A DNA stretch of 64,000 bases, taken from Bryoerythrophyllum caledonicum. Taxonomy: Eukaryota; Streptophyta; Bryopsida; Pottiales; Pottiaceae. The notes under the pieces are model-generated. The model was not told the DNA's origin. It worked only from the letters and a program-made list of their open reading frames with translations, and searched no databases. The translations under genes and the position numbers were made by a program. Positions 1 through 64,000 of the stretch are shown one piece after another. Positions within the stretch are counted from its first letter, which is position 1; each line of letters begins with the position of its first letter. Location: the NCBI GenBank assembly GCA_963971425.1, contig OZ020524.1, positions 8,993,845-9,057,844 on the forward strand. Direction: 5' to 3'.

Positions 1-1030
1 ACACAACCCGAACACCTCGACCACCACACCAAAAACAAGCAAAATAAGAATAATCGAGAAAGAACAAGAGAGAACGAGCGAGAACAAGCGTCGCAGCGAT
101 GCAACAGCAAGATGGGGAGTAGGATGCAAACCCTTATCCGGTCGGGTTTGGACCAAGCTCCGTCGTGAACCGGCGGAAGGTGATGCAATGGCAGAGAGAG
201 CAGCGCTGCAATCGCAAGATAGGGACTAAGATGCAATCCCTCGTCCGGTGGGGTTTGTCTCGAGCTCAGTCGGAGAGATGAAGAGCAGTGACGGCATATC
301 CTCGGCATATTCTTTGATGCCCTCCCTGATATCATGGACTGAACGACTTTTGACTGCATCAAGGTGATGGAATGAGATGCTCCTGTGCACATTCCCTTAA
401 ATCTGTGAATGGTATGGGCGAGTAGCCATACCTTGAAACTGGCAATGGTAGGGCCAGAATGCATTCACCATCGTCCAGTGCACCGATGAAATTGAGTAAG
501 AGCTGGCTTCTGTCATACGAGGTTGGGTACATTCTATCCCACCATCATCGGTACAAAAAGATTGGCACGCTAGATGGGGTCATGAGAGGTGTCCAAGTGA
601 TGCGAGTTGAGGCATAGGAATACGTGAGAATCACATGTGGAAGATGAGGACGAAAAATGTGCAGATCATGGAGATGTTCCCGCCGTTAAGCGGCATCCGT
701 CCTACTGCGCAGCTGCGGCCCTCAACCCGCTGCTTTCTGTTCGATTCATGTCTCATGAAGAGCTCAAAAGCGCTGAGAGAGAAATCGCTTGTACAACACA
801 CCAGCGTGCAGGCACTAAACTGAAGGTGACCGGAACAGTGTATGGACTCTTCTGTTGGCTTTAGTCCACTGGTTCCATGGGGCTTTCTTTCTGACACCCC
901 ATTCATCACTTTATGGTGAAAGTGGCAAAGAAAAATATGTTGAGAGACGTGTCAGAGGTTTGTCGAACTTTGAGAGCGGATAATATCGGAGCCATTTGAA
1001 CTTGGGGTCAGGGCTTTGTTTTTAAGCATG
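1..1030. repeat. Duplicated block, copy A (uninterrupted)
   Basis: This stretch closely matches 13,648-14,451 plus 20,051-20,325, starting at base 1, so the block continues left of the window. It contains an internal repeat of roughly 110 bp (around 95-260) built on 'gcaagatggggagt...ggggtttg'. No convincing coding region is visible; the short ORFs at 631-909 and 635-864 are not conserved in frame with the other copy. In copy B this block lies just upstream of the kinase gene, so a kinase paralogue may lie left of base 1 (inference). Near 752-757 it holds the unoccupied version of the copia insertion site. Confidence 0.8.
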
Positions 1031-2139
1031 ACCATGGATGGAAGAATGGAATGAAGTGTGGGAGTGAAGTATGTGACATGGAGAGTGATTTCACACACAA
1101 TTCATGCATGTTCGTTGTCGTCAGAACATGACTCGGTTGGCATTACTGTATCAGGTTTTCGCCCTCGCCCTTTTCAGGTTGTTTTCTAGAGGATGAAGTC
1201 AGAAGTTCAGCCCTGATACACGTGTTTAAAATCACTCCACCATCCAAGGACAAGAGTATAAATTCACAAGGAGAATACTAGGCAGCATGAAGTACCTCAC
1301 TCAAAGTTCCTGCACAAAGATCAGTCCCATGGAGGTGCTGATAGTCTTGAGTGGTGCAACTGAGGCGAGTAAATGTACATCGTACTTCTTACGAACAACA
1401 TGTATAGCTGAAAAGACAACGCCTTGAGCATGTTAAGCTGCAAATGGGGTTGTTTCGGACGTCCATTTCTGGACAGTTTTGGTGAAGCATCGATGAATAG
1501 TGTCCAAATTGTGCACATAGCGTAAAAATGTCGATAATAGAGCGCCGAAGACGACCTTACTTGTACTAGAGAGAATTCTTCCGACGCAGAGTGTAAAATT
1601 GCCTCAACTGCATAATGTTGATAGCATTATCGACTTTTCGAAAATGAAAATGCTTGTTAAGTTCGACCATTCCAAATTTTATAAAGTGTTCGGTAACATG
1701 GGCGGCATTTGACGGAGTTCGGCAGTTTAGAAATTTTGAATTAATTTAGAGATGCCAAAGTATCCAATTCTGTATAAAAAATGCCTAGTGTTTCCTACAA
1801 TTGAATCACTATGGTAAGCCACATCATCAGCTGTAATCAGTATATTAAGTAGAACAACCAGGTGCGCTTGACCTCGGCAATGACCACCTACAAGAGAGGT
1901 CGCCCTACCACTGGCGCAGCCATCGCGGAAGCTGAAGTATATGAGAAGTCAAACCTTATCTGGCGAGGAGCTTAAGCAAATGCTGCTATACATTGCAAAT
2001 CACAATCTCACGACAATTCCGATTTCGTCTTGTGTTTCAATGGTGACCTTCCACTAGATAATCTCCTGCCTCGATCTCTTGAATAATCTCATGGCTGAAT
2101 CTAACATTTGATAATTGATGATATCAAATATAAAGAATG
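1031..2139. other. No gene seen
   Basis: AT-rich intergenic DNA. The only ORFs are short and without recognisable motifs (for example 1,321-1,518 on -). I see no repeat termini here. Confidence 0.5.
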
Positions 2140-2143
2140 TTAA

Positions 2144-2945
2144 ACCCCTAAAGGACCAAGGCAATTTTTCCTCAAAAACACTCCAAAACCGCCATTTTCA
2201 GCACATTCAACGCAAAACATTACAAAATAATTATTTTGAAACTTTAACCGTAGGATCTCGTACTAGACTTGTATGAGAGTGTGTGGTGAAAATTTTGGTC
2301 AGTTTGACCGCACAATTTGAAAGATATTAGCCTTTGAAGTGAGACATAATCTCTTTTTGAGGTCATACTTAACAACTTCAACAAACTTCGACCACCTGCT
2401 ATGGCAACGTTTTGCACTATGGGCCGTGAATTTATTATGTTAACTTGAAAAGGATCATGTTAGGCACATGTGCACCAAACTTTAGAAGTAGAAGAGGTGT
2501 AGAAGATGTCCTAAAAAATCCTGCAATGCAACTATGTGCTGAGAATCAACAATACACTTTATATTTTGCATATATCATATCATTCTCAAATTTTTGAAAT
2601 TCACAAATCCGTACTGTACATGCAAAGATCTCAATTTCCTTTCCAAGAGGACATTTTCTTTTTTTTAAATGGACAAAAAATAGAATTTCTATTGAATTTA
2701 GAAGTTATTAAAGTATAGTGACAATATTTGTGAATCTATGTCACATTAAACTGCTGCACTATTTGTATATGTAAGTGAAAATAAATTGTAACTTTTGAAC
2801 CGTAAGTCAGAATTCTACGAAATTTGTGTCTACGCAAAGCTAATCAAAAGTTGTCCATTCAATAATAAATCTCAGAAAATAATGCCTAGAATTGAGAACG
2901 TGGTACCTCAAAATGCCCCCCAAGGGTACATTGGTCCTTTAGGGA
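2144..2945 (+). mobile_element. TTAA-flanked piggyBac-like non-autonomous element, copy 1
   Basis: The element starts ACCCCTAAAGGACCAA just after TTAA (2,140-2,143) and ends TTGGTCCTTTAGGGA just before TTAA (2,946-2,949). TTAA duplications with TIRs beginning in C/G runs are typical of piggyBac elements; Sola3 is the main alternative. No transposase ORF is present. An internal core, AACCGTAGGATCT followed by TAGACTTG, recurs in the other copies. Most similar to the copy at 51,824-53,611. Confidence 0.75.
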
Positions 2946-3022
2946 TTAATCCAAGTCTCAATGGATAATACACCGCACAGTAACATCCTTATGGTATCAA
3001 TAGGGGTATTGTACCGGTATTA

Positions 3023-3507
3023 GAGCAACTCCACCCTTGACGCCAATCTAGTCACGCCAAGGCAGTCAACGCCCACGTGGAGCAAACATGCTTTATACGA
3101 TTTCGAGAATTCTTGACACCAAGAATTAGCTCAAATGCGAAGCCTGAGAAATGTCTAAGCGCCATGTGTCAACAAGTGCCACACATGGAGGTCGTAGAAG
3201 GCCGGGGTGGCCTACCTCATGCCGCCATCATTTGAGAGCAATATTTGAAGCGACCTACAAGTTGATGGTTGGTGAAGGTGGGGGCAGAGAGCCTCAACCA
3301 TTTCCACACAGCGACGTTGCTGCACGAGAATAGCGCTCACGGATGGCAAAATAATTGTAGACCTAGTAGATCTTGGTTTTTGGCATCGGCGACTCTGCTT
3401 CACGGCAGCCCAAATTCCGATATAGCGATTGCGATGGGGCACTTTCTTGCCTCAAATACAACAAGCCAACAAATTTGTTGGGGCGCTATGCTTCGGTGGA
3501 GATGCTC
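3023..3507. mobile_element. PIF/Harbinger (Tourist-type) MITE
   Basis: A 485-bp segment bounded by GAGCAACTCCACC and GGTGGAGATGCTC, inverted repeats with one mismatch, flanked by a TTA direct repeat (3,020-3,022 and 3,508-3,510). TTA duplications with GAGCATCTCC-like ends are typical of plant PIF/Harbinger MITEs. Several short ORFs overlap it (3,151-3,333, 3,269-3,511, 3,212-3,442), but none has recognisable motifs. Confidence 0.75.
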
Positions 3508-4106
3508 TTAGACCGATTCATGGACTATAATATTCTATATTTGTTTCCAAGTGCTAGGTGGCAAAGATCTCCTATCAAAATATAATTAGGATTGATTGCC
3601 ATATCTGGAAATTATTTATTAGTGATAGTTTCCAAAACTTGCTCAAGCATGCACCTAAACCTCGTGTTGTTAGGGAAATGCCTCATTTAGGACCATAAAA
3701 AGGGGAGTATTGTATCCTAAAGGAATAAAAATTTCTTGGAAATAATTGGATTTTTCGACCTAATAGTGCTTTTCATCCGTCCACTTTTCATTATTGTCAC
3801 ACTTACACTACAATTGTTGAGGAAAAAAAAGTGATATTATTGAGAGTAGTAGGGTTATTAACAAGAGAGTTTTGAAATTGGGAAATTGGTTTTAAGGGTT
3901 TGGGTGATAATATCAAGGTGTGCTAGTACCAACTGTGATATTATCAAGGTTAAATTGTACTCAGGTTTCCAGATAGCAAGGTTGGTTCTCATAAGCAGCT
4001 TTTCACTTGTAATGAGTTACACTCTAATCAAGATTCATTCTTTTTGTATCTAACAACTTTTCCCAGTAGTTTCTCAAGTGGTATTAGTACTCCTATCATC
4101 CTACAC

Positions 4107-5336
4107 TTCAACACTACACTAAATATTTTATTTAGTGTACATACACAAACAGTATACTTACCCTAGTACACTAATTGCAAAGAAGTTGACAAATAGCGTA
4201 CTAATTGCAAAGAAATTGACAAATAGCGTACTAATTGCAAAGAAATTGACAAATAGTGTTAGCCGTCCATGGCATTCATGATACTCCCAATCAACTTTCT
4301 TGTGCCAATCAAAATAAAATAAACTAAGAAGATACCCCAAATCAACCACCTACCCGCCGCCATGCCTTTATTGATTAAAATGCTTCCTTTTAAAATGTTT
4401 AATTTTTGAAAAGGCTACTTTCATAAAAGTTTAGCTTTTCAAAAGACCTCTTTTTTCTAATGGTTACTTTTTTAAAAGGTGATTGTTTCAAAAAGGTAAC
4501 TTTTTGAAAAGTTACTTTATTATAAGGTTATGTTTCAAAAGATTAATTTTCAAAAGGTTACTTTTCAAAAGATTACTATTTCAAATGTTAACTGTTTTAA
4601 AAACTTTCTTATAAAAAAACTTACTTTTTAAAATGGTTACTTTTTCAAAAAAATTAATTCCAAAGGTTACGATCTCTAAATGTTATGTTTTCAAATGTTT
4701 TCTTTTCAAATATTTCCTTCTTCAAAAGATTACTTTTCAAATATTTTCTTTTTCAAAATTTTCCGTTTTTATAGTTATCGTTTTCCAAATCTTTCCTTTT
4801 TCAAATGATCTATTTTTCAAATGTTTTTTTTAAAAGAAAATTGATTCTTTACAAACCTTAGTTTTTATTTTCCAATCTCTTTCTTGCAAATGTTTTTTTT
4901 TTTTTTTTAGATTGCAAATTCACTTTCCTTCCATATCAATGTTCTCTTTTTCCAAATTTTTCTCTCCAAATTGTTGTTTTCTCTCAATGTTGGTGTTTCT
5001 AGATTGTTCTTTTTTCAAAGTTGTTGATTTTTCTATGTTGTTCTTTTCTTCAAATTGTTGTTTTTCCCAATTTTTTCTCTACAAGTTTTTATTTTTTCTC
5101 TTCTTCACTTTTGATACTCCAACTGTAAAAATAATACTCTTTTACTTTTGATACACTAAATGACCATGAGTAAAATAAAATTTATTCCAATCTTTACTAA
5201 AATCCCCAAATAGTGTACTAGTTGGCATTTGATATATTATTTTGCCACTACACTAATTGCGTAGTTTACAATTAGTGTACATGTTCGCATATAGTGTTTA
5301 GTACACTAAATGCAATAAACAGTGTAGAGTGCTGAA
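4107..5336. mobile_element. TIR element of about 1.2 kb, low-complexity interior
   Basis: The left end (TTCAACACT..ACACTAAATATT..ATTTAGTGTAC) is matched in inverted orientation at the right end (GTACACTAAATGCAATAAAC..AGTGTAGAGTGCTGAA), giving imperfect TIRs of about 36 bp. I could not find a clear target duplication, so the superfamily is open. The interior has a 3 x 30-bp tandem repeat and then about 700 bp rich in TTTTCAAAAG-type words. ORFs inside (4,633-4,833, 4,912-5,151) are Phe/Ser-rich artefacts of T-runs. Confidence 0.55.
4168..4257. repeat. 3 x 30-bp tandem repeat
   Basis: Three near-identical 30-bp units (consensus core CTAATTGCAAAGAAATTGAC) lie just inside the left TIR of the 4.1-5.3 kb element. 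Units of this kind near a terminus resemble transposase-binding subterminal repeats, but that role is inference. Confidence 0.8.
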
Positions 5337-7399
5337 ATGACGTATTTCTGACACTTGCATAAAAAGTCATGAGGTTTTGGAGGATTTATAAATAATTGAA
5401 CTCTTAAAAGAATGAAATGATAGATTTTCATTTTCGAATCCTTTGGAAATTGTGGAATAAATTTTCCGTTGACTTTGCCCTGTTATTTATGAAATTACCA
5501 TCCTTGTAGGGTACAAAAACCTCTATACTCCAACCTCTTTCATGCACCTTCTACAATATCACCAATACCTTATATCCAAAATACAAATTGTGATTTAAAG
5601 AGGGCCACAAACATTCCAATTAGATCAAAATTGACTCTCCATCGTATCATCATCTTACAAAGGACATGTAATAGAAGATTTGTCATATCATGAGCCAAAT
5701 TATTGAGTAGATGGTGTGATAAAGAATCTATTTGATCTGATTTAGAATATTTGTGATCCTCTTCACAATCACAATCATGTAAATGTGCTACAGATAAGGA
5801 TTGATGAAATTATAGAAGGGTCATGAAACATGTGAGAATGTAGCAGGGTATGTGGGCCAAACTTTGAAAGTTGTGAGCATTGACTGCCATTAAGGCCCAT
5901 AATTACAGTTGATCAAGGTGGAATGGGATGGATCGCCAAGCACCACAGCACCACCCATACCAAAAGCTAACCCCCCCCGCCCCGGGTTAACCGACAAGTT
6001 AAGCAACGTGCATGTATAGAGAGAGCAGATAAAAATAAATCTATTTTTCAGTGATAGCCAATAGAATTGCAATTTCAACCAAAGTGTTTTCATATTTTCT
6101 GATGAAAATTGAAATCGTTATGAATTTTCAAAGTGTGCTACCATGTTTAGTGGGTGGTCACCAATAGGTACCCCCCATAAGCAACGACCAAAAGCAAGGG
6201 GTCCTGACTAATAGAAAACCTCCATTTGGAGTTGAATGGGTGGTAATGGGATGGAAGTGGCTTGGATATACCCTTATTTTATAGGCCTTGATTATGGGAT
6301 TTGGTTGGCTATGGAGGGCCTTACCTTATATCACACCTAGGCCTGAATATCTTTGGGATGAAAGTCAATATTAATTTAAATATTAGAGTAATCTTGAAAG
6401 TCTTCTAATAAAAGGAAAGAGAGGGTGAGATTTGAATACGGAAATTTCATTCGCATGAGTAGATTTCATACCTTCTCTTTCTGCACCAATATTCCTGGGC
6501 CCTACCCAATTTCAAATAGAGGTCCCATATAGGACTTCAAGTTCCCAAAGTGTTGATCGGTACTCTCCCCACAACTCTTCCATGCCAAGTCACCTTCTCC
6601 ACTTACTAATGTAAGATCTTATGATGTTAACTTTCAATCCAAGGATTTTCTTAATGGAGAAGAGATAAGAATTTTAGAATATAATTTATCTCAAGCCCAA
6701 ATTACTAAATCTTCTTTTTGTAAGGTTCTAGTAAGGTCAATTTAATCCAAATACAATAAATTAACCCCTAATCTTTTGTTTTGAAATATGAATGTGGTAC
6801 GCTCCTTGACTTCTTACAATATAGAACCATTGAGTTGTGTTTTCTTTTATTAAAAAAGAAAAAATAGAATGAAAAGCTTAAGAAAATGCTCTTAATATAT
6901 TATATTTCCTTGAAGTTGACAACACAGATTAAAATACCATAGACTTGGAAGTGAATGCAGAAAATCCTCTCAATATAGATAGGATTGGCTTACCACAATG
7001 TCAAATTTTTGAAATTTTCAAGGTCTATTTTGTAATCATTATGAATTACATGATGCTAATTCATTATACACCAATCTTTTGAGGTAGTGGAGGCATATAT
7101 CATTTTCAAAAAACCGTGCAATGAACTAAGGTTTGAACTTTTTCAATGATCATATTTTAGTCATGATTTAAGAAAGAGAGGTTATAGTACATCTTCACTA
7201 GAAAATGAAGTAATAATAAAAAATGAAATCCCTCCAATTTATGGAGAAAATTTTGTAATTTTCTTAGGCCTCAACGTAAGGTATGAAAACCCTTGACTTG
7301 CCTTAATACAAGTTGTGCATAAAAAAAAGGTTTGTATTTGTAAAATCTACATGTTTGTGTTGAGGGTATAAGAAAATATTGAACTTGTTTGGATAGCAC
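5337..7399. other. No gene seen; AT-rich intergenic DNA
   Basis: No ORF above about 70 codons and no domain motif. A short C/G run around 5,970-5,990 next to 'ggttaacc' resembles a TTAA-element end, but no partner end was found. Confidence 0.5.
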
Positions 7400-7947
7400 T
7401 AAGGTAGAGGCACCCAATTCCGATCAGCCACCCAATTCCGATCATTAGAGTATGCATGAAATGGTGCATGAAAATGGTTTATGTATGAAATGGTGCATGA
7501 AGCGACCCAAAACAGAGAATTCAAAATCTCAAAATTCTAGTCATTATCGGCATTGGGTCACGAAGTGTGCAATTTTGAGTTGCTCCACCTCAATTGAGCT
7601 CTCATTGGTGGCCTTGCCTCGAAAGTCGAACAAAGGCCGATCAACATTGGGTACCTCCGTGAGTTGGTTATTCATGGCATGTCTTCTCTTTTTTTGTTCA
7701 CTCACTTATTGGCATTTAGCAAAGGAGGGCACCAAATCTCACCTACTCTACAGTTTGATTATGGACTCTGGTGGTTTTTGGGCTTCTAAATTCTATATCA
7801 ATTGCAAATCGTTGAGATGAAATTTGAAAAAATCTTTGTTGAGTTTCATTCCTAAATCCGCATCTTTCTACATGAATATTTTTGACATACAATGTCATTT
7901 GAGTCCCCAAATGGCTTAAGTGATCGGAATCGGGTGCCTCTACCTTA
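7400..7947. mobile_element. MITE-like TIR element with TA flanks
   Basis: Both ends carry TAAGGTAGAGGCACCC followed by (A/G)ATTCCGATCA in inverted orientation, about 26 bp with one mismatch. The left end repeats the CACCCAATTCCGATCA word a second time. The flanks are compatible with a TA duplication, pointing to Tc1/mariner-type insertion, although the family is not certain. A 122-codon ORF (7,452-7,820, +) sits inside but has no transposase motif. Confidence 0.65.
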
Positions 7948-10537
7948 CATCTCTTTAAAAATAGCAAACCTTTTTCTAGGAATTTAGTGTTAAAAAGATT
8001 TCACTTCCATGAGGATACCACTAAGTCCCATTCTGATAAAATTGTTTTGGGATTTGTAATCAAAACCAACGTCATGCCATTAGTGCTTCTAATGCCAAAA
8101 TTCCATTTTTGATGGACCACCATAAAATTGCATATTGGAATAAGGACTCGTTCTTCTAAACACTAAAAGTTTGATCAATATTGTATAGATAGATATTTTA
8201 TCTTATGTCTTACCAAACTTGACATCGTTTTTTTATGATGATGTAATCCTTGTAGGGAAGGAGAACATTACAATGAATCTAAAACATCATGGCCTGAGCA
8301 ATGAATAGTGGACTACATGTAATATATTAATTCCAAACATACAAATATGATTTTGACCATTTCAAATACGTTTGTGAGAAACGTAGTCACATTTTAGAAT
8401 GTAAAATGTAGAGTGAAAAGGATCTAAAATCATGAAAGTACTTATGTAAGACTTTTCTTCAATTTTAGTTCCAAACCACCAAAACTAGACTTTTATAGAT
8501 TAAACACATGTATTTATAACTCTCTACTAGGAGCAATTTTGTTTCCAAATTCATGTAATTTGATTAATCTTTAATGCCTAAGAGGACCATGAGAGCTTTG
8601 GAGAATCTACAAGTGTACTCGATTTGGCAAAACATCATCTACACAATGGGTACATTTCATCACGATCCCACTTGAGTGTAGTTTGCTAATGCCTACATGG
8701 ATTGGAGATTGGAGAGACCCGTTGGAAAGCATCCGAGGAGCTCGAAATGCTTTCCAAGGACGTGAGAGACAATGGCCAACAGTGGAAAGAATTAGAAGAA
8801 CAAAAACACCAAAATTGACCGTGCCAGGGCTTCATAGACGTTAAAGGATTAGAAGTGAAAGTAAAATGCAATATGGCTCAATTAATTTGCACTAAATGCC
8901 ATGTTTTGCTTTTGAGGTCCTTAATTGATATTGTTCTCTATGGTTTAGTCATTTATAGATGCCACACATCTACATAGAGGGCACTGCTATTGGAAGAATA
9001 TAATCTGTGCATATTTTCATCTCTTCTACTAAAATTTTGAAATAAATCCCTAATCTTTCTACTTTGAGTTTTCCAAAAAAATACCATATATAAAAAAAAT
9101 TCTACATGGTTTTAGATGAACCATCAGCAATCCATAGAGCACCAAAGATGGCAATGCAATCACATCATTCCTTTTCTCATGGTATCATTTGAGGACAAAA
9201 TTGCAAGTGGAGAATGAAGCACGGGCCTTCTTTCCTTTATTTATTGTGTTGCTTCTTGTCCATGTGATTGTGCTAAGCATACATCTCAAAATTGCAAGAA
9301 TACTCAAATTATTAAAATGAATAAACATTATTTAGACACTTATGACAAGCGTATAAATGCATACACTATAAAAGTTAAAAACATAAAGTTACATTGAATA
9401 AGATATTCTATAATCCTACCTAAATTATATGCACATGGCAACAAAAATTTGTACACAAATCAATCCAAAGTGATGACAATTCAAAGCTTATCTTCATTTG
9501 AAAATTTATTTATACATAGAACACCCTTCTTCAAAATGATTTTCAATAGCTACAATATTAATAACAAAAAGCAACGTAAGCAAGGTCTTACACCCTCTAT
9601 GATATTCAAGGTATTTTAACCCCTTTAGTGTTGAGCATGACAAAGGAGACCTATAAGATTCTATGACTGCCATAGATTATGCAAAACATCATGAACACAT
9701 TGGATACATTTCACTACGACACTAATTCATAGATATTATTTTTGTGGGGGCTGTAGCGGTTAGGTTTGGCATTTGAGAGTTGCATGTGATTCCAAATTTC
9801 AGGGCAAACCTGCATTCTAGAATAGGTATAGCCGACAAGTTGGTGGATTTACAAATGTTCTCCCAAAACAGTGTCAGGATACTGCGTTTCGGCCTCCTTG
9901 GCACTAAAGAACCTCATTGGCAATTGTAAACATTATGTATTTTGCAAAAGAACCATAGTTATATCTTTTTCACTTTGCAATTTTGTTTATCTTGTTTGGA
10001 AATTTCATGGATTGTCCTGAGAATTAATGCCATGGTCATTTCTTTTTTAACCATTGTCATACCAATGTTGGACCATCAATCCTCCTAAATATTCCACAAT
10101 AATTGAAGCTTTCAAGCTTTTAGTAATTTTTCATGCCATTTCTTGTCCTTGGTCAAATGCTACTACATAAAGAGAACACCTCTATCAATTTCACTTTCAT
10201 ATTTAATCAACCTTATCCTTAACAAACTATAATTGATACTTCTAAATCCAATTTTCAATATACAAATTCTCAATCACAATGATAGATTCCATAATAGATC
10301 CAAACTTAAATCTCACAATCATATCTATAAGACACATACAATGAACTTTACTTCGATGTTACAACTTGGAGAAACTACTTCAGACCTTAAAGGTGCAAAT
10401 GTTGCTTTTAAGACACTTTGGACGATTGCAACTTCAATGAGTCAACTTTCTTACATCTAGAATATACTTTTTAATGATAATGAAAACCTCAATAACAATT
10501 CTAGTCTTCTTTTCTTCTATTCTAGTTTTATCCTTGA
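7948..10537. other. No gene seen; AT-rich intergenic DNA
   Basis: Only short ORFs of 60-75 codons without motifs (8,686-8,871 -, 9,722-9,904 -, 10,233-10,460 +). No repeat termini recognised. Confidence 0.45.
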
Positions 10538-11476
10538 CCCCAAAATTACCAAGAGTCCCCTAGAGTACTCTTGAAGGTTTGGGCAGGTTCTTACAATGTC
10601 AATTTATAACATTTTCCTTTGATATTTTTACTGTAGATGGGCATTACAATAAGCTTAGTGGAGTCCAATTTTTTCCTAAGTCCGACATTTAATGAAAAAG
10701 TTACACGGTTATGAAGTTCAACTTGGGAGAGCGGGTACGTTGGGCAACTCCAAAAACTTTTGCTAGGGCACTCTATTGAGTGTGAGATTTTCAATACTAG
10801 CAAATAATATTATTTCTTTTCATATTGTCAAAAAAATTCCTTTATTTAATGTAAAATAGCATATTAATCCAAGTCAAACATTTTAACACATTGTCGCACA
10901 TTGTTGGGCAAGGTATCAAAAAATCATCTTCTTTTCCACATAAAACTTAGAGATCTTCATATTTTTCACTCTTTATTTTCCTCACCGCATTATGTGGTGT
11001 AAACCTTCTTATTGACCATTTGGATTCACATTCTAAAACATGTTGTGTTCACACAAAAATATTATGTGAATTGACAATTTTTGAACCTCCACAACCTGCA
11101 TAATTTTTTTGAATATGCTACACCCTTTCTTTACCTTTAAAATTTGGTGTACAAGGAACTAATATGCTTAACATGATAGTAATGAATTTAGATCTTGTGT
11201 AGTGCGAAAATTGGACACCAAGTCAAGTCTAGTCAAAGTCTCTTGATTCACTACTCGAAGGGAAGAAAATGAATTCTTTTATCTGCTTCAACACTATAAT
11301 CTTTCAAACCATGGGGCCAAAGTTTGTGAAATTTTGTGAGTATGCCACTCACTAAATCTAAAATGAGATTCTATGGTTTAAACTAGAAATAAAAGTTTTT
11401 TTTCTTCTTTACTCATTGCACTAAAAGAACACTTTCAAAGTGTTTTTGGTGTGAAATTGTCAAGGAGATTTAGGGG
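10538..11476 (-). mobile_element. TTAA-flanked piggyBac-like element, copy 2
   Basis: The right end reads ...GATTTAGGGG then TTAA (11,477-11,480). The left end starts CCCCAAAATTACCAAGAG after TTGA (10,534-10,537), a one-base change from TTAA. The interior matches the reverse complement of the element at 20,501-21,422 over most of its length, including the 'gaatatgctacaccc' region. Length 939 bp, non-coding. It sits about 480 bp downstream of the kinase gene. Confidence 0.7.
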
Positions 11477-11956
11477 TTAATCAAGATACCATGACACTTT
11501 TGCATGCAATTTCCTAGCTACAAGGTAATGTAAATATGAATAACTAAACTTCATTAAACTTTTTGCCATTTGAGTATGCAAGGACAATCTTTGATGTAGG
11601 AAATTGATTTTATTATATTTAGTATGAAAGCATATTCTTAAGTTAAATTGGAAACAACATAGAAATCATAATCAAAAATCGTTATCTTGAGCTGAAAGAG
11701 CTACTACCTTGTTAAAGTTTGGTAAGTCCAAGTTTCATTCAAATCATTTCCAATAATTCAACCATTAAAAGTACAATTCAACTATATTTTACAAAATTAT
11801 ACATTTCAATTAAACACTTTACATACAGCCTTGTGGCTATACTAATTGAAATTAATGCAAGCTTAATGGGTGTCTTAATACTTCAAGGTACACAACACGC
11901 TACAGTTGACATTATCTATTTAAACCTCTATACTAGCATCCTAATGGATTCTCTAT

Positions 11957-13333
11957 TCAAGCATCAAATCCAAGCCTATAATCTTTACCGTATTGCTCCT
12001 CAATCCATGCATCATCTCTTCTAGCTTCTCCTGAATGTGCTAAAATCACACTTAATATGTCTCCTATGCATGGTCTAGTTGCCGGATCCAATTGCCAACA
12101 CCTATCTAGCAACTCATGTATCCAATCTTCAACATGCTTAGGCACCAAAGGTCGCTCGCCTCTAAGTACATGATCGTAGTCATTTAAAGCACAATCTTCA
12201 AAGGGAAATTTCCCAGTCAATACCTCGTAACATATCATGCCATACCCATAAATGTCGGCTGCTTTTGAAAACACCTCCGGCCTCTCTCTCACCTTGCGCT
12301 CCTTGCATGCTTGCAATATCTCCGGTGCCCTAAAAAACCCGGTTCCTACAACTCCAACCGAGCATTCGTAGTCGGCTACAAAACAATACCACTTTGGCCA
12401 ACCACTTTCAAATTCCTTCACAAGCACATTTGATGCCTTCAAGTCCCTGTGAACAATATCTTGCCTATGTAACCATTCCACCCCCAATGCAACTCGAAAC
12501 ATGATGAATTCAACATCCTCCTTTGAAAATGGCCCACAATCTATGCCACTTCTCACCTTCATTTTCTCATCAATCAAACGATGGAGATCAAAATGCTCCT
12601 TCTCCATCAAAAAAGCATATCTCCCATCCTTCAATAAAATACCACGATGTACTTTACAAAAAAACCTTGAAATCCTCATGGGTGTAGAAGAGTCTGCATT
12701 TTTCATGTCTTCCACATGGAATTGTAGCAATCCTTGGGGCAATAGGGTCTTCAAATGCTTCAAGAAGGTCCCCTTCTTAAAAACCTTTAGCACAAACTCT
12801 ATTCCATCCTTCACATCCTCATCATTCGCTCTAGAATACCACCACTTGACCTTGCAATCATAGAGCTCTGCTTGCCCACCCTCTGCAAACTTCTTCCCCA
12901 TCACCAACTCACCAATACGAGAATATCGTTGTCCCAAGTCATAACCAAATGTTTGAAAGAAGCCACCCCAAGTAGGTTCACTTTGCAAAGTCAAGAACTC
13001 TTCCACATTGCTCACTTCAGCCACTTCTTCATCATCAACATTCGAACAACACAACATGAATTTCTTCCACTTCCCCCAAGGTCGCAATGGTTCCACTTTC
13101 TCACCACCAAACCCTGCCAACATACTCCAATGCGTTTTTGAGCGCTCAATCTCCTCCTCAATGCTAACATACTTCCTCCTCTCCAACTCCACTATATTCT
13201 CAAGCTCCGCACATGAACCCATTGAGGACATGTTGTCATGCTCAACCTCACTTGCAGCTCCACCCACCTCAGCCATAGTATCCAATACTCCCACCTCTTT
13301 TGTCGGGGGTGAACATCCACTTGTGCTTGCCAT
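11957..13333 (-). CDS. Atypical plant protein kinase (TKL/RLCK-like), intronless
   Basis: A 458-codon uninterrupted ORF that probably encodes a soluble cytoplasmic Ser/Thr (TKL-like) kinase; I see no signal peptide or membrane segment. Residues 1-140 are an acidic, variable leader. The kinase domain runs from about 145 to 432: glycine-rich loop variant EGGQAE near 151-156, VLKVF with the ATP-binding Lys183, catalytic loop VHRDLKASN (Asp297), APE at 336-338 and an invariant-type Arg near 420. The metal-binding DFG is replaced by DYE at 321-323; the Asp is kept, so activity is plausible. The start at 13,333 is the first ATG and gives the full leader. No introns are needed. The block upstream (13,648 onward) is duplicated at the window start. 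The copia insertion is 1.1 kb upstream and a TTAA element lies 480 bp downstream. Family membership beyond 'kinase' is uncertain. Confidence 0.88.
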   Translation of the reverse strand: MASTSGCSPPTKEVGVLDTMAEVGGAASEVEHDNMSSMGSCAELENIVELERRKYVSIEEEIERSKTHWSMLAGFGGEKVEPLRPWGKWKKFMLCCSNVDDEEVAEVSNVEEFLTLQSEPTWGGFFQTFGYDLGQRYSRIGELVMGKKFAEGGQAELYDCKVKWWYSRANDEDVKDGIEFVLKVFKKGTFLKHLKTLLPQGLLQFHVEDMKNADSSTPMRISRFFCKVHRGILLKDGRYAFLMEKEHFDLHRLIDEKMKVRSGIDCGPFSKEDVEFIMFRVALGVEWLHRQDIVHRDLKASNVLVKEFESGWPKWYCFVADYECSVGVVGTGFFRAPEILQACKERKVRERPEVFSKAADIYGYGMICYEVLTGKFPFEDCALNDYDHVLRGERPLVPKHVEDWIHELLDRCWQLDPATRPCIGDILSVILAHSGEARRDDAWIEEQYGKDYRLGFDA

Positions 13334-13647
13334 CGCTCAAAATGAACTCAACCAATTTGCCAATCACTCTGCCAAGCAAAGAGAGTCACTATAGTAAGCC
13401 AATGGACACATTTCTCCAAAAACTCATTCCCAGCAAAGCCCCACAACTCCGTATCTAAGAATGCAAAACCAATTACACCCACAAATCCATTACTGAACCT
13501 ACAAAAGCACCTAACTCCACAAATCGAGAACTGAATATACAAAATCAGAGACACTCTCAAACCTAAAGCTAAGCACACCAAAGCAAAGACAACCACAAAG
13601 TAGCCAACGAAACATCTACAAAACGCGCCATATTCAAGAAAAGAAAA

Positions 13648-14451
13648 CACAACCCGAACACCTCGACCACCACACCAAAAATCAGCAAAAACAAAAATGA
13701 ACAAGAAAGAACAAGCGTCGCAGCTTACTAGTGAAGTGGCGGAAGGTGATGCTGTGGGCTTGGGTCCTGGGAGCAGCGACGCAACAGCAAGATGGGAAGT
13801 GGGATGCAAATCCTCCTCCGCTGGGGTTTGGTCCAGGCTCCGTCGTAAACCGGCGGAAGGTGATGCTATGGCAGAGAGAGCAGCGCTGCAATCGCAAGAT
13901 GGGGAGTGAGTTGCAAACCCTCGTCCGGTGGGGTTTGTCTCGACCTCAGTCGAAGAGATGATGAGCAGTAACGGCATATCCTCGGCATATTCTCTGATGC
14001 CCTCCCTGATATCATGGAGTGACCGGGTTTTGACTGCATGAAGGTGATGGAAACGTCCAGGAATGAGATGCTCCTGTGCTCATTCCCTTGAATCTGTCAA
14101 TGGTATGGCCGAGTAGCCAGACCTTGAAACTGTTCATGGTAGTGCCAGAACGCAGTCACCATCGTCCAGTGCACCGATGAAATGGAGTAAGAGCTGGCTT
14201 CTTTCATACGAGGTTGGGTACATTCTATCCCAGCATCATCGGTACGAAACGATTGGCACGCTAGTCGATGGGGTCATCGCAGGTGTCCAAGTGATGCGAA
14301 TTGAGACATAGGAATACGGGAGATTCACATGTGGAAGATGAGGACGAAGAAAGTGCAGATCATGGAGTTGTTGACGCCGTTGGGGGGCATCCGTCCTACT
14401 ATTTTACTGCGGCCCTGAACCCGCTGCTTTCTGTTCGATTCATGTCTTATG
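13648..14451. repeat. Duplicated block, copy B, left part
   Basis: Matches 1-757. It lies directly upstream of the kinase on the opposite strand and probably holds its promoter or 5' leader (inference). Two related units of about 110 bp lie at about 13,790-13,950. A 209-codon minus ORF crosses it (13,348-13,977), but its Cys/Phe-rich composition and lack of conservation with copy A argue against coding. It ends in the copia target site TTATG (14,447-14,451). Confidence 0.8.
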
Positions 14452-14672
14452 TGTTGCGACCTGACGCCCTCGTCCACCTTTCTGTAGCCCAGAATCTACA
14501 CGTCATCTAGTGGCTTTTCATTCGTCATTCATTCATCCATCACTAAAGTGTATATATGTCACTCTCTCTCAGTAAAGGTTACGTCTTCACTGGTAGTGCT
14601 TTGTGAGTTCCTGCAGTCACAGTTTATGAACAGTAGTGCTTCATGAGTTCCTGCAGTCACAATTTATCAACA
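14452..14672 (+). repeat. Copia 5' LTR
   Basis: 221 bp, TGTTGCGACC to TTTATCAACA. It contains a 39-bp internal tandem duplication ('gtgagttcctgcagtcaca' seen twice) near its 3' end. TATATATGTC near 14,552 could be the TATA region. Bases 14,581-14,596 are inverted relative to the 3' LTR. Confidence 0.95.
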
Positions 14673-14684
14673 TGGTATCAAAGC
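14673..14684 (+). promoter_or_regulatory. Primer binding site (initiator Met tRNA type)
   Basis: TGGTATCAAAGC directly follows the 5' LTR. It differs by one base from TGGTATCAGAGC, the usual plant copia site complementary to the initiator tRNA-Met 3' end. Confidence 0.85.
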
Positions 14685-14942
14685 GACACTTAGAATAGAG
14701 TAGTGCTATGTTTACAATGAGAGATAGGTGAGAAGTTCTTCTTTGTGACGTAGAGAGAGAGCTCAGTGGAAGCGTTGCTCCTGAAGGCTCTGATGAAAGA
14801 TCAGTGCAACTCCTAGTTGAGAAGTAGACGAAGAGAGCTCAGTAGAAGTGTTGCTCCTGAAAGGCTCAAAAGAAAGAGTAGAAAGATCAAGAGAGAGATT
14901 AGTGAAAGTTGATAGAGAAACTCATTCAGAAAGTGAGAAACC

Positions 14943-16088
14943 ATGACAGAGACAGGCATTGTAAGAGAGAACGATAAGCTCAAAGGTATGGAGAACTTCT
15001 ATGTATGGAGTCTCAAGATGCGCGCCATCCTTCGCGCAGAAGGTCATTGGGGAGTTACAGAAACTGAACAGACGCCAACAGTTTTTCCAGCAACTGTTGA
15101 CAGTGAAGTTTTTTCTGAAGCTCAATTGAAGAAAAAGAAGGCTCTTGCATGTAGACTGATTTTATTGTCACTTGCAGATGATTTTGTTGACACTGTAGCA
15201 AATTTTACAGATCCTGCCAAGGCTTGGAAAGCTTTAAAGGACCAGTTCTCTTCTGGAGATCAATCGCAACTACTTACTTTAATGGGACAGTTACAGACCA
15301 TTAAGATGAGCGAAGGAGGATCTGTTGAAGGATACATCAAGAACGCACGAGAACTACGTAACAGACTCAGCAGTATGGGAGAGCGGGTATCTAATCAAAA
15401 TCTGAACCAGATTGTACTCAATGGTTTGCCTCGCTCCTATAAAGGTACGATTTAGACTCTCACTCATCTGGATCCAAACATGACTTTTGAAAAACTTTGC
15501 TCAATGTTGTTATTGGAGCATCATCGTCGACAACACCGCACACAATTACTTGGAGACGAAGAAGCTTTAGCTACAAGCTTTAGACACTATCAGCCATTTG
15601 GAGGGTACAACCGTGGCCGAGGCGGAAGATGGAGCCCACGCGGTTTTGGACGAGGTGGACGCTTCTCCAATGGTAGGTGGGTCTACAATCGCCCACCGAA
15701 CCCTGCTACCGTTGCGCCGAACTCCATGAGTGTAGCAGCTCATTACCAACGTTCAGGACCGATGCCGCAGCGACCTGGACAACATCGACCACCGAGAACG
15801 CACATCGTCTGCTACGCGTGTCGAAAACCCGGGCATATAGCACGCGAATGCAACGTCGCACCACCACCAAATGAAGGGACAACATATGCTTATTCAGCAG
15901 AGATGTTTGAGAATTATCATGATCATAGTTACAATCAGTATTATGAACCGCAGTATTATGAACCGCAATATTATGAACCGCAATATTACGAGGGATATAA
16001 TCCATGGTATGAATACAGTGGCGCCACAGCACATATAGGGTTAGACATGAGCAAACTAGACGAACAGCCAAGTACTTCTGGCCTGTAG
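14943..16088 (+). pseudogene. Copia gag and start of protease, broken by an internal TAG
   Basis: Nucleocapsid polyprotein. Residues from 14,943 to 15,452 are a UBN2/retrotran_gag-type domain (WSLKMRAILRAEG near the start, then ALKDQFSS and GYIKNARELRNRL). TAG at 15,453-15,455 interrupts it; the same frame reopens and continues to 16,088. A CCHC zinc knuckle CYACRKPGHIARECN lies near 15,810-15,853, after an Arg/Gly-rich stretch. Then come three 15-bp repeats coding YYEPQ (15,939-15,983). The protease active-site motif, usually DSGATxH, reads YSGATAH near 16,018-16,038, so the catalytic Asp is lost. The start ATG is the first after the leader. Confidence 0.88.
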
Positions 16089-16122
16089 CACTGTCAAAAC
16101 AGGCGGTGGCGAATCACACACT

Positions 16123-17353
16123 GTGAAAGGATCTGGAACTTCCACAATTCGCACGATCAATGGTGAAATAAAGCTTGAGAATGTTCGCTACGTATCGTCT
16201 ATGAAGAAGAATCTTGTCTCAGTAGGCTCCATTACCGATACAGGCTATACAATATTGTTTTCAGCTACAAACTGTTGGATACTTGATGGTGTAAATATCA
16301 TGGCGACCGGGTTTAGAGACAAGACCAATGGTTTATATTCATTTCAAGAACTTGGTTTAAACTCATTTCATGCACTGTCATCAGAAACCAAAGATGATAC
16401 GGATATTTGGCATCGCCGGTTAGGTCACCTCAGTTACTCAAGTTTGAGTCATTTATCAAAATCAAATCATGTTACAGGACTTCCCAACATCAATGTCAAG
16501 CAACATATATGCCAATGTTGTCTGGAAGGAAGACAACACCGTGAACGATTTCCACGTCATTCTGAGACAAGAGCTACACAACCAGGTGAATTTATTCACA
16601 CCGACGTGATCGGCCCATTACAAAGACCATCTTTGGCTGGTTCAATATACATATTAGTATTTACAGATGACTTTTCACGCAAGAGTTGGGTTTATTTCAT
16701 GAAACACAAAAGTGAGACATTTGATAAATTTCGTATCTTCAGAGCGAAACTTGCATCAGAGACAGGCAACACTTTGAAAACATTGCGCTTGGATAGAGGA
16801 GGCGAATACTTGTCAGACGAATTCAATTATTACTACTCGAGGCTTGGCATTCATCGTGATCTCACGCAAGCAAAGACGCCGCAACAAAATGGTGTAGTAG
16901 AACGTCGGAAATTGGAATCGCACACTATCGGAACGCGCAAGAAGTATTGCATCTGACAGCAAACTCCCTTATTTTTTGTGGACTGAAGTAGTCAGCATGG
17001 CCAACTTTCTCATTAATCACAGTCCAACGCACGCAAATTCAGGAGTTCCTCCCCAAATTAAATACTCAGGTAATACGATTGACCTTGACAAATTAAAGAT
17101 CTTTGGATCCGCCACGCATGTTCATATCCCAGATAGTGACAGGAAGAAGCTGGACAACAAATCCAAGAGATGCATGTTTACAGGGTATGACGAATCCACC
17201 AAGGCTTATAGATTATATGATCCAAGCAGCCGGAAAATCATAATTAGCCGAGATGTGGTAATTAATGAGGCACAGGTAGGGTACGGTTTTTTGTTCTCGG
17301 GGCAACTTGACGAAGACCTGGCCACTTTACACATGCCAGCCGCCTCTGTCTAA
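16123..17353 (+). pseudogene. Copia integrase (gag_pre-integrase plus rve core), frameshifted
   Basis: Frame shifted relative to gag. Contains the HHCC zinc part (WHRRLGHLS, later CQCCLEGRQ) and an RNase H-fold core with the D,D-35-E residues at HTDVIGP, LRLDRGGEY and GVVERRK. The frame is lost near 16,950 and resumes at 16,976 in the frame used by the RT, ending with TAA at 17,351. The C-terminal part (IFGSATHVHIP, RCMFTGYD) is the usual copia integrase tail. The domain inserts element cDNA into host DNA; this copy is inactive. Confidence 0.88.
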
Positions 17354-17386
17354 ACAACACCTGAACCTAACGAATGCACGTCAACA

Positions 17387-19267
17387 GTGCCCCACTTTTC
17401 AGAACTAGATGAGCATCACAAGGCACTTCGTCAGCTTGACCACGACCAGTTTGTCAGCTCCCCGCAGACTGCCAGCTACACGAGGACTCCTAGCCCACTT
17501 ACCAACGCGCCACTCCCTGCCAACTCCTTGCAACTGCAGCCCCGTCACCTTGACATAACTCCTAGTGTTCCTCAAACCATCCAGCCTGCCGCTGACATCA
17601 ATCAACGCCTCTTACCGTTGACTACCGCTGTCGAGACCGACGTTGTCCCCGCTCGCCGAAACCCCTCTCGCCAACGCCAACCTTCAATACGACTTCGAGA
17701 TCATTGGACATTCATTGCAGATTATTCACCTGAACCATCCTCCTATCAAGATGCAATCCAGGAGCAGGGCTGGAGGCAAGTGATTCAAAAAGAAGTGGAT
17801 TCGATCATTTCAAATCAGACATGGGACGTCATTGACAGACCAACAGACCAAAATCCAATCACAGCCAAGTGGATTTTTAAAGTCAAGCAAAGTGGGGATA
17901 TACCACAATTGAAAGCACGAATTGTAGCCCGTGGTTTTCAGCAACAAGCCAGTGTAGATTACCAAGACATTTTTGCGCCTATAGTAAGATGGTCTACTAT
18001 TCGCATTGTCCTCGCCTTAGTAGCCAAGAATAATTGGCCGCTTCACCAGCTTGATGTTATCACCGCTTTTCTCAACGGAAAATTGAACAAGGCTATTGTA
18101 ATGGAAATCCGAGAAGCCTGGTTTCCCGGCGCAGGTGATCCCTCAAAAGTATGTAGAATCAAAAGAGCTCTCTATGGTTTAAAGCAGGCTCCCAACGCCT
18201 AGTATGAGATAATAGATTCTTGGCTTCTATCTGAAGGCTTAACTCGCAGCCAGCCCGACCCCAACATGTACTATGGCAAGAGAAATGGCAAACAAATTAT
18301 TGTACTGTTGTACATGGATGATCCTCTTATAACCGGCGACGACCACGAGCGCATCATTCAATTGAAAGCAGCTCTCAAACGTGAGTTTGCCATGACAGAT
18401 CTAAGGGAAGCAGGACTTTATTTGGGAGCAGAAATCACTAGGTACAAAAATGGAATATTGATCACTCAAACCAATTACATCAGAACACTGTTAGCCAAGT
18501 TTAATCTGCAAAATTGCAACCCATGCAGATTGCCAATGGACCCTAATATACTACTTCAACGTCATATGGGCACACCATTGACTGATCCTCAACCATACCG
18601 CTCATTAGTAGGAAGTCTCATATACCTTACCAACACTAGAGCTGATCTTTCCTATGCCGTTAGCTGCGTTGCCAAGTACATGGACTCACCTGAAGAAGTC
18701 CACTATCAAGCTGCAAAGAAAATACTTTGCTATCTAGCAGGTACCATGGATTACGGACTCTTTCTCTCTTCTGATAACTCCGATTTATTCTACACTTATG
18801 CAAATGTGGATTGGGGGAGGGATCTAGACACCCGTAGATCAACATCCGGTATCCTTCATAAACTTGGCAACTCTAGCATCTTCTGGACTAGCAAACTACA
18901 GCCTACCATTTCCTTATCTACAACAGAGGCTGAATATAGGATGTTAACAGATGCAGCTAAAGACATTCTATACTTTCGAAGACTTCTCCTTGAGCTCGGA
19001 CTTAGCATACAGGACGCAACTCCACTCATGTCAGACAACCAATCATGTATAAAACTTGTCCACAATCCTGTAATGCACTGCCGGACCAAACATATAGGAA
19101 TACAGGAACACTTCTTTAGAGAAACTCAACAAAATGGTGACATGCAGGTGCTCTATACTCCTACAGAAACTTAACTGGCAGATTTCCTAACCAAAGCCCT
19201 ACCCTTCATGAAATTCTCAACTGACCGCATCAATGCTGGAATTATTTCTGCTCAAACTCTAGCTTAG
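17387..19267 (+). pseudogene. Copia reverse transcriptase and RNase H, three stops
   Basis: In frame with the end of integrase. The RT begins near 17,790 (WRQVIQKEVDSI, TAKWIFKVK, ARIVARGFQQ) and carries the catalytic YMDD at 18,311-18,322. RNase H follows (RSTSGILHKLG, SLSTTEAEY, KHIGIQEHFF). TAG at 18,200 replaces the Trp codon usual after QAP(R)A, and TAA at 19,172 replaces the Gln usual in YTPTETQLADF. The reading would end at TAG 19,265-19,267. Simple base changes account for the stops, as expected after insertion. Confidence 0.9.
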
Positions 19268-19770
19268 CCTTCACCCACGCTGGAGTTTGCCAACCATCGA
19301 TCCACAGCCCTCTTCGTGTAGACTTTTGCTTGAAATCAGGGGTCTTAGGATTCAACTTCGTACTCCTATTATCCCACCATTCACCAGGGTTGTCAAAATA
19401 CTCCAACCACGCTCTCTCCTCACTGTCAACTGTGTTGTTTACGTATGAAACCCTAGAAGAGCTTGCTACCGACTCCTCCATCATCTCTTCATGAGGCCGT
19501 CGAATTGTTGTACTCACCCAAAAGAAACAGGTACTTAGGACTCCGTCGCAGATTCGCCGCAAGATGACCGCAATCAGCCATAGCACAATGAGCAGGATCT
19601 CCACCTGCATGCAACAACCGACACATCAGCAAACAAAAACAACCTGGAACACCTTCCAAACCACAAACACTCACCACTGACAACTTCTCAACGTGCTCCC
19701 TGAGTACCACCGCCGTCTCCTCCGACATTGTGCAAAATCTCAACATCCCCTCTCTCTTTCCTTCCAACGT
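19268..19770 (-). pseudogene. Captured OSB gene fragment, antisense inside the copia element
   Basis: On the strand opposite to the element, between pol and the polypurine tract. The minus frame near 19,450-19,270 reads a typical OSB PDF motif: WLEYFDNPGEWWDNR, then NPKTPDFKQK, LWIDG and PAWVKAKLE. OSB proteins are plant organellar single-stranded DNA-binding proteins acting in mitochondria or plastids; the PDF motif is their C-terminal DNA-binding unit. An upstream exon (19,767 downward, MEGKREG...) joins in frame if a 70-bp GT-AG intron at 19,674-19,605 is removed (exact frame agreement, 157-70=87). The N-terminal OB fold is not visible, so this is a fragment. Host origin and capture are inference, but the motif match is strong. 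Confidence 0.78.
19605..19674 (-). other. Predicted 70-bp intron in the captured OSB fragment
   Basis: Starts GTGAGTG and ends TTGCATGCAG on the minus strand. Removing it joins the two open minus frames exactly. Because it is antisense to the element's RNA, it would not be spliced during retrotransposition. Confidence 0.65.
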
Positions 19771-19816
19771 TGATATTCAAGTGACTGCTCTCGTCACAGC
19801 AACTCAAGATGTGGCC

Positions 19817-19831
19817 GAGAGCGAGGGAGGG
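19817..19831 (+). promoter_or_regulatory. Polypurine tract of the copia element
   Basis: GAGAGCGAGGGAGGG lies directly upstream of the 3' LTR, the usual plus-strand primer position. It is not a perfect purine run (one C). Confidence 0.75.
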
Positions 19832-20050
19832 TGTTGCGACCTGACGCCCTCGTCCACCTTTCTGTAGCCTAGAATCTACACGTCATCTAGTGGCTTTTCA
19901 TTCATCATTCATTCATCCATCACTCAAGTGTATATATGTCACTCTCTCTCAGTAAACTACCAGTGAAGACATAGTGCTTCGTGAGTTCCTGCAGTCACAG
20001 TTTATGAACAGTAGTGCTTCATGAGTTCCTGCAGTCACAATTTATCAACA
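19832..20050 (+). repeat. Copia 3' LTR
   Basis: 219 bp, same ends and internal duplication as the 5' LTR. Bases 19,957-19,972 are the reverse complement of the corresponding 5' LTR bases apart from one change. Confidence 0.95.
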
Positions 20051-20325
20051 TTATGAACAACTCAAAATCGCTGAGAGAGAAGCGCAAGTCCAACACACCA
20101 GCGTGCAGGCACTGAACTGAAGGTGACCAGAACAGTGTATGGGACTCTTCTGTTGGCTTTAGTCCACTGGATCCATGGGGCTTTCTTTCTGACACCCCAT
20201 TCAACACCTTTTGGTGAAAGTGGCAAAGCAAAATATGTTGAGAGACGTAGCAATGGAATGTAGAATTTGAGTGTCTATTGCAGATCCATTTGAACTTGGG
20301 ATTAGTGCTTAGTTTACAAGCATGA
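20051..20325. repeat. Duplicated block, copy B, right part
   Basis: Resumes the match to copy A (about 752-1,030) right after the copia TSD. Similarity fades near 20,325. No gene. Confidence 0.8.
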
Positions 20326-20348
20326 TCATCACAAGGGTCTCGGGAGGT

Positions 20349-20500
20349 GTTACCACTTGAAGGACATGATAAAAGCTGCACTTTTAACAGGTCTACTCAC
20401 TGCCAATGTGTAATTTTCATTCCTTGAGTCAAAAACACTATTTTTACTACTTCTAGAAGGTTTTACCATTTGAAGCATATGGTAAAAGCTGCACTTTTAA
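20349..20500. repeat. Pair of 43-bp direct repeats
   Basis: Two similar units ('taccacttgaag...taaaagctgcacttttaac' type) at about 20,349-20,391 and 20,459-20,501. The second ends at the TTAA used by the adjacent TTAA element. Confidence 0.6.
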
Positions 20501-21422
20501 CCCCTAAAGGACCACGACCTAATTCGCTCTAAAACCAGTCCAAAACTGCCACTGTCAAAAAGAGACATGAAAATCACATTTTAAAGTGAATTTTGGATTT
20601 TCAACCGTAAGATCTTAAAATAGACTTCCATATAAACATGCCATCAAATTTTGGTTGCAATCCACCGCATGGATTGATAGATTTTAGTGTTTAAAGTCAA
20701 ACAATGGTTCATTTTCATCCCTGCGTTGAGTAGATCAGCTGACTTTGACTTCATTTTGTATCAAATTTTTGCATTGTACAGGGTCTAAATCTTTTACCAT
20801 TGTCTTCAACATGATGCTATACCCTACACACCAATTTTTAGAGGTTAAAAAGGGGTGTAGCATATTCAAATCAAGTGTGCAAGGAGTGGAGGTTCAAAAA
20901 TTGCCATTTCACGTTTTATTTTTTTGTGAACTACGTATGTATTCAAATGATAATCCAAACGGTCAATGAGAAGGTTTTCACCATATATTGTTGTTGAAAA
21001 AAAAAAAAGTGAAAAATATGAAGATCTCTAGGTTTTATGTAGAAAAGATGAAGTTTTTTTCCCCGTTGCCCAACAATGTGTGAAAATGTTTGACTTGGAA
21101 TAAAATGCCTTTTTACACTAAAGACAAGAATTTTTTTTGAAATTTTCTAAATAAGGAAATATTCTTTATATGTGTGAAAAATCTCAATGTCAATAGAAAC
21201 TTTTGTCAAAATTTTTGGAGGTGCCCGAAGTCCCACTTTTGGCTTTAAGTGGTACTAACTTTCAAACCACAAATCCAAAAAAAGATTAAAAAAAATCTCC
21301 ACGAAGCTCTTATCAGATCCTATCTTGAAAAAAAAAATCAATTAAAAAGGATTTTTTTTCAAATTGTAGGTACATGCCCAAAATCCAAAATGACCCCGGG
21401 GGGACGTTTGGTCCTTTAGGGG
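20501..21422 (+). mobile_element. TTAA-flanked piggyBac-like element, copy 3 (best preserved)
   Basis: 922 bp with perfect ends: TTAA (20,497-20,500), CCCCTAAAGGACCA ... TGGTCCTTTAGGGG, TTAA (21,423-21,426). This is the clearest member of the family. Its internal core is AACCGTAAGATCTTA followed by TAGACTTCC. The interior is AT-rich and non-coding; the 74-codon ORF at 20,745-20,969 has no motif. It depends on a transposase encoded elsewhere, if one still exists. Confidence 0.82.
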
Positions 21423-21902
21423 TTAATACTTTGATTGTAAACCATGGTTTCTTGTATATCCCATAAGGTTTGTCCTGGGCAAGTGAATGGACAAGTATAT
21501 TAAGGTGCAAAGATATCTTCCAATTACTTTCGACTTTCCAATTACTCTTGACATGCTATTTTAGAGTTGGAGTTGGATACTCTACCTTGTAGGCTTGTAG
21601 GTCATCCGTGTTCAAATATAAAATGCATGTTAATATTATTTTGGTCTAATTATGTATTTGAAGACCTGGTTAATGACAAATAATATTCAAAAGAAAAAAT
21701 TATCATGTGAGAAAACCCTGCAATTTACCATGTGAGAAAACCCCGCAATTTACCATGTCAAATTACCATATGGTAATTTTCCATGTGGTTATGTCGCATT
21801 TTTACCACATCAAGTGAGATTATCCGTTTAGTGTAATATATATGAAATCAACATGGTAAAATCAACCATTTTACCATGTAGTAATGGCTCCTGGAACCCC
21901 TT
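21423..21902. other. No gene; short tandem repeat
   Basis: Contains about two copies of a 25-bp unit (ACCATGTGAGAAAACCCC core) at about 21,700-21,755, followed by short palindromic ACCATATGGT-type words. No coding signal. Confidence 0.5.
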
Positions 21903-22975
21903 GTGGAAGTTTATTTGAAGAGTCATGGAAGCAAATCAACCAATGAGCACATGACTGCTCTTCAAGTTTTTCGTCTAGTCATGGAGTCCATTGCGAATGA
22001 AAACGTGTTAGAGAAGGGTATTTTCATGCAGGGTGCTGAGTTTGGAAGCCTGAGGGTTGCGGTACGTTCATGCACGATTATATATATATTCTAAATTCGT
22101 GGTCTAGTGACTGTGCTAGAATATAGATTATTTTTTGCAGATGAATGAATATAGAGTCTTATGCAAGACTTGTCATGAACAAAATTTGATCTTACTATTA
22201 AAGTTTACAGTCTTTGACATCCCCATTCATCTATTGGAACATTGAATGTGTGCCTGAGACGAGAAGGGCTCTGCAGCAGGCGTTCAAAGTTGTGATTTCA
22301 GGGTCGCAAGTGTGGGTGAATTTTGCGTCTCGAATGTCTAAGAGTGCAGTGGTAGAGGTACCCCTTCACAGGTATTATGGTCCCATAATCCTTCCTGTAG
22401 AGCTCAAATATGTTACTTTTTCATTTTGAACTCGGTGTTGGCAGTTGATAGGGAAAGCGTTGCATCCATTGGCAGCTATGAAGAACACTAATGACAAAGG
22501 ATTTACCGCGTTGTTTATGACAAAGATAGATTTTGCTGCCAACTTCGACTACCATGTCAAGTATGTTACAATTTTGGAACACATAGATACTGTGGCAGGT
22601 GGAGAGCGTCATGTGCACCACTGCTTGAAGTGGCATTGGGTTGGTTTTGCTCTCTCATTAACGTCCTTTCCGATACATGCAACTATCCCAAATTCATAGC
22701 TTTTCTATTTTTTTGTTATTTTCAACTGTTAGAGAGTGTAGCTCCTTCCTTGTCTTTTCTCAAAGTACTCTTTGTGTTCTTCGTTTGAAGCGGAATGTTT
22801 CTCCTTTTAGATCTATAGTATGTGATATACATGATGGTCATGTTGCATATGATAGTTTTTCTTTACTCTTCTTGTAGGATAAAATTATCTGAAGATGAAC
22901 CGAGTCCGTCTCCACGGTTTTCAGATGAAGACAACTTCAAAGGTTATATGAAGAGGAACTTGAGTCACTTCTAAT
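21903..22975 (+). pseudogene. Possible multi-exon gene relic, function unknown
   Basis: Several open stretches could join at GT-AG boundaries. An exon ends near 22,062 (SLRVA before gtacgt). A stretch at about 22,260-22,370 codes QVWVNFASRM and EVPLHR (before gtatta). An exon from 22,445 to about 22,560 (LIGKALHPLAAMKN ... FDYHV) then joins in phase to about 22,880-22,973 (KIKLSEDEPSPSPRF ... NLSHF, stop). The last junction keeps frame and fits splice consensus. I do not recognise the product. Further open but unconnected stretches follow (22,991-23,347; 23,344-23,562; 23,911-24,147). This could be an old duplicate or a real unknown gene; confidence is low. Confidence 0.3.
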
Positions 22976-25900
22976 CAAGGGTTTGGGTGATTGAGGACAG
23001 TAGTTCGAGTTCGAGTTATTGTCAGACGAAACTGTAGTTTAGGATGGGTTCTGAAGGATAGTTTATCAAGACTTGAAAAGGGTGACGTATGGGCAGGCAT
23101 TTCCTTAGTTAATTTGGACTTAGCTCTGCAAATGGCAGACCTTGGTTCAAGTGTTGACAATAAAGACAAGGTCCTTCTCTTTACGTTATATTTTGATCCA
23201 CTTGGGTTGGATCTTTATCTACCTACTTATGACATTGAGCAACATGAATTTGGAACGAGTCAATTGAAGTATAGTCATAGATATGTTAGTGTTATTTGTT
23301 CAATGTTATTTTATAAAATCGAAATTTTTAGAATGTTAGAAAAGTGATCTACTTTATTCTCACAAACTTCCATTCTATGTCCAATAAATTCCGGCTTATA
23401 AGTTTTGAGCGTTCTAGGGTGAAAGAGCTGAGCTTCAAAGGTTCAAAGATGGGAATAGCTTGGAGAATGCAAGTGAGCCCATCCGAGAGATTCGCTTGTA
23501 CTTTCAAGAGACGATATCAATTCAGAATATTCAATCAAAACGTAGAATTCAAAAACTCTTAATTACTCAAGGTGAGGATGTTAGCTAATTATGATGTAAG
23601 TTCTCATTCATATTGTGTATACAAGTTTTTTTACAATGTTGGGATTGAAATGTTAGACCACTGTAGGAGTATGAGGGTTGGTTGTGAGAGTGTGAGGATT
23701 GGCAGTGAGAGTGTGAGGGCTAGAAGAGACACTTGGTTATAAACATTGAATCATTGAGCATGTTCTTCATCGATATTTGATTTTGTCATCTGAATCGTTG
23801 ATGTTGTTTATTGTCAGCCGTTTTGCACTTCTCAAGAAAGAAATAGGTATTTTACCTGACTAGGATGTCTTCCTTCCTTTAAAACTATAAATTATTGTTA
23901 GCAACACTCTTTGCTCTTCAGTGTATTGCTCATGTTTGAGCTATCTTTCAATCCTCAAATGAAACTCAAGTACCGTACTTTTGAATTGTTGCCAGATCTG
24001 ACTTCAATTGTTTCTGAATTGATGGAGGTCAAGTTTGTAATCTTTGAGAAAGGTGGAGGGACGTCAAGGATTTACCCCATAAGGTTGTTGGTGTGCAACG
24101 TACCAGCTTTGGTAATATTCTTACACATTTCTTCATGTTTTCACTAAAGTTGTCGAACTTAGTGCACCTTGTCTTGTACAAAGTCATGTTAACCTCTATC
24201 TCAATAGAGGTTTTATGATTGAACAGGGTCTCATCTTTTTAAGTAAACAGTTCCAAAGTCTCGAACAATATATTCAATTTAAATCATGTATATGTATATT
24301 TTTGCGTTTAATTCAGTCGATTTCAATATGTGGGCACTGCTCTGAGATCTGTTGTGGAGATCGTATTTCCAAATTTTCATTGGAAGCATGAAGGAATTCT
24401 TTAGTAGAGTGTGACAATGGTATTTGTTTCACTTCTGTAGATACATGGAGTTGTTCTCTAATAGGATTTGGAACCAAATCATACTATGAAACCTCAACAC
24501 GCTACGCACAACCTTGCATGCCTCAAAACCTACACCATACCAGATGCAACCGGGGTTATCACACCACTTTTGCCCGCTGACCAGGCATTCTCAACATTGG
24601 ATTTCATTATCACCATATATGAGTGGTGCGCATGCCCGGTTGCGTCTCAGTTGTACCATCCTCCTTGAAAACACGGTGCCACAACCACATTGAGCTAGCA
24701 ACACAATACCTAGCTATGCAACTGTCGATAGCATACAAATGCAAATCATTTCAAGCATTGTATGTGCGCTCTAAGTAACACTCATCTCCAACAAACATGG
24801 AGAAACCGATGGTAGAATGTCATGGGTTAGAACAAGCACAACATCTAGCTACATAGTTCCTAGTCCTCATATCAAACTTTACAATTACGTACAAAAGCAT
24901 GGGCAGTCATCTACATCCATACAAAGCGATGATATTCAACAGCAGAAAAGGTGGATTGGCTAATGTGACCTAGGTGAAAGGCTCCGACATCGTCACCAGA
25001 ATTAGATACAATTTCATAAGATAAGGCTAGAAAAAGAACCACGTCTACTTACAGGATCTGGATTCTTACCTCAATCGCACATTCACACCATCATAGGACT
25101 CATGCAACATCTGAACTGTAGAGAACACAAAAGGATACGTCTCGCGCCCTAGAATTTTGCCCGGAAAATCAACCTCCCTCACTGCAATCGAAACTCACCT
25201 CAATAGTAACAACATCCAATTTGTTCTTGAAACCTATCCTGAAAACAAAAACAAATCCAAGCAACACATGTCCACTCACCAAGAGATGTGAAATCATAAT
25301 AGCTGCATCCGTCAAAATACACCTTTGCAAAACATTCAAACAAAGACAATGCATTAGAATTCCAAACCCTAAAATCAATCAACCATAGAAATCCAACAGG
25401 TGCCAAATTCAACTCACTCCACCACACGCTAACTGCATTGTGCTCCTCACAACAGCACCATTCTGATGCCTCAGAGTGCAGCACCTCCTCACTCTCCCAA
25501 ACCGCCACAAAATCATCCAAAATCCGCCATTCCTCAAACACCAAACCTGCAAACAAGTCGAAATCACTCTCATCGCTAAAACACGAAAGGAGCCGAAAAC
25601 CAAGCAAACCACCGTCTCTCAAACCTGGACTCTGACACCAAGTGACTATGACCGAGGAGGAGAGCCACCTGGTAAGGCTTTATTGTTCCATGTTCATGGC
25701 TATGGAGAGTTGGAGCACGAACGAGTACATGACGTTCAATACGTCGAGAGGCGACGTGTGTTCGACAGCCGCAACGCGAGTGCGTTCTCCTTCGAGCGCA
25801 CGTGGCCGGTTGCCAGCGAGCAAAACGTTTGCTTCGACACAGACGGGAAAGTGGCGCTCATGAGGATGATGCTCCGGAATGCACACTCCTATAAGAACTT

Positions 25901-28289
25901 TTGTTTTTTCTACAGACAGCGAATTAGTGGCGAAGATCATGACAGAGAGTGAAAGTGGGGATGGCCGTATTCTTCAGGGGTTTTGAGCTACGAGCCCGAG
26001 GTGGTGAGACCCAACTTCCCGAGGTCTGTGTAACTGTACGAGTTGCAACTTCAGCCCATGAAGGTCAGTTCCACCGCCCGGCGTCGGTGTCAAGTGCTAC
26101 ATGTCGTAGCGTGCAGGTCTGGAGGTTTCTGCTTGATATATTTCCGACTTTTATAATCCACCAATTTCGTGTTTTCCAGTGACACCACTCAAATATGGGT
26201 TGTTGAGGCCTTGCAAACTATTCGTCTTGCTAAAAGTGCCAGCCAATATTGGTGCAGAATGGTGTGGAAAAATATAAGTGAAACCAACACATGGGAGTTC
26301 AGAACACAAACACAAACAGAACATTAATAGTTGGGTCTTATGAAATCTCTCTCTGATGATCAATCGAGGAGTCTTTAAAGAAGGGTACCTCAACATCAAA
26401 CCAGTCCTTGATAATGGGAAATGAACTTGTCCATTCAATCTAATGGTGGTGTGCCACCTCCATAGTTCTGGGAAGCACATTATTCTTCACGAAGGAGATG
26501 TCACGGAGGTATTATGCAATTCATATAATTACGATATGAGAAATCCCTTTCGGCTTGTCACAAATGAAAGGAAAATCTATTGCAAGAATGTAGTACAAAA
26601 ATTGCCTAAGATATTGAGAGAAGTTGAATGTTGCATATTTAGAATCTTTAGCTAGTACTTTCATGATTCATCTTCACCTGGATTTTGTTATGATCAGTAG
26701 GACTTTAGAATGCTTGTTGAAGGTGCTGATTAGAGTCCAACCTATCATCCTCGTAACAAACTGATTTTGATCATCAAAGTGCAGCCTCATCACACTCAAA
26801 ATTGTTTTCCTCTTGCAGGTGCACATTTTTTTATATGAATAGGTCAACGCTCTGTATGATGCAGTAGAATCTATTCAAGTATGGAAGGTGTAATCTCGAA
26901 GATTGGCAGCCAATCACAGTTGTGACAACATCACCAAATATGGGTCCATAATCAGCAGCTGAAATGCCAAAAAATGACATTACCTTCATGAAGAGCAATA
27001 TGCTTCGTCAAGTAAGTTTTACTATCCGGACCCAGTCTGTACTCGGCAAGAAGAGCATGCATTCTCTCCTCCCCATTTATGTACAAAGCATATGGTATCA
27101 TTCACACAAGAAAAAAAATGAAATCACACTACGAAATTACGGCAAGTACATGTGTTGTGTTCTAGGTACAAATGTTTACCACAAAAGCAAGTCCAGTGAG
27201 TCGACCCTGGTGTAAAGGATTTGCAAACAAAGGGCCACCAGTACATGTGCCACGTAGTCTATCATTGAAGCTGCACAAGCAAAGTTTACATTACCCTAAA
27301 CCATATGTAATCATTTTGACAAATTCATGCTTCAAAAGGCAGAAATGGTATCAAACCGTTTAGAATTGCATCTAGAAAGTGGAAAGATATTAATATCCAT
27401 AACTTGTAAATTAGTTGAAGAATTTAGTAGTTCACCTATCAATGCCACATCCGGCTAAATATCGTTGCACCGCATTCACACCGTGCGCATTCTTGGCCAC
27501 TGCGCGGCGAGTAGCCAACGTTGATGCGGAGCAACGAGCAAGCGGGCGAAGACCAGGCGGCGTAACGTGGACATGAGCGCGGAGAGGAAGAGCGGCGGCG
27601 AGACAACAAGGAAGAGATGGAGGGGGAAACCCTACTCGAGCAGGGCAACGACACAATGGAAACATGTTCCCAGGGAGCGGTGGAACGTGGGGGACTTTGG
27701 ACTTTGAGAAGCCAGATCTCGCGCCCTAGAGGCATATTGGGGCCCTGCCCAGCTTCTACCGAGACACACTTATACCTAAAGAATATGGTAATTTTGAAAG
27801 TGGCGCTTACGAGGATGCTGCTCCACAATGTGCACTTCTTCTTCAAGCTCGCTATTGTGCACAAACACATCGTGCAAAGATAACATCATGCCAACAGGTG
27901 AGAGTGTACAATTAGCAACAAACCCGGAGCAATAATGATTAAACTATCATTGTTGCCTCCGTAAACAATGAAAACAATAGTTTACGTGAAAAACTATCAA
28001 CTACTCAACAACTAGGCTAGGAAAAAAGAAATAAATACCTAGACCACAACATTTAGTAATTGGTCTACAAAGATCCTTTTACTCGCCCCATTTGCCCATG
28101 CTAAAGCCCCTTTCACACTGGCGAACCACACAATTAACGTAAACTGGAGAAACGACCGATCATGAAAACCTTTGAAGTCCAGAGAAGTCGAGTCGAGCGA
28201 TAGAAAGAACACTAACAGGCTGTATTGACAAAAGATAGGTCGGGTGCAATAAGAGCTCAATCATTAATCGCCTCCAACAAAAAAAATTA
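22976..28289. other. No gene assigned; weak ORFs and relics
   Basis: Several ORFs of 60-160 codons overlap on both strands, with no domain motif. The longest are 25,476-25,952 (+) and 25,200-25,622 (-). A GC-richer patch at 25,640-25,960 shares about 45 bp ('gaaagtggcgct.a.gaggatg.tgctcc') with 27,790-27,845, suggesting two decayed copies of one unit. 27,432-27,720 is another GC-rich patch. I see nothing that decides coding. Confidence 0.35.
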
Positions 28290-29215
28290 ATGGTTAGACC
28301 TTGTCTATGCAGACTCTTAATGTGCTAAACACTATGGACACAACCATTGACCCATTGGTACTTCTAAAAGTGGTGGAGTTAGACATTCTAATGCCACCCC
28401 GTGAACACAAGTCACAAATGACCATCATGGCAGCCGGTTTGGCACTACCACACAACCGACATCGCAATCCAGCAGAGAGGTGAGAAAGACCAGGGTGTAT
28501 TGTACCATCAATGTGTGGCAAATGGCAAGGTGTGCTATTGTGCGTGTGATCCTTCCATACCTTATCATCTCGACCCTCCAACGATAACACTCTTCAGTTC
28601 TTTACCTCACAAACTCGTACAATCACTTGTCCCGCCGTCACATCCAAGGTGGTGGGCGTTGCTTGCTGCAAATACACATAGTCTCCGAGCGTAAAATGCT
28701 GCACTTGCCGTCGGTAGCCTCCTCCTCGTATAGTAGTATATCGTAATGTATCCCGATGTTGAGCAATGGAGAGATTCTCCAATGCCATAGGCATCACCCG
28801 CTTGAACAAATCTGCACGTTGCTTATACACTTGAGCTCACATGTCTGGATTGTCCATGTTAACCAACACGATGTCAGCATCTGCCTGAATGGCCTTTGGT
28901 AATACTGAATGCCTTCCAAACAACAAGTAAGGAGAAAAAGACGCCAAGGATGTTTGCTTACTTAACCGGTAGCCCATGGCTATCCATGGTAGTTGCAAGT
29001 CTCAATCCTAGTGATGTCCTTTCTTCAAACTATACTTCCAAAATCCCCTCTTGGCAGTTTGCACCATGTGCTCTGTCAATCCATCCGCTTTGGAGTGATC
29101 CCTCAAAGTAGTGCAGTGATATATCATTGCTTGCTCACACAAAGTTTAAAATTCACCCAAAAACTCATGTCGTTGGTCTATGAGAACCTAGGTTGTCACA
29201 TACATCTGATATCCG
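28290..29215 (-). pseudogene. Ty3/gypsy pol fragment: integrase end plus PHD-like finger
   Basis: Minus-strand remnant of an LTR retrotransposon, truncated at its N-side. It reads the integrase core around the second Asp (VLIDQRHEFLGEF), then the catalytic Glu region (KADGLTEHMVQTAKRGFWKY) and PWIAMGYRLSK and FSPYLLFGRH. A stop follows near 28,838 and then a C-terminal GDYVYLQQ segment. After a further stop, CRLCGSAK ... MMVICDLC resembles the first half of a PHD zinc finger; the later His/Cys ligands are lost (GGIRMSN). Four or more stops show it is dead. No LTRs were found nearby, so it is probably a fragment. Confidence 0.75.
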
Positions 29216-29880
29216 AGCTCTCAAACGTCTCGGACGTCCCGTCCATCCAGACGCGAGTAAATTGACGGTCACCCAATTTACCCTCGATCGCTCCCCGGTT
29301 GCCCTAAACTTATAGTGTTTAAAGTGATGAAGAAGGGGTTTACTCTTAAATGCCGAAGCAGCCAAAAAGTGGTTGTTCGGATGACATTTTGAGGATGATT
29401 ATTGTTGTAAACGGTTGTTTCTCATCCAATTGTTCAAAGACAGTTCATTGAATGTGTAAGTATTAGATGCTGATGAAACTTGCCTCATTAAAGTAATCAT
29501 GTTAAATCTAAAGAAGAAAATGTTTCTGACATGGATCTCAATGTAGTCTATACTAGAAACTTCTTATTCTAGCTCTAAATTTGAATTCGGGTCATTAAAA
29601 TGATATTTTTTTATTCTTAGTTCAACTAATGAAGTGAGGTTTATGAAGTCTAGTTTCCATTATAGTTTGAAATTTAGAAAATTACTGAAAATTGGATAAG
29701 TTATCACAATTTGAACTTTGGGCCTATAACCGATTTTCTAATTTTTGCTGAGCACGGAAGTATTATTTACACCACAAGTTTTGTCCCACAATTCTTTTAG
29801 CATACTTAGAATATGATATGAAATTTCGTCACTTTTTCTTCAAAAAATCACAATAAATTCAAATTTTCCCAAAGAAATTT
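29216..29880. other. No gene; AT-rich flank of the LINE
   Basis: Non-coding. The LINE 3' tail begins at its right edge. Confidence 0.5.
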
Positions 29881-30010
29881 GAAGAAGAAGACCACCGGTC
29901 TCCGAAGGAGCCGGCGTGAATAAAGTGTCTGTTCGTTCCACTACTAAGACCATTCCCACCGGACAAGGAATTAGTAAGCTGGAACTACTTCACCCTTTCA
30001 AGGGTAGACA
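29881..30010 (-). repeat. LINE 3' end: hairpin and short-repeat tail
   Basis: On the minus strand the 3' end reads ...GTCTACCCTTGAAAGGGTGAAG ... then a GC-rich hairpin (CCGGCTCC..GGAGACCGG) then TCTTCTTCTTC. The same unit ends the copies at 38,815-38,941 and 53,691-55,686. Conserved 3' stem-loops with short repeat tails are known recognition sites for the RT of stringent-type LINEs. Confidence 0.75.
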
Positions 30011-30165
30011 CTATGTAACAAGTAGCCAAAAACACAAAGTAACCAATAAAAAGCAACAAGGAAAGAGGGAGGGGGAGGAGAGAAAGAGAAGAGGGAAAAA
30101 TTGGGGAGGAGGGTGTGTTTCGCAATGTGAGGGGTTAAAGGTAAGGTAAAAATGGGGGGGTAGTT

Positions 30166-30897
30166 TTATGTAGGGTCTTGTGTATTGGGAAGGGCTTGGT
30201 TATTTTCAATTTTGCGTTTATGTAGAAGGATGGACATAGCATGTTGTATGGCAATGATGTTAATATTTTTGAAAGTGTTTGTAAGTGTATCAATAGGGAT
30301 TTTGAAGGTATCTTCTAGGGTTTTTATAGATGGGATAAAGGTGGTGGCACGAGCGCCGGCTGTGATTACAATAAGGGAGTTTATTTTCCAACCGAGGGCA
30401 GTGATGTCATCAATAAGGGGTTGGTATTTATTGAATTTATTTTCAATTGTTTCTGGGGAGAATCTGTCATTATAGTATATCAATTCGATGAATTGAATGG
30501 TGTAGTCTTGGTTTATGTGGTCGAGTGGGGGGTCATTGTATGGTAGGCCTCTAACGTAGAGTATGTCCAGTTTGAGTCTAGCATTGCAGTGGCATCGTTG
30601 AGTTTGACATGTTCATGGGAGTAGCCATGGTGGAACTCTATTTTCTTGTGGGTTGTTATTAAATGTGCAGGCATGAATGAGGATAAAACATCTCGATTTG
30701 TTATGGGAGGTGATTAATTTCCGAATTTCCCATAAGGCTTTGTTATGTCTTTTGACAATTAGGGAGTGGATGTGGTGGTTATGACATTTAAGTAAAACAT
30801 GTAGCCATGTGTCTGGATTCGTGGAAGTGCATATTGGGCATGTTATGGATGGGAATCTTTCTATTCCAAAGAAGAGTTGTTTTTGGGCATTTCCCAT
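30166..30897 (-). pseudogene. LINE ORF2 C-terminus: zinc finger and conserved tail domain
   Basis: 30,897-30,613 reads a CPIC ... H..LLKC..H zinc finger and SLIVKRHNKALWEI. A second open piece, 30,483-30,166 in the same frame, holds the motifs NDRFSPETIEN, ALGWKI and VITAGARATTFIPS. The tail domain is well conserved in the separate copy at 54,865-55,416, so it is a genuine part of the element. I do not recognise the tail family. The finger probably helps template RNA or DNA binding, by analogy with other LINEs. Confidence 0.7.
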
Positions 30898-31082
30898 GTA
30901 TTAACCGGTACGGAATTTGACGAGGCATGTTATTTGTGAGTCGGTGATGATGGAGTTTTTCGAGAAATTTGTAGAGAGTTCATTGTCTATGTTGTTGTTA
31001 CTAGTCCACTTTTCTATGTTGGGGAGGTTATCTGAGATTGTGTCAAGGTTGTTATATAGGTCTTGTTTTTTGAGGTGTTTTA

Positions 31083-31793
31083 CTATTTGCTCAAGAATCT
31101 AACCCGGCCTTTATCGGGGGTGTCTTCTTTGGAGGGCCGGTCTTCTTTTTGGAAGTAGTATGGGGTGGCGTGGGCGTGTTCGTGTGGATCTTTGGCATTT
31201 TTGTGTGATTTTTCACGGCCCTCTTTTGCTAGTTTATCCACTTGTTTGTTCCCAACAATATCAGCATGGGCTCGGACTTTGTGGAGGGTTGTGATTTGTC
31301 TTCTTTTTAGTATCATTTAGACCATTGATTCTAGTATGATTTGGTCAGGGTGGCTATTGTGGAGGGTAGGGTGTGTTATTTGGGTATTTAATAAGTATAG
31401 TGCGTTAATGCAGTCTGTGAATATGTGCGCTCGTTCATTGTTGTATTTTGTTGTGACAATTTCCAATGTTTTGTAGATGGCCATGAGTTGTGCTTTGAGG
31501 ATGTTTTCTAGGCCATGAAGTCTTTTGGCTAATTTAATTTCTTTAATAGGTTTGTGTATGCCATAGCGAGCTTTTTCTTTGCGCCAGTTTCCTGGGCTAA
31601 CATATTCAGGTGGTTTGAAGGAGCCATCAGTATAGTAACAATATGCCGGGTCAAATTTTGGTGAGGTTAGAGTTTGGTAGTTTGGGAGGGGTGGAGGTGT
31701 TACAAGGTAATCTAATGTATTATTGATGTAGTTTAGTTTTGACCATTTTTTGCTTTGGTTTACGGGGGTTTGTATACTTGATGTTGGGGCCAT
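31083..31793 (-). pseudogene. LINE ORF2 RNase H domain
   Basis: RNase H-type fold: YYTDGSFK (first Asp), AQLMAIYK (where Glu is expected; Gln here), IFTDCINAL (third acidic residue) and RAHADIVGNKQVDKLA (final Asp). The change of the catalytic Glu predicts loss of activity; the other LINE copy keeps AELMAI. A TAG separates 31,317 and 31,316 within one frame. RNase H removes template RNA during retrotransposition. Confidence 0.8.
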
Positions 31794-31930
31794 TTTTGTG
31801 TATAGGCAGTGTATGTTTAGAGAGTTTGCTATGGAGGTGAGTTCGGCAAGTTGTTCTAGGGTGCCAAGGGTTTGGTTTTGGTGGTGGACACATATTATTT
31901 GTAATGTAGATGGTTCAATCCGTGGCTTTT

Positions 31931-32508
31931 TTAGTTCGGGTGGAATAGTGGGTTCTTCGTATGGGATTGAGTCTGCTTCGAATAGTGCAATGATATGTGA
32001 GTCTGGGAATGGATTTGATTGTTGGTTAAAGTTTTGGTACCAATTTTTGTCCGGTGTGATAATGAGTGTGGATGTGTGGTGTAGGTCATTTTGGCAGCAA
32101 GGCGGGCCCAGTGTAATGCTTGTTGAGTTTCCTCCTTGTTATGAGGGTGAGCTATACCCTTACCGACCCATTTATAGTCAAAGGCCTTTCCCAAGGAGCC
32201 AAATATTTTGTTTCTTTCAAAGGGGGAATAGAATTTTTTAATTTGGTGGAACATGTGACGGGGGAAGAGAAATATGATTGTTCATTATTGAAGGATGAGA
32301 TTAATGAGTCTAGAATGAGTGTGGGTATTGTATATTGTGCGCTTTTGAGGGGATTATTTTTTGGGTTGCAATATTTATATCTTTGGTATAGCCAAATTAG
32401 TTCGGTTTCAAATGGTTGGGTTGTTGGTTCGATATTTGTAGGAGTTTGTAGTTTCAAATTGTATTGGTTCTTGTGGAGCCAAAATAACAAAAATAAATTT
32501 TTTTTCAA
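31931..32508 (-). pseudogene. LINE ORF2 segment between RT and RNase H
   Basis: Two overlapping open frames (32,508-32,152 and 32,254-31,931) with a frameshift between them. Composition (Asn, Thr, Lys, Ile-rich) matches the rest of ORF2. No specific motif; assigned by position. Confidence 0.5.
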
Positions 32509-32509
32509 A

Positions 32510-34390
32510 AAATTAAGTGTAAAAAGGGTTGTAGATATATAGAGAATTAGATAATTAATGATTAAGTTTACACTAAGTAGTTAATTACTTAAAAAGTACC
32601 TATTCATATCCAAAAATAAGGAAATAATGGGAAAAGGGTTGAACTCGCACCCTTTGGGTAGGGTGTACCTCTTCATAAATAGATATGAATAGATGTGAGG
32701 ATTTCGTGGATTTAATCTTAATGGTTAATTCTAGGGAAAACCTCTTGCCAAGAGGTGTACCTCTTGGATGTAGAGTAGAATGACTAGCTTGAATTTTTAG
32801 CATTCTTGGCCATTACCATAGCAATTCCTTGGAGGAAGATTGGAGTGAGCCCTAGCTTTAGGTGAAAAAGCTAACTGATGATTCATAATGTTGTAAGAGT
32901 ATTTAATTATATATATATAATTATTATTGAATTTGCATATGTAGAGTCTTGTGTGTGGCTTGAGTCATATGTATAATTGCAATAATATGTGATCTTCATT
33001 GAATAAATTTGAAATTGTGTTGTGTAAATGCAATTGTATGCATTAGGTATTAATTGTGGATAAAATTCCTATGCATGAATGCATTATACATTTATTCTTC
33101 ATAGAATAAGTTAGGGAAATACCCTAACTATAATGCATATGGAGTGTGGTTCATAAGTACTTAATAGGATCTCAAGTGTGAGTGTGCATAACTTGAGAAT
33201 CTTAAGAATAAGAATGGAGTTCTTATTCATGATTAATGCAATTTATGCAATAAACATCAAGAGTGGCATACCTTGATGCATGGCAAAGAGTGTCATATGC
33301 ATACATATAATTAGCATTAAGTCTAGCCTTAACGGAAGGGATTCTTTAAGGTAGGCTAATTTGTGAGCATTTAAAGAGACTATCATAAGAGAATAAGTAA
33401 GGAACAAATCCTTAAGGAAGACTTAAAAAAGAGTATAGAAATTTAAGAATCTTAAAATCCAAGATTGGATAACATAAGTTTATGAAGATTGAGACCTTAA
33501 GTACCAGGAGACCTTTAAGTTTAAGGGCTAGGACCTAAAGGTTGTATGGGCGAGAGCAGGGGACAACATTTGCATTGTATAAGATGCACTCCCTATTTTG
33601 GCAGTCTTAAATCGGAAACTTAAGAACACGGCCACGCTGATTTGGTTTAAACTGTGCGGATTCTTAAATGATCAGTTCGAAGTAAGAGTGTGAGTGCTTA
33701 AGAACCTTAAGACCAGAGGTTGTGTCCTTAAGAACATGGAGTCGACCATGAGTGAAGACTTAAGTAATAGTCATATATCTTAAAGACTAAGTGTTACGGC
33801 TTATAGAGGATAAATGTAAGTGTAGAATACCGTTTGTCTTAAAGAATTAAATATGGATGAGTGAACTTAAGTGGAGGCTTAAGAGGTGAACTCCTTAAGA
33901 CTTAAGTTAACTTATATGTGTGATTTTTGAGACTAACCTTTGTATTAAGAACGTGATCACGTGGACCGAGTGGACGGACGTGAAAAGTGGATCGAATTGC
34001 ATGAGGTAAGACTTTGAATTCTTAAAGGATGTAATTAAGGAACCAATGCAATGAGACTTAATGGAATCTTCCATTAGCCCAACGTAGCATATGTAATGAA
34101 GTTAGTGGCACAAGCACAATCTTAAAAGGACTAATGTTCCTTCTTAAGGCACGAGAGATCCTTTGGGGTTATACTTTGTGGGTGGATCCCTTAAGAGTGA
34201 TGCTAAGAGCCCTATTTTCTAAAATACAAAAAGATAACCTTAAGAATTAACCGAGAAGATAGCTTTAACTACACAATTAAGCTTCAATTGCTTAAAACTA
34301 GGCGTATGATCATCCCCGTAACAAATCCTAAGAGGTGTGGGTAAAGTTGGGTGTTTTTTTGGAGTGGTAAAATATCACTCTACAGTTCCA
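32510..34390. mobile_element. AT-rich insertion of about 1.8 kb in the LINE, unclassified
   Basis: ORF2 coding stops at 34,397 on one side and resumes at about 32,508 on the other. Between them there is no ORF and the base pattern changes, with CTTAAG/CTTAAGA words recurring dozens of times and a run of short AT repeats. I could not find TG..CA ends, TIRs or a target duplication, so boundaries are approximate. It could be a solo LTR, a Helitron or an old MITE cluster. Confidence 0.45.
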
Positions 34391-34396
34391 TAGCCA

Positions 34397-35421
34397 TTAG
34401 AGTCTAATACTGGAAATAGTATATAAATGTCGGCCATTTTCTTCATATAGATGGGCTTGTATGTTCTCTATTTTAATTATGTTTGAGAATGTGAGAATGT
34501 CGTTTTCGGGGTTACATTCCGTTGTATAGATGTTTAGGAGAGGGTCGCTTATGGGTAAAGTTACAGATCTTGAGTCTTGTAGTTGTTCTTGGAGGTGGTG
34601 GGCTTGAATGATTTCCAAGTAGAATTTATTTTTAATTTTTTGATAGTATTGTTTTAATTTTACGGTGTTATATGTGGAGGTATTAAGGTCGTGTCTTGGG
34701 AAGAGGTTTCTTTGAGGCATCCATTTGTTGAATATATTGTTGTTGTGTTGCCATTGGCATAAATATCTTGTATAGGTATTTTGTATATTGTTGGTAGATT
34801 CTAGATGTTGTATATGTTTATGGTGTATGATGTTATTAATAGGGTATATGGTAGGATTTTTGGGGATATATGTTGGGGGACGGGGGTGATATGGGTGTGA
34901 TGTGTTGGGAGGATGGATTGGTGGTAGGATAGTTCTTGGGAGGATGTTGTTGTTGATGGTAATGAATGGGTCTAGGAGTATGTTGGAGTATGGGTGTGTG
35001 TCGCAAGGGGTATCACATGTAGAAGGGCATGTTGGGTGGCAAAAAAGTTGATTGGCAACTTTTAGGGCGCTTTGGATTAGTTTGGATGGGGTGAAGTGGA
35101 AGATTTTGAAATCCTCATTATTCATGATGTGTGTGCCGTTTGACAAAGTAATTTGTTTTAATTCGAAAATATTTTTTGAGAGGAGCTTTTGTAGAAGTTT
35201 TGGGAGAGTTGGGCGTTGAGTGTGTTATGGTTCCGTGTTTCTTGACGCCATAATACTTCTAATGGTGTTAAATCAAAGAGGAAATTTGGAAGTGTACTCT
35301 TAAGGTGAACTTTGGCTACATGTTTTAATAAGAAAAATGTACGAGTTATTGGTGATCTTATACAATCCGTTTTTTTAAATTCTAGGTATATTTTCGGCCC
35401 CTCCATATTGAGCAAGTACAT
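34397..35421 (-). pseudogene. LINE ORF2 segment after the RT (thumb region)
   Basis: Two open pieces in different frames (35,421-35,158 and 35,146-34,397). The first contains FLFDLTPLEVLWRQE, the second HSPTCPSTCD-like Cys/Pro stretches and PQRNLFPRHDL. Assigned to ORF2 by continuity; no catalytic motif. Confidence 0.5.
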
Positions 35422-36724
35422 ATTGAGTTAATCCATTATATATTTTTCCGAGCCTACCTTTGTCATTTAGGGCATTTTGTAGTTGTTCCCCTATACATCT
35501 AAGATAGGCATTTTTTAGGGAGAAAGCTTCGAGTCCAAATAGGTTATGTAGGAGTTGGTTTATTGTGTTTGACATGCATTTTGGTATACCACAGATGGTT
35601 TTTTGTATGGCTATAATCTTTTCATCAAGTTTTTTGATAGCTGGCATAGAATATGGTACAACATAGAAGGTGTATGCTACTCTTGGGCGTATCACGGTGT
35701 CAACCATTTTAATTTTTTGTTTCATAGTGGCCGGACATGTTGTTAGTTCTTTGCATTGTTTAATGAGTTTTGTGGTTGTATTGTGAATTTGGATTTTCCA
35801 TTTTAGAGAGGGAACAAGATTTGTGCCTAGGTATACATATGGTTCATTTTGGTGTAGTATGGAGATTGGCTGGCCACGGTAGTTGATGTTAGAAGCTTGC
35901 ATTAGGGCTTTAAATGTAATTGTATTCATTTTGGATTTGTTTGGACATCCAATAGCAACACATTTTGGGATGCCTACGTCCATACCAGTCCATTTGCAAT
36001 ATCTATCTATTTTACCAATTTGTGTTTGTAATGATTTTACTTTGTTACTTATGGTGGCAAGGTCATCGGTGTAGGCGGCGGAATTTATAGTGATTTGTGA
36101 TGTACCAAAAGTGTATCCACTATTGCCTCGTTCTAGCCATCTAAGTAGTGATTCTAAAAAAATAATGAATAGGTATGGACTAAGGGTATCTCCTTGTATG
36201 GTCCCTCTATGAATGGGGATAGGCTTAGTCTTTCCAAAGTGTTTACCGGTGTAGTAAGTAGATGACTGGGAGTAGATATTTCCAATTAGTGTAGTTGCAT
36301 CTTTTGGGTACCAAATGTCAGCCATTATCGCTAATAGTTGAGCGTGGTCTATAGAGCCAAAGGCGTTTTTGAAGTCAACATATAAAATATATATGTCTTT
36401 GCTTGTGAATTGTGCATCTTCTAATGCCGCTATTATGGTTTGTATTTGTCTAGAGGTACTTCTCTTTGCTCTAAATCCTTCTTGGCTATCGTGTAGGATT
36501 TTGAACTTTTCACCATATGAGGATAGTATTGAGATGAGTGTACTAGTGTATAGTTTATATATTGTGTTGGCTAATGCAATTGGTCGATGATTTGAGAGTA
36601 TTGAAGGATCTCTTTTTCTATATAGTAAAATTGTTGCATTTGTTTTCCATGAGTCTGGTATTTGCTTTTGTTTGTAGCAGTGAGAGAAGAATAGAAATAG
36701 TAATTTATGAAACCTAGAGGGCAT
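35375..36724 (-). pseudogene. LINE ORF2 reverse transcriptase domain
   Basis: The largest open piece of ORF2 (449 codons). RT motifs in order: IPDSWKTNATILLYRK, NHRPIALANTIYKL, motif A ILYVDFKNAFGSIDH, motif B GTIQGDTLSPYLF, and motif C AYTDDLA (YTDD near 36,062-36,073) with a following thumb region. Synthesises cDNA on nicked target DNA. All core catalytic residues appear intact, so decay here is limited. YTDD and an APE/RNase H partner set it apart from plant L1 elements, which usually have FADD. Confidence 0.9.
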
Positions 36725-36869
36725 GTTTTTGAGTATTGAATTCGGTATACGGTCTGGCCGTGGGCTTTGTTATTTCCGAGGTTGCGCAGACATGTGTCGT
36801 ATATGGTTCTATTGAAGTATGTGTGTAATGGAGTTTGAGGTTCGCCTCTTTTATTTAAGGTAAATACAT

Positions 36870-38904
36870 CTAGATCATGCCATGGGTATTGGCGTACTGC
36901 GCATGTGCATTTGATTGGGTGTTGTGGTTGGTAGTTGCATGTTGGTACTGTGGGTCTATTATTTGTTGTCTGTTTGGTAATATTTTATTTGCAATGTCTT
37001 TCAGGCTAGTTAGAATGTTATTATATTGGTCTGTGATGCAATCTAGTGGTGGAGATTCTAGTTTTTTAAAAACTTTTCTATTCATTTTCTTAGGGCTAGT
37101 TTCGTATAATTGTTTGTATTTTGAGATGGATTTTTTAATATTATCTTTTGAGTATTTTGTAGTTACTTTCCGGGCTTGTATGTTGGCATTTTTTGCGATT
37201 AGTGAAATGTCTTTTATCCATGTATCATGGGGTAGGTCCGGGGGAGGTGAGGCAGGGATTTGGGTATGGTACAAAGTTGATAATTCGTTACTGTATATGG
37301 GGTGGTTATGCCATTGTGGGTTATTTTTTACGATTCTAATAGTTTTTCGTATTATATGGTATGTAGCTAGGTGTTGTTTCCATGTTTTAGAAAGTTTGCG
37401 GGGTAAATAACCGCCTTGTTGTGATGTTTGGTTTGTCATTTTTGGTATTGGTTGAGCTTTACAAGTTTGTTCCAATGTATCGGAGATATTATTGATGAGT
37501 GTATCTAGGATGTGACATGTTTCGTGCCATTGTGTTTGAGAGAGTTGGTTGTTATTTTCAAGGATGTTTATGAGAGAGTCAATTTGTATGGAGATTTTTT
37601 CAAAGAACTTTGTGTTGAATTTTTCTAAGTTATCTTTTGGGATGGGGTTTAGGATTTTTATATTATCATTGTTTGTGATTATAGGGGTACGACTAGTTAA
37701 TATGTTATTTGGGATGTGGAGTTGTATAGGCAAATGATCCGAGTTGAGAATAGTGTCTTTGTTTGTTGTAGAGGTGTATTGTGTAGTATTGTTTGTATTT
37801 ATATAAAAGCCGTCTATTAGGCTCCAGTCATTGTAGTTATATCCGCCTTGTCTGAAGTATTGTGTATCAGTATTTATGTATGTGAAGTTAGATTTTTTGT
37901 GAAGTGGCGCCATTGATAGTCTATGGTTTGAGGGGGGGTGTTATGGTTTCCGTTTTTTCGACCGATTAAAGCTATGTCTCTGTTGAAGTCTCCACATAAC
38001 ATGTAAGTGTGATTAGGATTATTATTTATTTGAGATGTAATATTGTTTTGTATGTCTATAGTAAATCTAGTATCTTCGAGATGGGAGGGCATATACATGT
38101 GAAAGATTAACCATGGTTTTGATTAGCAATTTTAATTATTTGAAGGTAGGGGGATATGTGCATCGGAGTAGGAATTTTTTTAATGTTGCCCGGGAAAGCG
38201 TACTTTTTGTGTATTAGTGTGAAGAGGCCACCGCGGCCTGGTGTGTATGGTCTGCGTTGTTGGATGCATCTTTTTAGTGCATGTGTGTTATTAAAAATAA
38301 GTTTGTAGTCTTGAAATATGTTTTGTATGTATTTTGTAGAATTTGTGGCTGATATTTTTGTTTCTTGTATAACTATGACGGCCGGTGGTGTGTTTGTATA
38401 TGTGACCAAGGCTTGTAGGCTAGGGAGAGCGGTGTTTAGAGATGAAGCATTCCATGTAATTATGTTTGTGTTTTCATTGTTTGAACTAATATTTTGGTTC
38501 TGTGGAGGAAGGTAAGAGGGTGGAGAGGGCGGATGGGTATATTCTAGTATGGGGTCGAAACATTTTAGTGACTCATTAATTAGTTTGTTAGGAAGGTAAG
38601 GAGATTTTTGTTTGATTGTATTGTTTGAAGGTGGTATGGTTTGACTATGTAAATAGTCGTACAATTCTTTATGTATAGAGTTTCTATGGTTTATGATACT
38701 TATGTTTTCTTCAAGAAATTTTGTATAAGGGTGTGGGGAATGAATATGTCTTTTGGGTGGATTTTGTAAGTTTGATAAGGTTTGTAATAGTGTGTTAGTC
38801 CATGTAATTATATTGTCTACCCTCGAGAGGGGGAAGTAGTTCCATACTACTAATTCCTTGCCTGGTGGGCATGGTCTTAGTGGTGGAACGAACATACACT
38901 TCAT
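36870..38904 (-). pseudogene. LINE ORF2 APE-type endonuclease, frameshifted
   Basis: Three open pieces in different frames. 38,904-38,107 contains NIITWNASSLN and VIQETKIS (the active-site Glu). 38,098-37,874 contains YMLCGDFNRD (GDFN motif). 37,913-36,870 contains the closing SDHLPI motif near 37,730. These are the standard exonuclease-endonuclease-phosphatase signatures. The domain nicks target DNA to start priming. The first 30 codons of the first piece lie inside the 127-bp insertion. Confidence 0.85.
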
Positions 38905-38941
38905 TCACACCGGTTCCCTCCGGGAACCGGTGTTCTTCTTC
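38815..38941 (+). mobile_element. 127-bp LINE 3'-end copy (or SINE using the same tail) with 12-bp TSD
   Basis: Opposite in orientation to the surrounding LINE. It matches the 3' UTR of the 53.7-55.7 kb copy, starting GTCTACCCTCGAGAGGG and ending in the perfect hairpin ACACCGGTTCCC-TCC-GGGAACCGGTGT plus TCTTCTTC. It is flanked by TGTAATTATATT at 38,803-38,814 and 38,942-38,953. Removing it with one TSD copy joins the ORF2 frame (LQNPNIIT then WTNTLLQ). Confidence 0.85.
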
Positions 38942-39171
38942 TGTAATTATATTTGGGTTTTGTAGATTTAAAAGATGGTTACATTTGTCTATGTTTGGGT
39001 GGGTGGTAATTACTAGGGCATATAAAATACGTGTTGGTGGATGCGTATTTTTTTGTTGTATATATTGGGCAATGTTTGGGTGTGTTGTGTTATGTAGTTG
39101 ATGTAATATATGTGTGGATTTTAAAAGTGAGGCAAATGTTTGAGCAATGTGTTTGTATTCCAGCTGTAGTT

Positions 39172-39444
39172 TTATGGTACTTGGTATAAAGTATATTTTG
39201 GCGTTTTCTTATGTGTTGTGGGATGTCTTTTTAGTACATTAGGCATGGGTCCCGAGTTGGTTTCTATATCTCCACTTAGTATTAATAGGGTTTTATAGTG
39301 TAAGGGTTTAATATGTTGTTTTTGGTTTATTGGTTTGTGTATATATTTTGGATATTTTCTTGTTTTTATGTTTTTGGTTATAGTATTTTTGTTTATGTAT
39401 GTGTATATGTTTTTGTTTGTGGGACTTGTTGTGATTTTGTTCAT
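39172..39444 (-). pseudogene. LINE ORF2 N-terminus with 2A-like motif
   Basis: The 91-codon piece contains LLILSGDIETNSGPMP near 39,249-39,290. D(V/I)ExNPGP is the 2A ribosome-skipping motif, known at the N-terminus of ORF2 in several LINE clades. Here the first Pro is Ser (NSGP), which would be expected to weaken or abolish skipping. Downstream the frame shifts before the endonuclease (KLQLEYKHIAQ region). Confidence 0.7.
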
Positions 39445-39479
39445 GCTTGTGATTTTGAGTGTTATATTTGGATGTGTAT

Positions 39480-40000
39480 TTTTGATGGTGTTTGTGTGGA
39501 CTTGTGCATAGTTTTTTAGATATGGTTTTGTGTGTGTCTTTGAGGTTGTATATAAGTGGGTTTTAGTTTGCGAGTGTGGATGTGTGGGTGTGTGTATATG
39601 TATGTGTGTGTGTTTGTGTGTATTTGTGGAATTATTTTGTGTGTTTGTATATGTGTGCGAGTGTGTGGATGTTTGTGTGTTTGTCTTGATGTGTTTGTAT
39701 GTGTGTATGTATGTGAGTGTGTATGCAATTGTTTTTGTTTGTTTATGTGAGTGTATATGTGAGAGTGAGGTATGTACTTGTATGGGTGTGTATTCGTATG
39801 TTCGTTTGTGTGTGATTGTCGGTGTGTTTATGTATGAATCTGTGTGTATTTTTGTATTTGTATTTATGTGAATGTATGTATGTGAGTTTGTATGTATGTA
39901 TGTATGTATGTATGTATGCCTGTAGATATAAGTGTATGTATGACTATATATATATGTATACGTATGTATTTGTGTGTGTCATGGTCCAAGTGTGTAGTAT
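39480..40000. repeat. TG/TATG-rich low-complexity spacer between LINE ORF1 and ORF2
   Basis: Long imperfect runs of TGTGTG, TGTATG and TATG (for example near 39,590-39,730 and 39,890-39,920). All ORFs here are Cys/Val artefacts of the repeat. Confidence 0.75.
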
Positions 40001-41099
40001 ACTATAATTGTATTGAGTATATTGAGAAGTACAATATTGGTATAACATACTTTTATACTTGTATAGTACTAATAACTTATGGTGTAGATTACTTTGACTA
40101 GTGTCATGATAAGTATATTTTACCGTGTGGTCTTTGGTCTTCACATGTTTGACGGTGTGTCTTCAATTTGTCTTGGTTTGACTCTTCCTTTGATGGCTCT
40201 CATGGCTTCAATGGTGGCTGGCATGGAGTTTTGTATGCTTTCCATTTGTGCAACAAGTTCTTCATGCAGCTTGTCCGTGTATTCTCTATTATCTCTTCTC
40301 ATCTTCTTGTTGTTCTCTTCCAATGCATCTTCTAGGTCTTTCTTCGTGACGTTGGTGTTGGTGGAAGTGGGGGTGTCTTGAATTTTGAATGTTGCAACGG
40401 TGTTAACCATGGCGGTGTTGATATCATTGAACCCAAAACTTTCGACTTGTTGTTGAGTTGGAGGTTCCACTCCTTCCACACTCCTCCTGTGTGGGCCAAA
40501 GTCCACGTGGTTTCCTCCAATTTTGATTGTCTTCTTCACAAACTTCCTATACACGATAGGGTTAGTACATTCTAAATTTGCACTCCCATTATGCCTTTCA
40601 CCATTCTCTTTATGAAACCATATGTTTTTAGTGTTATCATTTCCTAGGACTTTGTATATGGCATTAGTCGTGTCAAGAACACTCATAAAAATGGGCAAAG
40701 GCGATAGGGTGAGAGTGCGGGCATCTTTTTTTGCCTTTGCTTTGGGTGTCATACGGCCCCTAGTGAAGGTTTTCTTCGCTTGAAGGACTTCGTGTTGAGT
40801 TGTAACATGGTGGAGTTGAATCTTCAAGGCTTGTTGCGGGGTGGTGGTGGAGACGAAGGTATGAGGATCACTCACAACCTTTTGCACTCCGGTGATTTTG
40901 AAGTCTTGGCCATGGTTGAAGCTACTATGGAGGATATCCATGAATAGTTGGTGTCGTACCACGAATTTTCAATTTTTTTTAGTTAGAGGGTTGATTATGA
41001 TAAACTTTGATTTGTTAGTTAGATTCCAAAGTTAATACTACCCTAAAGTAGTTTGATACTTAGACTAGAGTTCGAGAATAATCCAGGTTATTTTAAAAC

Positions 41100-41470
41100 C
41101 GTAGATAGGAGAAAAGGAGCCCGGAGGCTGCTTCCAATACCCGAGCCCGGAGGCTGCTGCCAACACCCGAGCTCGGAGCCCGAGCCCCAGGAAAACCGAA
41201 GCCCAGAACCCGAGCCCCAGTCCAGCACCAGCCAAGAGTCCCGAGACAGGCCAACCAAACGAGGCCCGGACCACCCAACCCAAGCCCGGAATGCCAAGTC
41301 CATCAAGACGGGCCAGAGCCAACCACGAACAGTAGCCAATCTCCAGCCCGCAGGTGGCCCCAATCTTGCTGGAAAGCGAAGAGCAAGCTGGAAAGCGAAA
41401 TGCAAGTTGGAGAGCAGGGAACGAACTTGGAGCCTTTGGTTGAAACTTGTGCGCATCTTCTTCGGATGAA
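41100..41470. repeat. GC-rich CCCGAGCC-type repeats in the TIR element
   Basis: Imperfect copies of 'cccgagcccggaggctgctgcc' and 'gagccccag' words. The plus ORF 41,053-41,469 reads SEPEPQ/PEPEPQ repeats, and overlapping minus ORFs read mirror repeats, so coding is doubtful. Confidence 0.5.
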
Positions 41471-41566
41471 GCCAACTACTTAACCGGTCTCCCTGGGTCT
41501 CTTCATCACAGCAGATCTAGCAAGAGAGAAGGTCGTGTAGGACTAGGTGATCAAGGCAGAGGCGAA

Positions 41567-41790
41567 GCCCGGAGGTCACGAGAAGACGAGCTGAGCCCGG
41601 AAGTCACGAGAATAGGAGTTGATCCCGGAGGTCACGAGAAGACGAGTTGAGTCCGGAAGTCACGAGAAGACGAGCTGAGCCCGGAGGTCACGAGAAGACG
41701 AGTTGAGCCCGGAAGTCACGAGAAGACGAGCTGAGCCCGAAGATCACGAGAAGAAAAGCTGAGTCCAAAGATAACAAGAAGACGAGCTGA
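41567..41790. repeat. Minisatellite, 8 x 28 bp
   Basis: Eight units of consensus GCCCGGAGGTCACGAGAAGA plus CGAGCTGA, all exactly 28 bp. The last two are more diverged. Twenty-eight is not a multiple of three, so it is not a coding repeat. Confidence 0.9.
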
Positions 41791-42325
41791 GCAGGGGTGA
41801 GTGAGAGAGTGCACGAAAACTGGAGCTCGAGAGGGGAGCGCACTAGAGCGTGGAAGCTAGAGCCGGATCAACACGAGGAGCCTGTCGCTCGGAGATCCAG
41901 TAGAGCTCAAGCCCGGAGAATTCTACAACTCGAGGCAACGGAGGAGGAGTGTTGTGCAAGGACAACCCGGAGCTAGAGCCCGGATCGACCCAAGGAGCCT
42001 ACAGTTCGGAGGTCCGAGGGAACTCAAGTTTGGAGGAGCCTGTGCAGGATCGAGCCCGGATCCTACAGCCCGGAGGTACGGTGTTGAACGATACAAGATC
42101 TTTTGTGCAGGTACGGCCTCGAGCCAGAAGTACGAAGATCAACACGAGGAAGACTGAAAGTCAAGCCTGGAGCGTACAAGTCGGGGAGCACGGTGCTCAA
42201 GCCTGGAGGAATGTTGTGCAGGGTCAAGCCTAGAGTCGGAGGGACTAAGAGGTAAGGGGGACCTTGTCCAGTTAAAGTCTGGAGAGTGGAGAGGGGCGAG
42301 CTTCCCGGAGGCAGTCAATAGAGTC

Positions 42326-44294
42326 ATGGCGTCTTCCAACCCAATAATGCTCTCGGTTAAAGCCAATTCACCCACCATCCCCAAGGATCCCCTTGAGCTT
42401 ACCGAACTCAAGGAGGACCTCCTTTGCATGGGATGTCTCTCCCTCCTCGACTTTTGTTGGAGTTTCTGCATCGAGTCTAGCGTGCAAGAACTAAGGCAAG
42501 ACCCATTACCGGGACCGGAGGGTGACAGTATCCGGGCTTGCCCAGGCCGGTGGACTATGGGAAAGTGGCAGGAGGTGTACGAGTTTCCCCGGCAGGATGT
42601 AGGATGGACGAGTTTGAAGAAGGAGGAGTATGGCAAAGGACGATTCAGCACCAAGGACTCCAAGAATGGTTATGGTCTGAAGGATTGCATAGACTCTCGA
42701 GCCCGACGGGTCTTTGCATTTCTCATACCCATTCTACACCCTAAAAAATCCACGCGAGTCACCATGACTCTTGTCAACACCGTGTACGGATCGTATTTAG
42801 GAGAGGGTGGTAAAGTGGACCATCATCGTGAAGGACGTGGTACTCCGGTTGACAAAGAGTGTTAGCAATGCCAAACGCTCCCCTCTTTGCCCCTTCTTGA
42901 TCCACCTCTATCATCACTTTAAGGAAACAACGCCAGAGGATACGACGGCGTACGGGACTCGTGTGATGATGAAGAAGTTCCAAGGGACCGAATCAGAGTT
43001 CGAATCCAGCTCTGAAGGAGGCAACACTTCCTCCCCATTAGAAGAAGAGGCACCTCCACCCCCCAAGCGTCAGCGAAAGAGAGAGGAAGGAGCCCTTCCA
43101 CTCGTACCCGAGCCGCACTCTGCGCAGTAGTTACCGGACCCGCCCACCTCGGAGACAAGACATACCAGGCATCCAAGTTAATTGAGGCCCTTCGTGTGTA
43201 CGTAGAAGACACAAACAAGACATTGGCACATGTGAGCAGCTTGGTGGGCAACCCACCCATCCAAGGACTAGTCACTGCAATCAAAGAGCGTATAGGAGGA
43301 GCGAGTGACCTCCGTAGTATGGAGCAGAGGGTCCACCTGTTCACCCTTGAGATGACCAAGATGAAGAGTAGGGCCTTGGAGGCAGAGAAGAGGCAGAAGG
43401 AGGCTCTTCTCCAAGCCTATGCCTCTGCGGAGGCATTACAGCGAGTGGAGGGTGCTCTACACCTACCTGCAGATGTTGTACTCAAGGCTCGGATGTTCGA
43501 TGCTAGGTTGGAGAGAGATGACCACGTTTCGAGCAAGAGGGTGATCGCATTCGTGATGGAGCAAACCGTGAAGGTTGAGGAGGCTTATGCCAGCATGAGA
43601 TTATTGGTAATCAACCTCACACACATCTTACCCAAGTTTGTGGATGACTCCGACAGCTCAAGCAAGGACGGAAATTTGGACTCCGACACGGAAGATCGCG
43701 GCACGGGCAGCAACAAGGGGAAGACTGTGGTGGATCTTGACAGTCCAACCCCACTCGTACGACCTGCAAGTGTTCTTGCAAGACCATCTCCTTCAGAAAT
43801 CACCACCCAGACACAGAGTGGTTGGAAGGAGAGCTCCGATCAAAGGGTGGAACCTCCCCATTTGATCTGTCATCGCCAGCCACCCCGCACCAACACCGTT
43901 CGCTCTGCACTAGTTAGGGTCCCATTATCGAGTGTCTTTCTTCCTAGAAAGACTACCAGTGAGAGTTCTTCTCACTGGCACCTCCCGGTCCTTACATCCG
44001 GCCCGGATATCATGACGACTCCGAACTAGGTACCGATTCTTCCAGCTCGGTCCGAGTTCTATCCAGTTCCTGTTTCCTTATTAGTTACCTCCATCAGGAC
44101 GGGTACCACTTTCTCTACAAGAGAAACCATGCCCAGTTCGTTTGCCACTCCGACTCGGCTTGCGGATATCACCTTGGCACCCTTGATGACACTTGCCACA
44201 GCCGCACCCACCCCTTCTTCAAGTCGGAGCTTCAAGAAGCATAGAAGAAAGGAGAAGAAGAAGAGACTTGAGGAATTGGCTCAGGGTAGGTAGA
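42326..44294 (+). pseudogene. Broken gene inside the TIR element, unknown function
   Basis: Reads as one protein interrupted by frame changes near 42,815 and 43,120 and by TAG at 44,027. Piece 1 (42,326) includes FAFLIPILHPKKSTRVT. Piece 2 includes IIVKDVVLRLTKSVSN and CPFLIHLYHHF followed by an acidic Ser/Glu and Lys/Arg tract (PPPPKRQRKREEG, a possible nuclear signal). Piece 3 (about 43,118-44,029) has a helical coiled-coil region (TLEMTKMKSRALEAEKRQK, LLQAYASAEALQR). After the stop the frame continues to a basic end (KKHRRKEKKKR). The arrangement resembles plant transposon-associated or mobile-domain proteins, but I do not recognise a family. Confidence 0.5.
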
Positions 44295-44479
44295 ACTCTA
44301 TGTCTGTAGGGTAAGGATCTTGGTTCATAGGTCACTGTTCATTCCAGAATTGGGCCCCCGGTTGACTTTGGTTTTGACTTAGTTTTGCCTTGGGATTTGT
44401 GTAATAAGTTACCTTCTGACGGTGCACGTCGTAGGGAGTGGCAGCCACCGCCGCCAAGAGTAGTTAATGCGCCGTTTTA

Positions 44480-45600
44480 GTGAGAAGGTATCGTTTGCTT
44501 TGGACGGTAGTATGTGTTTGTTGCAGTATAAGAGAGGAGTCTAGGGGCATCTCTCTTCACTGCTTGATGTGTGTATTCGCTTTCAGTTTAATTCTAAACC
44601 TACGCTCTCAGAAAACCCTAGATGGTTGGAGAGCTCGGATTCCATACATCATTGTGAGTGCCATTTCAAGTAGTCCACTCCTCAAATCCGTACTAACTAT
44701 CAACTCATTGTTTCCTTGTTCCATCAAGTAGAGTTAGTCCGGGTGGATGGGAATAATAGGTGAGGTGGGGAGATAGTTAGTGGGGGTGTGACTCTAACTC
44801 TAAACACTTACAAGTGTTTCCTTGTTCCATCAAGTAGATTAGATCGTGTGGGTGGGAATAACAGGTGAGGTTGCAAGTGTCTAGGGAACGACGAGGGGGG
44901 AGTGACGGATGTGTAAGGGTCCTAGCGAGTCTTGAGTGACCTTCGGGCAACCGATTGGTGTCGGTTGTGACGGCTCGGGTTGACCCCTGAAACATCCTAC
45001 CTCCAGCCACATCGGATGTAGAGGGAGACTGAGAGGAGGACGGATAGTGGGCGGGTAGGCCCCTTGCTCACTTACATTACGCCACTCACAGTTTCGGAAA
45101 CACGGGTCTAACACCCCTTCGGGAAGATCTCAGTGACGCCAGAACCATCCAAACGAGTGAGTAGAGTTAGAAGGAGAGAATGGGAGGAAGAGTCTCTGTT
45201 ACTTGTGTCAAACACTAAAATCTCTGTGAGTCCTCGGATCATCGTCCGTGGTGATAAAGACCCCTGCCGGGTACGCATGTATTTTGGATGTCTATATTGT
45301 GCATAGGTGTAACTATAAGCCCCAGATCTAATCTAAAGTTTGAGTATTAAACGTCCTTCCTACATGTGCGAGGTAGGATGTACGAGGTAGGACGTACGAG
45401 GAGACAACACGCGTACAAAGAGCGGAGTAATTGGTGTAATTAACTTCCAGGCTTTGTGATCTAAACCTTTATTCCCTCTTTTCTTTTGATGTATCTATTA
45501 TATATTTGACATTGCATAGATTTTGGTTTGTGGTTAGTCGTTGTAGTTCTCGGTGACTCTCTGTGGGAACGATTACCTTAAGGGTATCTTTGTGTTAAGA
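44480..45600. other. Right arm of the TIR element, no gene
   Basis: Contains two related units ('ttccttgttccatcaagtag' ... 'taggtgaggt') at about 44,710-44,770 and 44,817-44,875, and small GTACGAGGTAGGA repeats near 45,370-45,400. No coding motif. Confidence 0.5.
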
Positions 45601-46469
45601 TGTGAATACTTGCCAACTCGTACTACGATAGTTGGTGAGCCGGGATACCTATCAATGAGTCACTTCTAATACACACGGATGGGTTTGTAGGATTAGCCGT
45701 ATGGTGATAGGTCTTGCATACTTTACCAATGACCTTATGATTGTCTAGCAAAAGTATGAAAGGCCTAAGGCCTTTGAGCAACATGAGACCATCCGTGTCG
45801 GGATTAAGTAGGTGTAGTTTAAACATCCCCGTCCATACTCCTTTCTGACCTCCTCTTTTGACACTATGACATTGAATATAGATTGGGTCAATTAGACTTG
45901 TGCCTAGTTTAATGTCCATTAATTCTAGTCTTCTAGTTATGATGTTGTATACATCATCATGCAACATAAAATTGATGGGAGGTTCGAAGAAAATTGCAAC
46001 ATGGAAGCCCAAGGCCAAACTTGTGGCCTCGTTGATCTTGATGTCTAGTGGGATTTGGATGATGTTGTAGTGTTGCTCTTGTGCTTGTTTCCTCTTGCAT
46101 CGGTATAGGAGTTGGGGGATCCGTGGGAATGCCACTCTAGCTTCCATTGCTTGCTTGGCTTCGTTGGCTTTGAAACCTCTAGACATCATTATTTCTGTTG
46201 TTTCGTCACTTGTAGGGGCTTCCACTCCTTCTATTGCGATGCGCTCCATGGCTTCAAAACCTAGCCATAGATTCAGGTTTGTAGTTAGTGGCAATGATTT
46301 AGTGGACTTACCTTTGTCTTCTTGGGCGTTCTTACTCTTCTTACTGCTCCTGGTTTCTTCTGTGTTTTTTCTCGAACCTTTCTCTTTTGAGGTTGTTACT
46401 TTGTGCACAGCCACATTGTCAACGTCCATCTCTTCATCAAATATAATACCTCTTCTGCTACTCATGATT

Positions 46470-48400
46470 AGATTGTTCTTTTGGTGTGAAAAAAAATTGA
46501 ATGAGGAGTTTGAAGGGACTTACCTAGAGCCAAGAAAGAGAGTCGATGTGGACTCATGGTGATTTGATGTGGACTTCAGCACATGTAGGCTGCTCACCTT
46601 TGGCGGCCTTGAATGATGGTTTGGGCAATCCTCTCCTAGTGAGTGGAGAGGCTCTGAGTATAAAATGGGGCGCTTGGGCTTTTGGTGCACTCAATGCTCT
46701 CCTCGCGAGAGCCTATCCGCGCCTAGAGACTTCTGGGCAGCAGCTCTCGATAGTATCTCTAGTCTGCTCCCAGCCCGAAGCAAGGTGCTAGGTCCCGGAC
46801 CCTTGTCCAACAACCGTCCTTGAGAGTACGGGCTCTTGTATATCAGCTCTGTGCGAGAGCTGCTCCTGTTCTTCCCTGTGGGTGCTTGGGTTCCTATTCG
46901 CCGAAAAAATTGTTGTTTGTGACCCTCGTCTGGGGGCTTCCAGTCTATGGCAATTCGAGAGATCACCTCTCTCGTCCCTGCAGGTTCTGATTAGTTGTGG
47001 TGTGGAGCGTGGACTTACCTTTGTGGTCTTGATTACTGTGATTGAATTGGGTGGCGATGTTGTTTGTTGGTTTCCCTTGTGTTGGTCGATGTAGAGTTTT
47101 CTTCTGTGTGATGCCTTCGGTGGGGGGCGTGGGAGCTATCTTTCTGTTGCACTCTTGGCGGAGACTTTTGTATCTTGTTTATGTTGCTAGGGTTTGGTAT
47201 TGACCTTTGTTGTCTAGTCTTGTTGTTTTGATGGCGGGTGTCGTGTCTTGTATGAGATGTCTAAATTGGTGGAGTTACGCACATGTTCTGTAGTCTTGAG
47301 GTCAATGTCGTACAACACGTTGAGGGAGCAGATCTTTGTAATTTTACGGGGGTGGTCTTCAGTCCAGTCGTTGGTGTCTTGTTGAGTATCAAGGGGACAG
47401 AATCGGTCGAGTGTTTAACGTTGAGAGGGCAGGCCTTCAGTCGAGTGGTCGAGTTTCTGCATCTATTCGAGAGGGTGGATCTTGGAGTGTCGAGTTGAGT
47501 CCCTGTTATTATGTTGTATCCTTGGGTCGTTGGTGTGTAGGTCTTGAGTTGGTGTGGGTCATGTGTGGGGGTTGATGTCCTCGTACTTGGGGTCCAGGTT
47601 GTATGTCCCTCGCGTTCTGGTAGAGTTTGGTCGTGTGTGGGCGGGGCTCGTACTGTCCGAGGGAGGTTGTTGTCTTGATCTTGTTTTGTGCGTTCTTATC
47701 GTTCGGGAGGAGTGTGTTTGTGTGAGGCTCGTACTGTCCGAGGGAAGTTGTTGTCTTGATCTTTTTGCGATTGAAGTTGACGTCTGCGGGACTAGTGTGC
47801 GTCTTTGTTTTCTATGATGTTGTGGCTGTGTCTTCTGTGTTGGTGTTGCATCAAGGTCGAGTGTCGTTGCAGTATCTTGTTTGATTGTCAAGAATGCTCT
47901 CTTGAGATGTCTCCGCCTATATTAAATTTGCACTTGCACCTTCTGAGGTTGGGGATATATTCACGAGTAGTAAGAACTACTTGTGCCTTCCTTTGATCCC
48001 TTGTGGTGGTCGTTGTATTCCTTGCTTGAGGTTCGTCCCCTTTCTTGCTTGTCTTCTTATGATGTGCGTTCCTCCTTGTGTAGGTGGGGTTGGATCTGAT
48101 CTTTCGTGTCCTTCGATTTTCAAGCTTGCGGTGGTATTTGTTGCACACAGACCGGGAGCTACCACATGCAATATGAAGAAAGAGATTGATGGGAGAGTGT
48201 GAGGGTGTGACCTGTATTTTGGTGTTGTCTTGTATGAAACTTGGGTTGCCACTTTGTACTTGTAAATCTTGGGATATTGTAAAGTTAATAAGAAGTGGAA
48301 GGAATATTGTGCAATATTGGACTAAGTGAGGGTTGACTAGATTATGTGTGCGATGTTTGCCTTGTGTTGTTCTTGGCTTGTCTTGCTTCATCTTCTTTGC
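46470..48400 (-). other. LINE 5' region upstream of ORF1
   Basis: Sense strand A/C-rich like the rest of the LINE, with no long conserved ORF (minus ORFs 47,559-47,891 and 47,888-48,391 lack motifs). An imperfect direct repeat with an 81-bp period (GGCTCGTACTGTCCGAGGGA at 47,645 and 47,726) could be a promoter monomer pair. Inverted words CTCTCCTCGCGAGAG occur near 46,695. Where the LINE ends is not certain. Confidence 0.4.
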
Positions 48401-48769
48401 TTGATGTGGTCCAATCTTTCCCTTCTTGTGTATAATTTTGATATTACTATCTAAGCAAGTATTGCAATCACACTTTATGATAAAAAGCCATGTAAATACT
48501 AAAATGAAAGAACAAATGAGTAGAGAGAAGGGTTTAATATAGCCTGTAAGAGTGGTTGGTCACTGCTAGGCGGCAGTGTTGTAATGTTCTTGACAACAAT
48601 CTTTACTTGTTGAGCGTGTTGGTCGTGCGAGAGGAGGACTAATGGAGGTTTTATGCAGATCTAAGCTTCCTAGTCTAGATTTGGTCGGGTAAAGTTGTAA
48701 GTGATGCGATGAGCAAGATCTATATACAATGTTACCAGTCCGATGTCCTTAGAGATCTGGGAGCGTCCT
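48401..48769. other. No gene seen
   Basis: AT-rich DNA between the LINE and the GC-rich block; no ORF and no element ends. Confidence 0.45.
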
Positions 48770-49145
48770 GAGACGTCGTCCGGACGAGGACGTCCGGACG
48801 TCTCGCCGGACGCACCGTCCGGGGGATAAAAACCATTTACGCAAGGCTCTGGTAAGTTTTCAGAACCGTTGGATTTGCCGAAGTTCCACGCAGCCGCATC
48901 ACAGCCGTCAAATACCGATCGGCCGTCCGATCGATCGCTGCCGTCAGGGCGATCGGACGGCGGCTCGGCCGTCCGCCCGATCAGAAGGCTGACAGATCGA
49001 TCCAATCGCACGGGCGGGCGACCGCCGTCCGATTGGATGAATCGCCCGTCCGACTGTCCGATCGGCCGGCCGTCCTATCGGACGGTTGTGGTGGCGATCG
49101 GTCTCATGGTCGTCCGCCACCCTGTAAAAGGCCGTCCACCCTCCT
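48770..49145 (+). promoter_or_regulatory. CGGACG-rich upstream block 1 with TATA-like boxes
   Basis: Dense palindromic words GTCCGATCGGACGG, CGTCCGGACG and GGCCGTCC. Two TATA-like boxes follow such words: GGGGGATAAAAACC near 48,818-48,831 and CTGTAAAAGGCCGTCC near 49,120-49,135. After the second comes CTCTCTCACTTTT, a possible start region. A kinase-like reading frame begins about 300 bp downstream. The same design occurs at 57,225-57,510 (-) and 61,545-61,710 (+). The promoter role is inferred from layout only. Confidence 0.55.
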
Positions 49146-49442
49146 TCCTCTCTCACTTTTTTTCTCCCCACTCTATGTTAGAGTGGATGTGGAGTGGCCT
49201 TGGCTGGACAAAATCCATCCATTTGCTCCTCATCTTTGGGAGAAAAGAAGTGATGTTATTTGGGGGGGAAGTTTTACAATTTTTTTCAAGTTTTTTAAAA
49301 ACTTTGAGAAATTTCCAACCATTCTTTAAGTAGTTTTTAAAAAAACTTTGAAGAATATCTCAACCAAACTTGAAGAAGTTTTTCTAAAAACTTCTAGCAA
49401 GTTTAGCAACGGGACTCTCACACTTCGAGTGATTCTATCAAG

Positions 49443-50734
49443 ATGCCGATGGACAAGAAGAAGCAGAAGGTCGCCAAGGGTGCTCTGCCGAAGTTGCATG
49501 CCGTTCATGACATTCCATCGAGAGTTGCAAGAATTTTCTCATTGAATTTATTGTGAAATTCTATGAGGATAATACTCTTCGGGCTTTGGAGAGCAAATAT
49601 GTCCGATACCGTGACGAGGGCCCGGATAAGTTCAAGATGGAGATGACAGAACGGATGATGAATCTTTTTCATGCTCCACAGTGGTATGCGGAGACCGGGA
49701 AGAAGGGTTATTTGAAGTTCTTGGATGCCAGAGTGCACGATGCACTATGGAATGCCAAGAACTTGTTGGCAAAATTTGGAAGACAACATCGCACAGATGA
49801 TGAAGCTTTTAACGACATGCTGTTGAAAGCTAATTTGTTTGTTGCCCAGATGCGGCCATTTCCCAAAAATAGGAACCGGCGTGGGTCCGTGGGGTAGTGG
49901 AAGTCGGAAGAAGGAAGACATGAGGACCACATATAAATGGCCCATTTGATTGCCATTCCACCGACGGCGAGGGTCATTACTGTTGACAATGACTCACAGA
50001 GAGGTGGATATGCCACCATTCACCGAGTTTGTATTGAAGGAGCTTGTGGCATTGAAGCATCTTAGGAGTTTGCCGCTAAATTGTCCAACCAATGGCAAGA
50101 GAGGCCGGACTTGGCAAAAGTGGAGCACCAAAATGAGTCAATGGCAGTGAGCATTCCACATCCGGGTGTCATTCGATTTGTAGCCATTCATGCCGATAAA
50201 TACGAAGGCTATGCCTATTGGTGGAATGGGGGGACTTTGCAAGGGATGTTGAACCGTGATCACGAATACGGTGATGATGTATTCATACATCTTCACTACG
50301 GGAATTTCCCGGACGATGAGGTTATTTGAGCAAATCACCTAGTTCGTTTTCGCAGAAAACGGACCGAACTCGCGTAGGCATTGTTGCGCATAATGAATGA
50401 AGTAATTAAGAGCTACAATCTTTACAATGACTTGTTTTCGGACAATATCCTCCTTCGTTTCCCACTCGATGAATTGCGGGTGTACATTGGAGTCTGCAAT
50501 TGGTGCATGACGACGAAGGCAACCAAACCAATGCAGTCACTCTATACGTTCACCAATGCTGAACAAATGGCCGTAACTATGCGGAGGCGTTGGTGGATGG
50601 ATCCTAGAGTTCTGTATTTGCACAAACAAGATGCAGATGTTCAGATCATTCCCAAGTTATCAAGGGCTTCGGAGGAGTATGCCACGGCCCGGATAGTGCA
50701 ACGAATCAACGGCAAGACCATGTCCAAGGACTAG
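49443..50734 (+). pseudogene. Degenerate protein-kinase-like gene
   Basis: Start MPMDKKKQKVAKGALPKLHA at 49,443. The frame shifts near 49,520 to a helical region (DNTLRALESKYVRYRDEG, WYAETGKKGYLKFLDARVH), stops at 49,895, and resumes as a kinase-like domain: GGYATIHRVCIEG (glycine loop), EFAAKL (Lys), HPGVIRFVAIH, GYAYWWNGGTL, then NDLFSDNILL where HxDxxxxN is expected, and GVCNWCMTT in place of D-W/F-G. Both the loop His and the metal-binding Asp are changed, and at least four stops or frameshifts occur (TGA near 50,327). It ends with NGKTMSKD. It belongs to a divergent kinase-like family with a D-W-G box in intact members (inference). Not expressed as an active enzyme. Confidence 0.65.
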
Positions 50735-51454
50735 GAGAGGTTACAACGGGACTCTCAAACTTCCATGGTATTCTCGAATGGGGAATTTGCAAATACATTT
50801 CACTTGTACATGGACAGAGTATGCAACGAAGGCAGAGAGGGCGCGAGCGGGCTTTCTCATATCATCACACGCTTTAGCGACACATACAATTGGCCCACGT
50901 TACATGAGCATTTTCGGACCACGTATTAGTACTACCACGGACAACTTTTGATTACTTCCGGCATTAGTAGATTGTATAGAATAGCATGCATGTTTCAAAA
51001 TGACTACAGTTGTAGTCTTAGATTTCAATGATTTGTTTGAAATTTTGACTCAATAAATAAAAAAACTCTTTTATGTATACTTGTGCAAGGACATATATTT
51101 CTTTTATTCGATTATATTCCTTTTCATATGGGTTTGCTTGTGTGATGATTCCGGCATTGAGCTTATCAATATGCCGTATGTCATAATTATAACTTCTGTT
51201 GATTTTAGGAATCTTCGTCATAGTAGATTGTACTAATTTACTTGAAAATATCAATACATAATTCATGTCTTCAATGAAAGATCTAATTCCTAGCAAAGTC
51301 AAAACTTTTTACATGTTTTTTGGTAGGGTAAAGAAAACCGCTAATAATTTTCACAGAATCACAGATGGATGTGGGTTTTATTTTACTATGCAATATATGT
51401 ACTTCTATTAACTGTTGGGATTATCATTTCATGACAAATTAGGTTCACCAAAAA

Positions 51455-51495
<41 letters not shown>

Positions 51496-51823
51496 GATAG
51501 TATTTGAACTCCTATCCTTTCCACAATGTTTTTAAATATTTTGTATCCTTGAATTTTTCTTTGATTTTTCTTGCAAGAATGAACTAACATTCTATATCAA
51601 ATTTTTGCTCAAGATTTGATCCTAAATTCATGCACACAATTGACATCTTAAGAATTCAAAGAGAGATGATCTATTAAATACATGGAAGAGAAAATTAGAT
51701 TTTTTTTATAAAAAGACTTATCTTTCGCTTCAATCTATATAATCTCTCCATCTGTACCATCAACTTCCGTGAAATTTATAAAGCATGTTATTTAAGATAT
51801 ATTGTTGGGGATATCATGGTTAG
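50735..51823. other. No gene; AT-rich, contains a (TA)n microsatellite
   Basis: About 15 TA repeats at 51,462-51,492. The 94-codon minus ORF 51,018-51,302 has no motif. Confidence 0.55.
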
Positions 51824-53611
51824 CCACTAAATGTCCAATGCAATTTTCCATCAAAAACACTCCAAAACTACCATTTTCACTGCATTCAACAAAAAATGAT
51901 ACATAATGTTATTTCAAAGAAGTTAACCGTAGGATCTTGTACTAAAGTTGTATGAGACTGAGTTGTGAGTAGTTTGATATGTTTGACCTCACGGATTGAA
52001 AGATATCAACCTGTATAGTGAGACACAAACTCTTTTTGATATGTGATGCCTACACATTTCCAATATGATCCTATTGTGTTCATACATGCCTTCTACTAGG
52101 ATACCTTGGACAAAGGTTCCATAAAACTCCTTAATATATATCATAAAAATTATGATTACGGACACGACCTCAAAATTATATCTTAAATTTTCCATCATAT
52201 CAAAAAATAGGCAAGCTACCTAAATAATGAAGTATTAAAGTTTTCTTGCAACAATTCTGCAAATATGGACTTAGAAGTACACCTTTTTAGATTCCATAGA
52301 TTATGCTACTATGTGGCAAATGCTCGTAGACCAATTTTTTAATTTAGGAGTAGAAAGATATCCAACTATAATATGTCCCATTTGTAGCACCATAGGATCA
52401 TTAACATGGATACATGTTTTACTTAAATGTCAACAACACCATATACACTCTTTAATTGTCAAAAGACAGAACAAAGCAATCTAGGAAATAAAAAGCAAGT
52501 AATAGCGTCCTCAACCAAATCTTGCTACTTCATCCTCATGTACGTTGGTACCTTCAACAATAACCCACAAAAGAACACAATCCCCTCATGGTTATTACCA
52601 TACACATGTGGTTCCCAAAAATGCCATTGTAATGCTTCACATACTATGCATTTGCTGTTTATCATCCAAAGAACTCCCACCCACCATTTGCAGACAGTTT
52701 GTCATCCGCCAACAATTTTTTGTTATATCAACCATGGATTGTTTTTTTTATCCAAAGATGGTACACAACATCCTCGGATTGTTTTTTCATCCACTTATTG
52801 ATTTTTCAACCATAGACTTTTTTCCATTGTCGGATTGTTTTTTCATCCATGGACTATTTTTTCATCCACAGTGGATGAAACTGTAAGTTGGGTAGAATCT
52901 ATTAACTGTGAGTTAATATCTCCCAAAATAATCATTATTTTTGAATTCCAACTTCGGATTTGGGCTCCCTAGGGGGGTTTTATCTAGCAGGAAGAAGATA
53001 AGCTTGCGTTGAAGGTTTTCCAAAAACCACATTTCTCTAAGTGTTTATACATTTTTTTAAAGAAAAGTTCTATGCCTAACTTTGCAGGTACATTGCTAAG
53101 GCATTCTTATTCGGTTTTCAATATCCATAACAATATGGATTAAAGAAGTATATACAATGATTTATACAAACATGGATACATTAAAATGCATAAGCATCCA
53201 AATATAAATTACAAAAATACTTATACAGTGTTTTGGTTGCATTCATTGATATTGTAAAATGTCTCAATTGAGACAATTACATGAATGATGATGATAGGCA
53301 CCTAAAGAGTATAGTTGGATGGAAGGGATATTCGCCGAAGCATGCATGAATTCAAACATGTAGAGTTTGAAGCACTCTCTTAGCTTTTCCATCCACCTAA
53401 TTCACGTGTAATTAAGTATAGGAATTTATATGACAATGTCATGTAACTTTTGAACCATAGGTTGGATTTTTACAAAACTTAAGTCCATGCAAAGCTAGTG
53501 AAAGCTTTCCAATTCAATAAAAAAATTCAGAAAATAATGCCTAAAATTGAGGAGGTCATACACTACCCAAACTCAAAATGTCCTACTAGGGGACTCTTGG
53601 GCATTTTAGGG
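51824..53611 (+). mobile_element. TTAA-type piggyBac-like element, copy 4, with nested LINE piece
   Basis: Left end CCACTAAATGTCCAATGCAATTTT after TTAG (51,820-51,823, one change from TTAA); right end TTGGGCATTTTAGGG before TTAA (53,612-53,615). Both arms match copy 1 (2,144-2,945), including 'ccgtaggatcttgtacta' and 'agaaaataatgcctaaaattgagg'. It is twice the usual length because other DNA, including the LINE remnant at 52,305-52,640, lies in the middle. Confidence 0.7.
52305..52640 (+). pseudogene. Old LINE ORF2 fragment (zinc finger region)
   Basis: Reads ERYPTIICPICSTIG, then WIHVLLKCQQHHIHSLIVKRQ, matching the LINE finger at 30,613-30,897. It continues to ...SWLLPYTCGSQKCHCN. More diverged than the 53.7-55.7 kb copy and lacking a hairpin end. 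Bases 52,690-52,880 downstream carry imperfect 'ggattgttttttcatcca' repeats. Confidence 0.7.
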
Positions 53612-53690
53612 TTAAAGTAGAGCTTTGGTTTTTTTCCCCCTTGTTTCTTATTGCACAAAGTAAACGTACATTCTTTGTGTTTTAACTTTT

Positions 53691-55686
53691 CCCTAAAACA
53701 ACTTGCCGAACTCACATCCATAGCAAATACTCTAAATATACATCGCCTGTACACAAAAATGGCCTCACCACCAACTATACAAACCACCGTAAACCGAAGC
53801 AAAATATGGTCAAAACTAAACTACATCAATTATACATTAGATTACCTTGTAATACCTCCACCTCTCCCAAACTACCAAACCCCAACCCAACCATAAAATT
53901 TAACCCGGCATATAGCTACTATACCGATGGCTCCTTGAAACCACCAGAACAAATTAGCCCGGGAAACTGGCGCAAAAAAAAAGCTGGCTATGGCATATAT
54001 AATCCTATCAAAGAAATTAAGTTAGCCAAAAGACTCCATGGACTACAAAATATCCTTAGAGCAGAACTTATGGCCATACACAAAACACTATAAATCATCA
54101 CAACAAAATACAACAATGAACCCGCACACATATTCACTCACCGTATCAATGCACTTTATCTACTAAACACCCAAATAACACCCTATCCTCCACAATAGCC
54201 ACCCCGACCAAACTATTTTAATGTTGATGGTCCACATGTTACAAACCCGAACACATATAACAACCCTTCACAAAGTTAGAGCCCATGCCAATATTGATGG
54301 AAACGAACAAGCAGATAAACTTGCAATAGAGGGCCGCGAAAAATCGCATAAAAATGTCAAAGACTTGTATGAGCATGCACATGCTACCCCATACTACTTC
54401 CAAAAAGAAGATTGGCGTTCTAAAGAAGATACCCCCGATAAAGGCCCGGTTAGATTCTTGAATAAATATCTCAAGAAACAAGACCTCTATAACAACCTTG
54501 ACACAATTGTAGAAAACTTCCCTAATATAGAAAAATGGGCTAGCAACAACAAAATAGACAATGAACTCTCTACGAATTTATGGAAGAATCCCATCATCTC
54601 TGACTCACAAATAACTTGCCTCATCAAATTCCGTACTGGTCGATATATGGGAAACACTCGAAAACAACTCTTCTTTGGAATAGAAAGATTCCCATCTATA
54701 ACATGCCCCATATGCACTTCCACAGACCCGACACATGGCTCCACATTCTACTTAAATGCCAAAACCATCACATACACTCCTTAATTGTCAAAAGACATAA
54801 CAAAGCGATACGGGAAATTTGAAAACTAATTATCTCCCATAACAAATCATGATGCTTTATCCTCATGAATGCCAGCACCTTTAATAACAACCTACAAGAA
54901 AATACGGTCCCCCCCTCGCTACTCCCCTGTACATGCGCAACTCAGCGCTGTCACTGTAACGTTAGATTCAAATCAGACATACTTTATGTTCGAGGCCTAC
55001 CATACAATGACCCTGCACCCGACCACATTAACCAAGACTATACCATTCAATTCATCGAATTCACATATTGTAATGATAGATTCTCCCCAGAAACAATAGA
55101 AAACAAAATGAATAAATACCAACCCCTTATGGATGACATCATTGCCCTGGGATGGAAAGTGGACCCCCTTATTGTAATCACAGCCGGTGCTCGTGCCACC
55201 ACCTTTATTCCATCTATAAAAATCCTTGAAGATACCTTTAAAATCTCCATCAAAAAAATTTCACACACTTTCAATAACATTAACACCATTGCCATTCAAC
55301 ATGCCATGTCCATTCTACTACACAAATACAAAATTGAAACAACCAAGCCCTCCCCGACACACAAATTATTACCCGTTACTTACTTCTCTTTGAAACTCCA
55401 AAAACCCCCACTTTGAAAATACACTCCCCCCAGTGCTCCCTTCCTCTTTTTTCCTCTCCTCTTCTTGTCTCCCCTCCCCCCTTTTCCTTTGATGCTTTCT
55501 TGATATGGATGGATTCTTGTGTACTATGGTTACTTGTATTCTTTGATTACTTGATACATAGTGTCTTCTCTGGAGAGGGGGAAGTAGTTCCATACTACTA
55601 ATTCCTTGTCTGGTGGGCATGGTCTTAGTGGTGGAACAAACAAACCCTTTTTTCACGTCGGCCCCTTCGCGGACCGGCGTTCTTCT
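53691..55686 (+). mobile_element. 5'-truncated LINE copy (RNase H to 3' end)
   Basis: Matches the long LINE from just upstream of RNase H to the 3' hairpin. Contains YYTDGSLK, AELMAIHK (catalytic Glu kept), FTHRINAL (Asp changed to His), RAHANIDGNEQADKLA (final Asp changed to Asn), the zinc finger near 54,700-54,780 and the tail domain (ALGWKV, VITAGARATTFIPS). Ends in a hairpin and TTCTTC. An imperfect direct repeat, TTTGTGTTTTAACTTTT (53,674-53,690) versus TTTTTGTTTAAACTTTT (55,686-55,702), is the likely target duplication. Several stops; dead. Confidence 0.8.
54865..55416 (+). pseudogene. LINE ORF2 tail domain, best open copy
   Basis: 183 codons open, covering the end of the zinc region and the C-terminal domain. 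Compared with 30,166-30,897 most residues are the same, with changes mostly conservative, which argues for selection on this domain in active copies. Contains NDRFSPETIEN, DDIIALGWKVDPL and ILEDTFKIS. Family not recognised. Confidence 0.6.
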
Positions 55687-55702
55687 TTTTGTTTAAACTT
55701 TT

Positions 55703-56059
55703 TGGTGAGAAATACTCAAGGAATTTTAGGGGTACATGTTGTAAAGAGTAATTTGTTGAAAATGTAATGATACGAAAATCTCTTGAACTTATATGAGGTG
55801 TATGAAAAGTTGGAATGTATAAAATTTCTCATTCCACACATCCATTTATACTAAAAAACCATCAATAAAATTCATTTGGAACCGCGTAACATGCATTGTA
55901 CATTCATCGTTCACATTGACATGGCCGCAACGTAGAAATATTTAATAAACATCCATTTGAAGATCTTAAAAAATGACCTTCTAAATTTACAAAATAGTCA
56001 ACATTGTTCTCGCACGAAGACATTACCCACATGGATTACATTACAACCTGTCCATATAT
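55703..56059. other. No gene; short AT-rich spacer
   Basis: No motif; lies between the LINE end and the C-terminus of the next minus-strand gene. Confidence 0.5.
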
Positions 56060-56061
56060 GA

Positions 56062-57089
56062 TTAATCTTCATCTGAGTCACTATCACGTCTTTGACTTGG
56101 CCCAGCGCCACTTGAGTACGGCCCGCTTGAATAAACATCATACAAGTTATTGTACTGCATGTGCATGAAGCGGGATTCTTCTTTGAGCGTGCGGATGTAC
56201 TCTTCCTTGCTCTGTATTGTGGCTTCACACAGTTGTCTCTCGAACTCGGCATCTTCATCCTCACGAGGTCGAAACCTTGGTGGAGGTGTGTTGTCACTCT
56301 CATATGTGCTCCGGCCATATCCATCGTACGAGACGGGTACATAGTTTGAGGTGTGATGTTCTTCCTCTTTCCTTGGGGAACTACGACAAGACTCGTACGT
56401 ATCCCTTGGATGCGTTGGCGTATAGCTCTGAGGGGTGTTGGTTCTTGTACCACATTGGCCACTTTCGTAGTAATGACCGCCACTTCCTCCACCAAATGAT
56501 AGTGGCACGGAACCCATATCATTGCCATAGTTTTCGTCGTTGTAGTTATGGCCAACGTAATCCTCTGGAGGTGTCCGTGGTTATTGTTGGGCATCGGGAT
56601 CGTCCCCGGATCTTCGGTTTGACCAACGTGGCCAACAATCACTCGGTTGATTCTAGGTGGTTGGTATAAAATGTTGGCTTCGATCCAAGAGGCTAACATT
56701 ATGACCCCCCACGGTGCGCCAATCCGCATCCTTGTGTAGGACAATTTCTGCCCAAGCCATCACCATGTTCGAGTACAACATGATCTCCGGCCTCGAGTTG
56801 TGCACATCCACCGTAGCTGTGACTTCATGATATCGATGCAGGAAATGGGCGCTATGACAAATGCTCGCTAGACCTTCGCGCCGCGACCCCGATATCCTTG
56901 CTTGTGCCCTCGGCCACAACTTCATGAGGTGCTTCATCTTCACGTACCTCTTGCACATGGTGCAAGTCTAGAGCCACGTACCTCATCCTGCCATCCATAT
57001 TCTACGACAACATCTGCATCGTCCATTGCGTCCGAATCCATCTCGGGGGCTTTCCCCTTTGGAGCAACGGGGCGGTTAGACCTTGGCAT
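56062..57089 (-). pseudogene. Gene of unknown function with CKRYVKM motif, broken
   Basis: Start ATG at 57,087-57,089 (MPRSNRPVAPKGKAPEMDSD, basic then acidic). It reads to VVVEYGWQDEVRGSR, where a frame change leads to TCTMCKRYVKMKHLMKLWPR; the motif CK(R/K)YVKM..(x)KLWPR and the preceding GW..E are shared with the gene at 61,903. A middle part (56,958-56,653) is rich in His and Met. The last part (56,517-56,062) is Ser/Gly/Tyr-rich, then helical (EDEDAEFERQLCEATIQSK), and ends RRDSDSDED. At least two frame changes. It may be transposon-encoded (it follows the same upstream block as the others), but no transposase motif is seen. Confidence 0.5.
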
Positions 57090-57224
57090 CTTCCCTAATT
57101 AGAACAAACAATTAAATGAAATAAAGAAAATTAAATGAATTAAAAATTTATGAGTGCACTCGAGGGGGCGCAAGCAATGAGGCAAAAAATGCCAAAGTGA
57201 CAAGCTCGCCCACTAAAGTGTGAG

Positions 57225-57510
57225 AGAATGGTGGGCCGTCCGCCTTTTATGCTGACTACAGATGGCGGACAGCATTGGAGAACGGTCAGGGAATTGTCCG
57301 GGCCGTCCGATGGCGGACGGCCTCGGGCGCATCGCTCGATCGGATGGTCGCGACTGTCGCCACAACAGTCACGACCGTCGGATCGGTGGTGGTCGTCCGT
57401 AGCCGCGCCATCCGATCGGAGGGTCGTGGCCGTCCAATCAAATCCATCCGTCGGCTCCGTCCGCGGCCGTCTGCGGCCGACCCCAATCGGACGGCCTCCC
57501 CTCTTCGCTC
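57225..57510 (-). promoter_or_regulatory. CGGACG-rich upstream block 2 with TATA-like box
   Basis: Read on the minus strand: many GGACGGCC, GTCCGAT and CGATCGGA words, then GCATAAAAGGCGGACGGCC (near 57,255-57,237) and CATTCTCTCACACTTT. The coding start is about 140 bp further on. The order matches block 1 and block 3. Confidence 0.55.
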
Positions 57511-57900
57511 CTCCACTTCTCTACGTTCCTTCCCCTCCCAACTCTCTCCCCTCCCAACTCCCTTCCCTGTCCTCCACTTCCTTTTCTGGGACGGTTGACA
57601 TTGCACGTGCACTCCAAATCAGGAGATAGTCACGTGCATTATTGGTCGGAGGAATGTCGGGAAGATTTTATGCGCATACATGTGGATATTCCATTGTGCA
57701 CGTGGAAGCACATGAATTATATAATTTCTTAATAATGGTTCTACTTAAAATATCCTACATAACATATAAGAGATGCTCGTATCCTTTTTTATCTTTGACG
57801 AACCAGGAGGAAATTGGAATGGCCCACGGGCACAATGTTCCAAGGGCCAAGGGGACATTGCCCACGACATAGGCATAACTTTGTATGGGAGGATTTTTGG
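57511..57900. other. No gene; CT-rich then mixed
   Basis: 57,510-57,600 is a C/T-rich run upstream of block 2. The rest has no motif. Confidence 0.4.
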
Positions 57901-58815
57901 CCCCTACAGGACTAAATCTCCTTCGCGGAGAGTTTTCAATTTTGAAAAGGTTTCTAGAATTTGAAAAAAAGTAAAATTCTTTTGAAAATTTTATGTTAGA
58001 TTGTCCCTTGGGAGAGCTGTTTGAATGTATTAATTTTATTTTTTTGGATTCGTGGTTCCAAATTTAGTAGCACTCATAGTGAAAAATGGGGAGCCCGGGC
58101 ATCTAAAAACTTTTCCTAGAATTTTCTATTGACATTGAGGTTTTTCATACTCATGAAGAATATTACCTTCTTTAAAGATTTCCAAAAAAAATGATTGTCT
58201 TTATTGTAAAATCGCATTTTAATCCAAGTAAAATATTTTCACCCTCTTTCGGGCAATGTGCAATAAAAATTCTTCTTTTCCTCATAAAACTTACAAATTT
58301 ATATATTTTTCACTTTTTGTTTTGTTCCACTAAAAGATGTGCTCTACACCCTTTTATTGACCAGTTGGATAAGCATTCTAAAAGATATTTAGTTCACAAG
58401 TAATTGTAACGTGAATTGGCCATTCTTAAACCTGCGCTCGTTGTTCAAATTTTTTGAAGATGCTACACCCCTCTTTTACCTCTAGAAATTGGTGTATAGG
58501 GAATAAACATGATGCTTCAGACAATGGTAAAAGATTTGGAACTTTTGTACTTTAAACATTTCATAGAAAGTGAAGTCAAAGTCTACCGACCCGGGAAGAA
58601 AACTCAACCATTGTTTTCACATTAGACACTATAATCTATCAATCCATGCGGTGGATTGCAACTAAAAGAGTATGGCGTGTTCATATAGAAGTATTTTCTA
58701 AGATTTTATGAATGAAAATCCAAACCTAACTTTAAAATGTGATTCATTGCCTCTTTTTTTACAGTGACGGTTTTGGACTAGTTTTTGAGCTAAAGGCTCT
58801 GTGGTCCTTTATGGG
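57901..58815 (-). mobile_element. TTAA-type piggyBac-like element, copy 5
   Basis: Right end GTGGTCCTTTATGGG before TTAA (58,816-58,819); left end CCCCTACAGGACTAAAT after TTGG, a mutated TTAA. It matches the reverse complement of the 20,501 copy along its length, and is 915 bp against 922 bp. Confidence 0.75.
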
Positions 58816-58819
58816 TTAA

Positions 58820-59614
58820 AACACCATCCATGCCATTTTGTGGAATATCAAACATGGATGCGCCTTCTACAAGATTTGTGGGAAGAGAATGTGGTTATAG
58901 AATAGACCGTTACATGATAAAGGGTTGGATATCGAGCACCTCCAACAACAATGACAAAAGTTTCCATGGATTTTGGGTTTTTTCATGGTAATAACAAATA
59001 CAATTATACTTTGAAGCGTCCAATAAACATGAAATTGACAACTCTGAAAGTTTCAATTTACATGAACAGGAAAACTAAAATGTATTGTACATAAAATCCA
59101 CGAGATAATTAGACCTTCTTATTTTGGATTTCTTATTTTTGATTCGTGTGTAATGCGATGAATATTTTTGTGTAATTTTCAATTTTGTTTTGAGCTTCCA
59201 TGTTTATTACAAGAAAAGTTATCAGTTTTTCAATTTTGTTCCAGTATTTTCCTTGCGTCCAAAAAAATTTATAAAAATTAGAAATACCACATGTGAACTC
59301 CATCTAAAAAATACGAGACCCTAGATTTTATATGAAAAATATATAATATTTATCTAAAAAGAGCAACATACAACTTGCATCCAATGATAAGTAAAACTTA
59401 ATACAACATGTACATAAAGGATGTCGTGTACAAAAAAAAAATGAAAACTCTATACAATATCTTGTATGTAGAGACAATTTGAGAAATATATAGAAATCCT
59501 ATGCACGTATGGTATTTGCATAAGAATGTAACCTATGTTTATGTTATAATGTATTATGGACACGTTACCAATTTTGTACTACTAATAACATCATTTATTT
59601 GAAGATGCCATATA
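58820..59614. other. No gene seen
   Basis: AT-rich, no ORF above 60 codons, no repeat ends. Confidence 0.5.
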
Positions 59615-60270
59615 CATTTCATTCCTATCAACCGCACGGATTGATAGATCATGGTGTTTACAATCCAAACAACAACTCATTCTCTTCCCTGTGTTGATCC
59701 ATATTCATGAGACTTTGACAACACTTCGTATCATATTTATGTAATATGCAAGGTCTAAATCTTTTACCCTTGTCTTAAACTCTAAACGAACACGGCCAAT
59801 TTAGCTAAAAAATTAGTCCAAAACCGTCACATTGAAAAAGAGGCATAGCAATCACATTTTTCAAGTGATCTTTAGATTTTCAACCGTAAGATTCTAAATT
59901 AGACTTCTATATGAACACACCATGTTCTTATGGTTGCAATCCACCGAATGGATTGATAGATTATAGTGTAAACTAAAAACAATGGTTCATTTTCTTCCAT
60001 CGTTGACTGGTACCCTAGACTTTGACTTCGCTTTCTATAAACTTTTTACAATCCAAAAGTTCGTAATTTTATACTGTTCTGTGAAGCATGATGTTAATTC
60101 CATTTACACCAATTTGTAGAGGTAAAAAATGGGAGTAGCATATTCAAATAAATTTGTGCAAGGAGTGGAGGTTCAAACAAGGCCAATTCACATTTCATTT
60201 TTTTGTGCACCAAATATCTTTTAGAATGTTTAACCAAAATATCAATGAGAAGGTTTATAACACATCTTGT
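59615..60270 (+). mobile_element. TTAA-type piggyBac-like sequences, copy 6 (truncated) and an internal fragment
   Basis: 59,779 onward follows TTAA (59,775-59,778) and reads ACTCTAAACGAACACGG, then the family interior (TTTCAACCGTAAGATTCT, TAGACTTC) to about 60,270, where the right end is missing. Bases 59,615-59,774 match only the family interior ('ggattgatagat' to 'ggtctaaatcttttac'), so they are a separate partial copy lying directly before it. Confidence 0.65.
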
Positions 60271-60914
60271 ACAAGAGAAAACAAGATGTGACAAATTTAA
60301 CAAGGTGTACATTAATAGTTGTCCCTCTCTCTCTCTCTCGTTCTCTTCTCCTTCTAGTTTACTTGAGAGTTTAATTTTTATTTGGTTGTCCCTCTCTTCC
60401 TTTTGTCTTTTAAAAAAAAATTGGGATGTTCCTCCCCAAACTCACACCTTCTAAATTACTTAATATTTAAATCAATAATTGTCCCTAAAGCCTAAACTCT
60501 CTTCCTTCCCTTCTAATTTAATGAAGACTTCATTTATAATTGTCCGTCTCTCTTTTTTGCCTCCCAATTTTTTTTTGTTTTTTTAAGAACCTTCTTTATT
60601 TTTATTTGTAATTTTTTGCATTCTTCTCCACTCCTTCCAATAAAAAGAAAATGGAATTCTTTTGCCTTGGATCCTCTTTTTCTAATTTAACTAAGATCTT
60701 CCTGAACGATTGTCCATCTCTCCCTTCTCCACTCACTCCATCCAAATTAAATGAGATCTACATATATAAATGTCCCTCTCTCTCTCCCTCCCTTCTCTTT
60801 CCGTTTTAGTTCAAATCTGGAATTTTGTAGATTGTCACTCTCTTCTTTTCGTCCTCTTCATTTTTCAAATTTTTTTTCCCTATTTTAAAAAAAAATTCCT
60901 CCCGACTCCTTTAA
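60271..60914. other. No gene; CT-rich low-complexity
   Basis: Runs of TCTCTC (60,323-60,345; 60,775-60,800) and Pro/Ser/Leu/Phe artefact ORFs. Several partly similar 'ttgtccctctct...aatttaa' units suggest an old tandem array. Confidence 0.5.
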
Positions 60915-61129
60915 CCCCTAACGGTCTGAGAGATTTTAGATTAATCTCTACTTCGTTGATTAGTAACTACAAAGAAGAACTTATTGAAATTGTAACCATA
61001 GGATTTCCTTCTAAACTCATATGAGATAATGTGGTCAAAATTTTGTGAATTCTGATTGTATGGATTGAAAGCTAATTGCTTGTTAAAGTATACATTTCTA
61101 TACCCCGGAGACACTTGGGCTAATAGGGG
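60915..61129 (+). mobile_element. TTAA-flanked mini element, copy 7
   Basis: 215 bp between TTAA (60,911-60,914) and TTAA (61,130-61,133), starting CCCCTAACGGTCTGAGAG and ending TTGGGCTAATAGGGG. It keeps the core AACCATAGGATTTCCTTCTAAACT. A deletion form of the same family. Confidence 0.7.
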
Positions 61130-61133
61130 TTAA

Positions 61134-61544
61134 ATTGGCAAAAAGAAATGAAAGGCTTTGTGCCTTTTGTTAAAGTAAAAGTCAACTTAGAAACGATCAG
61201 TAGTTTCTATATCCGCATAAGGTAAAAGGAACTTCTGTTTCTATATCCGCTCAAAGTAAAGTGAGCTTGTAGTTTAATTTACCTGCTATGGTAGGAGGAA
61301 AGTATATAAGGAAACTCTCCCACGGAGTTGAAAAAACTTCTCCATAGCTCATATATTTTAAATATATATTTGTGTGATTTGCTCTCTCCCTCTTATATTT
61401 GCTCTCTACCTTATATTTGCTCTCTCTCTTATATTTTGGTTTCCCTAGAGTCTGTAGCTCTATTTCCTTACGATATATAGCTCCATCTTAACACCTTTCA
61501 TTATTTTTTTTGAAGATAAAAAAAAAAAAAGGTTGGCATCTACA
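61134..61544. other. No gene seen
   Basis: Contains two 'agtttctatatccgc' units (about 61,200-61,255) and repeated 'ttatatttgctctct' words near 61,385-61,435. No coding motif. Confidence 0.5.
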
Positions 61545-61715
61545 GGCGGACGGCCTGCCGGCGCGGTCAGCCAGGCTCGGCCGACGGCCGGTTCGGACGG
61601 CCGGCCCATTGGCCGCCCGCCGGCTCAGTCGGCCCGTCCGATTGGCCATCCGCCCGGATAGGTTAGGCGGCCGTCCGCCTATACAAGCGGACGGCCGCTT
61701 GTTTTTTTCTCACTT
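61545..61715 (+). promoter_or_regulatory. CGGACG-rich upstream block 3 with TATA-like box
   Basis: GGCGGACGGCC, GTCCGATTGGCC and similar palindromic words, then CCGCCTATACAAGCGGACGGCC (61,676-61,697) and TTTTTCTCACTTCC. The coding start is about 190 bp downstream. Ends of the block overlap a spurious ORF (61,510-61,755). Confidence 0.55.
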
Positions 61716-61902
61716 CCTCTCCTCTCATGCCGAGTCGGATGTACTGCAATTATAGTTTTTTTGTACTTGTTGCTCCTACTAGGTGAGGAGATGGGGGTCC
61801 TTTTATTGTGACCGGATATTTTGTTTTTTAATTTGTCAAATCATTCATTCTCGAATAAGTACCGGAGTGTTGGCGCTTGTTTTTTTAAAAACAAACGTTA
61901 CC

Positions 61903-64000
61903 ATGGCGACGGAGAAGGGGATCGTAGTGGAGGATGTGAGTGAAATTGGAACGGGAGGGTCGAAGAAAAGGATCAAACAAAAAGGTGCTACTTACGATCT
62001 ACGGTGGGAGATTTTGGACAATGAAGACATTCAAGCGGAAGAAGGTTGGGAGGCTGAAACGAAGGATTATTGGATATCCAAGACATGCAAGAAATACGTG
62101 AAGATGTACCACATCGGTAAACTTTGGCCAAGAGTTTGCCACATATGTCATACGACTTACTTTGCTTGCAAGCCGTGGATGTGCAAAGATGACGACTTCA
62201 TTTATCGTGCGGAGGAGGTTTGGCCGGCTTTGTTTGGGAATCGCCTAAGAAAACAAAGGGTTTTTTCAATTACAGCCTACTATCAATGGTATACACCGCG
62301 GTCCTGTTGAAACGAAAGGTGGATTGGACCACGTTTTTTTACTACTACACAATATCCGCTTAGGATTGGGCAAAATCATAAGCATATTCCCGGTTTATTC
62401 AATCCTGAATCGGCCTCGATAGAGGATATTTTGGAGGAGTTGAAGAAAAGGCCTCGTCGGATGACCGCGGTGGATACCATGCCAAAAATACGACGTTTGG
62501 TGGAAGAGGTTGCCGTTGTGATGGAGTCTGAAAAACATTTGGACATTGTGGTCGACAATATATTGTCAACTATGATCCCCAAAGACACTTTGGATGAAAG
62601 GACTGTAGAAGACCCCGCACAATTGGATATTCAAAATATTGTGATGGTAGGAGGTGAAGACAATGGTAACACGGAACGAGGGGGGGGGAAATATGGATGG
62701 AGAGGAAACCGTTGTTCCAAACATTCAAACTTTGGAAGGCATGGCACCAGAGACAATGGATGTTGGGTCAAGCACTTCAGCGCGGGAAATATTGGAACCA
62801 AATTCCAATGACCCGATGATTAACAAGGGTATAATTTCCGGTATTGAAGAAATGCTTCGAACAATGCCAAACAAGGATAAGTTCAAAGAGTTGCTCGACT
62901 TGAGTGTTAAGTGGAGTGAAGCGTGCGTTCAAACAAAGGAATTTGGTGTTCCAAACGAACTGCGAAGTGATTGGAACGGACTGGCCGAAAAAAATGGAGT
63001 AGTGAGAGTGGCACGTAATTTGATGGACGGGGCCGAAATTCTTGCAGCAATGGCTCCTTCTCTTCTAGATATGGCTCATGCGTTTTCAAGTATAACTCCA
63101 AGTGTGCTACGAGCCGCTGTTGGCTTTGGCACATTGACATTATGTATAACGCCAATGTTAGAAGACAAGATCGTGCTATTAGAGAAAGTGACAGAATTGG
63201 AGAAAGAGGCGGATAAAAATGATGCCCCCACTAGACATCTGAAATGGAAATTGGAAGGAAACAAGCGGCATGTGGAGGCTAGTAGGAGAGTCCTTAAAAA
63301 CATGTCGGAAAAGATGAATGTGCCGGTACTTGAGGTGGATGTGGTAGTCATTGAGGGCAGCGCTAAAACTTCAGACAACCTTTTTCTTTCCAAGTTTGAA
63401 AAGAATAATGGAGAGGATGCTACACCGATCAAAATCTAGCAAAGCGGCCAAACCTTCTTCTGTTGAATTGGCAGTACTAGTTGGGAGTAACCAAGTACGG
63501 CCAGAAGTGCACGGAAAAGGGAAGGCATTTGTCGAATGTGAGGGGGAGATGGAATTGATATCACAGAAGTTGCAGGTGGCAAATAAGGACAGGGACAAGG
63601 CACGAGCCGAACTAGAGACATTGCGGAGGACATTGAGATCAGTGGACGACACACCACGCAACGATAACACAACGCGTTGGTTGGGTTGGGTTCATCGCCT
63701 TCAGGATAGGGAGACCACGGTCTCGAAAGCAGTGAGCACAACATGATCTCAAAAAAATTGCTACCGAATCACAAAAACCGTGTGAACTCGTGGATACCTC
63801 ATTAGAGAGATTCAAGAAAGTCATTGGACAACGTGGACATAAGCCTACAAAAGTTACTATTTGGGGTGATGTACCGGAGATGATGGATCGCACAAACTAT
63901 CATCGAAAGGGAAAGAGCAATGCTATTGACTGGACTTTGGAAGTGGAGGAAGGATCGGTGTCCTACAATATCTTCACATCACATTTTGCAAAATCAGATC
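61903..64000 (+). pseudogene. Gene of unknown function with CKKYVKM motif, runs off the window
   Basis: ATG at 61,903 (MATEKGIVVEDVSEIG). The first frame holds WEILDNEDIQAEEGWEAE and KTCKKYVKMYHIGKLWPR, related to the gene at 57,089-56,062. An in-frame TGA lies at 62,308-62,310, then FNPESASIEDILEELKKR. A run of nine G (62,680-62,688) marks a shift to the second frame, which is open to 63,437: helical, acidic, with IEEMLRTMPNKDKFKELLD and ITPSVLRAAVGFG. Then come a Lys/Glu-rich coiled coil in the third frame (LISQKLQVANKDRDKARAEL) and a further shift near 63,740 to an open end (ERFKKVIGQRGHKPTK, VTIWGDVPEMM). No domain recognised. Either a pseudogene or a gene with sequencing errors or introns. 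Confidence 0.5.

What the first reader, a model, noticed from the sequence alone, without database searches (positions are those of the whole stretch)
19268..19831. Copia element carrying an antisense plant OSB gene fragment with its intron
Seen: between pol and the polypurine tract, the minus strand encodes a clear OSB PDF motif (WWDNR, PDFKQK, LWIDG, PAWVKAKL). A 70-bp GT-AG intron at 19,674-19,605 joins two open frames exactly. Known: retroelements can transduce host sequence, and this position often holds antisense ORFs in plant LTR elements. Inference: because the fragment lies antisense to the element's RNA, its intron could not be spliced during copying, which explains retention. Antisense RNA from the element could affect the donor OSB gene.
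Basis: partly seen in the sequence, partly recalled or inferred. Interest (0 to 1): 0.8.

Follow-up and report, generated by a model that had tools for sequence, protein, structure and literature searches.

The report
Conserved antisense gene in Copia retrotransposons
A plant mobile element carries, on its opposite strand, a small intron-containing gene with the DNA-binding motif of a plant organelle protein, and many related elements in the same genome carry the same gene, so it looks like an old, maintained accessory gene and not a stray captured fragment.

Summary
In detail: the minus strand between pol and the 3' LTR of a Copia element encodes an OSB-type PDF motif and a 70-nt GT-AG intron. 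The reading changes: this is not a one-off captured fragment. In the same genome all 8 full-length insert copies lie in the same Copia family. The motif has 106 matches; the best 30 of 30 lie antisense just after Copia RT. Searching by RT instead, 49 of 130 listed places have it, all 49 antisense and 74-189 nt downstream. Seven families share one gene model: short exon 1, phase-0 intron of 62-78 nt, hydrophobic segment, linker, PDF motif. The RT tree fits one gain and two losses. PDF codons show purifying selection between families. The host's own OSB gene (SSB domain plus PDF) has an intron inside the motif that the Copia versions lack. Most likely: a lineage-wide, spliced antisense accessory gene for a PDF-domain protein of host origin. 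Transcription, splicing and function are untested; many copies are broken; only this one genome could be searched.

The parts
14452..14672 (+). 5' LTR of the Copia element (221 bp)
   Evidence: repeat of 19832-20050; 5-bp TSD TTATG outside (14447-14451 and 20051-20055)
14673..14690 (+). primer binding site TGGTATCAAAGC...
   Evidence: sequence; the tRNA-Met assignment is recalled
14943..16088 (+). gag (PF14223) and zinc knuckle (PF00098), broken by an in-frame stop in this copy
16123..19268 (+). pol: pre-integrase, integrase (rve), SH3-like and RT (RVT_2) by Pfam; the RNase H part is named by position and recall; last stop TAG 19266-19268; interrupted by stops and a frameshift in this copy
   Evidence: reading
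19675..19728 (-). exon 1 of the antisense gene, 18 codons (MSEETAVVLREHVEKLSV)
   Evidence: similar exon 1 in other families
19605..19674 (-). 70-nt GT-AG phase-0 intron
   Evidence: same place in families A-G
19242..19604 (-). exon 2 of the antisense gene, 120 codons and stop
19560..19604 (-). hydrophobic segment VEILLIVLWLIAVIL followed by RR (membrane anchor or buried helix; hydropathy only)
19245..19430 (-). PDF motif of the OSB type
19815..19831 (+). polypurine tract next to the 3' LTR
   Evidence: sequence
19832..20050 (+). 3' LTR; possible source of the antisense promoter
   Evidence: promoter role inferred
19931..19936 (-). TATATA 208 nt upstream of the antisense ATG; a palindrome, so it may be only the TATA box of the sense LTR promoter
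   Evidence: present in 5 of 5 family representatives examined (A, B, C, E, F)
1..1035 (+). paralogous empty insertion site

Best explanation
One lineage of Copia retrotransposons in this plant carries an antisense accessory gene between pol and the 3' LTR. Shown by sequence: the gene has a short exon 1, a phase-0 GT-AG intron of 62-78 nt, and an exon 2 encoding a hydrophobic segment, a variable linker and a PDF motif of the plant OSB type. It is present in at least seven families and was most simply gained once and lost twice. Inferred: it is transcribed from the 3' LTR on the minus strand, spliced and translated; the intron persists because the sense genomic RNA, which is what is copied, does not splice it. 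Inferred: the protein is a membrane-linked single-stranded nucleic-acid binder that helps a step with exposed single strands (minus-strand cDNA, particle or pre-integration complex). The PDF domain came from a host PDF gene, perhaps through spliced RNA, since the host PDF motifs examined share an internal intron that the Copia versions lack.
For: Family level: 8 of 8 full-length insert places lie in the same Copia family, collinear with pol and LTR. Lineage level, starting from PDF: 30 of 30 best places are antisense next to RT. Starting from RT, so not chosen by the insert: 49 of 130 listed RT places have a PDF match downstream, 49 of 49 antisense, 74-189 nt away; by RT identity 8/8 (>=85%), 6/6 (70-84%), 30/67 (60-69%), 4/9 (53-59%), 1/40 (<=50%) (joining; one search scored the best 130 of 2426 candidates). 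RT tree, 53 rows: all 35 carriers and 12 non-carriers in one clade (100/99), 3 changes against 15.1 in shuffles. Gene model; GT...AG found in 24 of 30 loci. 26 invariant columns in exon 2 over six families. Selection: PDF dN/dS A-B 0.29/1.57, A-E 0.31/2.59, F-G 0.21/1.87; third positions hold 71 of 149 differences in three disjoint pairs, P=2e-4. Host relative: OSB gene L146. ssDNA binding by the AtOSB1 PDF motif: passages of PMC6963530.
Against: No RNA or protein data. Many copies are broken: of the 8 family A copies only 3 (L054, L055, L058) keep both exons open with GT-AG; the others have a frameshift in the PDF (2), a stop in the PDF (1), or a break or stop in exon 2 before it (2); three lost the donor GT and one of these also the acceptor. 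Of the 30 best places 18 have no stop inside the matched stretch. The F representative has a stop in exon 1, and both D copies are interrupted. Within family A the PDF part shows no third-position excess; A-B shows only a weak one (16, 16, 21). dS is high or saturated in all pairs. 42 of 90 RT places at >=53% identity have no PDF hit. Exon 2 and RT identities do not correlate over six families (Mantel P=0.21). The PDF tree does not separate Copia from host rows. The RT tree used a simple model, 12 of 42 near non-carriers and 6 of 39 far ones; L138 and L144 are long branches. The hydrophobic segment rests on hydropathy alone.
Confidence: 0.8

Rival explanations
1. A one-off transduction: this Copia copy or family picked up a piece of a host OSB gene, which now decays as a passenger.
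For: The PDF motif has a host relative; family A copies are decaying.
Against: The same gene with similar exon 1, the same intron place and a hydrophobic segment is in seven families, at RT identities down to 58% among the six compared, with low dN/dS between families.
Confidence: 0.05
2. The antisense transcript matters as RNA (double-stranded RNA with the sense transcript, self-limiting silencing), and the protein is incidental.
For: This role is discussed for plant antisense ORFs (PMC7264820); TATATA lies in the LTR upstream of the antisense ATG in 5 of 5 representatives.
Against: An RNA role does not ask for third-position excess, invariant PDF residues or splice sites in 24 of 30 loci.
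Confidence: 0.12
3. The PDF domain was captured more than once from related host PDF genes into a pre-existing antisense gene.
For: PDF tree unresolved, with host rows among Copia rows; no correlation with RT distance; L138 has the motif but its upstream part was not fetched.
Against: In the Copia copies examined the motif has no internal intron, whereas all six host-type loci examined have one; distance from RT is nearly constant.
Confidence: 0.12

Closest known systems
Antisense additional ORFs (aORF-3R) of plant LTR elements: Grande gene23, RIRE2, Retand TRP28, PvRetro13 (PMC7264820, parts 1 and 2 of 3 read; PMC11963269, passages)
   Same: [quoted passage not shown] some encode known domains thought to bind DNA (SMC in PvRetro13; TRP28, Smc, topoisomerase 2, Mis12 and others in Retand)
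   Different: Retand is Gypsy (stated there; Gypsy for Grande and RIRE2 is recalled), this is Copia. The review says these ORFs have no similar gene sequences outside elements; here a host gene with the domain is in the same genome. A conserved intron in the antisense gene is not described in the parts I saw.
HTLV-1 HBZ and HIV-1 ASP (abstracts in the listing; passages of PMC9822710)
   Same: Minus-strand genes expressed from the 3' LTR; the HBZ transcript is spliced; ASP is a membrane protein
   Different: No sequence relation was looked for or expected; HBZ is a bZIP factor; those antisense promoters lack a TATA box, whereas TATATA is present here
Plant OSB proteins (PMC6963530 and PMC4166229, passages)
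   Same: PDF motif, sufficient for ssDNA binding in AtOSB1
   Different: No SSB/OB-fold domain, no intron inside the motif, encoded by a retrotransposon
Domain captures by LTR elements: orchid Gypsy m6A demethylase ORF (PMC9289625, passages), bdelloid rotifer ORF3s (PMC5408684, passages), maize Bs1 (as cited in PMC7264820)
   Same: An extra domain fixed in an element family
   Different: In the passages seen none is described as an antisense, intron-bearing gene

Membership tests
Copia (Ty1) LTR retrotransposon | LTR pair, TSD, PBS, PPT, and integrase before RT | tested here: met
OSB protein family | PDF motif | tested here: met
OSB protein family | SSB-like OB-fold domain before the PDF motif | tested here: not met
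   No SSB match in the window protein; exon 1 has 18 codons and exon 2 opens with a hydrophobic segment. The host gene L146 has it.
OSB protein family | organelle targeting | not tested
   no targeting predictor was run
Plant antisense aORF-3R | antisense ORF between pol and 3' LTR | tested here: met
Plant antisense aORF-3R | present in most copies of a family, with conservation | tested here: met
   RT-based search: 8 of 8 places at >=85% and 6 of 6 at 70-84% RT identity carry it; dN/dS 0.11-0.19 in the three pairs with a dS estimate
Plant antisense aORF-3R | antisense transcription from its own or an LTR promoter | not testable with these tools
   no RNA data
HBZ-like spliced antisense gene (works like) | intron in the antisense transcript | tested here: inconclusive
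   GT-AG sites found in 24 of 30 loci; splicing itself not observed

The most novel reading that the evidence does not exclude
A lineage of plant Copia elements has an HBZ-like spliced minus-strand gene whose product is a membrane-tethered ssDNA-binding protein, built from a host organellar DNA-maintenance domain taken up through spliced host RNA, and used in the element's own replication; its intron was kept because the antisense strand of genomic RNA cannot be spliced.
Probability: 0.4. Interest if true: 0.88.

Novelty: new variant of a known kind. Interest (0 to 1): 0.78.

Why it matters
[quoted passage not shown] Here a host gene with the same domain is found in the same genome, and the domain has known biochemistry (ssDNA binding of the AtOSB1 PDF motif). 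That makes origin and function open to test. The conserved intron is also a natural mark for antisense transcription: a spliced junction can only come from the minus strand.

Tried and rejected
Rejected: chance; a prokaryotic or phage zinc ribbon (the window motif lacks the Cys of the common viral form); a rearrangement at this site after insertion (8 of 8 copies share the insert); another frame, GDPAHC..., in exon 2 (frame 0 is the one conserved in six families); a second intron from the donor-like site at 19517 (the frame through it is the conserved one).

Led nowhere: Pfam, PHROGs, PDB, phage and plasmid searches with the motif (one search gave only E 0.6-6); viral contigs protein scans; Rfam; paper searches for motif letters and for Copia antisense ORFs with moss and lycophyte terms. 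I found no earlier report of this gene in searches; the library holds open-licence PMC papers only. Mantel test negative. PDF tree unresolved. Structure prediction did not run. A search for the origin of exon 1 and the hydrophobic segment did not complete.

Rows dropped: three RT rows too short for the tree, L078, L090, L091. In one search my search string missed exon 2 of L066, and its rows are not used. In one search family D was cut by a stop and gave no PDF pair. Of the 57 PDF matches without a partner in the RT list I looked at 12: L090 and L091 are antisense to Copia RT; of nine small loci L111-L119, four are antisense to Copia RT and five are cellular-type; one is the host OSB (L146). 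Two more are second matches of broken family A copies. The other 43 were not examined.

Full report
The element. The window holds a Copia element at 14452-20050 with LTRs of 221 and 219 bp, a TTATG target duplication, a PBS after the 5' LTR and a polypurine tract before the 3' LTR. Gag, zinc knuckle, pre-integrase, integrase and RT domains are present in Copia order but broken by stops and a frameshift. A paralogous empty site at window 1-1035 fits the two flanks with one copy of the target sequence.

The finding. Minus strand 19728-19242 encodes exon 1 (18 codons), a 70-nt GT-AG intron and exon 2 (120 codons). Exon 2 ends in the PDF motif of plant OSB proteins. The pattern WWDNR-N8-PDF is found once in the window and in 0 of 100 shuffles. 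No profile library tried finds it, so identity was settled in the genome itself: a gene on C15 (L146) has SSB matches on two exons (PF00436) followed by a PDF motif 50% identical to the window's.

Other copies. The insert has 8 full-length places at 86-100% identity; all 8 lie between Copia pol and an LTR. In a second family, B, with RT about 73% identical, the motif sits at the same place and the gene has a similar exon 1, a 76-nt intron and a hydrophobic start of exon 2.

Extent. The 62-residue motif has 106 matches in the genome. The best 30 of 30 are antisense just after RT. A separate search with the RT listed 130 places, the scored part of 2426 candidates; 49 have a PDF match within 3 kb downstream, all 49 antisense and 74-189 nt away. 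Presence follows RT relatedness: 14 of 14 at 70% or more, 34 of 76 at 53-69%, 1 of 40 at 50% or less. A tree of 53 RT rows (35 carriers, 18 non-carriers chosen from the list) puts the carriers and 12 non-carriers in one clade (100/99) with three changes of state; with the outgroup this reads as one gain and two losses. L138, a carrier on a long branch at the base, is of unsure place. Five non-carriers whose 3' parts were fetched (L106-L110) show no PDF motif after pol.

Gene model. In representatives of families A to G exon 1 ends in a similar stretch (for example EHVEKLSV, EYVERLSV, EQIERLSA, EQVERLTS, DQVDRMSV), followed by a GT donor, an AG acceptor and an exon 2 that starts V/G/A-x-I. Intron lengths are 70, 76, 70, 74, 62, 78 and 65 nt in A to G. 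The F representative has a stop in exon 1, and the two D copies are interrupted. GT...AG was found in 24 of 30 loci; of the other six, one has lost its acceptor, one has an acceptor but no matched donor, and in four my pattern did not find the place. Exon 2 has 26 invariant columns over six families, among them the RR after the hydrophobic segment and, in the motif, W, NR, PDF, LW and TP.WV.

Selection. PDF dN/dS is 0.29/1.57 (A-B), 0.31/2.59 (A-E) and 0.21/1.87 (F-G); in the other 12 pairs dS is saturated. Over three disjoint pairs 71 of 149 differences are at third positions, P = 2e-4, though A-B alone shows little (16, 16, 21). Within family A there is no such excess, and 5 of 8 copies are broken somewhere in the gene, as expected of dead copies but also of a gene no longer needed there. 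Of the 30 best places 18 have no stop in the matched stretch. Exon 2 and RT identities are not correlated over six families (P = 0.21).

Origin. Host-type loci L146, L111, L119, L116, L115 and L112 all have an intron inside the PDF motif, shortly after the DNR part; in the Copia copies examined the motif is read through. This fits uptake of the domain from spliced RNA, or uptake before the host intron arose. The host motifs nearest to the Copia ones are L111 (56-65% to the nine Copia rows) and L119 (52-61%), both upstream of PPR ORFs; the OSB has 46-56%. The tree does not resolve the donor.

Mechanism. By analogy with known plant antisense ORFs (PMC7264820) and with HBZ and ASP (PMC9822710 passages), I propose minus-strand transcription from the 3' LTR, splicing, and a protein whose PDF part binds single strands, as reported for AtOSB1. 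A TATATA lies 118-208 nt upstream of the ATG in five representatives, but it is a palindrome and may serve only the sense promoter. The membrane link rests on hydropathy alone. Function in replication is inference.

The argument for intron retention is sound and has comparative support. The transduced-fragment reading and the effect on the donor gene are not supported.

Noticed in passing
L001-L053 (IMG/VR), e.g. L003:12674-13486, L018:5248-6180, L029:1798-2520: 53 viral contigs hold WDNR-x2-K-x5-PDFK. 47 of 53 have at least three Cys around it, like a zinc ribbon; 4 (L008, L029, L032, L035) have none and look like the plant PDF motif; 2 are cut short. Two of five ORFs tested match ERF ssDNA-annealing proteins (PF04404). 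The plant PDF motif may be a Cys-less descendant of this phage module (alignment). A strict pattern with C-x2-C had 0 matches in prokaryote genomes.
   Followed up: partly
14576-14593 and 19956-19971 (LTRs): The two LTRs differ by a few substitutions and an inverted stretch of about 17 bp (TACGTCTTCACTGGTAG against its near reverse complement), a micro-inversion in one LTR.
   Followed up: no
L111, L115, L116, L119: Split PDF motifs lie upstream of PPR-like ORFs on the same strand (PPR confirmed by Pfam for L111 only; the others by eye): a possible family of PDF-PPR genes or neighbours.
   Followed up: partly
10734-11316, 20495-21422, 57901-58821, 59771-60299: A dispersed repeat of roughly 300-900 bp at 71-77% identity occurs on both sides of the Copia element and again near 58-60 kb.
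   Followed up: no
39172-39978 (minus): In a LINE-like region an ORF holds LSGDIETNSGP, which resembles a 2A-type peptide motif (recalled) with one change.
   Followed up: no
19242-19268: The last codons and the stop codon of pol (TAG 19266-19268) lie inside the antisense reading frame, so the two genes overlap at their ends (reading).
   Followed up: no
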